Under the pieces are notes generated by a model. It saw nothing but the letters and a program-made list of their open reading frames with translations, did no database searches and was not told the origin of the DNA. From positions 1-43,082 of the forward strand of contig CALLKY010000112.1 of NCBI GenBank assembly GCA_938083135.1: 43,082 nucleotides of DNA, read 5' to 3'. This stretch comes from an uncultured Alphaproteobacteria bacterium. GTDB taxonomy: Bacteria; Pseudomonadota; Alphaproteobacteria; Bin95. The position numbers and the translations under genes are program-made. Numbering within the stretch: the first letter of the stretch is position 1; the number at the start of each line of letters is the position of its first letter. Positions 1 to 43,082 of the stretch are shown piece by piece.

Positions 1-71
1 TGGCCCTGTAGCACCTCGACCTGGCGCAGCTTCGCCACGATCTCTTCAGGTTTATCTCGCTTGCCTGCCAT
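1..71 (-). mobile_element. IS3-family transposase OrfA, N-terminal fragment
   Basis: The minus strand reads an ATG at 71-69 followed by MAGKRDKPEEIVAKLRQ and VEVLQG, then runs off the window edge. This is the helix-turn-helix N-terminus of IS3-family OrfA (the IxxxLRQxExLxG pattern), which binds the IS ends. A clear Shine-Dalgarno (GGAGGA) lies a few bases upstream of the ATG. Only 23 codons are visible, so the subgroup cannot be assigned. Family resemblance is clear; completeness and activity are unknown. Confidence 0.75.
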
Positions 72-139
72 ATTCTGATCCTCCTTCGATGGGATAAATA
101 CTATCCCAGTGGGTGGACCACTTCAGTGGGGCTGCTCCA
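72..139 (-). mobile_element. Putative IS3-type terminal non-coding region
   Basis: This is the non-coding stretch between the OrfA start and the host-like sequence. It holds a short hairpin (GGGATA 91-96 with TATCCC 102-107) and, near 109-139, overlapping inverted repeats. Read on the minus strand, a TG dinucleotide at 139-138 begins TGGAGCAGCCCC, consistent with the 5'-TG...CA-3' ends of IS3 elements. The real boundary could lie anywhere from 139 to 170, because the other end is outside the window and no target duplication can be checked. Confidence 0.4.
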
Positions 140-170
140 AGTGGGCAAACCTCTGAACCGAAACCCTTAG

Positions 171-560
171 ATAGGCCAACCCCTTGATCTTTCAACACTT
201 GACGGCACAGACGGCTTTCGCATCACAGGCTCGGCCTTGGAGCAATCTGCTGGTTTTACTGTTAGTATCGGCGGCGATGTAAATGGTGATCACCATGCAG
301 ACATTAAAGTAGGAACTGACCCCGCCCTCGCCAGTTCTAGCTTCGTGATATTTGGCGCGGCATCTAGTTTTGCAGCAGATATCGCCCTAAACGCGCTTGA
401 TGGCACAGATGGCTTCCGGGCTGATCATAGCGGCCTTGTAGGTGCGGGCAGCTCCGGCGTTGCAGGCGTCGGCGATATCAATGGCGATTCACTTGATGAT
501 TTGGCTGCCGGCCTGCCGCCTCCCCTGATTCGCGGGTGGCAGCCGGATCAACTCACGTGA
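171..560 (+). pseudogene. 5' fragment of FG-GAP repeat protein, truncated and frameshifted
   Basis: The frame from 171 encodes FG-GAP (integrin alpha-type beta-propeller) sequence without any natural start. A TAG sits at 168-170 and IS3-type DNA lies just upstream. It contains LDLSTLDGTDGFRI, two calcium-loop motifs (DVNGDHHADI and DINGDSLDDL) and the spacer ALNALDGTDGFR, all matching repeats in the downstream frame. At about 515-535 the propeller homology moves to the frame that opens at 536, across a CCGCCTCCCC run, and this frame then stops at 560. The simplest reading is one gene that lost its 5' end to an IS insertion and then lost or gained bases in the C-rich tract. A sequencing error at the tract is possible. 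Confidence 0.75.
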
Positions 561-2548
561 TTTTTGGCGATCAAAGCGCCTTTTCCGCAGTTGTGAACAC
601 AACAGCATTGGATGCTGTATCGGGCCTGACGATTGATGGCGAGGCAGCCGGTGACGCGTCCGGCACATCAGTCGCGCGTGCAGGCGATATGAACGGCGAT
701 GGCATTGGCGATCTCGTCATAGGCGCTATTGGCAGCGGCCTCGCGGGCGCTGCATTTGTTGTATTCGGCAGCACTTCTGGCCTTGCTGATATGGCCTTGG
801 ACGCCCTCGACGGCTCAGACGGCTTCCGTATAAACGGTGCCGCTGCGGCTGATGAAGTCGGGGTCGCTGTCAGCACAGCGGGCGATTTTAATGGCGACGG
901 CCTCGCAGATCTATTGATCGGCGCTCCAGCAATCAATAATGGCCTGGATCTATCGGCAGGGGCGGCTTTCCTGATCTACGGCAAGGAGAATGGGTTTGAC
1001 GCTTCTCTTGATCTTGCAACCCTTGACGCAACAGACGGATTTGTCATCTCGGGCGGCGGCACATCGGCCAATCTGGGCGCTGCAGTAAGTACAGCTGGCG
1101 ACATCAATGGCGATGGAAGGGCAGACATCATAGTCAGCGCACCAAGCGGTGCAGGCCCTGCAGGTTCAGGGGCTGGCCAGACCTATGTCATTCTTGGGTC
1201 CAGCAGCATAGGTTCCACATTTGATGTCAGCACATTAGATGGCGCGGACGGATTTCGGTTAGATGGCTCGAGCGCTGACGGCAATTCTGGCAGCGCCGTC
1301 AGCACAGCGGGCGATTTCAATGGCGATGGCTTCGATGATCTCATCGTTGGCTCTAAGGCGGCCGCAGGAGGCGGGCTATCTGGCAGCGGTGAAGCCCACA
1401 TCGTTTTTGGCAAGAGCAGCGGCTTCGCATCCACCATTGATCTTGGCAGCCTTACAGATGCAGATGGCATCGATATGTTCGGCATATTGGCGGAAGACAA
1501 TTTCGGCGCGTCCGTCGGCGGCGGTGGTGACATTAATGGCGATGGCTTCGATGACGTCATCATCGGTGCGCCCGGACACAATAACGGGCTGACCCTGAAT
1601 GTCGGAGAAGCCTATGTGATCTTCGGCTTCGACAACGGCGCGATCACGCATAATGGCGCTGGCTCATCCGCGGAATTCATTGGCGAAGATACAGATGACA
1701 CCGCTGTATTGGGTGAAGAAGACGATACCTTCAGTTCCGGCCTTGGTAACGATGTCATTCGCGCGGGCGCCGGTAACGATATCGGCGACCTGGGCGATGG
1801 CAACGACATGGGCGACGGTGGCGATGGCAATGACACAATCAATGGCGGCGCTGGCGATGACGTCCTATACGGTGGCCGGGGCGCAGATACGTTATTTCTG
1901 GGCACCGGCGCAGATGAAGTATTTGGGGACGAAGGCAATGACATCTTCTCAGCCAGGCACGATGAACTCGGGGCTGGCGACCGCATCTTTGGCGGCGAAG
2001 GGACTGCCGACAAACTGGTCGTGACCAGCAATGGCCTGCTTGACCTCTCCTTGTTGGACGCATTTGTGGGCGTAGAGCAGGTAACGCTGCAGGTCGCGCA
2101 GACTGCGATTGGCAGTGACGCCAATATTCTCTGGAATGGTCGTGGCGGTGCGGAAGATTTCACGCTGGGGGCAGGCCGTGATTTCGTCAAAGCTGGCCAT
2201 GGCGATGACATCGTACGCGGTGGCGATGGCGCTGATATTCTGCTTGGCCATAACGGCAATGATCGGTTGATCGGCCAGGCGGGAACGGACCGGATGAAAG
2301 GCGGCAGCGGGGATGATGTGATCGTCACATCAACCGGCAGCGGGCTGGATATCGTTTACGACTTCACTGTAGGCGAAGACAGAATCGACGTTTCCGGCCT
2401 CGGTTTCACAGACTTCGCAGCTGAAATCGCCAGCATTTGGCGCACCGTGAACGGCAGGGCGCTTATGGAAATGGGCGGCGGCGATCGGTTATTGCTGGTC
2501 GGCATAGATCACACCACGCTAACTGCCGATGACTTCATTCTGGCGTGA
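536..2548 (+). CDS. FG-GAP repeat / RTX calcium-binding protein (3' part of a broken gene)
   Basis: This 670-codon frame continues the propeller started upstream. Five FG-GAP calcium loops of the form D-x-N-G-D-G-x-x-D lie near residues 51, 117, 189, 259 and 331, separated by repeats of the type LDALDGSDGFRI. They are followed by two blocks of RTX nonapeptides (GGxGxDxxx, about 403-468 and 544-601) and a hydrophobic C-terminus ending DDFILA. Such proteins are normally large secreted adhesins or surface proteins exported by type I secretion using a C-terminal signal. No secretion genes are nearby. The only start here is a GTG with no good ribosome-binding site, so independent translation is doubtful. 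The domain call is firm; function is inferred. Confidence 0.8.
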   Translation: MAAGSTHVIFGDQSAFSAVVNTTALDAVSGLTIDGEAAGDASGTSVARAGDMNGDGIGDLVIGAIGSGLAGAAFVVFGSTSGLADMALDALDGSDGFRINGAAAADEVGVAVSTAGDFNGDGLADLLIGAPAINNGLDLSAGAAFLIYGKENGFDASLDLATLDATDGFVISGGGTSANLGAAVSTAGDINGDGRADIIVSAPSGAGPAGSGAGQTYVILGSSSIGSTFDVSTLDGADGFRLDGSSADGNSGSAVSTAGDFNGDGFDDLIVGSKAAAGGGLSGSGEAHIVFGKSSGFASTIDLGSLTDADGIDMFGILAEDNFGASVGGGGDINGDGFDDVIIGAPGHNNGLTLNVGEAYVIFGFDNGAITHNGAGSSAEFIGEDTDDTAVLGEEDDTFSSGLGNDVIRAGAGNDIGDLGDGNDMGDGGDGNDTINGGAGDDVLYGGRGADTLFLGTGADEVFGDEGNDIFSARHDELGAGDRIFGGEGTADKLVVTSNGLLDLSLLDAFVGVEQVTLQVAQTAIGSDANILWNGRGGAEDFTLGAGRDFVKAGHGDDIVRGGDGADILLGHNGNDRLIGQAGTDRMKGGSGDDVIVTSTGSGLDIVYDFTVGEDRIDVSGLGFTDFAAEIASIWRTVNGRALMEMGGGDRLLLVGIDHTTLTADDFILA

Positions 2549-2552
2549 GCCT

Positions 2553-2583
2553 TAGGGTCCTGCACCTAGGGTCCTGGACCTAG
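2553..2583. repeat. 14-bp tandem repeat in convergent gap
   Basis: TAGGGTCCTGCACC (2553-2566) is followed directly by TAGGGTCCTGGACC (2567-2580), with a further TAG. The second copy contains the palindrome GGTCC-T-GGACC (2570-2580). It fills the gap between the convergent FG-GAP/RTX gene and the small membrane protein gene, and overlaps that gene's stop codon. It could act as a weak bidirectional terminator, but there is no T-run. Confidence 0.45.
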
Positions 2584-2858
2584 TCTGGCGTTGGACGCCC
2601 GCCCGGGTCTCCACTGCCAGACTCTTGGCTGCCTGAAGGGGCGGATGGTTGTTCGCTCTCAGTATCGTCGGCCATAGGCGCAGGTTGGGGTTGCTGCCTG
2701 GCCAATCTAGCCCTTGTGAACCCCAGATGTATCAACACGATGCCCGGCACACAGGGCAGATAACTCAAAATTTGTGACGTTTCGGCCAGCAAAATCTGAC
2801 CGACCATATAGCCGACCGTTGTCAGCACCATGCCAGAAAGCTTCAAAATCCAAGGCAT
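2580..2858 (-). CDS. Small membrane protein, unknown function
   Basis: About 92 residues beginning MPWILKLSGM, with two predicted membrane segments (around LSGMVLTTVGYMVGQILLA and ILSYLPCVPGIVLIHLGF) and a polar, Pro/Ser/Glu-rich tail. I chose the ATG at 2858 because a GGGGAAGA ribosome-binding site precedes it. The frame stays open to a GTG at 2912, which would overlap the upstream lipoprotein gene by 20 nt. It is the last minus-strand gene of the block running down from the molybdenum hydroxylase. I do not recognise the family. Confidence 0.55.
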   Translation of the reverse strand: MPWILKLSGMVLTTVGYMVGQILLAETSQILSYLPCVPGIVLIHLGFTRARLARQQPQPAPMADDTESEQPSAPSGSQESGSGDPGGRPTPD

Positions 2859-2892
2859 ATGAAATTCTTCCCCCGTTGCAACACTGCCCACC

Positions 2893-3483
2893 TTAACGAA
2901 TAACGTCCACACTCCAATCCGATTGTGTGGTCAGCGCCAGGCGGCGCGCGAAATGCACCTCAACGCGAACCTGGCGATCAATGCGCTTAGGAATGCCAAG
3001 CCGAAGATCGCCACCTGGAACCCGCCATTCATGCTCCCGCCGGAAAGCGCCGGTCCGAAGATCAGTGGCGACATTGCGGGTGAAGCGGCCTCGTTCCCGC
3101 GAACGCGCAGGCCGACCATAAGCTGCCAGTAACTGCCTGAAAACATCCGTGAACGTCTTCTCTGCCTCATCTGCAAACGCTGAGCTGATGATCACGAACA
3201 CGGATTCCAATACGCCATCAGGCAAATTCAATACCAACCGTTGACGGTCAAACACGCGCTCAAACACCGGCGTCTCGTAAATCCTATAGCGCCCGAATGC
3301 CTGTCCACCTTTGATCCGCCTTGAAGCCAGCCATCCCGTGGCGACGGCCTCGCCTTGCCCAAGCGGCGCCGTGGTGATGTCAATGCTTTGGGTGGCACCA
3401 GCACTCTTCGCAGGCCCGGCACAGGCGGATACGCTGAGTGCAGCAACGCTTGCCAGAAAGTGACGTCTACCAATCCTATCCAT
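2893..3483 (-). CDS. Putative lipoprotein, unknown function
   Basis: 196 residues. The N-terminus MDRIGRRHFLASVAALSVSA is a signal peptide with a twin-arginine-like RR and ends in a VSAC lipobox (Cys about residue 21), so export and lipidation are likely. The mature part is a mixed alpha/beta domain with many arginines in its second half and no motif I recognise. A strong AAGGAG site precedes the ATG, and only 17 nt separate it from the VOC gene, so it is probably co-transcribed with that operon. A link to the operon's catabolic role is not evident. Confidence 0.65.
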   Translation of the reverse strand: MDRIGRRHFLASVAALSVSACAGPAKSAGATQSIDITTAPLGQGEAVATGWLASRRIKGGQAFGRYRIYETPVFERVFDRQRLVLNLPDGVLESVFVIISSAFADEAEKTFTDVFRQLLAAYGRPARSRERGRFTRNVATDLRTGAFRREHEWRVPGGDLRLGIPKRIDRQVRVEVHFARRLALTTQSDWSVDVIR

Positions 3484-3500
3484 CTGCGCGCTCCTTCGCG

Positions 3501-4409
3501 TTAGAGACCGGGCGGCATCTCTCCCTCATGGAGAATGAGTGTTGTCCCCAGGCCATGCGCAGGGCGGATCAAAACGCCGTCCATGACATCCTCAAACGGA
3601 ATTGCGTTCGAATTCAGGCAAGCGCGCGCAGCATCTAACGAACCCGCGCGAAGAAATATGGCACCACCAAAGGGCGTCGTTGGCACTTCAAGGCCCGGTG
3701 CGAAATCAGTCGCGCGGCTTGGTTCCGCGAATATCAGCATGCCGCGTTCGAGCGAGACACATCCGGCCCCCACGCCTAAGCGCTTGGCGGGCTTTCGCAG
3801 AAACCGGCTGTAACGATCCAGCGCCTCATCCACATCATCAACGACCCATAGCGCACCTGTTAGCGCCGATATGCCGTTCGGATGGGTGGTCTGGCTTTCA
3901 TGCCAGACGAGCTCTGGCGAGTGATGCCCGCACCACTGCACTCGCCCTTCAGCCATCACACCCGGCGGCACGCGCAGCACACTGAAATGGCCGTCATGGT
4001 CGCCATCCGGCAATTGAACCGGGCGGCGCATATCAACGGGTTCAAGCGGTGTGAAGCCTTCTGCTGCAAGGCGGGGGGCTTCTGCTGGAACATCAGCGCT
4101 ATTGAACGCCATCAGGTGCAGGCCTTCATAGCGGCCAAGCTGCGCACGATGCTGGTCCGCCAACGGCGTTTGCCCACGCGCGCCCAGAAACTCCAGATAG
4201 CCAAGCCCCAGGGTCGACAGGCGGTTGATCGTGCCAGACGGGCGCTGCACCCCGTCTGCGCCCATATTCATGTGGACATTTTCCACACTCACCTGGAAAC
4301 CAAGCCGCTCCAATTGCGCCTTGGCACGATCCAGGTCCGCGACGAACCAACCGACATGGTCCAGAAAGACCTCATCGCCTTCCGGCAACTGGCGTTCAGT
4401 CCATTGCAT
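3501..4409 (-). CDS. VOC-fold (glyoxalase-like) protein
   Basis: 302 residues containing two vicinal-oxygen-chelate halves. The first starts near residue 16 with LDHVGWFVADLDRAKAQLERLGF, shown here only as a landmark of the VOC beta-alpha-beta unit; the second starts near residue 185 with ALWVVDDVDEALDRYSRFL. The fold resembles the large glyoxalase-like family (Glyoxalase_3). Members bind a divalent metal and act as isomerases, dioxygenases or lyases, or have unknown roles. It begins 3 nt after the crotonase gene ends, so it is almost certainly in the same transcript and may act on a CoA- or ring-derived intermediate. The substrate cannot be deduced from sequence. Confidence 0.75.
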   Translation of the reverse strand: MQWTERQLPEGDEVFLDHVGWFVADLDRAKAQLERLGFQVSVENVHMNMGADGVQRPSGTINRLSTLGLGYLEFLGARGQTPLADQHRAQLGRYEGLHLMAFNSADVPAEAPRLAAEGFTPLEPVDMRRPVQLPDGDHDGHFSVLRVPPGVMAEGRVQWCGHHSPELVWHESQTTHPNGISALTGALWVVDDVDEALDRYSRFLRKPAKRLGVGAGCVSLERGMLIFAEPSRATDFAPGLEVPTTPFGGAIFLRAGSLDAARACLNSNAIPFEDVMDGVLIRPAHGLGTTLILHEGEMPPGL

Positions 4410-4412
4410 GGC

Positions 4413-5228
4413 CTATTCGCCTGTGAACTTCGGCCGGCGCTTCTCTACGAAGGATGCAACGCCTTCCGCGAAGTCCTTACCGCCGCGCAAGCGACCATAG
4501 GCTTGGCCTTCAATTTCCATCGCCTGCTCCAGCGGAGAATTGACGCTGTGGTTCAGCACGTTCTTTAGGGTGCGCTGCGCCAAGGGGGAGAACTGGCGGA
4601 GCTCTTTTACGAGGCTGGCCGTGGCGTCTTCCAATTGATCATCCGCCACGCATTCGCAGGCAATGCCCCAATCATAGGCCTGTTGGCCCTTAATACGGAT
4701 CGAGCGCATGGAGATGTTTTTGGCACGGCTAACGCCAACCATCTTCTCCAAGCGGGCTGAACCGCCAGAGCCTGGGATCATGCCGATCCGCATTTCCGGC
4801 AGCGCAAATTCCGCCGTTTCGCTGGCAATGCGGAAATCGCAGGCGAGCGAGAGCTCGAACCCTACGCCGAAGCAATAACCACGCACCGCAGCGATCACTG
4901 GCTTGGAGCAACGCTCTGGCGCGGCCACATATTTGTGCAATTGCGAAACGACTTCCTGGCTGGCTTCCAGGAAACCCGGAATTTCGCCACCGCTAGAAAA
5001 ATGCTCGCCCTCGGAGCGAATGACGATGACACGGACCCGGTGGTCCTGGTCCAGCTCATCAATCACAGCCGCGATCTGCGGGCGCTGGGGCATGCGGATA
5101 ATGTTGAGTGGTGGGCGATGCAGAATCAGGTCTGCGCGTTCGTTCTCCGCATCAATTTCAACGCGAAAGCCATCCAGGTCTGACAGCAAGGCAGAGCGGT
5201 GGGTTTGCATGGAGTTACTCATCGTCAT
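4413..5228 (-). CDS. Crotonase-fold enoyl-CoA hydratase/hydrolase (candidate HmfE, 2-oxoglutaroyl-CoA hydrolase)
   Basis: 271 residues of the crotonase superfamily. The oxyanion-hole region HFSSGGEI is near residue 77. Both acidic positions of classical enoyl-CoA hydratase are present, in GVGFELSLACDF and ALPEMRIGMIPGSGG. The C-terminus RRPKFTG is typical of the family. It overlaps the ligase gene by an ATGA, giving translational coupling. In the furoate pathway the fifth gene (hmfE) is a crotonase-family protein that hydrolyses 2-oxoglutaroyl-CoA. The position here, directly after a Mo-hydroxylase and an acyl-CoA ligase, matches that order. An ordinary enoyl-CoA hydratase of another aromatic-acid pathway remains possible. 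Confidence 0.85.
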   Translation of the reverse strand: MTMSNSMQTHRSALLSDLDGFRVEIDAENERADLILHRPPLNIIRMPQRPQIAAVIDELDQDHRVRVIVIRSEGEHFSSGGEIPGFLEASQEVVSQLHKYVAAPERCSKPVIAAVRGYCFGVGFELSLACDFRIASETAEFALPEMRIGMIPGSGGSARLEKMVGVSRAKNISMRSIRIKGQQAYDWGIACECVADDQLEDATASLVKELRQFSPLAQRTLKNVLNHSVNSPLEQAMEIEGQAYGRLRGGKDFAEGVASFVEKRRPKFTGE

Positions 5229-6730
5229 TCGTCCTCAGTTTGATAATCGCCGGATTGCAGCATCCGACGGAGAATTTTGCCTACGGGAGATTTCGGCAGG
5301 TCCGACACGAACACATATCGGCGTGGGCGTTTGAAATTGGCGAGATCAGATTGGCGGCAATAGGCATCGAGCGTTTCCGCCTCCAGGCCAGTACTGCGTT
5401 TCACAAAGGCCGTCACCTCCTGCCCCCAGCGCTCATGGGGCATACCGGCGACCGCGACCTCAATCACATCTGGATGCAATGACAATGTACTTTCGATCTC
5501 AACCGGGGAGACGTTTTCGCCGCCAGTGATGATCATGTCATCGACGCGACCTGTCACAAACAGATCGCCATCTTCGTCGAAATATCCCGTGTCGCCGGTG
5601 AAGTACCAGCCATTGCGCAGCGATTTTTCATCCGCATCAGGCCGACGCCAATAGCCACCGAAGGCTTCATCGCCGTTCAGGTCCGCAATGATGTGGCCTT
5701 CTTGGCCGACCGGTGCCAGATCATCCGGCCCGCCGCCCAATGTGACGACGCGGATGGTTTGGTTCATGCCGGCTTTCCCAGCGGAACCCGGTTTCGCGGG
5801 CGCATCCGGTTCAATCGTGAAGGTATAAATTTCCGACGAGCCATAGTGATTGATGAACAATTCGGGCTTGAACGCCGCCGTCAGGCGCTGCAGCAGCCCG
5901 TCCGTCATCGAAGCACCTGCAAAGCCAAGCTTCCGCACGCTGGATGTATCAGTCTTGGCAAATTCGGGCACTGCCAGCAGATCGTGGTAGAGCGTCGGTG
6001 CCAAGAAAAGATTGGTGATATTCTCCGCTTGAACCAATTCAAGTGCGCCCGCCGGATCAAACCGTGGTTGGCAAATAAAGCATCCGTCCACCAATGCCGT
6101 CGCCAGCAGCGAGCGCACGCCCATGGTGTGATAGAGCGGCATTACCCCAAGGCTCCGCTCCCCGCGCACGAAACCGCTCTGCGCCACATGGGCGACAGCG
6201 GCTGCACGCTCGACCCGGTGAGTACGCGGCACGCCTTTCGGTCGCCCCGTGGTACCGGATGTATAGAGCATGACCGACCAAGCGTTGATATCGCCATGCG
6301 CTGTCGCCGCAGTGGTGTCCCCGGCCAGCAAACGATCAAACTCCGCGCCAGGACCAATGCGCGGTAAGGCTTGTGCCACAGACGACCCTGCCGCTGCATC
6401 AGCAGATACATCTTGGAAAAACACCGCCTTGGCTTCAGCGTTTTCCGCACAGTAATCCAGTTCTTCCGCCGTCGCCCGCCAATTCAGCGGCACGATAGCG
6501 ATACCGGAAAGCTGGGCGGCCCAGTGAAGGAGTGCAGCTTCAGATGTGTTCTGGAGGAGCGACACGAACCGGTCACCCGGCTGCAACCCCATGCCCTTCA
6601 ATCCGGCATCGAGCTTGCAAGCATCGCTTAACATTTCGGCATAGGTCCAGCGGCGCGCGCCCTCTACAAGCGCTTCGGCCCGGGGGCTGCGTTCAGCCGC
6701 CTGGATCAAGGCTATGCCGACATCAAGCAT
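5225..6730 (-). CDS. AMP-forming acyl-CoA ligase (candidate 2-furoyl-CoA synthetase HmfD)
   Basis: 501 residues of the ANL adenylating family. The P-loop-like motif LYTSGTTGRPKGVPRTHR lies near residue 155. Later come the aromatic-binding region NHYGSSE, the GWYFTGDTGYFDEDG hinge approach, GRVDDMIITGGENVSP, and the C-terminal catalytic lysine in SPVGKILRR. Length and motifs resemble 4-chlorobenzoate- and furoate-type CoA ligases, which activate a ring carboxylate with ATP and CoA. It overlaps the iron-sulfur subunit gene by 8 nt upstream and the crotonase gene by 4 nt downstream. The family is certain. The furoate substrate is inferred from gene order only. Confidence 0.9.
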   Translation of the reverse strand: MLDVGIALIQAAERSPRAEALVEGARRWTYAEMLSDACKLDAGLKGMGLQPGDRFVSLLQNTSEAALLHWAAQLSGIAIVPLNWRATAEELDYCAENAEAKAVFFQDVSADAAAGSSVAQALPRIGPGAEFDRLLAGDTTAATAHGDINAWSVMLYTSGTTGRPKGVPRTHRVERAAAVAHVAQSGFVRGERSLGVMPLYHTMGVRSLLATALVDGCFICQPRFDPAGALELVQAENITNLFLAPTLYHDLLAVPEFAKTDTSSVRKLGFAGASMTDGLLQRLTAAFKPELFINHYGSSEIYTFTIEPDAPAKPGSAGKAGMNQTIRVVTLGGGPDDLAPVGQEGHIIADLNGDEAFGGYWRRPDADEKSLRNGWYFTGDTGYFDEDGDLFVTGRVDDMIITGGENVSPVEIESTLSLHPDVIEVAVAGMPHERWGQEVTAFVKRSTGLEAETLDAYCRQSDLANFKRPRRYVFVSDLPKSPVGKILRRMLQSGDYQTEDE

Positions 6731-7217
6731 GGCGACGCTCTTTTACGAAATCCATCACGGCCCGCACGATAGCGGCATATCCAGTGCAGCGGCAAAGATT
6801 GCCCGAAAGCGCTTCACGCACGTCTTGCTCCGTCGGCGTTGGATTGGTTTTGAGCCATGCATCCAGGGTCATCAGAATGCCCGGCGTGCAGAAACCGCAT
6901 TGCAGCGCATGGTTCCGCTTGAAGGCTTTCTGCAAGGGCGATAGCGCATCATCATCGCCTGCCAGCGCTTCAACCGTGCGTATCTCACGGCCTTCCATAC
7001 GAAGCGCGTAGGTGAGGCAGGCACGCGCTGGCTCGCCATCAATCTGGATCGTGCAGGCGCCGCACACACCGTGTTCGCAGCCCACATGCGTCCCCGTCAG
7101 CCCAATTTCATGGCGAAGGAAATCAACGAGCAACATGCGCGGCTCAGCCTCGCCCGATACTGGCTTACCGTTCAGGGTGAAAGCGACCCAGTGCCGTTGG
7201 CCTTTCTCATACAGCAT
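6723..7217 (-). CDS. Molybdenum hydroxylase [2Fe-2S] small subunit (candidate HmfC)
   Basis: 164 residues with both [2Fe-2S] clusters of the xanthine-dehydrogenase/CODH small subunit. The plant-ferredoxin-type cluster has GCEHGVCGACTIQIDG (about residues 46-61) plus the distal Cys in ARACLTYA. The alpha-helical cluster has CGFCTPGILM and CRCTGY. It passes electrons from the molybdenum centre to FAD in the partner subunit. It overlaps the FAD-subunit gene by 11 nt. It is slightly longer than usual at the N-terminus (MLYEKGQRHW...), but no later good start is evident. Confidence 0.93.
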   Translation of the reverse strand: MLYEKGQRHWVAFTLNGKPVSGEAEPRMLLVDFLRHEIGLTGTHVGCEHGVCGACTIQIDGEPARACLTYALRMEGREIRTVEALAGDDDALSPLQKAFKRNHALQCGFCTPGILMTLDAWLKTNPTPTEQDVREALSGNLCRCTGYAAIVRAVMDFVKERRHA

Positions 7218-8040
7218 GGCGGCGCTCCATTGCTTTCAACACAGTTTGCAGTCCGAGTTCTCGCGCAAGGCGGCGTCGATATGCGGCGTCAGCTTTAGGG
7301 TCGCTTTGCGGGTCCAGGGATTTGGCCAGCCCGACAAGCACGGCCTTAACGTCCCGCTCTGCCAGGCCATCGAAGCGCTTCACAATCGGCTTTGGGCCAA
7401 TGCCACCAAGGCCCAGCGTCACGCCGTCTTGGTCCGCGACGGCAGCGACCGCCACAATTGCAAAATCACCGTGCCGTTCCGCCATTTCCGTGAAGGCGAC
7501 GCCTGACCCTGGCTTTGGCGCATCGAATTTGACCGCCAGCAACATTTCGTCTGGTTCCAGGGCCGTCTCAAACATGCCTTTGAAGAAATCGCCCGCCGGA
7601 ATGCCGCGTTGGCCGCGCTTGGATTGCGCGATCACGACGCCGCCGATGGTCCCCAGCAGGAGGGGTAGCTCCGCTGCAGGGTCCGCATTGGCAAGGCTGC
7701 CGCAAATCGTGCCGCGGCTGCGCGTTTGCACATGGCCGATCCAGGGCATGGCTTCATGCAGCAGCGGTTGCGCGCGCGGCAATTCAAGCCGTCCCATGAA
7801 GCGGGCCTGGGTGACGCAGGCCGCCGCCATCGCACCATCATCGGTGAATTCAATCCGGTCCAGGTCTTTCAAACCCATGATGTCGATCAGGACTTCGGGC
7901 CCTGCAAGCCGCATGTTCAGCATTGGCCCAAGCGATTGCCCGCCAGCGATAATGCGCGCGTCCTCGCCATATTGTTCGAGCGCATCGAGGGCTTCGCCCA
8001 GGCTTTCGGCGCGGATATAGCTGAATGCTGCTGGTTTCAT
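7207..8040 (-). CDS. Molybdenum hydroxylase FAD-binding medium subunit (candidate HmfB)
   Basis: 277 residues of the CoxM / molybdopterin-dehydrogenase FAD-binding family. The two FAD signatures are visible: IIAGGQSLGPMLNMRL (about residues 31-46) and TICGSLANADPAAELP (about 111-126). The C-terminal CO_deh_flav_C-type domain follows. It takes electrons from the iron-sulfur subunit and passes them to an external acceptor. Its ATG overlaps the large-subunit stop as ATGA. The absence of a 4Fe-4S insert argues against a typical anaerobic 4-hydroxybenzoyl-CoA reductase beta subunit. Confidence 0.93.
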   Translation of the reverse strand: MKPAAFSYIRAESLGEALDALEQYGEDARIIAGGQSLGPMLNMRLAGPEVLIDIMGLKDLDRIEFTDDGAMAAACVTQARFMGRLELPRAQPLLHEAMPWIGHVQTRSRGTICGSLANADPAAELPLLLGTIGGVVIAQSKRGQRGIPAGDFFKGMFETALEPDEMLLAVKFDAPKPGSGVAFTEMAERHGDFAIVAVAAVADQDGVTLGLGGIGPKPIVKRFDGLAERDVKAVLVGLAKSLDPQSDPKADAAYRRRLARELGLQTVLKAMERRHAV

Positions 8041-10436
8041 AGCCGCCGCACCTCAATGATCGCCGCCAGCTTCGCGGGGCGCAGCGGCAGGTCGATCTGC
8101 TCCAGCCCCAACGCATCAGCAACAGCGTTGGCGATACATACGGGCGCGCTCATGGTCGTGCCTTCGCCAATGCCTTTGGCACCAAGCGGCGTTACCGGAG
8201 ATGCCGTTTGGCGGTGGACGATCTGCACGCTCGGCGTCTCGCAAGCGGTTGGCATGGGATAATCCGCAAGGCTGGCGGAGAGGAATCCGCCATCTGCATC
8301 GTAAGCCAGTTCTTCCATCAGCGCTGCACCCAGGCCGTGCGCGAACCCGCCTTGAGACTGCCCATCGGCCATGGCCGGATGCAGTAACCGCCCCGCATCA
8401 TGGGCCGAAATATACCGATCAATCTTGATCTGCCCCGTAGCGCGATCAACCTCCACCCCGCAGAAATCAAAGATGAAGCCGTAAGCGGCGGAGCCATTAA
8501 TGCGGTCCTCATCATCCGGTGGCTGCAGCACATCCGGCGACCAAAATTCCGTAACGCTAAGCGCTTGCGGCAGGTCTGGCGGCAGGGTGGATGCAGCCCA
8601 GTGGCCTTCACCTGCAAGGCGCTTGAAATCAATACCGATATTGGTGTTTTCGCGGTGGATGATTTTTCCATCCCGGAAATCCAGCATCTCTGCCGGGCAA
8701 TCGAACTTCGCTGCAGCAACCCTGGCAAGCCGCGTGCGCAATTCGCCCGCCGCCCGCCATGCCGCACCAGCAACAGCGCCTGCAAACCGGCAGGAATAAT
8801 TGCCTGATGCGATGGACCACGGGTCCCGGCCCGTATCCAGTTCCGCGTTCACCCGCACGACATCCGGCGCGATGCCAAGTGCATCCGCCACGACCTGGCC
8901 AATCACCGTGCGATGGCCCTGCCCTTGCGGTGTCGAGGAGATCGACACATTCACGCCACCCAGCGGATCAACAGCAACCGTTGCCGTCGCCTGCGCACCG
9001 CCCTTGGGGCCAGCGCGTTCACGCTCCTGCGCTGAAAGTACGGTGGTGATGTAGCCCATATTCGAAATCGTCGGCTCGACGCAGGCTGCATAGCCAATAC
9101 CGTATAGTTTGCCTGCCCGGCGTGCCCGCTGCCGCGCATCCTCCAGGTCTGCGAAATTGCCTTCCAGCAACGCCTGTTCGACAAGCGCGCCGTAATCCCC
9201 CGAATCCAACACACCGCCTGATGGCGTGGTGAAAGGCATGCTGCTGGGACGGACGAGATTGCGGCGGATAATGCCCAGTGGGTCTCGCCCAACGACGTTC
9301 CCGATCTTCCGCATCAATTGTTCAAGCGGGAAATACACTTGCGGCCCGCCGAAGCCACGATTGAGACCCGTCGGCGTTTTATTGGTGACGACGACGCGGT
9401 TTCTGATCGCCAAGTTTGGAATGTCATAGGCACCCGTCATGCAGGTGTGCATTCGGTACAGCGTCGCGGGCTCCGGCGCTTTTAGATATGCGCCCACATC
9501 CTCTACCTGATCCCAGCGAAGCGCTGTCACCCGGCCATCGGCCATAACGGCGGCTTCCAAGGTGGAGACGCGGTTGGTGGCGCTACCGGCGGCCGTCAAA
9601 TGCTCCATCCGGTCTTCGATCCACTTGACCGGGCGCCGCGCAATCCTTGCGGCTACAGCCATCAGCACGGCATAGGGTGCGACACCCTGCTTCACGCCGA
9701 AACTGCCACCGGAATCCGGCGGGGTGCGAATACGCAAGCGCGAGGACGGCACCTGCAGCGCCATCGCCATAACGGGCTGAATGGCAAACGGGCCTTGAAA
9801 GTGGGTCAGCACGTCATAGACGTCTTCATGGGGGTCGTAGTCTGCGATTAGGCCGAAGCATTCAATCGGGCTCGCGAGGCTACGCGGATAGACGGTGTTG
9901 ATCGAAACCACATGGGCTGCCGACGCGAATGCATGTTCAACGTCGCCGTAATTGAACGTCCGCTCGGAGACCAGGTTGCTGCCATGCGCCGTGTGCAGCA
10001 CCGGTGCGTCCTCGTCCATCGCCAGGATGGGATCAACGGCAACATCCAGCGGGGCGTAATCGACCTCAATCAACTCCATCGCATCTTCAGCGACATAGCG
10101 ATCCCGGGCCAGAACCACAGCCACCGGCTCACCCACATAGCGCGCACGGTCGACAGCGATCGGGTAATGATCGATGGGAGAGCGCACGCCGACAATGAAG
10201 GGCCGTGTCAGCGCTTTAACTTGAACACCTGTCACCACCGCAGCAACGCCCGGCAGCGCCAAGGCTGCTTCTGCATTGATGCCGCGAATCTCCGCATGTG
10301 GGTGCGGCGAGCGCAGAATGGCGGCATGCAGCGCGCCTGCCGGAACTGGCAGGTCATCCATAAACCGACCCCGGCCCGTCAGCAGGGCCGCGTCTTCCAC
10401 CCGTTCAGGCGAGGTTCCAATGTGGTGAAAAGCCAA
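8037..10436 (-). CDS. Molybdenum hydroxylase large subunit (candidate 2-furoyl-CoA dehydrogenase HmfA)
   Basis: 799 residues, full length for the molybdopterin-binding subunit of the xanthine dehydrogenase family. It starts with MAFHHIGTSPERVEDAALLT, has the substrate-channel motif DSGGSFGVKQG near residue 240 and ends with the conserved GAKGIGEGTT. At the active-site loop it reads GLNRGFGGPQ. It therefore lacks the CODH form I AYRCSFR motif and also departs from the form II AYRGAGR, so a CO dehydrogenase role is unlikely. The start codon is TTG, preceded by GGAG at 8-nt spacing. It heads the catabolic operon. Hydroxylation of a ring CoA thioester is inferred from neighbours. Confidence 0.92.
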   Translation of the reverse strand: MAFHHIGTSPERVEDAALLTGRGRFMDDLPVPAGALHAAILRSPHPHAEIRGINAEAALALPGVAAVVTGVQVKALTRPFIVGVRSPIDHYPIAVDRARYVGEPVAVVLARDRYVAEDAMELIEVDYAPLDVAVDPILAMDEDAPVLHTAHGSNLVSERTFNYGDVEHAFASAAHVVSINTVYPRSLASPIECFGLIADYDPHEDVYDVLTHFQGPFAIQPVMAMALQVPSSRLRIRTPPDSGGSFGVKQGVAPYAVLMAVAARIARRPVKWIEDRMEHLTAAGSATNRVSTLEAAVMADGRVTALRWDQVEDVGAYLKAPEPATLYRMHTCMTGAYDIPNLAIRNRVVVTNKTPTGLNRGFGGPQVYFPLEQLMRKIGNVVGRDPLGIIRRNLVRPSSMPFTTPSGGVLDSGDYGALVEQALLEGNFADLEDARQRARRAGKLYGIGYAACVEPTISNMGYITTVLSAQERERAGPKGGAQATATVAVDPLGGVNVSISSTPQGQGHRTVIGQVVADALGIAPDVVRVNAELDTGRDPWSIASGNYSCRFAGAVAGAAWRAAGELRTRLARVAAAKFDCPAEMLDFRDGKIIHRENTNIGIDFKRLAGEGHWAASTLPPDLPQALSVTEFWSPDVLQPPDDEDRINGSAAYGFIFDFCGVEVDRATGQIKIDRYISAHDAGRLLHPAMADGQSQGGFAHGLGAALMEELAYDADGGFLSASLADYPMPTACETPSVQIVHRQTASPVTPLGAKGIGEGTTMSAPVCIANAVADALGLEQIDLPLRPAKLAAIIEVRRL

Positions 10437-10482
10437 AAGCGCGTCTCCAACTGCGTGAGGGCGCTATTTGTACATGGCCCGC

Positions 10483-11796
10483 CTACAAAATAAACCGTGA
10501 CACGTCGGCGTCCTCAGCCAACGGGGCCACCCGCTCTTTCACGAGACCGGCATCGATGTTGATTTCTTCGCCAGATCGGTCCGACGCACCGAAGCTAATT
10601 TCCTCCAGCAGGCGCTCCAGCACCGTATGCAGGCGGCGGGCACCGATGTTTTCGACGTTCGCGTTGATTTCAGCGGCAAGGTCGGCAATGGCGCCGATAG
10701 CATCTTCCCCGAATGTCAGCGTGACGCCCTCTGTCGCCATCAGCGCCTCATACTGCTTCAGCAGTGATGCTTCAGGCTCCTGCAGGATACGCACGAAGTC
10801 ATCCCGCACCAGCGCCTGCAATTCAACGCGAATCGGCAAGCGGCCCTGGAGTTCTGGCAAAAGGTCCGAAGGCTTGGCCACGTGGAATGCGCCAGATGCG
10901 ATGAACAGGATGTGGTCAGTCATGACCGTGCCGTACTTTGTAGGCACAGCCGCCCCCTCAATCAGCGGCAACAGGTCCCGCTGCACGCCTTCGCGGCTGA
11001 CCTCAGCCCCGCTGCCTTTGGATTGGCTGGCGATCTTGTCGACCTCATCTAGGAACACGATGCCGTTTTGCTGAACGGCTTCTACAGCGTCACGGGCGGC
11101 GGCGTCTTCGTCCACCATGGCTTCGCTTTCTTCACGGACCAGCGCTTCATAGCTTTCACCCACGGTTAGGCGGCGCTTGGTCAGCGGCGTTTGCATGGCT
11201 TTACCGAAGATATCGCTCAGGTTCATCATGCCCATCTGGGCACCAGGCATGCCAGGAATTTCGAAGCTGGGCATTTTCGGGCCCGCGGACGAATCCCGCA
11301 TCTCAATCTCAATTTCACGCTCATTAAACTCGTTCTGGCGCAGCTTCAACCGGAATGTTTGCCGCGTGCTATCTGAAGCACCAGCACCGCAGAGCGCATC
11401 CAGTACGCGTTCTTCGGCTGCAAGTTCTGCCTTCGCCAAATGCTGCGTGCGTTGGCGCTCCTTGGCACCATGAATGGCGATCTCCACCAGATCGCGGATG
11501 ATCGATTCTACATCGCGCCCGACATAGCCGACTTCGGTGAATTTCGTCGCTTCCACCTTGATGAACGGCGCATCCGCCAGCTTCGCAAGCCGGCGCGCAA
11601 TTTCGGTTTTGCCCACACCGGTTGGCCCGATCATCAGGATATTCTTCGGCATCACTTCGTCTTTGAGATCATCCGGTAGCTGCTGACGCCGCCAACGATT
11701 CCGCAATGCAATCGCGACGGCGCGCTTGGCATCATTCTGGCCGACGATATGGCGATCGAGTTCCGAGACGATTTCACGGGGGCTAAAATTGGTCAT
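10483..11796 (-). CDS. hslU: HslU, ATPase subunit of the HslUV protease
   Basis: 437 residues, the normal length. Walker A GPTGVGKT is at residues 57-64, the pore loop region includes [11 protein letters not shown], and Walker [11 protein letters not shown] is at about 245-254. It ends in the diagnostic DVSRFIL, the C-terminal tail that inserts into HslV. The AAA+ ring unfolds substrates and feeds them to the HslV dodecamer in the cytoplasm. It overlaps hslV by ATGA, the usual hslVU operon arrangement. Confidence 0.98.
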
Positions 11797-12347
11797 GCCG
11801 TGTCCATGCTTTCAATAATGATGTTGGTGTTGGTGTAGACGCAGATCTCAGCGGCGATTTCGACCGACCGGCGCGCGATTGCTTCCGCATCCATGCCCTC
11901 AATCGGCAGCAGCGCACGCGCGGCAGACAGCGCATATCCGCCGCCAGAACCAATGCCGATTAGCCCATCATCAGGTTCCAGCACATCGCCGACGCCTGTC
12001 AGCGTCAACGAGGTCGTCGCATCCGCAACAGCCATCATGGCTTCAAGGCGGCGCAAATAGCGGTCTGTCCGCCATTCCTTTGCCATCTCGACAGATGCAC
12101 GGGCAAGCTGGCCCGGGTATTGCTCTAGCTTGGCTTCCAAGCGCTCGAACAGCGCAAAGGCGTCTGCGGTGGCACCAGCGAATCCAACAATCACGCTACC
12201 GCCCGCGATCCGCCGCACTTTCCGTGCTGTGCCTTTAATGACAGTGGGCCCAAGGCTGACCTGCCCATCTCCCGCAATCGCTACCTTGCCGCCCTTACGA
12301 ACAGCCAGGATCGTCGTCCCATGCCAAACCGGCATTTCTTCAGCCAT
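11793..12347 (-). CDS. hslV: HslV, threonine peptidase subunit of the HslUV protease
   Basis: 184 residues of the proteasome-like family. The sequence [16 protein letters not shown] shows the ten-residue propeptide and the catalytic N-terminal threonine (Thr11 after cleavage). [10 protein letters not shown] and the [16 protein letters not shown] segment are conserved. It forms the proteolytic core docked to HslU. It is first in the operon and divergent from hisB, with about 168 bp between the two genes. Confidence 0.98.
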
Positions 12348-12515
12348 CGGCTTCTTTCCAATTCAAACCCACGCATCAAGACCTGTGCATGTGGGATGGA
12401 TGGGGGCAAGGTCAAGTCATAGCCGGGTCAACGCGCCTATGGATAACCGCTGGCGCCGCAGCGCGCACACTGGTAAAACCGCCGCTCATTTGGACCTGAA
12501 CATTGGGCGATAGCC

Positions 12516-13115
12516 ATGCGGCAGGCGAGCATTACGCGGAAAACCCGTGAGACGAACATTGAGGCCACCGTTAATTTGGATGGCGACGGCAAGAGCGATA
12601 TCACCACCGGCGTCGGCTTTTTTGACCACATGCTGGATCAATTGGCCCGTCATGGCCTGATCGATATCACGCTGAAAGCTGAAGGCGACCTGCACATTGA
12701 CGACCATCACACGGTCGAGGATTGCGGCATCGTTCTGGGCCAAGCCATTGCCAAGGCGCTTGGCGAGCGGAAAGGCATCCGCCGCTATGGCCAAGCTTTC
12801 ACACCAATGGATGAAGCCCTGTCCCGTGTCGTGATTGACCTTTCGAACCGGCCCTATCTTGTGTGGCGGGTTGATATGACGGCACCGAAGATTGGAACCT
12901 TTGATACCGAATTGGTGCGGGAATTTTTCCAGGCGTTCGCTGGCACAGTGGGTGCAACGCTGCACGTGGAAGCATTTTACGGCGTCAACGCACATCACAT
13001 TGCGGAGGGCTGCTTCAAAGCGCTGGCCCGCGCACTGCGTGAGGCGGTGGAGATTGACCCAAGGCGCGGCGATCAAACGCCGTCGACCAAAGGCGTGCTT
13101 GGCGGCTCGCTTTAA
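12516..13115 (+). CDS. hisB: Imidazoleglycerol-phosphate dehydratase HisB
   Basis: 199 residues, the monofunctional (dehydratase-only) form. It carries [14 protein letters not shown], the manganese-binding HHTVED motif and the second histidine pair in [18 protein letters not shown]. It catalyses step seven of histidine synthesis, converting imidazole glycerol phosphate to imidazole acetol phosphate. It is the first gene of the his cluster seen here; hisG and hisD are not in the window. Confidence 0.98.
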
Positions 13116-13138
13116 GGCATTGGGGTAGGAGCATCAGC

Positions 13139-13534
13139 ATGCACGCCTATACGGCATACCGACGTTGGCTTGGTGCAAACGGGCGGGCGGAAACGCAAGT
13201 CATCCGTGACGGCTTTGTGTGGGGCGCATTCCTATTCGGCCCACTATGGGCTGTGGCACGCGCCCGCTGGATGGCGGCTGCAGCACTCGCCACCGGATGG
13301 CTGATCGCTGGCGTCCTTGCGGGCCTTGCGGGTGCGCCATCTGCCGCGGTCGGATTTTGGCTCATCGCTGCACTTTGGAGCGGGTTCTCCGCCAGAGACC
13401 TTGAGGCGTGGTCGCTTGAGAACCAAGGCTGGAGCACGGCTGATGTCGTCCTGGCACCGAGCCTGGTTGAAGCAGAAGCCCGCATGATCGCGAGCGATGC
13501 TGCCCGCACCGCAGACGTGGAGCGGCGCTGGTGA
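13139..13534 (+). CDS. DUF2628-type membrane protein
   Basis: 131 residues. After a short basic N-terminus come [19 protein letters not shown] and hydrophobic helices (about 45-75), the DUF2628 signature of a small inner-membrane protein. Members often sit between hisB and hisH in Alphaproteobacteria, and that is its position here, with the stop overlapping the GTG of hisH. Its function in the histidine operon is unknown. Confidence 0.8.
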
Positions 13535-14175
13535 AGCTCGCAATTGTTGATTACGGCTCTGGCAACCTCCGCTCCGCCGCGAAAGCGTTTGAGCGGGCGG
13601 CCCGGGAATCCGGCCTGAATGTCAACGTTGACGTGACAGGTGATGTAGACGCCATCGCAGGTGCCGATCGTGTTGTGCTGCCCGGCGTTGGCGCATTTCG
13701 GGATTGCCTGGAAGGTTTAACCGCTATTGACGGCATGGTGGACGCAATCAGCCATGCAGCAACCGTTCGCCAGGTTCCATTTTTCGGCATCTGCGTCGGT
13801 ATGCAGCTAATGGCAAGCCTTGGCCGCGAACACGGCGATACCAAGGGCTTTGGCTGGATCCCAGGCGTTGTCGAGGCGCTGGCACCCAATGACCCAACCC
13901 TCAAAATTCCGCATATGGGCTGGAATGCGCTTGCCGCCCCTATCGCTGATCATCCTGTATTGGCAGGTGTGGCCCAAGGTGCCCATGTGTACTTCGTGCA
14001 CTCCTTTGCATTGCAGGCAGAAAAGGCGGAGCATGTGCTAGCGACTGTCGATTACGGCGGTCCAGTGACAGCGATGGTCGGACGGGACAATATCGTGGGA
14101 ACGCAATTCCACCCGGAGAAGAGCCAAGCGGCGGGCCTAGCCTTGATCGCAAATTTTCTGAATTGGGAGCCTTGA
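13531..14175 (+). CDS. hisH: Imidazole glycerol phosphate synthase glutaminase subunit HisH
   Basis: 214 residues, a class I glutamine amidotransferase. The nucleophile is Cys88 in [10 protein letters not shown], and the His194/Glu196 pair sits in QFHPEKS. It hydrolyses glutamine and channels ammonia to HisF. The start is GTG, overlapping the DUF2628 stop, and the second codon region [13 protein letters not shown] is canonical, which fixes the start. Confidence 0.98.
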
Positions 14176-14180
14176 ATTAG

Positions 14181-14750
14181 ATGTGCGCGGCGAAAGTCGA
14201 ACGGGTCGCAAAGCTCAATGAATCAGATGTGGCGGAACTCTGCGACGCCGCCAGCCTCGCCATCCTGGATGGCGGCGGATTTGGTTGGCTGGAACCCCCA
14301 CCCCACCAAACCCTGGAAGCCTATTGGCGCGGCGTCATGTTGGTGCCGGAACGGGAATTGTTCGTGGCCCGGCTGAACGGCGTCATCTGTGGTTCTGGGC
14401 AGCTGGTTGTTCCACCGAAAAACAATGAAGCGCAGAAACATTCTGCAGCGCTCCAGCACGGATTTACGGCTCCCTGGGCGCGCGGCCATGGTGTTGGTCG
14501 TATGCTGACCCTGGACATTGAAATGCAAGCCCGTCGGCGGCGGGTCCGCGTGCTGAACCTGGACGTCCGCGAAACCCAAACGGGCGCTATCCGGCTTTAT
14601 AAAGAACTTGGCTTTACCCATTGGGCAACGCACCCGCACTATGCGTTTGTGCGCGGAAAATGGACGCCAGGTCTGTTCTTCTTCAAGAACCTGCAAGAAA
14701 CTGACGCACCGCCTAATTCACCACCGAAGCCACCCGCCGCACCGGAATAA
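14181..14750 (+). CDS. GNAT-family N-acetyltransferase
   Basis: 189 residues. The acetyl-CoA pyrophosphate loop is ARGHGVGRML (GNAT motif A), followed by a motif B region around TGAIRLYKELGF. The C-terminus is proline-rich. It sits between hisH and hisA with 5-6 nt gaps on either side, so it is translated from the his transcript. The substrate is unknown. Insertion of an acetyltransferase here recurs in some alphaproteobacterial his operons as far as I recall, but a role in histidine synthesis is not established. Confidence 0.85.
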   Translation: MCAAKVERVAKLNESDVAELCDAASLAILDGGGFGWLEPPPHQTLEAYWRGVMLVPERELFVARLNGVICGSGQLVVPPKNNEAQKHSAALQHGFTAPWARGHGVGRMLTLDIEMQARRRRVRVLNLDVRETQTGAIRLYKELGFTHWATHPHYAFVRGKWTPGLFFFKNLQETDAPPNSPPKPPAAPE

Positions 14751-14756
14751 CCGCAC

Positions 14757-15479
14757 ATGCTACTCTTCCCCGCAATCGACTTAAAAGACGGCCAATGCGT
14801 GCGCCTGCTGCGCGGCGACATGGACAAAGCCACCGTCTTCAATGACGACCCTGGCGCCCAAGCCGCCAGCTTTGAGACTGCAGGATTTGAGCGCATCCAC
14901 CTGGTTGACCTTAATGGTGCGATCGAAGGAACGCCGGTCAACATTGATGCTGTCAAAGGCATCCTGGAGGCCATCGATATACCGGCCCAGCTTGGCGGTG
15001 GCATTCGTGACATCGCCGGGATCGAACGCTGGCTGAATGCAGGCATCGCCCGCGTTATTCTTGGTACTGTCGCATTGGAAAATCCGGAGCTTGTTAAGAC
15101 CGCCTGCACAGCCTTCCCTGGCCAGATCGCCGTTGGCATTGACGCGCGGGATGGCAAAGTTGCGGTTAAGGGCTGGGTGGAAACGAGTGAGATTACTGCA
15201 ATGGAACTGGCACTGCGGTTCGAGGATGCAGGCGTCGCTGCCATCGTCTTCACGGACATTGACCGGGATGGTGCTATGGGCGGGGTGAATGTGGACGCAA
15301 CGGCGGATTTGGCGTTCGCGCTTTCAACGCCGGTGATCGCATCAGGCGGCCTTTCCAGCCTGGACGATATTAAACTGCTGAAGGCAGAGGAATCCGCTGG
15401 CATCGAAGGGGCTATCATCGGCCGTGCTTTGTATGACGGTACGTTAAACCCAGCGCTCGCCATTCTGGCGGCGCGCTAA
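14757..15479 (+). CDS. hisA: Phosphoribosyl-ProFAR isomerase HisA
   Basis: 240 residues, a (beta/alpha)8 barrel. The catalytic Asp8 is in [13 protein letters not shown] and the second catalytic Asp lies in [12 protein letters not shown]. The phosphate-binding loops QLGGGIRD and VIASGGLSS are intact. It isomerises ProFAR to PRFAR in histidine synthesis. Its stop overlaps the hisF start as TAATG. Confidence 0.98.
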
Positions 15480-16255
15480 TGCTGACAGTTCGGATTATTC
15501 CCTGCTTAGATGTGCATGCAGGCCGCGTTGTCAAAGGCGTCAATTTCGTTGATCTGGTGGACGCGGGCGACCCCGTTGAACAAGCCCGTATCTATGACGC
15601 TGCCGGGGCGGACGAGCTGTGTTTCCTAGACATCACCGCCAGCCACGAAGGCCGCGACACGATTTTTGACGTTGTCCGCGCAACCGCCGAACAGTGCTTC
15701 ATGCCGCTGACGGTTGGCGGCGGGGTCCGCACGGTGGAAGATGTGCGCAAACTGCTGCTGGCAGGTGCTGACAAAGTCTCCATCAATTCCGCCGCCGTCG
15801 CGAACCCCGATTTTGTCGCTGAGGCCAGCCGCAAATTCGGCGCGCAATGCATTGTCGTGGCAATTGACGCAAAACAGGTCACCCCCGGCAAATGGTCCGT
15901 CTTCGTCCATGGCGGACGGAAAGACACGGGCATGGATGTGGTCGAGTGGGCAAAACGCGTTGTCGCACTTGGCGCTGGCGAACTGCTGCTGACCTCCATG
16001 GACCGTGACGGCGCGCGCATTGGCTTCGACCTGGAATTAACACGGGCCGTATCGGATGCCGTATCCGTTCCTGTCATCGCATCCGGCGGTGTTGGTAATT
16101 TGGATCACATGGTGGAAGGTGTGCGCGATGGTCACGCATCCGCAGTCCTTGCCGCATCAATCTTTCATTTCGGCGAAGTTGAAATCAGCGAGGCCAAAGC
16201 GCATATGGCCGCCGCCGGACTGCCCGTCCGCCCCGTAGCAGAGGACGCACCATGA
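15479..16255 (+). CDS. hisF: Imidazole glycerol phosphate synthase cyclase subunit HisF
   Basis: 258 residues, a (beta/alpha)8 barrel paralogous to HisA. Asp11 is in [14 protein letters not shown], the second catalytic Asp in [14 protein letters not shown], and phosphate loops are TVGGGVRT and IASGGVGN. It partners with HisH to make imidazole glycerol phosphate and AICAR. Coupled to hisA upstream and to hisE downstream (ATGA). Confidence 0.98.
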
Positions 16256-16536
16256 GCGACCACACACTGGACCAGCTCTATGCCGTAATCGCCAGCCGCA
16301 AAGGCAGTGACCCTGACGCCAGCTATACCGCTAAGCTGTTTGAACGCGGCCTGCATAAGGTGGCGCAGAAGGTTGGCGAGGAAGCGGTTGAGGTCGTGAT
16401 TGACGGCGTTGATGGCCCGGAAGACCGGCTCGTTTCTGAGAGCGCTGACCTGCTCTATCATTTGCTCGTGCTTTGGGCCGCCCGGGATGTGACGCCGGAT
16501 CAGGTCTGGGCCGAACTCGCTAAACGCGCAAAATAG
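16252..16536 (+). CDS. hisE: Phosphoribosyl-ATP pyrophosphatase HisE
   Basis: 94 residues, the stand-alone all-alpha MazG-like HisE. The acidic metal-binding motif [12 protein letters not shown] (about residues 40-51) and [13 protein letters not shown] are present. It hydrolyses phosphoribosyl-ATP to phosphoribosyl-AMP, the second step of the pathway. HisI is not in this window. Confidence 0.96.
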
Positions 16537-16550
16537 GAGGCTCCGGGCTC

Positions 16551-16919
16551 ATGTCCGATTACGACAATCAGAACATTTTCGCCAAAATCCTGCGCGGTGA
16601 AATTCCCAATGACACCGTCTTTGAGAACGCCCACACCTTGGCGTTCCGGGATATCGAACCCCAGCGACCGACCCATGTGCTGGTCATTCCCAAAGGCCCC
16701 TACCGCACTTGGCACGATTTTGCCCGCGATGGCTCTAAATCCGAACATAGCGCCTTCGTTGAAGCCGTTGCCGCCGTCACAGACGCCGAAAGCATTGAAT
16801 CAGGCGGATATCGCCTGGTGGTCAACAATGGCGATGATGGCAATCAGGAAGTGCCGCATGTGCATATGCATGTGTTTGGCGGTGCCAATTGCGGCCCCAT
16901 GATCAAGCGCCAATCCTGA
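16551..16919 (+). CDS. HIT-family (histidine triad, HINT-like) protein
   Basis: 122 residues with the histidine triad HVHMHVFGG at the C-terminal end and the N-terminal FAKILRGEIP that marks the HINT branch. Such proteins hydrolyse nucleoside phosphoramidates or aminoacyl-AMP adducts. An AGGAGG site precedes the ATG, 14 nt after hisE, so it is probably the distal part of the his transcript; HIT genes commonly follow hisE in Alphaproteobacteria. Confidence 0.93.
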   Translation: MSDYDNQNIFAKILRGEIPNDTVFENAHTLAFRDIEPQRPTHVLVIPKGPYRTWHDFARDGSKSEHSAFVEAVAAVTDAESIESGGYRLVVNNGDDGNQEVPHVHMHVFGGANCGPMIKRQS

Positions 16920-16931
16920 AGCGAGGATAAG

Positions 16932-17387
16932 ATGACGATCTCTACATGGGCGAACGCCGCCGCTGAAGACCAAGCCGCCATCAAAGACTGGTTCGACCAG
17001 TGGGGTGCCATGGTCGCGACCCGCCGCTTTGAGGACGCCCGCGCGCTGTTCCACCCGGACGCCATTGGTTTCGGCACCTGGATGGACTTGGTTGAAGGGC
17101 TGGATCAGCTTGAGAGCAAGCAGTGGCGCTCCATCTGGGGCACGATCAAAGACTTCCACCACGAAACCGATGTCCGCCTCAAAGTCATCGTCTCACCGGA
17201 CCGGCTGATGGCGAATGGTCTGGTGACGTGGACGTCTACCGGATTCAACGAAGATGGATCAGCTTACGAGCGTCCAGGCCGCACCACCGGCACGTTCGTG
17301 CGGGCTGCCGTGGGTGATCCATGGCTTGCCATCCACACCCACGTCTCGCTCTTCCGAGGCGTTCCCCAGAAGAGCTTTGGCAGTTAG
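16932..17387 (+). CDS. SnoaL/NTF2-like protein
   Basis: 151 residues with the cystatin-like alpha+beta cone of the NTF2/SnoaL superfamily: an N-terminal helix with WFDQWGAMVATRRFEDARAL, a HPDAIGFGT strand, and a strand-rich second half ending in WLAIHTHVSLFRG. It lies 12 nt after the HIT gene, with a GAGGA site. Family members are enzymes or binding proteins of very varied function; nothing here fixes a substrate. Confidence 0.75.
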   Translation: MTISTWANAAAEDQAAIKDWFDQWGAMVATRRFEDARALFHPDAIGFGTWMDLVEGLDQLESKQWRSIWGTIKDFHHETDVRLKVIVSPDRLMANGLVTWTSTGFNEDGSAYERPGRTTGTFVRAAVGDPWLAIHTHVSLFRGVPQKSFGS

Positions 17388-17411
17388 CAGCAGTACGGCG
17401 CGCTTTTAGTA

Positions 17412-17428
17412 GTTTGATGCAATCAAAC
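17412..17428. terminator. Short hairpin after the his/HIT/SnoaL block
   Basis: GTTTGAT (17412-17418) and ATCAAAC (17422-17428) form a perfect 7-bp stem with a 3-nt loop, 24 nt past the SnoaL-like stop. There is no following T-run, so termination is only possible, not shown. Confidence 0.3.
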
Positions 17429-17466
17429 GACGCTCTTGCACCGCCGTGTTCTCCACCCCGGAACCG

Positions 17467-17575
17467 CCCCCCTCACCCTGATCCCTCTCCCCCTGTGGGG
17501 GCGAGGGGACCCTCACTTATGCTTTCTTTTAGAACCCTCTCCCCCCACAGGGGGGAGAGGGCAGGGTGAGGGGGG
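17467..17575. repeat. REP/BIME-like inverted repeat with two nested hairpins
   Basis: The outer arms CCCCCCTCACCCTG (17467-17480) and CAGGGTGAGGGGGG (17562-17575) are perfectly complementary. Inside are two hairpins: CCCTCTCCCCC / GGGGGCGAGGG (17483-17507, one mismatch) and CCCTCTCCCCCC / GGGGGGAGAGGG (17535-17561, perfect 12-bp stem, ACA loop). This pattern resembles the dispersed REP-type elements of proteobacteria. It fills most of the 263-bp gap between convergent genes and could stop transcription from both sides. No other feature was seen in 17388-17650. Confidence 0.7.
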
Positions 17576-17650
17576 AAGCCTGCGGGCGAAGTACACCATT
17601 AGCTTCATATGGAATGCCGCACCACTGCGCGCGGCAAATCACCATGCGCT

Positions 17651-18445
17651 CTAATTCGCGTAATCTGGTTCTTCCCGATCCAGCTTGCTCAGTTGGCCCG
17701 GCCAGTCGCGGCTGACGGTGTCTTTGCCGTGGCGGCTTTCCAGCTTGTCGGACGTACCCTGGGCCACATATTCCGGCGGCAGTTTGATGGGCCGGCCCGT
17801 GGCTTTAGAAATTGCCATGGCCTGAAGCTGGGACGCGCAGGATTTCTCTAGCGCAAACAGGCCGCGCCATGCTTCGGGCACGCTCCGCCCACAGCAAAGG
17901 ACGCCATGATTGCGCAGGATCATAGTTTGGTTTTCGCCAAGGTCACGCACCAAGCGCTCGCGTTCGTCCAGGTTCGTCGCAACCCCCTCCCAGTCATGAT
18001 AGGAGATGCGATTGTGGAAGCGGAGCGAATGCTGCGTCATTGGCAGCAGGCCCTCTTTCAAGCAGGACACAGCCATACCGGCGACAGTGTGGGTATGCGC
18101 CACACAGACAACATCCTCCCGCGCCATATGGATGGCGGAATGAATGGTAAACCCGGCCGGATTCACTGGGAAACCGTTGTCGAGCACAATTTCACCGTCC
18201 GTATCAATCTTCACGAGATTGGATGCCGTCACTTCCTGGAACATCAGCCCATAGGGGTTGATGAGAAAGTGATGCTCCGGCCCCGGAACACGGGCAGAGA
18301 AATGGGTGCCGCCAAGATCTGTCATGCCGTGGCGGGCTGCCAGGCGGTATAGGGCAGCAAGCTCAACGCGCACGTCCCATTCTTCAGGGGAAACAGCAGC
18401 GCGCACATCAATCGTCGGAACCGGTTGGGATAGGTCCAAGGGCAT
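17651..18445 (-). CDS. Class II aldolase/adducin family protein (copy 1)
   Basis: 264 residues. Zinc ligands are visible in the HTHTVAGMAV motif (about residue 117) and in ILRNHGVL, with the phosphate-type loop GGTHFSARVPG near residue 43. These are features of the AraD/fuculose-aldolase fold. Substrates of this subgroup are poorly known. It lies 22 nt after a second, related gene on the same strand, so the two form an operon. Confidence 0.88.
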   Translation of the reverse strand: MPLDLSQPVPTIDVRAAVSPEEWDVRVELAALYRLAARHGMTDLGGTHFSARVPGPEHHFLINPYGLMFQEVTASNLVKIDTDGEIVLDNGFPVNPAGFTIHSAIHMAREDVVCVAHTHTVAGMAVSCLKEGLLPMTQHSLRFHNRISYHDWEGVATNLDERERLVRDLGENQTMILRNHGVLCCGRSVPEAWRGLFALEKSCASQLQAMAISKATGRPIKLPPEYVAQGTSDKLESRHGKDTVSRDWPGQLSKLDREEPDYAN

Positions 18446-18467
18446 AGCGAGTGTCTTTCTTATCTAT

Positions 18468-19250
18468 TCAATGCATGAAGCTGTCATCGTCGCGCGCAAC
18501 CAGGCGCAGCGAGGATTCCCAAGCGTCGAGAAGATTCCCGAAGCCTGGCTTCTGAAGCATCCGTTGGAATAATGCGCGTGTACTTTCGCAGAGTTCCACA
18601 GATGGCGTGACCAGTTCAGCGCCCGTCGCTTCAACAGCAAGCTGCGTCTGGCAGCATTTCTCCAGGTTATAGAGAAGCGCCCAGGCAGAACGGACACTGG
18701 GGCCACAGGTCAGCAGGCCATGGTTTTCCAGCAACAATGCGTCATGGCCAGCAAGGTCGCGCTGCAGGCGGGCGCACTCGTCGGCGTCATCCGCGATGCC
18801 TTCATAGGGGTGATGGCCAAGGTTTTTGTAGAAGCGCATATGCTTCTGGGTAAGCGGCGTTAGCCCGCCCTCAACGCTGGAGACCGCCATGCCCGCGACA
18901 GTGTGAGTGTGCGCTGCGCACATCACATCATCACGGCCAGACAGCACGGCGTGGTGGATCGTGAACCCTGCAGCATTCACCGGCCATGGGCCGTCAGACA
19001 GCACGTCGCCATCCATATTCACCTTGATCAATGAAGACGCCGTGATCTCATCGAAAAGAACGCCATACGGGTTGATCAGAAACTGATCCGGATGCCCAGG
19101 CACACGTGCTGAAATATGGGTGCCGACAAGATCATCCATGTCATGCTTGGCGACCAGGCGATAAAAGCCCGCGAGCTCTACCCGCGTATCCCATTCTTCA
19201 TCAGACACCGCGCCTTTCAAGGAAGGCAGCGAAGTTGCATCAAGGGCCAT
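18468..19250 (-). CDS. Class II aldolase/adducin family protein (copy 2)
   Basis: About 260 residues, clearly paralogous to the next gene. It shares SDEEWDTRVELAGFYRL, the LVGTHISARVPG loop, FLINPYGVLF, the AHTHTVAGMAVS zinc motif and LLENHGLL. I placed the start at the ATG at 19250, which has AAGGAG 8 nt upstream; the frame extends to a GTG at 19259. It is the first gene of the pair, reading away from the sensor kinase across a shared regulatory region. Confidence 0.88.
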   Translation of the reverse strand: MALDATSLPSLKGAVSDEEWDTRVELAGFYRLVAKHDMDDLVGTHISARVPGHPDQFLINPYGVLFDEITASSLIKVNMDGDVLSDGPWPVNAAGFTIHHAVLSGRDDVMCAAHTHTVAGMAVSSVEGGLTPLTQKHMRFYKNLGHHPYEGIADDADECARLQRDLAGHDALLLENHGLLTCGPSVRSAWALLYNLEKCCQTQLAVEATGAELVTPSVELCESTRALFQRMLQKPGFGNLLDAWESSLRLVARDDDSFMH

Positions 19251-19277
19251 AGGGACCACTCCTTAGGGGTTTATTTA

Positions 19278-19310
19278 CGTTGGTTAATGCAATCTTTACT
19301 ATAACCAACG
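19278..19310. promoter_or_regulatory. Candidate operator in divergent aldolase/kinase promoter region
   Basis: CGTTGGTTA (19278-19286) and TAACCAACG (19302-19310) form a perfect 9-bp inverted repeat with a 15-nt spacer. A third related half-site, ATAACCAAG, begins at about 19329. The repeat lies 28 bp upstream of the first aldolase gene and about 135 bp before the kinase start. Its position and dyad form suggest a transcription-factor site. The regulator is not in this window or not recognisable. Confidence 0.5.
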
Positions 19311-19444
19311 AGATATCTGCTAGACAGTATAACCAAGATCAGCCTGGGGGCAATTTAACGCCATCTGGCCACTGCCCGGAATTTTTGCCCCGAATTTCTA
19401 TATCAGGCCTCGGTGCCTGGACGAAACTTCACAGGAGGCGACGA

Positions 19445-20905
19445 ATGGACGGGACGATGGCGCGTACAAAGTTTGCACTCTTTGAAGAATTTCAGCACAT
19501 GGCTGATAGCCTAGACCTGGGTTTTATAGCCCTATCGGCATCCGGCGACGTTCAGGCTTTCAATACTGCCTATGCAGTGCTGGCTGGGATTGATGCAGCT
19601 ACAGCACCGAAAGATATCAAGGCCCCAGCCGCCCTTGGTTCTTCCGATAGCAGCCCGATAGAAGCAAGTCTTCGTCAACAGGATGGTAGACAGATCGCCG
19701 TTCGTGCGGACCGCGTCAGCACAGGCGCAAACGGAGAGAAGGCGCTTTTCGTTCGTGAGATCCTCGGCGACCAGACCCTCCAAGCAGCAAAACGGAAGCA
19801 CGAAGAAACAATCCGCCGATTTGATATCCTGACTGACCGATCCGGTATGGGTATGTGGTTGGCCGGGCCGGATAATCTGATCCTTGAAGCAAACCCAGCC
19901 ATGGCGCGGCTGCTAGAGCTGGCAGGCAGCGATGCGCTTATTGGCCAGGACCCTTTCGCGAATACGCCGCTTGATGAGCAACCGTGGCTACGTGAGAGCC
20001 TCGCAAATCTCTCCCCAGATGGGGCAGCCAGCATTCGACACAATCTTTTGCAGGCAAGTGGCACGGTCATCCGGGTACAATCGGACATGACCCGTGACCC
20101 TGTGACGGGCGGGTACATTACGTTCGTGCGCGATGTAACGGAGGAAGAGCAGCTTGTTCGCGATCTTGCAGGCCGTAATCAAGACCTTGAACATTTCAGC
20201 ATCGCCGCATCCCATGACCTTCGGGAGCCAATGCGCAAAATCACGATCTATGCGGGGATGCTCGAAGAGGATCTCGCTGACGTTATGTCTGATACGGCGC
20301 GCAGAGATCTCGCCGTCATTTCTGATGCGTCTAAGCGTATGTCGGCACTGGTTGAGATGTTGTCAGTATATGTCAATCTAAAAGAGAACATCGGCGCGCC
20401 AAAAACGGTTGAATTGGTGCCGCTTATTAAAGATGTGATGGAAGAATTGGATACGCCAGACGGCGTTAACCTTTCCATTGACGCTCCGGAACCCTTGTTT
20501 ATAGATGAAGCTGCTTTGCGGCGATTATGCCGGGCAGTGTTGTCGAACTGTATTGCCTATCGCAGACAGGATGCACCGCTTATCATCCAAGCAAAAGCAC
20601 AATGGAAATCCGCTGACACTGTGGTGTTAACTTTCACAGATAATGGCGAAGGTGTCCCTCAAGATCAGCGAACGGCGGTGCTGGCACCCCTGAAACGATT
20701 GCGGAGTCAGGGAATTTCACCTGGTTCAGGAATGGGCCTTGCCATTTGCGCCCGAATAGCCGAATATTATGGCGGCTCTGTGTTATTACAAGCTTCGTCT
20801 TCCGGAGGTGCGGTTGTAATAATTGAACTTAGGCTTACTCGGCAAGACACAAACGCTTCGCTTAATTGCTCGATTGGGGAACAGGACGATGCCCAACGAT
20901 GGTGA
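19445..20905 (+). CDS. PAS-domain sensor histidine kinase
   Basis: 486 residues from the ATG at 19445, which has an AGGAGG site 6 nt upstream; the open frame runs back to 19280 but the extra stretch has no domain. Two PAS-like domains (about 5-110 and 125-235) precede a HisKA dimerisation domain with the phospho-acceptor His257 in ASHDLREPMRKI. A HATPase domain follows (DNGEGVP, GSGMGLAICARIAEYYGG). No membrane segments, so cytoplasmic. The HisKA type resembles that of phytochrome-like kinases. Its end overlaps the next receiver gene by 17 nt. Confidence 0.9.
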   Translation: MDGTMARTKFALFEEFQHMADSLDLGFIALSASGDVQAFNTAYAVLAGIDAATAPKDIKAPAALGSSDSSPIEASLRQQDGRQIAVRADRVSTGANGEKALFVREILGDQTLQAAKRKHEETIRRFDILTDRSGMGMWLAGPDNLILEANPAMARLLELAGSDALIGQDPFANTPLDEQPWLRESLANLSPDGAASIRHNLLQASGTVIRVQSDMTRDPVTGGYITFVRDVTEEEQLVRDLAGRNQDLEHFSIAASHDLREPMRKITIYAGMLEEDLADVMSDTARRDLAVISDASKRMSALVEMLSVYVNLKENIGAPKTVELVPLIKDVMEELDTPDGVNLSIDAPEPLFIDEAALRRLCRAVLSNCIAYRRQDAPLIIQAKAQWKSADTVVLTFTDNGEGVPQDQRTAVLAPLKRLRSQGISPGSGMGLAICARIAEYYGGSVLLQASSSGGAVVIIELRLTRQDTNASLNCSIGEQDDAQRW

Positions 20906-21335
20906 TGTGGTTCTGCTCGCGGAAGACGATCCTGATGATGTTCGGATTATCCGACGCGCCTTTAAATCTGCAGGTATCAATAAGAACATTTCTGTTGTCG
21001 GTGATGGTGCAGAATTGCTGGACTATCTACACCAAGATGGGGCCTACAAAGACGTGGGCTCAGCCCCGAAACCTTCAATGATCGTTCTTGATATCAACAT
21101 GCCCGGCATGAATGGCCTGACTGCACTGCAAGAGGTCAAACTAGACCCTAGGGCAGCTTCCATACCGGTCATTGTATTGACGACGTCTAATGCTGATCTG
21201 GACATAAAAGCAGCCTACGCCCTTGGCGCAGCCTCATATGTCACCAAGCCCCAAGACTTCAACGGCTATGTTGAAGCCTCCCGGCGCATTCGTGACTTCT
21301 GGTTTGAACTGGCGGAACTCCCAACTGTTGCTTGA
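20889..21335 (+). CDS. Single-domain response regulator (Rcp1-like)
   Basis: 148 residues from ATG at 20889. The acidic pocket is AEDDPDDVRII, the phospho-acceptor is Asp68 in IVLDINMPGMNG, and the conserved Thr and Lys are in VLTTSN and VTKPQD. There is no output domain. The form resembles Rcp1-type regulators that receive phosphate from phytochrome-like kinases. The gene overlaps the kinase upstream and abuts the hybrid kinase downstream, implying a phosphorelay. Confidence 0.9.
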   Translation: MPNDGDVVLLAEDDPDDVRIIRRAFKSAGINKNISVVGDGAELLDYLHQDGAYKDVGSAPKPSMIVLDINMPGMNGLTALQEVKLDPRAASIPVIVLTTSNADLDIKAAYALGAASYVTKPQDFNGYVEASRRIRDFWFELAELPTVA

Positions 21336-22566
21336 TGATTCTAAGCGTCGACAGCAACCGGCTGGCCCAGCCAGCACGGCGACATCGGCCAACACGCAAA
21401 ACTCACCGTTTGACAGACTTCTTATCGCCATCATCGAAGATGACCGTGACGATTACATTATTATTGAGCGAATGCTGCGCCGGACCCGCCTGCATGAAGT
21501 CGCGTCAATCCATTTCGACACTGTGTTCAAAGCGCAATCTTGGCTAAGCCGCAACACGCCCGACCTGATCATCACCGATTATATGATGGACGGTGTCGGT
21601 GAAGGCGTCGGGTTGATTTCAACCTTGGCAGAAACCGGCGTGCAGGCACCCGTCATCATGATCACAGGCGCTAAGGATGATACCGTCGACCTGGAGGCGC
21701 TAAACGCTGGTGCCTATGACTACTTGGATAAAAGCAGTCTAAACGCCGCCATCCTGGAACGCTCGATCCGTTATTCTATCCAGCGGTACGGGGTCGAGCG
21801 GCAGCTTCGGCAAAGCCAACGGCAACTTGCGGCGTCAGCAAAGATCGCACAGGAAGCCGCCGCTGCGCGCACGCTCATGATGTCCAAGATGACCCATGAG
21901 CTGCGAACGCCACTGAACGCCATCATCGGCTTTTCAGATGTCATCCGATCCGAGCAGCTCATGCCGGATGCACCAGCGAAAGCCCGTGAGTACGCCACTG
22001 ATATCAGCGAATGCGGTCTGCACCTGATGAACTTGTTGAATTCAGTGTTGGATGTAGAGCGCGCCGCCGCAGACCGGCATAGCCCGGACGAAACGGTTTT
22101 CCCGGTTGATGCGGAGATTGAACGCGCCCGCCGCATGGTCGATCACACGCTAACCCGTCACAATATTTCCTTTACGGTCAATGACAACATCCTTGGCGTG
22201 AAGCTCAGGGCCGATGCGCGCATGGTGCGCCAGATCATCCTGAACCTGCTGACCAATGCCGGGCGCTATTGCCACGACCATGGCCGCGTTTCAATTTCAC
22301 TGCGCGCTCTTGATGTCGGCGTCGCCATCGTCGTTGCCGATGATGGTCCAGGGATGACAGCACAAGAAATTGATATTGCGCTCACCACCTATGGCCGCGC
22401 CCAAAATGATGGCGCGGACGCTGAAGCGGAAACCGGCGCTGGCCTTGGCCTTCCAATCTCCCGCCAGTTGATGGAATTGCACGGTGGGCAGTTGACGATT
22501 GAGTCTGAAAAAGGCGCGGGATGCACCATTGTGCTGACGTTCCCAGCTGAACGGATCGCTGCCTAA
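21328..22566 (+). CDS. Receiver-histidine kinase hybrid protein
   Basis: About 412 residues from the TTG at 21328; the frame is open from 21223, but starts there would overlap the previous gene by over 100 nt and the upstream stretch looks non-coding. The receiver domain has DLIITDYMMDG with Asp84, then a short coiled coil (ERQLRQSQRQLAAS). The HisKA domain carries His190 in MTHELRTPLNAIIGFSD, and the HATPase domain has LTNAGRYC, DDGPGM and GLGLPISRQLMELHGG. It is soluble. With the two preceding genes it forms a likely multi-step phosphorelay. The exact start is uncertain. Confidence 0.88.
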   Translation: MLDDSKRRQQPAGPASTATSANTQNSPFDRLLIAIIEDDRDDYIIIERMLRRTRLHEVASIHFDTVFKAQSWLSRNTPDLIITDYMMDGVGEGVGLISTLAETGVQAPVIMITGAKDDTVDLEALNAGAYDYLDKSSLNAAILERSIRYSIQRYGVERQLRQSQRQLAASAKIAQEAAAARTLMMSKMTHELRTPLNAIIGFSDVIRSEQLMPDAPAKAREYATDISECGLHLMNLLNSVLDVERAAADRHSPDETVFPVDAEIERARRMVDHTLTRHNISFTVNDNILGVKLRADARMVRQIILNLLTNAGRYCHDHGRVSISLRALDVGVAIVVADDGPGMTAQEIDIALTTYGRAQNDGADAEAETGAGLGLPISRQLMELHGGQLTIESEKGAGCTIVLTFPAERIAA

Positions 22567-22570
22567 CCCG

Positions 22571-23044
22571 CTACTTCACGCGGACGGCCCGCCAACTCCA
22601 CCGATGGAATTGACCGTGCGGCCCTTTGCGATTGCTCTCGCCCTGCCCACTCATGGCATTCGGGCCGCTTAACCGGCCACGCCGCGCTGAACGACCGCCC
22701 AGTGCGGTTTCATACAGCAGCCACAGCTCACCGCCCTCCAGTGACCAGCGCATGGACTCCGCGAAAGCAGGACCGGCAATGCGCCCCTCTGTCTCAAACA
22801 GCACTTCCATCTCCGCGCCGTTATCATCCGTAAAGCGCCAGGACTGGCCTTCAAGCCCGCTCAATCCAAGCGGTGGCGGCCCGCCCGCATCCCTAAAGCC
22901 GGGTGCTGAGGCCAGCAGGCCAGTATTGGCTGGCGTCCGCGCTGCTTGCATCTGCGACGGTTGCGACGGCGGCAGCGATGGTGGCGGCGGGGCAAACGCC
23001 CGCGGCGGATCGGCTGGCTGCAGGGGCGGTGGTGGTGGTGCCAT
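22571..23044 (-). CDS. C-terminal part of the proline-rich peptidoglycan-binding protein, downstream of an in-frame TAG
   Basis: 157 codons in exactly the same frame as the gene ending at 23045. The first 30 residues continue its proline-rich linker (MAPPPPPLQPADPP...), and a compact tryptophan-rich beta domain follows (about 65-155: SWRFTDDNGAEMEVLF, SMRWSLEGGELWLLYE, HRWSWRAVRVK). It would lack a signal peptide if started at its own ATG, which sits directly after the stop codon. Most likely it is the C-terminal domain of one exported protein split by a nonsense change; re-initiation or readthrough is an alternative. The domain family is not recognised. Confidence 0.65.
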   Translation of the reverse strand: MAPPPPPLQPADPPRAFAPPPPSLPPSQPSQMQAARTPANTGLLASAPGFRDAGGPPPLGLSGLEGQSWRFTDDNGAEMEVLFETEGRIAGPAFAESMRWSLEGGELWLLYETALGGRSARRGRLSGPNAMSGQGESNRKGPHGQFHRWSWRAVRVK

Positions 23045-23944
23045 CTATAGTGGCGGCACCGCTTTTTGCTCTGGGCTCAGCGCAGGCGGTGCCTGGACTG
23101 TCATTGGCGGTAGCGGTGCTAAATCCATAGTAATCGGCGCGAGCGGTGGAGGCGGCGGCCTGCTGACGGGCTGTGGCAATGGACTTGGCGTCAACTGGCT
23201 TGGCGTAGGTACCGGGGCATCGCGCATGGCAGCCGGAGGTGGCGGTGGAGCAGGCGGTGCTACACTCAAACTAAGCCCTTGGGCAAGCGGCAATGACGGC
23301 TGTGGCAATGGCGGCGGTGGTGGCGCAAACCCGGCTTGGTCTGGAATGCGCGGCGCTGCAGCAGAAACGGGCGGCTGTTGAACCGGCAGCGGTGGCGGCG
23401 CTGCCTGTACCGGCGCGGCCTCACTGGATGTCGGCGCTGGCAGGGTAATCACGTTAAACCGGTCGGACACATCAGGCGTCGGCCAGGGTGTATCCTGTTG
23501 CAAGGGCGGCTGCAGGGATGGCGACAAGGGCGCGGGATATGCTGATGGCGCTGCCCGTGGCGGCGACGCGCTTGAAGCCCCGCTATAACGAGACCGGCGT
23601 GGCTCCACACGGACAGGAGCCGTGACAGATCGAAGCTCTGCCATCAGATCAGCAGAGATGGCACCCGTCGCGGGCAAGCCGGAATCTTGCTGGAACGCGC
23701 GAATGGCCGTTCGTGTCTGCCGCCCGGCGACGCCGTCTGCTCCGCCTGCATCATAGCCAAGCTGACCAAGCAGCTGCTGCGCCTCCCGAACCGTTGCCCG
23801 GCTGGCGGATTGCGCCTGATGCATATGTCCGGCGGTAAGGGCAGGCTGGGCAAACGGCACGGCGTTCGCCTCACGACCGCCCAATTGCGGCATGAGTACC
23901 AGCGCTGCAGACGCCATGAGTAAACATGCAGATAGTCTCGTCAT
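23045..23944 (-). CDS. Exported peptidoglycan-binding-domain protein with proline-rich linker, interrupted by TAG
   Basis: About 299 residues from the ATG at 23944, which overlaps the previous stop as ATGA. The N-terminus MTRLSACLLMASAALVLMPQ is a signal peptide. A PG_binding_1 domain follows (about residues 45-110: REAQQLLGQLGYDAGGADGV, TRTAIRAFQQDSGLP). The rest is a long proline/alanine-rich linker that would reach across the periplasm. The reading frame stops at TAG (23047-23045), yet the same frame continues as proline-rich coding sequence. It sits at the end of the exopolysaccharide export block and may anchor the machinery to the cell wall (inference). Confidence 0.75.
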   Translation of the reverse strand: MTRLSACLLMASAALVLMPQLGGREANAVPFAQPALTAGHMHQAQSASRATVREAQQLLGQLGYDAGGADGVAGRQTRTAIRAFQQDSGLPATGAISADLMAELRSVTAPVRVEPRRSRYSGASSASPPRAAPSAYPAPLSPSLQPPLQQDTPWPTPDVSDRFNVITLPAPTSSEAAPVQAAPPPLPVQQPPVSAAAPRIPDQAGFAPPPPPLPQPSLPLAQGLSLSVAPPAPPPPPAAMRDAPVPTPSQLTPSPLPQPVSRPPPPPLAPITMDLAPLPPMTVQAPPALSPEQKAVPPL

Positions 23945-24189
23945 TGCGGCGCCGCCCTTTGGCTGACGATGTTGTTCCATCGTGCGAGGTCCTCTGGCGC
24001 TGTTGCGACCAATGTGGCGATCCGGTCTGTCATGCCGCTGGCAAGTGCGAGGTCCGTCAATTGCTGCTGCATTGCTTTTCGGTCCCAATACCTGTCAGCA
24101 GATTTGAACCACATCCGCTGCGCCTCCGCCAGCAATAGCCCGCCGATGATAGCACAAGCGCTCGCTCCAATGTGCAGCACATGGCTCAC
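23941..24189 (-). CDS. Small single-span membrane protein of the export block
   Basis: About 82 residues from the GTG at 24189, five bases after the tyrosine-kinase stop. It has one hydrophobic helix (IGASACAIIGGLLLAEAQ) and a helical polar tail (YWDRKAMQQQLTDLALAS). The frame is open to 24273, but that would overlap the kinase gene by 80 nt. It couples by ATGA to the peptidoglycan-binding gene. Not a family I recognise; position suggests an accessory role in polysaccharide export. Confidence 0.55.
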   Translation of the reverse strand: MSHVLHIGASACAIIGGLLLAEAQRMWFKSADRYWDRKAMQQQLTDLALASGMTDRIATLVATAPEDLARWNNIVSQRAAPQ

Positions 24190-24193
24190 GCGC

Positions 24194-26527
24194 CTAGTTC
24201 CGATAATACTTGCTGGCAGCGCCAGAATAATAGCCGGAATCCCCATAGCCATAACGCGCATGGCGCCGAACATTCACACCGGATAGCACGACGCCGGCCA
24301 GCTTAGCGCTCGCTTCCCGCATCTGCTTCAAGCCGTTGGCCACGACCTCCCGCCGGGTTGACGCCCAGCGGACGACAAACACCACCCAGCGGACGACAAA
24401 CACCACGGCATCCACATTATGCGCCAAAGCCCGGGAATCAGACACGACCAGGACCGGGGCTGAATCAATCAGCACCAGATCATAATCCGCCTCCAAAGCA
24501 CGGAGCAGCTGCGCCATCTGATCAGATCCCAACATCTCTGGCGGACTAGCGACTTCGTGGCCAGCGGGCAGCAGATGCAGGCCAGATGGTTGATCAATCT
24601 GGATGGCTTCCGCAACGGCAAGCCCGTCACTCAACACATCCACGAGGCCCCGCGCCTTTGGTGAACTCAGCACCTGCGTGACGCGCGGGCGGCGCAGATC
24701 GGCGTCAATCAGCAGCACTTTGCGGCCACTCTTCGCCAACATTCGGCCCCATGCCATCGCTAGCGTGGTTTTGCCTTCCTTCGGCATGGATGAGGTGATC
24801 AACACAGATTTTGGTGGCGCATCAATGTTGGAGAGGCGCACGCCCGTATCCACGGACCTTAGCGCCTCAGCAAACGACGAGATGGGCTTATCCAGCACGT
24901 AATTCTCAGGCGTTGTCGTCAGCCTGAGGCGTTTGGAGAGCTGAGGCACGAGCGCCAGAACGCCAGCGCCAAGCTGCTGCTCAATCTCCTCACCGGACCG
25001 GTACCCACGATCTAACTGCTCCATGAGCAGCGCCAAAGCGATGCCGGCAAACAGGGCGAGCAGGCCCGCAATAGGCAGGATGATTCCCGGCTTTGGGAAT
25101 GTCGGTGCCGTTGGGATATCAGCACGGGCCAGGATGCGCGCGTCCGGGCGCTGCACATCAGCTTGTGATGACGTCTCGCTCGCACGGGTGATGAAGTGCT
25201 CAAACAACCGGCGCGCTGCCTCTGCTTCCCGCTCAAGGGCGCGCAGCTGCACTTCATCGGCACCCTGCCGGGCAGCCGTTTGTTCTAACTGGCGCACACT
25301 GGAAGTCAGCGAGCGCTGCCGGGCCTGAGCGACCGCGACTTCGTTTTCCAGTGAGGAAACAATTTTGGCGACTTCGCCCCGGATGCGGGTCTGGATATCC
25401 CTGAATTCAGCCCGCGCTGAAATCATGCGCGGGTGTTTTTCGCCGTATTCCTGGCTGAGTTCGGCGATCTTACGCTCGGCCTCAGTTTCCCGTCCGCGCA
25501 GGTCCACGATCAAGGGTGAGGCCAGCACTTCTATCGCGGACTCAGCCCCATTGCCGGACCCAGACGTCAACTGCTGAATCTGCCGAAGCCGCGCCTCCGC
25601 CTCTGCCTTCTGGGTCTGTGCCAGGACAAGCTGCGTGTTCAGCAGCGACAATTGCTGCGAGGCCACCGTGCCAACAGCCGTACCAACAAGGCCAGCACGC
25701 GCACGATAGGCTTCAATCGCCTGTTCCGCCTGCTGCACTTGCTGGCGGAGCTCGCCAACGCGCGCATCCAGATAGTCTTGCGCGCGATTGGTCGCCTGAA
25801 ATTTGCCCGCAAGTTGATCCGCCAGATACGTATCCGCCAAGGCGTTCACGACCTTCGCTGCAGTTGCAGGACGGGTCGAGACAAAGCGGATATTGATGGC
25901 CCGGCTTCGCCCAGCGCGGGCGACGGTCAGCTGTTCTTGGACCGCTTCAACGACGCGACTGTGCTGAATTTGCAGCAGCGCCTCCTCAGTCTGCGCCGGA
26001 GGGGGTGTACGGCCAAAGCGTTCGGCCAGGTTCAAATTCAAGCCGCCACCTTTTGGCCTTAGAGCTTGATTGAATTCAGGATCGTTCACCAAGTTCAGGC
26101 GATTGATCACACGACCAACAAGCACAGGCGAGCGGATAACTAGGATTTCGCTATTGACGGTATCATCATCGCCCTGAAGGCCCGATATCACCTCATTAAA
26201 ATCAACCACGTTGTTCTTGCGCTGATCGAGCATCACGGCAGAGGCTGCATCATAACGCGGCGTGATCTGGAAGACAGCGAACGCGGCAATCACAAGTCCT
26301 AAGATCGTCACCAGCAGGATCATCAGCCAGCGGCGTTTCAATGTCCGCCAAATCTCACCCATGCCAAGCGCCCCATTACCGCCGCCATAGCCGGGCCGGC
26401 GATAATCAGAGCGACCGTAATCAGGGCGGCCATAATCTGGACGCGCGAACTCAGGCTGGGCACGCGCAGGATTGGCACGGGCAGGCTGGGCGCCGTCCTC
26501 GGTCAAGGTGATGGGGTCCCCGTTCAT
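24194..26527 (-). CDS. Wzc/GumC-type polysaccharide co-polymerase and tyrosine autokinase
   Basis: 777 residues. A Tyr/Arg/Pro-rich N-terminus with DYGRPDYGRSDYRRPGYG-like repeats precedes the Wzz chain-length domain, bounded by TM1 (about 68-90) and TM2 (about 485-505). Between them lies a long periplasmic coiled coil. The cytoplasmic kinase has Walker A SSMPKEGKTT (about 577-586), Walker A' LLIDADLRRP (about 603-612) and Walker B LVLIDSAPV (about 680). The tail is tyrosine-rich (RYGYGDSGYYSG, KYYRN), as expected for autophosphorylation. It controls polysaccharide chain length and export together with the Wza-type protein. A 7-residue duplication lies at about 708-721. Confidence 0.93.
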   Translation of the reverse strand: MNGDPITLTEDGAQPARANPARAQPEFARPDYGRPDYGRSDYRRPGYGGGNGALGMGEIWRTLKRRWLMILLVTILGLVIAAFAVFQITPRYDAASAVMLDQRKNNVVDFNEVISGLQGDDDTVNSEILVIRSPVLVGRVINRLNLVNDPEFNQALRPKGGGLNLNLAERFGRTPPPAQTEEALLQIQHSRVVEAVQEQLTVARAGRSRAINIRFVSTRPATAAKVVNALADTYLADQLAGKFQATNRAQDYLDARVGELRQQVQQAEQAIEAYRARAGLVGTAVGTVASQQLSLLNTQLVLAQTQKAEAEARLRQIQQLTSGSGNGAESAIEVLASPLIVDLRGRETEAERKIAELSQEYGEKHPRMISARAEFRDIQTRIRGEVAKIVSSLENEVAVAQARQRSLTSSVRQLEQTAARQGADEVQLRALEREAEAARRLFEHFITRASETSSQADVQRPDARILARADIPTAPTFPKPGIILPIAGLLALFAGIALALLMEQLDRGYRSGEEIEQQLGAGVLALVPQLSKRLRLTTTPENYVLDKPISSFAEALRSVDTGVRLSNIDAPPKSVLITSSMPKEGKTTLAMAWGRMLAKSGRKVLLIDADLRRPRVTQVLSSPKARGLVDVLSDGLAVAEAIQIDQPSGLHLLPAGHEVASPPEMLGSDQMAQLLRALEADYDLVLIDSAPVLVVSDSRALAHNVDAVVFVVRWVVFVVRWASTRREVVANGLKQMREASAKLAGVVLSGVNVRRHARYGYGDSGYYSGAASKYYRN
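24364..24405. repeat. Perfect 21-bp tandem duplication inside the tyrosine-kinase gene
   Basis: CCCAGCGGACGACAAACACC plus A (21 bp) occurs at 24364-24384 and again, identically, at 24385-24405. On the coding strand it doubles VVFVVRW to VVFVVRWVVFVVRW. The copies have no mismatch, so the event is recent or kept identical. Confidence 0.9.
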
Positions 26528-26582
26528 GGCTGGATAGACCTATGCCTGAACGGCCATTGCATTTGAAGGGGTGCCGCGCAGA

Positions 26583-27167
26583 TCAAAAATAGCGCTCCGG
26601 CACTTCGATGATATCACCGGGCAGCACGGCATCTGTTTGGCGCACTTGCCGCTTCTGTCGCGCTGCATCGCTTGCCCGTTGCACGACGATTTTCTTTTCT
26701 TTGGCCCGGTACGTGAATCCTCCCGCCAGCGCCACGGCCTGGATGACCGTCAACCCGTTCACATAAGGATATGAGCCAGGCTGTTTGACCTCCCCGATGA
26801 TGTAAAACGGGCGATAGTTCAGAACCTGCAGGCTGACACGCGGGTTTTTGAGGTAATCGGGCGTGAGGCGTTCACGAATAACCTTCTCCGCCTGCCCTGC
26901 CGTCATCCCCAGCACGACAATCTGGCCAATCAGTGGCAGGCTTATCTGACCAGCACCATCAACATCGAACGTGCCGGACAAGTCCGTGTGGCCAAATACC
27001 GTAACCTCAAGTTTATCGCCTGCGCCCAGTGTGTATTCCGCCTGCACCGCCTGTTGAACGGCCGCTTGCTGTGCTGCGGCTGGATGCATCTGCGCAAGCG
27101 TCAACAACGCCGTCGCCAAAGCAGCAGAGAGCAGCGTCAAACTCAAGCTTTTGCGCATCAGGCGCAT
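26583..27167 (-). CDS. Wza/GumB-type polysaccharide export protein
   Basis: 194 residues. A signal peptide (MRLMRKSLSLTLLSAALATA..., cleaved near AAAQ) is followed by the Poly_export domain with YTLGAGDKLEVTVFGHTDLS and the GQISLPLIGQI strand. One SLBB domain begins with RPFYIIGEVKQPGSYPYV and includes TVIQAVALAGGFT. It forms the periplasmic/outer-membrane exit channel for exopolysaccharide with the Wzc-type protein encoded 55 nt downstream. It is short, about half the size of E. coli Wza, as in GumB-like proteins. No lipobox Cys is visible. Confidence 0.93.
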   Translation of the reverse strand: MRLMRKSLSLTLLSAALATALLTLAQMHPAAAQQAAVQQAVQAEYTLGAGDKLEVTVFGHTDLSGTFDVDGAGQISLPLIGQIVVLGMTAGQAEKVIRERLTPDYLKNPRVSLQVLNYRPFYIIGEVKQPGSYPYVNGLTVIQAVALAGGFTYRAKEKKIVVQRASDAARQKRQVRQTDAVLPGDIIEVPERYF

Positions 27168-27241
27168 GGGCTAGCGAACCTCCTGTTTCATCAGCCAGTC
27201 AGGCAGAATCCCGCGACACGCGGTCTCGCGCAAGGCCTTAA

Positions 27242-28558
27242 TCACGGATTGGCTGTAATTCTTAGCATGATGCGGTTGGAATCGTTGTCGATTCCTTGTC
27301 TGGCACCGTAAGAACGATTGCGTTCGTGCTCCAGTACCGCCTCAACCCGTGCATGACGGTTCATCAAGTAGCTGGCACCAAACTGGAAAAGCACGCCAAC
27401 ATCATCCCGCTGCACGCCTTCAAATTCAAACCAACGACCACTTAAATTGGCATGAAGCAGCAAGTTACGAAGCAGTTCGTGATCCGCGCCAATCTCCCCC
27501 CGGACTGCCTGACCGCCAGGGCTGCCGACCACAGTGCTTTCGAATACGCTCCGCTCAATCCCGCCATATGCGGTGGTGAGGCCCGTGATATTCGCCTGTG
27601 CTTCGGCACCGAAAATCAGTGCATCAATGCTGTCATCATTCAGCCGGGCCGCACCATTATCCTCATATCGTTGGGCGCGGTAGCCGATATAAACATTCCC
27701 AGTCGTGACGCCGCCAAAGTCTAACCGTGCCCCGACCCGGGCTTCCGCACCCACCGAATCCCTATCGAACCCGGCATCGTCCTGGGCATCGTGATAATCG
27801 CTGAAATTGCCCTCAAGCCGGGCATAGGCCGCATTCCCCGGCGTGAAGGCATAGGCACCTTCTGCACCAAGGCGCCCAATCGTGCGGTCGCGGTCATCAT
27901 TGTTGATCGCAGTTCGGGTGCCCGCCCGCCGCGCGTCTGCAAAATCCAACCTGTCTAGCCGAGCATCCGCTCCAAGTCTTACCCGGCCGCGCTCCCGTTC
28001 ACCGCCAACATTTGCTGACAGAATGTTGATTGCGACGGGGTTCTGGGAACCACCTTGGTCCGGGCTGGTGCGGCTTTCATATTGGCGCGCGAGACTGGCA
28101 CCGCCGGAGATATTGATGCCGCGCGCAACATCGTAGCGGCCCTTCGCAGCGAAGCGGAATTCTGCACGATCCTCCGCAGATTGCGTTGCATAGCTATGGG
28201 CTTTGGCTTCTGCCGTCAGCTCTATGCTGTGATTGGAGAATTCGGAATTAAGCCGCATTTTTGGTGCAAATGTTGCCACCAGGTCAGCTTTTTCATTGCT
28301 GGGTGAGCGGAACACATTGTCCTCATACCGCCCGCCGATCCCCAAACTTGGGTAGAATCTGAAGGAACCAACCCGGATGCCCAGTGGATCAAGTTCTGGC
28401 CGTGGCCGGGTCCGCACAGATTGGCCCGTGAATTCTCGGCGATCCCACTGAAACGGATCAGCCGATTGCGCAGCGGCTACCATAGGCATAGCCAGCGCCG
28501 CACCGATCAGCCCGAACAAGAGCGCGACAGCGCCGGATATATGGAAGAGTTTCCGCAT
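27242..28558 (-). CDS. Outer-membrane beta-barrel protein of the exopolysaccharide block
   Basis: About 438 residues from the ATG at 28558, chosen because it starts a good signal peptide (MRKLFHISGAVALLFGLIGA...AAAQS); the frame reaches a GTG at 28582. The mature part alternates short amphipathic strands such as VTTGNVYIGYRAQRYED and HARVEAVLEHERNRS, giving a barrel of perhaps 16-18 strands, and ends in the aromatic-poor IMLRITANP. It resembles the putative beta-barrel porin family (BBP2) that accompanies polysaccharide export genes. A role as exit or docking pore is inferred from neighbours. Confidence 0.8.
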   Translation of the reverse strand: MRKLFHISGAVALLFGLIGAALAMPMVAAAQSADPFQWDRREFTGQSVRTRPRPELDPLGIRVGSFRFYPSLGIGGRYEDNVFRSPSNEKADLVATFAPKMRLNSEFSNHSIELTAEAKAHSYATQSAEDRAEFRFAAKGRYDVARGINISGGASLARQYESRTSPDQGGSQNPVAINILSANVGGERERGRVRLGADARLDRLDFADARRAGTRTAINNDDRDRTIGRLGAEGAYAFTPGNAAYARLEGNFSDYHDAQDDAGFDRDSVGAEARVGARLDFGGVTTGNVYIGYRAQRYEDNGAARLNDDSIDALIFGAEAQANITGLTTAYGGIERSVFESTVVGSPGGQAVRGEIGADHELLRNLLLHANLSGRWFEFEGVQRDDVGVLFQFGASYLMNRHARVEAVLEHERNRSYGARQGIDNDSNRIMLRITANP

Positions 28559-28601
28559 TGCGGGCGAGTATACTCCGCACACCAGTGAATCTGTTAACCG
28601 G

Positions 28602-30491
28602 CTAATCTGTTAACTGGCAAACTTTCTCGATATAGGCCACCAGCTGAGCCGCACTCTCATCGGGCGTATCCGCATCCGTATCGACGATGCATTCAGGCGC
28701 CTCAGGCGCTTCGTAAGGAGCGGAAATACCGGTGAACGCGGGAATCTCCCCGGCCCGCGCCTTCTTGTAGAGACCTTTGGGATCACGGGTTTCACAAACG
28801 CTCAAATCCGCCTTGATATAAACCTCGTGGAAGCTATCGCCCGCCGCCTGCCGCGCCCGATCTCTATCTGACTGGTATGGGGAGATGAAAGACGCCAATA
28901 CGATTGTGCCAGAATCCGCGAACAGGGAAGCAACTTCACCGACCCGGCGAATATTCTCCGCCCGGTCTTCCGGGGAGAAGCCCAAATTGGCGCTTAACCC
29001 CGTACGAACGTTATCCCCGTCCAGTACATAAACGTTGAAGCCTTTCAGGAAGAGCTGCCGTTCCGTTTCCCGTGCAATTGTAGATTTTCCGGACCCTGAC
29101 AGGCCTGTCAGCCAATATACGCCGCCCCGGTGGCCGTTCCGGCGCCAACGGGCCGAACGATCGATTTCACTCTCACTGGCCGTGATATTGGTGGAGCGCA
29201 CGGTGATGGCTTCCCGTTGGTCTGGGTAGCCTTCCATGGAAATGACACCGCCGCCGACAATGCGGAAATTACGGCTGATGACAAAACGCCCTGTCTCCGG
29301 GTTCGCACGGGCTTCATCCAATGCCAACATCGAGCGCGTGCGGAGAACGATTTCTGCGACTTCGTTGCGGTTCACAGCATCTGCACCACCGCCCGCCAGG
29401 CTTTCTGTATCGATCACCCGCTCAATCGCCTGGACGCGCGCCTCAGCATCCATGGAGTTAATGCGCAGCTTTACGGTGTCACCCACTTTCAGAGGTTGAT
29501 CGTCCAGCCAGAATATCCGGCCCCGGAAGACGTTGGTTAGCACCGGCGCTTCTTCGATATGGCTCGCCAGCTCACCGCGCTCAACGAATATCTGGCGATC
29601 CAGGGTGACGCCAATGGCCTCACCGACTTTGGCTTCCAGCTTTTCAGGTGCGCTCCAGGTCTCAATGCTCTCAACCCGCGCCGTTTTGCCGGATGGGGAG
29701 AACAGCAGTGTGTCGCCCTGGCGCAATTGGCCAGCGGCGATGGTGCCAGCGATGATCCGCCGTTCGTCAAACTTGTAGACATCCTGCACTGGCAGGCGGA
29801 GCGGCATGAACGCGAGCGGGCAGCGCGGCGTAAATGTATCCAACGCTTCCAGCACGGTCGGGCCATCATGCCAGGCCATTTTGTCGGACTTTGCAGCGAT
29901 ATTCTCTCCCTCACGGGCAGAAATCGGAATGATCACCTGGGGATCAGCGCCAAGCTCCTGCAGATATGCGCGAACATCCCGCGCAATTTCGGAAAACCGC
30001 TGCTGATCATAACCCACCAGATCCATCTTCGTGACAACAACCGCGACCTGCTCAACACCCAATAGCCGCAGCAAATATGCGTGGCGGCGGGTTTGCTCTT
30101 TCAAGCCTTCGCTGGCGTCCACCATCAGCAATGCGGCTTCAGCGTCTGCAGCACCTGTGACCATGTTTTTAAGGAATTCTACGTGGCCCGGCGCATCGAT
30201 CACCACATAGGGGCGCACCGCCGTATCAAAGCGAATACGGGAAACGTCAATCGTCACACCCTGGTCACGTTCAGCCTGGAAGCTATCCAGCAGGAACGCC
30301 CATTCGAGCGCTTGGCCGCGCTTGGCGGAAATTGCCTTCAGCCGCTCCAGCTTTTCCGCAGAAAGCGCGCCCGTTTCATGAAGCAAGCGCCCGACGAGCG
30401 TTGATTTCCCATGGTCCACATGGCCAACGATAACCAGCTTCACCGGATCGGTTTGCGGCTCAGACGCCGTCATAACATCGCTTCCCATCAC
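28602..30491 (-). CDS. cysN: Bifunctional sulfate adenylyltransferase subunit 1 / APS kinase CysNC
   Basis: 629 residues. The N-terminal elongation-factor-like GTPase has GHVDHGKST (residues 23-31), DAPGHVEF and TKMDLV. The C-terminal APS kinase has its own P-loop GLSGSGKST near 460-470 and the [10 protein letters not shown] motif. The first part drives ATP sulfurylase with CysD using GTP; the second phosphorylates APS to PAPS. The start at 30491 overlaps the cysD stop as ATGA, which supports it over the later ATG. It leads into the exopolysaccharide genes after a gap of about 40 nt. Confidence 0.96.
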
Positions 30492-31282
30492 ATATACCCA
30501 TCGCGGCGGAGGCGTTCGAAGCTGTCTTCGGCTTCATGGTCCATGGCCCGGCCCGCGCGTTCAGATGTGTTGGTGGTCTCCAGTTCATGGATGATCGCAT
30601 CCAGCGTGTCGGCATTGCTTGGAACCGGGGACGTAATATCCTGGTCCCCAAGTGAGCGATAACGCATGCCATCTTTAGCGAAATACAGGTCCACCAACGG
30701 AATGCCTTCGCGGCGGACATAGCGCCAGATGTCCAGTTCCGTCCAACCAAGGATCGGATGGATACGCACATGGGTTCCTGGCGGGAATTCGGTGTTGAAC
30801 TGGTTCCAGAACTCTGGCGGTTGATTACGGAAATCCCATTCCGCCGCCTCGCCGCGAGGACTGAACACCCGCTCCTTGGCGCGCACGGCTTCCTCGTCCC
30901 GCCGAATGCCAGCGATTACGCCGGTATAGCCGTATTCTTCCAGCAGTGACTTCAGACCTGCGGTCTTCCTCGCAGCAGATCGGGCGGCAGGTGGCAATGT
31001 TGGGTCCATATCCTCGACTGGCGGGCAATCGCCCGTGATCAGCCGAAGGTTCCATTCATCCGTATAGCGATCCCGGAAATCGTACATTTCCTTGAACTTC
31101 TTGCCCGTATCAACATGAACGACCGGGAACGGCACATGGCCATAGAACGCCTTCTTAGCCAGCCAAACCATGACGTTTGAATCTTTGCCCAGCGACCACA
31201 GCATTGCCAGGTCGTCAAACCGGTTATAGGCCTCCCGCAGAATAAAAATGCTGGCGGCTTCAAGTTCATCCAACTCATTCAT
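30488..31282 (-). CDS. cysD: Sulfate adenylyltransferase subunit 2 CysD
   Basis: 264 residues from the ATG at 31282, with an AGGA site upstream; the frame extends to 31378 without conserved sequence. The PP-loop ATP motif [10 protein letters not shown] is near residue 38, followed by [17 protein letters not shown] and [17 protein letters not shown], all typical of CysD. It ends in RLRRDGYM, like the E. coli KKRQGYF end. It is about 35 residues shorter than E. coli CysD, as in the short-form family. With CysN it makes APS from sulfate and ATP. Confidence 0.96.
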
Positions 31283-31379
31283 GAAATTCGCATCCTGCGG
31301 ACAATCTTGGGCGGGGCGCAAAGCAGCCCGTAAAGCGCGGGGCATAGCGGATGCCATGACCTGTCGCAATACATACAAT

Positions 31380-31401
31380 TTAATGCATTCCGATTAATGC
31401 A
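31380..31401. promoter_or_regulatory. Candidate regulatory repeat upstream of cysD
   Basis: TTAATGCA occurs at 31380-31387 and again at 31394-31401 (14-bp period). The same bases make an inverted repeat, TGCATT-6 nt-AATGCA. It lies in the 178-bp space between cysD and the divergent SprA-like gene, next to an AT-rich AAAATATATAT stretch that could hold the promoter. The binding factor is unknown. Confidence 0.35.
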
Positions 31402-31460
31402 AAATATATATCCAGCATTCTACATAACTCTTAGTCAAAGACTGTCGGAGTTTTACGGGT

Positions 31461-32222
31461 ATGCAGATCGGCTCACCCGGCTCGATGTCCCTGATCGAAG
31501 GCGGGAGCCATTCTATCTCCCGCTCCAAGATCGCCGAAGATAGTAAGGCAGACCCCAAGGGTGAATCCCTGGGCGTGCTGCCTAAAGCGCGTTCGGCCCC
31601 TACCGACATCATCGGCAATGTTGAATCGACCAGCGATGGCCGTCTCGGCGTCATTGTATCCGCGACCGTTGTTGGCCGCGCGCCCCCATCTGGCCTCATC
31701 CTGCAAGTCCAAGTTAAGCCAACCGATGGGCGTGGTGCAGAAACCGGCGATGATGTCGCAGACCGTGTCCGCCAGGGCCTGTCACCCCAGGATGGCCCCG
31801 GCTTGGCGTTTGGCGTTCGTCAGCAGGAAGAAATGGCACCGGCAGAGCGCGCCGAAGTGCAGGAAATGCAAAGCCGGGACGCGTCCGTCCGGCGGGAAGA
31901 ACAAGCCCACGCCGCCGCTGCCGGGTCCATGGCCGGTGCCATCCAATACGAATATGCGACCGGCCCCGATGGCCGACGGTATGTGGTCAACGGCTCCGTT
32001 TCCATCGAAGGCGATTCTATTTCGGGCGACCCGAAAGAAATGGAACGCAAAGGCAAACGCATGGCCGCGGCCACAATGTCCGCCCAAGCGCCATCCTCTG
32101 CCGATTATGCCGCCGCCGCCCATGGCTATCGCGCAGTCGGTGAAGCCCGGCAAATGACCGCCGCCAATGATGCGGAAGCACGCCAGAAAAACCAGATGAC
32201 GGGATTTAGCCTGGCTGTCTAA
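31461..32222 (+). CDS. SprA-related putative metalloprotease with altered zinc motif
   Basis: 253 residues. The C-terminal half shows the SprA-related family pattern: RDASVRREEQAHAAAAG, then IQYEYATGPDGRRYVVNG and VSIEGDSISGDP, with a helical alanine-rich end. The first 130 residues look disordered. The family is described as putative metalloproteases with an HExxH helix; here that motif reads E146-E147-Q-A-H150, so the first zinc histidine is missing. It may therefore be a non-catalytic or changed member. It is divergent from cysD, and its 3' end overlaps the convergent glpD remnant by 17 nt. Confidence 0.7.
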   Translation: MQIGSPGSMSLIEGGSHSISRSKIAEDSKADPKGESLGVLPKARSAPTDIIGNVESTSDGRLGVIVSATVVGRAPPSGLILQVQVKPTDGRGAETGDDVADRVRQGLSPQDGPGLAFGVRQQEEMAPAERAEVQEMQSRDASVRREEQAHAAAAGSMAGAIQYEYATGPDGRRYVVNGSVSIEGDSISGDPKEMERKGKRMAAATMSAQAPSSADYAAAAHGYRAVGEARQMTAANDAEARQKNQMTGFSLAV

Positions 32223-32511
32223 GAAAGTAGGTCTGGAGGTCTTCAATCTCTGCCGCGCTCATCCGCAGTCCAAGCTTGCTGCGCCGCCAACAGATATCCT
32301 CCGCTGTCCGCGCCCATTCATTCCGGCAGAGCCAATCAACCTCCCGCGCCGTTAGCGTGGCGCCAAAAGCTTGGCCCATATCTTCAATTCCCGTTGCCCC
32401 ATGCAGCATATCAAAGGCATCCAAGCCATAAGCGCGGATCAAGCGACCGGCCCAGGCGGTGTCCAGGAACGGGTGCGCAGCGCGGAGGTCTTCAATCAGC
32501 TTTGAAAGGTT
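32206..32511 (-). pseudogene. glpD: C-terminal remainder of glpD after the in-frame stop
   Basis: This is the direct same-frame continuation of the gene ending at 32512. From the codon after TAA it reads NLSKLIEDLRAAHPFLDTAW, followed by the conserved C-terminal domain of glycerol-3-phosphate dehydrogenase (LTAREVDWLCRNEWARTAED, WRRSKLGLRMS). Together the pieces give about 515 codons, close to the 501 residues of E. coli GlpD. A TTG at 32442 could start a 78-residue peptide, but no function is expected from it alone. Confidence 0.8.
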
Positions 32512-33753
32512 TTACGCAGCAAAATTCCCGCCAGGAAGCGGGGTGCCGGCAGTCCATGGCGGTCCCATGTCTTCGAAGAATGGCCCAAGCTTTACCAGCG
32601 CAGCTTCCGCTAAGCGCCGATAGGTCGTGATTTTACCGCCAAATACCGAAAGCAAGGGAGCTGCAACGCCTGCATCGCTGACCTCCAAAACATAATCCCG
32701 CGTGGCGGAGGATGCTGAGCTGGCACCATCATCATAAAGCGGACGCACACCGGAATAGGTCCAGACGATATCTTCTGCGGTTATGGCTGTAGCGAAGTAC
32801 CGGTTTGCAGCATCCAACAGGTAATCCCGTTCTGCAGGTGTGCATATGACCGCGCCATTCGGCCCTTCGTGATCCGAATCGGTTGTTCCGATCAGCGTGA
32901 ATGCGCCTTCATACGGAATGGCGAAGATGATCCTGCCGTCCGGCTGTTGCAGGAAGTAGGATTTCTCATGGGCAAAGACTTGACGGACAACAATATGACT
33001 GCCGCGTACCAACCGCACCGACGCAGCACTATTGGCACCCAACCGTGCGTTTAATACATCCGCCACCCACGGCCCAGCAGCGTTCACTAGCCCCCGCGCG
33101 AATATGATCTGTTCACCTGATGTCTCCGCCCGCCAAAGACCATCAACCCTTGTGGCGCGCTCGAGCCGGGTGCGTGGCGCGACATCTGCACCGTTAGCAG
33201 CAGCATCTCTCGCGTTCAAGATAACGAGCCGGGCATCATCGACCCAGCCATCTGAATACTCATAAGCCTTCACGAATTCAGGCTTGAGTGCTGCGCCGCT
33301 TGGATCAGCCGCCAACATCAGCGTCTCAGTTCCGGGGAGGCTGCCCCTGCCGCCAAGGCGGTCATAAACAAACAACCCTAGCCGCAGCAGCCATCCAGCA
33401 CGGCGCTGGCCGGGGCCGATTGGCAGCACAAACCGCATCAGCCAGGCGATATGCGGCATTGCCTTCAGCAGTACGTCTCGTTCCTGCAGAGCTTCGCGGA
33501 CCAGGCGGAATTTGAAATGTTCCAAGTACCGAAGCCCGCCATGAATAAGCTTGGTGGACGCTGAAGACGTGGCAGCACCCAAATCCTCCATCTCCAAGAG
33601 CTTGACCGAAAGCCCACGCCCCGCCGCATCGCGCGCGATTCCACAGCCATTGATGCCACCGCCAACAACCAGAAGATCATAAGGATGCGCTACTGACCCA
33701 AGGTCTACGGGCGCTGTCTCCTGAGCCTCGCGAGGTGCTAGATCTGCGGGCAA
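32512..33753 (-). CDS. glpD: Aerobic glycerol-3-phosphate dehydrogenase GlpD, truncated by in-frame TAA
   Basis: 413 residues of the FAD-dependent enzyme that oxidises glycerol-3-phosphate to DHAP at the membrane. Visible are the dinucleotide fold DLLVVGGGINGCGIARDAAG, the TSSASTKLIHGGLRYLEH signature and the FAD-closing GGKITTYRRLAE. The frame stops at TAA (32514-32512), but the same frame continues with the missing DAO C-terminal domain, so about 100 residues are lost. The start is TTG with GGAG 6 nt before it. The truncated enzyme is probably inactive or unstable, unless the stop is read through or is a sequence error. Confidence 0.9.
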   Translation of the reverse strand: MPADLAPREAQETAPVDLGSVAHPYDLLVVGGGINGCGIARDAAGRGLSVKLLEMEDLGAATSSASTKLIHGGLRYLEHFKFRLVREALQERDVLLKAMPHIAWLMRFVLPIGPGQRRAGWLLRLGLFVYDRLGGRGSLPGTETLMLAADPSGAALKPEFVKAYEYSDGWVDDARLVILNARDAAANGADVAPRTRLERATRVDGLWRAETSGEQIIFARGLVNAAGPWVADVLNARLGANSAASVRLVRGSHIVVRQVFAHEKSYFLQQPDGRIIFAIPYEGAFTLIGTTDSDHEGPNGAVICTPAERDYLLDAANRYFATAITAEDIVWTYSGVRPLYDDGASSASSATRDYVLEVSDAGVAAPLLSVFGGKITTYRRLAEAALVKLGPFFEDMGPPWTAGTPLPGGNFAA

Positions 33754-33846
33754 AACGCGCTCCGATGTTTTCTATCTATAAAGCCGAACGGTATATAAAG
33801 GCCAAGAGACCAGCCTGCACCCCCCGCTTTAAGGAAACCCGCCCCC

Positions 33847-34719
33847 GTGAGCCAACTTGCGCTGACCGTCAAATGCCGCTCGACCCGTGGGATCGTCGCT
33901 GCGATTTCCCAATACCTGGCTGATGCTGGCTGTAACCTGACGGACAGCGCCCAGTTTGATGATCAAGAAGCCGGCGACTTTTTCATGCGCTTAAGCTTCA
34001 TCAGCGAAACCGGCGCAAGCGTTGATGGCCTCACCACCGGCTTTCAAGACATCGCTGCTCGATTCGGAATGGAATTCCAGTTCTACGACGAATCCAAGCG
34101 GATGAAGGTGATCTTGATGGTCTCCCGCTTTGGGCACTGCCTGAATGACCTATTATATCGCTGGTCCATTGGCGCGCTCCGGGTGGATATTGTTGGTGTG
34201 ATCTCCAACCACCCGGATTTCAAAGAGATCACGGAAGGCCACGGCCTGCCCTATCACCACATCCCCGTGACCACAGACACCAAAGCCGCCGCTGAAGCCC
34301 AGCAGATGCGCATTGTTGAAGACACTGGTGCGGAACTGGTCGTGCTCGCGCGTTATATGCAGATTTTATCGGACGGGATGTGCCAGAAAATGTCCGGGCG
34401 GATCATCAATATCCACCATTCCTTCCTGCCCAGCTTCAAGGGCGCGCATCCTTACCGCCAGGCCTATCAGCGCGGCGTCAAACTGATCGGTGCGACCTCC
34501 CACTACGTGACGGCAGACCTTGATGAAGGCCCGATCATTGAACAGGATACGGTGCGGATCACCCATGCCCAGAGCGAGAAGGACTATGTCGCGCTGGGCC
34601 GGGACGTCGAAAGCCAGGTGTTAGCCCGGGCGATCCATGCGCACATCCACCATCGGGTATTCATCAATGGCGGTAAGACCGTGGTTTTCCCTGCAAGCCC
34701 TGGCAGCTTTGCCGAATAA
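33847..34719 (+). CDS. purU: Formyltetrahydrofolate deformylase PurU
   Basis: 290 residues. An N-terminal ACT domain (about 1-80, with TRGIVAAISQYLADAGCNL) precedes a formyltransferase-like hydrolase domain. The catalytic Asn-His-Asp set is visible in IINIHHSFLPSFKGAHPYRQ and ATSHYVTADLDEGPII. It releases formate from 10-formyl-THF to balance one-carbon pools. The start is GTG. It is divergent from glpD. Confidence 0.95.
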   Translation: MSQLALTVKCRSTRGIVAAISQYLADAGCNLTDSAQFDDQEAGDFFMRLSFISETGASVDGLTTGFQDIAARFGMEFQFYDESKRMKVILMVSRFGHCLNDLLYRWSIGALRVDIVGVISNHPDFKEITEGHGLPYHHIPVTTDTKAAAEAQQMRIVEDTGAELVVLARYMQILSDGMCQKMSGRIINIHHSFLPSFKGAHPYRQAYQRGVKLIGATSHYVTADLDEGPIIEQDTVRITHAQSEKDYVALGRDVESQVLARAIHAHIHHRVFINGGKTVVFPASPGSFAE

Positions 34720-34848
34720 CCACCGTCACAACTTTGTCAGACGCGTGCCGCGCAGGCATTTCCGCTGCTGCAAATATGTGATTAATAGGGTGTTAATATG
34801 GCAGTAGGGCGTTTCCCCGCCTAATTTTTCTTCAAGGAGCTTAGTTGT

Positions 34849-35853
34849 ATGCGTGCGATGGTGCTGACGGAACATGGTGGCTTGGACAAATTGGTGATGG
34901 ACGCCAATTATCCAGACCCAAAGCCCGGCGAAGGCCAGGTCGTGATTAAAGTTGGCGCCTGCTCGCTAAACTATCATGACGTTTTTACCGTGCGGGGCAT
35001 GCCAGGTATTAAGGTGCCGGTTCCTGTGATTATCGGCTTGGATGTTGCGGGTGAAGTCGCAGAGCTTGGGCCGGGCGTATCCGGGTGGTCCGTTGGTGAC
35101 CGGGTACTGATCAATCCGATTGACCAGAAGCGTGGCCTGACCGGCGAAATGTTTAATGGCGGCTTGGCCGAATATTTTCTTGCATCAGAAGAACAACTTA
35201 TCCGCATGCCTGAGGACGTCTCGTTCGCCCAGGCAGCTGCACTGCCAGTGGCCTACGGTACAGCGCATCGCATGATGTTCACCAATGGCGGCATCAAAGC
35301 GGGAGACAAAGTGATGGTGCTCGGCGCCTCTGGCGGCGTTGGCACATGCTGTGTGATTTTGGCCAAAATGGCCGGATGCGAAGTGATCGTTGGCGCGTCC
35401 AGTGAAGAAAAGATCGGCCGTCTTAAGGAACTGGGTGCCGATTGGGGTATTAACTACATCGAGAAGGCGTTCGAGAAGGAGCTTTTTGCTAAATATGGCA
35501 AGCCCCATCGTCGCTCGTTCGATGGTGGTGTTGACGTAATGGTGAACTTCACTGGCGGCGATACTTGGGTTCCGAGCTTGAAAGCCCTCAAGCGAGGCGG
35601 CAAGTTGCTAACCTGCGGTGCGACTGCCGGTTACGACCCGAAAACGGATATCCGGTATATCTGGACGTTTGAATTGAAACTGCTGGGGTCCAATTCCTGG
35701 ACCGTGGAAGACCTGGAAAGCCTGATGGCAATGATCCAGGACGGGCGGATGGATCCGCCCATTGATCGCATTTATTCGCTGGATGAATCCGGCGAAGCAC
35801 TGCGGGTGATTGAAGATCGTGAGGTCTTCGGAAAGGTAATTGTCGCGCCATGA
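34849..35853 (+). CDS. Zinc-type medium-chain alcohol dehydrogenase/quinone oxidoreductase
   Basis: 334 residues of the MDR superfamily. The GroES-like half holds KVGACSLNYHDVFTVRGMPG and IGLDVAGEVAELGPGV. The Rossmann half has VMVLGASGGVGTCCVILAKM, the NAD(P)H-binding loop. The structural-zinc cysteine cluster is absent, which favours the quinone oxidoreductase-like branch. The ATG has AAGGAG 9-10 nt upstream. It overlaps the L,D-transpeptidase gene by ATGA. The substrate is unknown. Confidence 0.88.
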   Translation: MRAMVLTEHGGLDKLVMDANYPDPKPGEGQVVIKVGACSLNYHDVFTVRGMPGIKVPVPVIIGLDVAGEVAELGPGVSGWSVGDRVLINPIDQKRGLTGEMFNGGLAEYFLASEEQLIRMPEDVSFAQAAALPVAYGTAHRMMFTNGGIKAGDKVMVLGASGGVGTCCVILAKMAGCEVIVGASSEEKIGRLKELGADWGINYIEKAFEKELFAKYGKPHRRSFDGGVDVMVNFTGGDTWVPSLKALKRGGKLLTCGATAGYDPKTDIRYIWTFELKLLGSNSWTVEDLESLMAMIQDGRMDPPIDRIYSLDESGEALRVIEDREVFGKVIVAP

Positions 35854-37679
35854 TGTATCGCGGAGGGATTTTTGGAAGCATCGCGGCTGCAGCCATTTTG
35901 GCGGCAAGTGCCGTGCATGCCGCCCCTGATCCCGCCGACGCGGTGATTGACCGGGCTGCACTTACCTCTCCGCCAACGGCCCTGGCACCAACATCAGAAC
36001 CACCATCAGCGCTCCGGCCAACGCCATCCCGCTTGGAGGCGGTGCCTGGTGCAGCGCCCGGATCAGGTGGCGCTGTCGTCACAATTCCTTTGCTGGCACC
36101 ACCGGTCCTGACCGGAATTGCTGGCCGGGTGCGCGAGGCCGTTGAAACCAGCGCACCACAGGCCTTAGATAATTCGGGCGAGCCAGTAGCCGTCGCTGTC
36201 CGCCGGTTTTATGCAGCGCGCGCATACCAGCCGGTATGGGTGAACAGCCGGGAGCCACTGCCACGGGCGTCCTCTCTTGTCCGCGCGGTCCTGAACTCCT
36301 CCCAAGACGGGCTTGAGCCCGCCAACTACATCACGCCCGCCATTCAAGCGCTGTTCTTAGCCAAGGATGAGGTTGGCTTGGCGAAGTTGGAAGCAGCGTT
36401 GACCTGGGCCTTCGTCGAATTGGCCAGTGATCTGGCGTCTGGCCGCACAGTGCCAAGCGAAGTGGACCCCGAAACATTCGTTCACCCCCACGATATCGAT
36501 CCCGCTCAAGTAATGACGGACGTCGCAACTGCCTATGACGTCCAGCCGGTCCTCAACAAGTTGGCCCCGCAGACGGATGCCTACCGCAACCTGAAAATGG
36601 CACTGGCCCGATATAGGGAGATCAAGCGGCTTGGCGGCTGGACTGAATTCTCTAATGGCAAAATTCTGCGTCCGGGCATGCGCGGCCCGAGAATTGCGGA
36701 GCTTCGTAGCATCCTGGCAGAGCGCGGCGAAGATATCGACGCCGAGAATAATCATTATGATCTGACGCTCGTCAGTGCCGTCAAGGATTTCCAACGCCGC
36801 CATGGTCTCACGCCAGATGGCGCTTTTGGCCCCAATTCCCGCCTAGCACTGAATCAATCCGTCGATGAGCGGATTGAGCAGATCATAATCAATATGGAAC
36901 GGTTACGCTGGATGCCGGATCATCTGGGTGAGCGATATGCGTTTGTGAACCTGGCGAACTTCCGGCTCGAAATCGCGTTCGGTAAGGAAGTTGTCTACGA
37001 AACCCGGGTTGTTGTCGGGTCAGATGCCGACCGGACGCCTGTATTCAGCGATCGCATGACCTATCTGGTCATCAATCCGTACTGGAACATTCCACCCAGC
37101 ATCGCAAAAAAGGAGATGCTGCCGCAGCTCCGCGCTGATCCTTATTCATTGGCACGCAAAGGCATTCGTGTATTTGCGAGCTGGGCCGCGACAGCGCCTG
37201 AACTTGATCCTGGTGAAGTGGATTGGCATGCCGTCAATCCAAAGCGGTTCCCGTATAAGCTCCGTCAGGACGCAGGCGGTCGGAATGCACTTGGCCGGGT
37301 TAAGTTCATGTTCCCGAACAAATTTAATATCTACCTACATGACACGCCATCAAAGGCACTGTTCAACCGCACCGTCCGCACGTTCAGCCATGGCTGCATT
37401 CGCGTCGAGGACCCGTTCCGCTTGGCGAAGCTGCTGCTGTCGGATGATCCGCGTTGGACCGAGGATCGCTTTGACCAGGCGATCGCAGACGGCAAGCGTC
37501 GTTCTGTTAGCCTGCCGCGCACCGTCAATGTCCATCTGACATACCTGACCGCATGGGTGGACAGGAAAGGCGTGATCCAGTTCCGGGATGATGTTTACAA
37601 GCGCGACGCCAGCCTGATTACGGCGATTGATGCATCCCGTCGGCGCCCCGCAGCGCAAGCCGTGGCGACATCTGGCTAA
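35850..37679 (+). CDS. YcbB/LdtD-type L,D-transpeptidase
   Basis: 609 residues. A signal peptide (MMYRGGIFGSIAAAAILAAS...) and a Pro-rich segment precede an scaffold domain around 110-250. A PG_binding_1 domain follows near 272-335 (RPGMRGPRIAELRSIL, VKDFQRRHGLTPDG), then the YkuD catalytic domain with MTYLVINPYWNIPPSIA and the active site Ser513-His-Gly-Cys516-Ile-Arg-Val. It makes 3-3 cross-links in the periplasmic murein. It is translationally coupled to the MDR gene, an unusual partner. Confidence 0.95.
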   Translation: MMYRGGIFGSIAAAAILAASAVHAAPDPADAVIDRAALTSPPTALAPTSEPPSALRPTPSRLEAVPGAAPGSGGAVVTIPLLAPPVLTGIAGRVREAVETSAPQALDNSGEPVAVAVRRFYAARAYQPVWVNSREPLPRASSLVRAVLNSSQDGLEPANYITPAIQALFLAKDEVGLAKLEAALTWAFVELASDLASGRTVPSEVDPETFVHPHDIDPAQVMTDVATAYDVQPVLNKLAPQTDAYRNLKMALARYREIKRLGGWTEFSNGKILRPGMRGPRIAELRSILAERGEDIDAENNHYDLTLVSAVKDFQRRHGLTPDGAFGPNSRLALNQSVDERIEQIIINMERLRWMPDHLGERYAFVNLANFRLEIAFGKEVVYETRVVVGSDADRTPVFSDRMTYLVINPYWNIPPSIAKKEMLPQLRADPYSLARKGIRVFASWAATAPELDPGEVDWHAVNPKRFPYKLRQDAGGRNALGRVKFMFPNKFNIYLHDTPSKALFNRTVRTFSHGCIRVEDPFRLAKLLLSDDPRWTEDRFDQAIADGKRRSVSLPRTVNVHLTYLTAWVDRKGVIQFRDDVYKRDASLITAIDASRRRPAAQAVATSG

Positions 37680-37682
37680 GCG

Positions 37683-39104
37683 CTAAGCCGAGCGATACAG
37701 GACATCACTTTTTAGAAAACCTTTCTGTCTGCAGCGCAGCGTCCAGGCGATCCCTGGCGTTCTGCGTGCAGCGGCTTCCACTTCCTGGTGCCACCATGCC
37801 GGCGGCAGGACGGTGACATGTGCATTTAAGCCATTGCTAAGCGTCTTCCGCGCCGGGTAGCAGGCCGCGACCAGGTAGACGAATGATTTCGCCCGGCGGA
37901 ATATCTGATCCAGCGTCCAGGGGATGTCCTCTTCTGGAATATGCTCCAGCACATCATTTGAAATCACGCCGTCAAACCGGCCTGATGGTTCAGCGCTGAA
38001 TGGCGCATATCCAGGGTCGAACAGACGAACCGCAACACCGTCACCCCAAGCCGGCAACATGCCCCAGGCCGGGTCATCAGTACGGCCTGCAACCGGTTCA
38101 TAGGCAGCACCTTTGCCGGCACCATAGTCCAAAACCGTATGGGCATTATGGGCTGCGATCAGTTCTGATATTTCAGCCGCGCGCTTTGGCAATTGAACGC
38201 CGGAGAACATGTCTACAGGCTGAATGCCAGCACCAGCGTCGCCATCTACATGCATTTGGGCGTGCAGGTTGAGCAAAGCCTGATAGTGCGGGCTTGGGCG
38301 GGTTGCAGTAAAAATCGTGAACCCAGCAGCATCCGCTTCCGCCTCTAGATCACGCCAAACACTGGCGGCAGCATGGTCGCCATACCGAAACTCATTCGGA
38401 AATGGTTTCCAAGGTTGGGTATGCAGGGCGGTGAAATGCAACAGCTTTGACCGGCCTTGCTGGTACTCACTGTCCCGCGCATTCCATTCAGCTGACATCA
38501 GCCCCCAAAGGCCAGGGATGGCTGCAGCGCGGCTACGAAATTCCCGATGCATCGCCTGGTTTTCCTGCGCCAATGCCTGTGGCCACACGTCTCCCATACG
38601 CGCAGCATCTATCAGCATGACAGAGGTTTCACGATCGTCGATGCTGAGCACGCCCGCCTCACCCATGGGCTGATCAAACAGCGCTGCCGGGTCCGCCAAA
38701 TACACCTGATCGGCGTCATTATAGATTGCCCGGCCATGCCCCCTGGCGAACGCTGGAATGGCATATCGGTAATTAGTGAACCCTGTTTTCCAATACCGCC
38801 TGGAAAACCCAGCCAGATCCTTCATCAAGTAGATTTCATACGCACGGGCGGGGTCCCGGTGCTTCAGTATTGACCAAACCAGCACCCGCTCAGCACGATT
38901 TTGGCCGGGTTCCGCCCCAATAAAAATCCGCACCGGCGGTCTTGGGTCAGGTGTGACACCGGGATCAGGCGGGAAAGTCGCAAGCGTCGGTGCCGCTCGC
39001 CATCCGGCAGGGCGGCCCGCTAGAACCCGCAGGAAATACCCGGTCCGGCGATGCCAGAGCCGTGTCTTAAACGCTGGGTTACTGGACGTTGCGCCTTTCG
39101 GCAT
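37683..39104 (-). CDS. Glycosyltransferase-like / SAM methyltransferase fusion protein
   Basis: 473 residues with two parts. The first (about 58-290) resembles GT8-type nucleotide-sugar transferases: VRIFIGAEPGQNRAERVLVW, an acceptor region FSRRYWKTGFTNYRYAIP, and a DxD-like AIYNDADQVYLADP near 126-139. The second (about 300-470) is a class I methyltransferase with VLDYGAGKGAAYEP near 321 and the post-II signature GVISNDVLEHIPEEDIPWTL near 378. It is likely a sugar-modifying enzyme of cell-surface glycans (inference). The gene overlaps nothing and is convergent with the L,D-transpeptidase, 3 nt apart. Confidence 0.78.
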   Translation of the reverse strand: MPKGATSSNPAFKTRLWHRRTGYFLRVLAGRPAGWRAAPTLATFPPDPGVTPDPRPPVRIFIGAEPGQNRAERVLVWSILKHRDPARAYEIYLMKDLAGFSRRYWKTGFTNYRYAIPAFARGHGRAIYNDADQVYLADPAALFDQPMGEAGVLSIDDRETSVMLIDAARMGDVWPQALAQENQAMHREFRSRAAAIPGLWGLMSAEWNARDSEYQQGRSKLLHFTALHTQPWKPFPNEFRYGDHAAASVWRDLEAEADAAGFTIFTATRPSPHYQALLNLHAQMHVDGDAGAGIQPVDMFSGVQLPKRAAEISELIAAHNAHTVLDYGAGKGAAYEPVAGRTDDPAWGMLPAWGDGVAVRLFDPGYAPFSAEPSGRFDGVISNDVLEHIPEEDIPWTLDQIFRRAKSFVYLVAACYPARKTLSNGLNAHVTVLPPAWWHQEVEAAARRTPGIAWTLRCRQKGFLKSDVLYRSA

Positions 39105-39270
39105 TCAGGCTCATCCGTCATGCGGGTACTATCTACCTCTACATAATGGATTTCATGGGAATTGCACGGGTGCGCCTGCACGCGGTCAATCGCAATTCCG
39201 TGACCACAACGGGTTTAGCGATCTATCCACGCAGAGCCTGCGTATACTGGCTAACACAAGGAGACACATT

Positions 39271-39690
39271 ATGCGCCGCGCCCTTTTACTGATCGCCATA
39301 CTGGCAGCCTTCGCGTTCACAACCCCGCCTGCACATGCCGATGATGCCGAATCCGCCGTTCGCGCGGTTGTTGAGGCGCAAGTCGCCGCCCTTGCCGCCG
39401 GTGACGCAGACGCAGCATTCAGCTACGCCACACCCGATATCCAGAAACGCTTTGGATCTGCCGAGAATTTTCTAGCCATGGTTCGCCTTAGCTATAGCGC
39501 GCTGATTAAGGCGGAGGTGTTTGAGGTCGAAGCCGTTGCGGCCCAGGGTGAGCATGGTGCCGTCCGCGCCCATGTGGTCGGTAAAGATGGCAAGGCCTTT
39601 AAGGCCATATACCCCCTACTCCGCCAGCCAGACGGCGCTTGGCGGATTGACGGGTGCTATCTGCAAACAACTGACGGACAATCGCTCTAA
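39271..39690 (+). CDS. Exported DUF4864-type protein
   Basis: 139 residues from the ATG at 39271, which has AAGGAG 7-8 nt upstream; the longer frame back to 38953 is antisense to the previous gene. A signal peptide (MRRALLLIAILAAFAFTTPPAHA) precedes a domain of NTF2-like character with AVVEAQVAALAAGDADAAFS, TPDIQKRFGSAENFLAMV and a closing GAWRIDGCYLQ. This matches DUF4864. A TATACT at 39243-39248 could be its -10 box. Function unknown; periplasmic. Confidence 0.8.
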   Translation: MRRALLLIAILAAFAFTTPPAHADDAESAVRAVVEAQVAALAAGDADAAFSYATPDIQKRFGSAENFLAMVRLSYSALIKAEVFEVEAVAAQGEHGAVRAHVVGKDGKAFKAIYPLLRQPDGAWRIDGCYLQTTDGQSL

Positions 39691-39791
39691 GTTCCCGCCT
39701 GCGCTTGTGACAGCGCGCCCAGGCGGCTAGCCTTTCCCCTAGAGACAAGAGCAGCGCAGTTTCCATGCGCTGCCTGGAGGGGATATTCGAC

Positions 39792-41924
39792 ATGACTGAT
39801 ACCGGTACGCTCGATCTGCCGAGCCTTAGAGCATTCTTCAATCCGGATTCCGTAGCAATTTTTGGCGCATCCTCGAACCCGCTCAAGATCGGTGGCCGCC
39901 CGATCAACAATATGAAGATCGCAGGCTACAAAGGCCGCGTCTTGCCGATTAATCCGATGTCTCCCGAAATCCAGGGCCTTAAATCCTACGCCTCGATTCA
40001 TGATGTTGATGGCCCGGTCGACATGGCGATCATCGTCGTCCCCCAGGAAAAAGGTTTGGTCGAACCTGCCGTGCAGGCCTGCATCGAAAAAGGCGTGAAA
40101 GCAGCGATCATCCTGTCTTCCGGCTTTGCTGAAATCGATGAGGCCGGCGCCCAGGCCCAGGGCCGGATCGCGGCAGCAGCGGCTGAAGCTGGCCTGCGCG
40201 TGATGGGGCCGAATTGCATGGGCACCATGAATGCCAATACCGGCATGATCGCGACGTTTACCTCCGGGCTGGTTGATAAAGGCCCCGACTCGGGCGGTAT
40301 CTCCATCGCCAGCCAATCCGGCGCGTTTGGGGCCCATTGCTTCATGCTCGCCCGGGAGCGAGGGCTTGGCATCAATCTTTGGGCGACCATGGGCAACCAG
40401 TCCGACGTCGAGTTCTCCGATTGCCTCGCCTATATGGCGGAGGACCCGAATACCAAAGTCGTGATGGGCTATATTGAAGGCATTCAGAACCCGGAACGCT
40501 TCCAAGCGGCGTTGGCCCATGCCCAGGCGCAGAAGAAGCCTGTCGTGCTGATGAAAGTTGGCCGGTCAGACATCGGGGCGGCTGCAGCGGCATCCCACAC
40601 GGCGTCGCTGGCCGGTTCAGATTCTGTGTTTGACGCATTGCTCAAGCAATATGACGTCTACCGGGCCCAATCCATCGATGAGATGTTTGACGTGGCCTAT
40701 GCGGCCAGCTTCGGCAATTTCCCAACAACGCCAGACCTTGGCGTGATTACCGTATCCGGCGGCGTTGGCGTTATCATGGCGGATGCAGCGGCTGATGCTG
40801 GCATGACACTGCCCGAGCTGCCCATAGAGACCCAAAAGCGCATGCGCGAACTGGTGCCGTTCGCTGGCACCCGTAACCCGCTTGATGTGACGGCGCAGTT
40901 CATCAACGACGCTTCACTGATGAAGCCGATGTATGAAGCGCTGATGGATGAGGGCGGATACCAATCCTCCATTTGCTTCGGGACGTCTGTCGGTTTGAAC
41001 GAAATGCTGATGGAAAAGATATTGCCGCAGCTGAAAGAAATCGGTGCCAAATATCATGACCGCGCCATGGCCCTTTCCTTCCTGTCCCGCCCGGATATGA
41101 CGGCAAAGCTGGAAGACTGCGGCTTCATGGTGTTTGAAGACCCGTCACGGGGCATTAATGCACTGGCGGCATTGACTCACTTTGGCCAGGCCTTCGCGAA
41201 ATCTGGCGGTGGGGATGCCCTGCCAGTCGTACCAGGTGATGCGCCACCGGTTGCCAAGGGTGCAGCCCTCAATGAAACGCAATCAAAGGCAATGCTCGCC
41301 GCCTACGGCTTGCCCATGGTGGATGAACGCACCGTCGCATCGGCTGATGCCGCTGCGGAAGCCGCCAATGGCATCGGCTATCCGGTGGTGATGAAGATTG
41401 TTTCTGCCGATATTCTGCATAAATCTGAAATCGGCGGCGTTATTCTGAACGTTCAGGATGCCGGTGCGGCCAGCGAAGCCTTCGATACATTGATGGACCG
41501 CGCCAAGCAGCATGCGCCGAACGCCCATGTGGACGGCATTATGGTCGCGCCCATGATTGATGATGGCGTTGAGACGATCATGGGCGTCGTCCGTGACCCG
41601 GTGTTTGGGCCTACGGTGATGTTCGGGCTCGGCGGCGTGTTCGTTGAAGTTCTGAAAGACGTGACCTTCCGCGTGGCACCGTTCGGCGTAGATATCGCGC
41701 ACGAGATGATCGGTGAAGTGAAAGGCCGCGCCATGCTGGATGGCGTGCGCGGCGCACCACCTTCAGACGTCGACGCCCTGGCGGAAGCGCTGGCCAAACT
41801 ATCGGTTTTCGCCGCCGCCAATGCCGACACGCTAGAAACGGTCGATGTGAACCCGTTCCTCGTCCGCCCCAAGGGCAAGGGTGCGGTTGCGGTCGATGCG
41901 CTTGTTATTGGCCGGACGGACTAA
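39792..41924 (+). CDS. ADP-forming acetate/acyl-CoA ligase family protein
   Basis: 710 residues from the ATG at 39792 (GGAGGGG site upstream); an earlier ATG at 39765 is in frame. Domain order is CoA-binding (VAIFGASSNPLKIGGRPINN), succinyl-CoA ligase-like with the SQSGAFGAHCF loop, the phospho-histidine His269 in ASHTASLAGSD, then a C-terminal ATP-grasp (about 480-700: GYPVVMKIVSADILHKSEIG, FGLGGVFVEVLKDV). It interconverts an acyl-CoA plus ADP and phosphate with the acid and ATP. It is 12 nt upstream of the deacetylase-fold gene. The substrate is open. Confidence 0.93.
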   Translation: MTDTGTLDLPSLRAFFNPDSVAIFGASSNPLKIGGRPINNMKIAGYKGRVLPINPMSPEIQGLKSYASIHDVDGPVDMAIIVVPQEKGLVEPAVQACIEKGVKAAIILSSGFAEIDEAGAQAQGRIAAAAAEAGLRVMGPNCMGTMNANTGMIATFTSGLVDKGPDSGGISIASQSGAFGAHCFMLARERGLGINLWATMGNQSDVEFSDCLAYMAEDPNTKVVMGYIEGIQNPERFQAALAHAQAQKKPVVLMKVGRSDIGAAAAASHTASLAGSDSVFDALLKQYDVYRAQSIDEMFDVAYAASFGNFPTTPDLGVITVSGGVGVIMADAAADAGMTLPELPIETQKRMRELVPFAGTRNPLDVTAQFINDASLMKPMYEALMDEGGYQSSICFGTSVGLNEMLMEKILPQLKEIGAKYHDRAMALSFLSRPDMTAKLEDCGFMVFEDPSRGINALAALTHFGQAFAKSGGGDALPVVPGDAPPVAKGAALNETQSKAMLAAYGLPMVDERTVASADAAAEAANGIGYPVVMKIVSADILHKSEIGGVILNVQDAGAASEAFDTLMDRAKQHAPNAHVDGIMVAPMIDDGVETIMGVVRDPVFGPTVMFGLGGVFVEVLKDVTFRVAPFGVDIAHEMIGEVKGRAMLDGVRGAPPSDVDALAEALAKLSVFAAANADTLETVDVNPFLVRPKGKGAVAVDALVIGRTD

Positions 41925-41936
41925 GGAGAGACAGCA

Positions 41937-42842
41937 ATGCACCCCGTGAAAGACGTCGCCGACCGCTTTCCGTTCGTTCCATACGAAAATCGCCCCAAGC
42001 TGGAATGGCCCGGCGGCGCGCGGGTTGCGCTTTGGGTGCTGCCGAACATTGAGCATTACGAATACATGCCGACATTCAACAATGTCCGCAAACCCTGGCC
42101 GCGCATGCCCGCACCCGATGTGCTGGGCTATGGTGTTCGGGATTATGGCAACCGCGTTGGCGTGTGGCGGATGTTTGATGTGTTCGACAAGCACAACATC
42201 AAATGCACTGTCAGCCTGAACTTCGGCATCATTGAGCATTACCCGGATATCTGGGAAGCGATGGAGGCGCGGGACTACGATTACGTCTGCCATGGCCTCT
42301 ATAACAGCCGCTATATGTGGAACCTGGATGAGGCTGAAACCCATGCCGTCATCAAGGATTGCGTCGATACTTACCGGAAATATTCAGGCCGCCAATTGAA
42401 CGGCTGGTTCGGACCCGCCGCCAGCGGCACATATTGGGGCGGGGAGGCCTGTGCGGCGAACGGCATCAGCTTCTCCACGGATTTCTACCATGATGACCAG
42501 CCGATGCGCGTGCGTACGGCCAAAGGTGATCTCGTCTCCATTCCCTATTCCATGGATGTGAACGACGCCGTTGTTTACCGCTGGCAGACCGAAGGCGAAG
42601 AGTTCGCCCGGATGATGCGCGATTATTTTGACGTAATGTATGCCGAAGGCGAACACTCCGGCACCGTCATGCCGCTCTGCCTGCATCCATACCTTTACGG
42701 CCAACCGCACCGCCTGAAATATCTGGACGAAACCCTGGCATACATCATGAGCCATGATGGCGTTTGGCAAGCGACCGGCACGGAAATCGCCGATTGGTGC
42801 AAAACCAACTGGCTGCCAAAGCTTGAAGGAATTGGAGGCTAA
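41937..42842 (+). CDS. Polysaccharide-deacetylase-fold (PuuE-like) protein
   Basis: 301 residues of the NodB/carbohydrate esterase 4 fold. GYGVRDYGNRVGVWRMFDVF and KCTVSLNFGIIEHYPDIWEA form the first strands, and the metal-site region has CHGLYNSRYM. GWFGPAASGTYWGGEACAAN, TDFYHDDQP and PLCLHPYLYGQPHRL complete the barrel. The sequence resembles the PuuE/allantoinase-like branch, which hydrolyses small amides rather than chitin. Coupling to an acyl-CoA synthetase suggests a small-molecule catabolic role. An AAGGAG site precedes the ATG. Confidence 0.85.
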   Translation: MHPVKDVADRFPFVPYENRPKLEWPGGARVALWVLPNIEHYEYMPTFNNVRKPWPRMPAPDVLGYGVRDYGNRVGVWRMFDVFDKHNIKCTVSLNFGIIEHYPDIWEAMEARDYDYVCHGLYNSRYMWNLDEAETHAVIKDCVDTYRKYSGRQLNGWFGPAASGTYWGGEACAANGISFSTDFYHDDQPMRVRTAKGDLVSIPYSMDVNDAVVYRWQTEGEEFARMMRDYFDVMYAEGEHSGTVMPLCLHPYLYGQPHRLKYLDETLAYIMSHDGVWQATGTEIADWCKTNWLPKLEGIGG

Positions 42843-42888
42843 GGCAATTCCCGACCAATCTGAATCAGATTAGTCGGGATAAATTGCC
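42843..42888. repeat. Large palindrome after the deacetylase-fold gene
   Basis: CCCGACCAATCTGA (42850-42863) and TCAGATTAGTCGGG (42865-42878) pair with one mismatch and a 1-nt centre. An outer pair GGCAATT (42843-42849) and AATTGCC (42882-42888) extends it. It starts directly at the stop codon. It could be a terminator or the terminal structure of the adjacent IS630-type element. Confidence 0.75.
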
Positions 42889-42903
42889 CGCAATCAATGT
42901 GAT

Positions 42904-42943
42904 AGAGCGCCGGGCTGCGTCGCCAAGCGACGCACGGCGCTCT
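42904..42943. repeat. GC-rich hairpin next to the IS630-type fragment
   Basis: AGAGCGCC (42904-42911) pairs with GGCGCTCT (42936-42943), and TGCGTCG (42916-42922) with CGACGCA (42928-42934), around a CCAAG loop. A four-base bulge and a one-base bulge separate the two stem parts. It lies 14 nt from the transposase stop and may be part of the element's end. Confidence 0.65.
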
Positions 42944-42957
42944 AGAGCGGATTTGGA

Positions 42958-43082
42958 TCATTCCGGTTCATAGCCGCATGCAGTGAAGAAGCTTCGGGCA
43001 TCCTTTGTCGTTATAGCGTCGATAGCGTCTCGAATGGCGTTCCAGAGGCGATGGACAGTGCGGGCGGAGGCTTTTCTGAGAA
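42958..43082 (-). mobile_element. IS630-family transposase, C-terminal fragment
   Basis: The minus strand enters at the window edge and reads FSEKASARTVHRLWNAIRDA, then IDAITTKDARSFFTACGYEPE and a TGA at 42960-42958. The ending with FFxxCGYxPE is the C-terminus of IS630/Tc1-mariner-type DDE transposases. Only about 40 codons are visible, so activity and full structure cannot be judged. The non-coding stretch 42843-42957 between it and the host gene holds the two hairpins. Confidence 0.75.

Follow-up and report, generated by a model that had tools for sequence, protein, structure and literature searches.

A perfect 21-bp in-frame tandem duplication doubles a predicted core β-strand in a Wzc-type kinase gene of an uncultured alphaproteobacterium

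The closest described relatives of the protein studied here are the BY-kinases Wzc, Etk, VpsO and CapAB. It resembles them in carrying Wzz, GNVR and AAA_31 domains in one chain, in its Walker A, A' and B motifs, in its C-terminal tyrosine cluster and in the presence of an adjoining Wza-like gene, and both sequence and fold matches were obtained with 7nhr, 3cio, 6u1q and 4jlv. It differs from them in seven extra residues, which double one core strand and which are absent from the homologues examined.

In Klebsiella, deletion or disruption of wzc abolishes the capsule (PMC11093053; PMC13076756). Point mutations in the kinase domain alter Wzc activity and raise mucoviscosity (PMC13076756), and kinase-domain mutations can give a polymer of very high molecular weight (PMC4334535). 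Both directions are thus possible in the light of this literature: the capsule is abolished when wzc is lost, or the output is changed when the kinase is altered. The Klebsiella and Acinetobacter alleles are comparable to the present one as recent kinase-domain mutations expected to change polysaccharide output (PMC13076756, PMC4334535). They are, however, mainly missense, frameshift or insertion-sequence alleles, whereas an in-frame duplication is described here; no published case of such a duplication in wzc was found in a literature search. In Streptococcus pneumoniae, spontaneous reversible duplications are known from the capsule genes cap3A, cap8E and tts (Waite et al. 2001, 2003, cited in PMC4243769). 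These are likewise short tandem duplications inside a polysaccharide gene, but they are reported to be reversible and to switch the capsule off, whereas in our case the frame is kept, the gene encodes a kinase and one allele is known.

The window analysed in this work is a stretch of DNA of 43,082 nucleotides from an uncultured alphaproteobacterium. The genes which concern the present analysis are the following, L008 being the locus of the orthologue assembled from the same genus.

22571–23944, minus strand: gene of a proline-rich peptidoglycan-binding protein, interrupted by a premature stop at 23045–23047
23941–24189, minus strand: remnant, about 83 aa long, of the gene next downstream of the kinase, with a large internal deletion (about 245 aa in L008)
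24194–26527, minus strand: Wzc-type polysaccharide co-polymerase/BY-kinase, intact ORF of 777 aa, with Pfam, NCBIfam and PDB sequence matches
26583–27167, minus strand: Wza-like polysaccharide export protein (Poly_export and SLBB), upstream gene of the operon
27242–28582, minus strand: BBP2_2 outer-membrane β-barrel protein, gene order the same in L008

Further upstream, beyond the BBP2_2 gene, CysNC-like and PAPS-reductase genes are found.

In the kinase chain, Wzz (PF02706), GNVR (PF13807) and AAA_31 (PF13614) all scored above the Pfam cut-off. Among the NCBIfam models, TIGR01007 (polysaccharide biosynthesis tyrosine autokinase) was above its cut-off and TIGR01005 slightly under. The nearest solved relatives, according to PDB sequence matches, were Wzc, Etk, VpsO, BceF and CapAB. 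The Walker A (KEGKTT), Walker A' (LLIDADLRRP) and Walker B (LVLIDSAP) motifs are all intact, the conserved alignment columns at these places reading TSS.P.EGK.T, L.D.DLRRP and V..D..P, respectively. The C-terminal tyrosine cluster, YGYGDSGYYSGAASKYYRN, is also intact and its YY pairs are invariant. Domains, motifs and fold matches thus bear out the initial annotation of the gene as a Wzc-type kinase. Judged from its sequence, it is the only gene of this type in the genome; a second Wzz-family protein above the curated cut-off was found nowhere else in the genome, and the single initiating sugar transferase is encoded elsewhere.

The sequence CCCAGCGGACGACAAACACCA is present twice, head to tail, on the plus strand (24364–24384 and 24385–24405), and the two copies are 100% identical. 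TRF reported an array at 24364–24406 (period 21, 100% matches), whose score of 86 was the highest in the window, the runner-up reaching 72. Within this interval, one extra base matches beyond the two 21-bp units. In protein order, the two copies are as follows.

24386–24406, minus strand: repeat copy 1, residues 708–714, VVFVVRW
24365–24385, minus strand: repeat copy 2, residues 715–721, VVFVVRW, all 21 bases the same as in copy 1

VVFVVRW is thereby doubled at residues 708–721 of the 777-residue kinase. The direct sequence, the TRF array and the intact ORF all confirm the perfect in-frame duplication which had been claimed in this gene. As for its site, said to be just after Walker B, the doubled segment does lie downstream of this motif, but not immediately: it begins about 19 residues past the Walker B aspartate, from which it is separated by a helix.

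In random sequence of the same composition, about 1.8e-8 exact period-21 repeats are expected per window. When a 1.07-Mb sample of the same genome was searched for exact tandem repeats with units of 10–100 bp, four non-low-complexity duplications were found, with units of 21, 18, 18 and 12 bp, of which that of the kinase is the longest. The units of all four are multiples of 3 inside open frames, which fits real events filtered by selection.

The ancestral state was examined in an alignment of 39 homologue rows, which comprise homologues of the same genus and family, 28 loci sampled from the class and sequences of several distant bacteria, with some redundancy (L003 and L008 represent one gene; L009, L010 and L011 are near-identical). 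All 39 rows carry one copy, with no insertion at the site, so that the two-copy state is derived and has been seen once so far. The case of homologues all carrying both copies, envisaged in the initial annotation, was thus checked and came out otherwise. As it stands in the assembly, the duplication is genuine, derived, peculiar to one lineage and ordinary in kind.

The same-genus orthologue (L003/L008), the sole one assembled, reads HVDAVVFVVRWGVTRQEV at this position, and its kinase domain is 64% identical to that of the window. Its single copy differs at 2 of 21 bases from the window copies, which are identical to each other. A close kinase homologue was present in only 4 of the 14 family genomes, and the family- and order-level searches yielded few orthologues. 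In the assembly of the closest relative, G003 (about 90–95% nucleotide identity over part of the operon), the kinase gene is missing, as it falls in the gap between contigs C415 and C90. The duplication could therefore predate the genome studied here. At the kinase-side end of contig C90 (L121, 7904–7930), we observed an apparent Nextera transposase adapter, AGATGTGTATAAGAGACAG, left untrimmed in the public assembly.

With zero differences in 21 bp, the age of the duplication is bounded at about 0.27 synonymous changes per site for each copy, or at 0.07 per site if all sites of the 21 bp were free. The proposal that the event is recent is weakly supported by these values, the identity of the copies limiting its age only loosely.

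The consequences for the protein were considered on AF2 models of the kinase domain. In the one-copy domain of L008 (pLDDT 79), the 7-mer forms the strand 164–170 (AVVFVVR), in agreement with the earlier suggestion that the doubled segment corresponds to a single core β-strand. In the two-copy domain of the window (pLDDT 80, pTM 0.82), the BY-kinase fold was kept and the strand order was unchanged. Copy 1 was modelled as the strand 163–169, and copy 2 was placed in a longer loop, WVVFVVRWASTR, which replaces WGVTR of L008 and has a pLDDT below 50 at 173–176; the next helix and strand are unaltered. When compared by Foldseek with the crystal and cryo-EM structures of BY-kinases (CapAB, Etk, Wzc and VpsO), both models gave TM values of about 0.7–0.8. 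The contention that an extra strand must disturb the fold was not upheld by the two-copy model, in which the fold is retained and the extra copy appears as a low-confidence loop. AF2 does not respond to destabilising insertions and provides no measure of stability, and disturbed folding of the modelled two-copy domain is possible. The choice of copy 1 as the strand probably follows the gap placement of the aligner; which of the two identical copies forms the strand cannot be read from the sequence.

The two genes that follow the kinase were also found to be damaged. From the kinase stop to the next peptidoglycan-binding gene, the distance is 738 bp in L008 versus 249 bp in the window, so that about 490 bp have been lost; G003 keeps a longer version of the post-kinase gene, cut by the contig end. 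In the proline-rich gene, an ATG is located directly after the premature stop, and the counterpart in G003 (L121) is one open frame of 382 codons. Few interrupted genes were found elsewhere in the genome sample: 2 of the 61 genes compared with G003, one of them being the proline-rich gene, and none of the 21 compared with G004. The occurrence of changes in three consecutive genes suggests relaxed selection on the export operon.

With moderate confidence, we interpret these observations as a recent spontaneous in-frame duplication which has probably left the kinase impaired or altered, in an exopolysaccharide locus that would be drifting toward loss. Most likely, a replication error, probably involving template switching, would have produced the 21-bp tandem duplication in the sole Wzc-type kinase gene. 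The terminal homology of the inferred one-copy sequence is only 1 bp and no notable hairpin is present, so that there is no indication of classical slippage between repeats that already existed. A DNA hairpin was also rejected as the cause of the duplication, folding at this place being no better than that of shuffled sequences (z −0.53).

In the protein, the Walker B strand is followed by its helix and then by the strand that would be doubled. Either of the identical copies could fill the place of this last strand, the other being extruded as a loop of seven residues, most likely in the stretch that links the strand to the helix after it. In this arrangement, the Walker motifs and the tyrosine cluster would survive, as would the P-loop fold. 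The likely effect would be a weakened or altered autokinase, through which the control of exopolysaccharide chain length and export could be changed or lost. Relaxed selection on the export operon in this lineage, where the two genes that follow are damaged as well, would have let the duplication persist.

An impaired or altered kinase is the reading which we favour on balance over a harmless loop, a selected tuning of function, an assembly artefact and a phase switch, it being understood that these readings overlap. It is favoured because the neighbouring genes are damaged; the fast evolution of the proline-rich downstream protein and the ATG placed right behind its stop count against it. Tajima counts for the kinase branch versus that of the orthologue (17 v 27, 26 v 23 and 17 v 26) gave no acceleration, so that decay, if any, can only have begun recently, and the kinase may have kept its full activity. 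The same counts, together with the preserved reading frame and a two-copy model that retains the fold and all motifs, would also agree with a second copy extruded as a surface loop from a normal kinase, the duplication then being without consequence. However, an extruded VVFVVRW would be very hydrophobic, no homologue in a wide sample of the class and beyond has an insertion at this site, and the adjoining genes are damaged; this explanation is considered doubtful, although it deserves to be kept in mind. The damaged neighbours also indicate loss and not tuning, and a selected change of function, in which the insertion would alter without abolishing the kinase and polymer length would shift, as with the selected wzc missense alleles of Klebsiella and Acinetobacter, appears unlikely. 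Its precedents are the kinase-domain wzc mutations altering activity that were repeatedly selected (PMC13076756) and the A. baumannii Walker-box and tyrosine mutants, which lead to polysaccharide of very high molecular weight (PMC4334535). A selected, possibly reversible tuning allele could also be imagined in which the identical strands would compete for one place in the sheet, giving two kinase registers and a changed exopolysaccharide length; we regard this as highly improbable.

An artefact would mean that a local repeat path was traversed twice by the assembler and that the true genome is single-copy, to which the draft state of the genome (163 contigs) and the presence of the duplication in one genome only would lend some weight. 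Nevertheless, the repeat is interior to a 43-kb contig and exactly in frame, as are the four sampled tandem duplications, all multiples of 3. Furthermore, current reads are long compared with 42 bp, and repeats are more often collapsed by assemblers than invented. An assembly artefact is thus less likely, and we hold it to be quite improbable. The initial annotation had also proposed a phase-variable switch, whereby the reversible gain or loss of the 21-bp copy would turn the kinase, and hence exopolysaccharide, down or up. The precise loss of one of two identical copies is conceivable in principle, and the reversible spontaneous duplications of S. pneumoniae capsule genes, cited in PMC4243769, represent a precedent. 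However, the 21-bp unit corresponds to seven codons and the frame stays open, two copies only imply a low expected slippage rate, the terminal homology in the inferred single-copy form is 1 bp, the duplication does not recur in the 39 homologue rows, the neighbouring lesions are of a non-reversible kind, and one allele only has been seen. The open frame makes a switch less likely without closing the idea, as the protein might be altered even by a copy that is in frame. With no change of frame and two copies only, the proposal was not supported, and such a switch is judged very unlikely.

The locus represents a clean natural case of a whole core β-strand duplicated in frame in a P-loop kinase, and it could be used to ask how a P-loop fold accommodates an additional identical strand. 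In all other respects, the mutation appears recent and ordinary, and the exopolysaccharide operon in which it lies is seemingly degrading in one lineage. Elsewhere in the window, a large protein with FG-GAP and RTX calcium-binding nonapeptide repeats is encoded at 500–2548 on the plus strand, with a 27-bp tandem array at 1765–1835.
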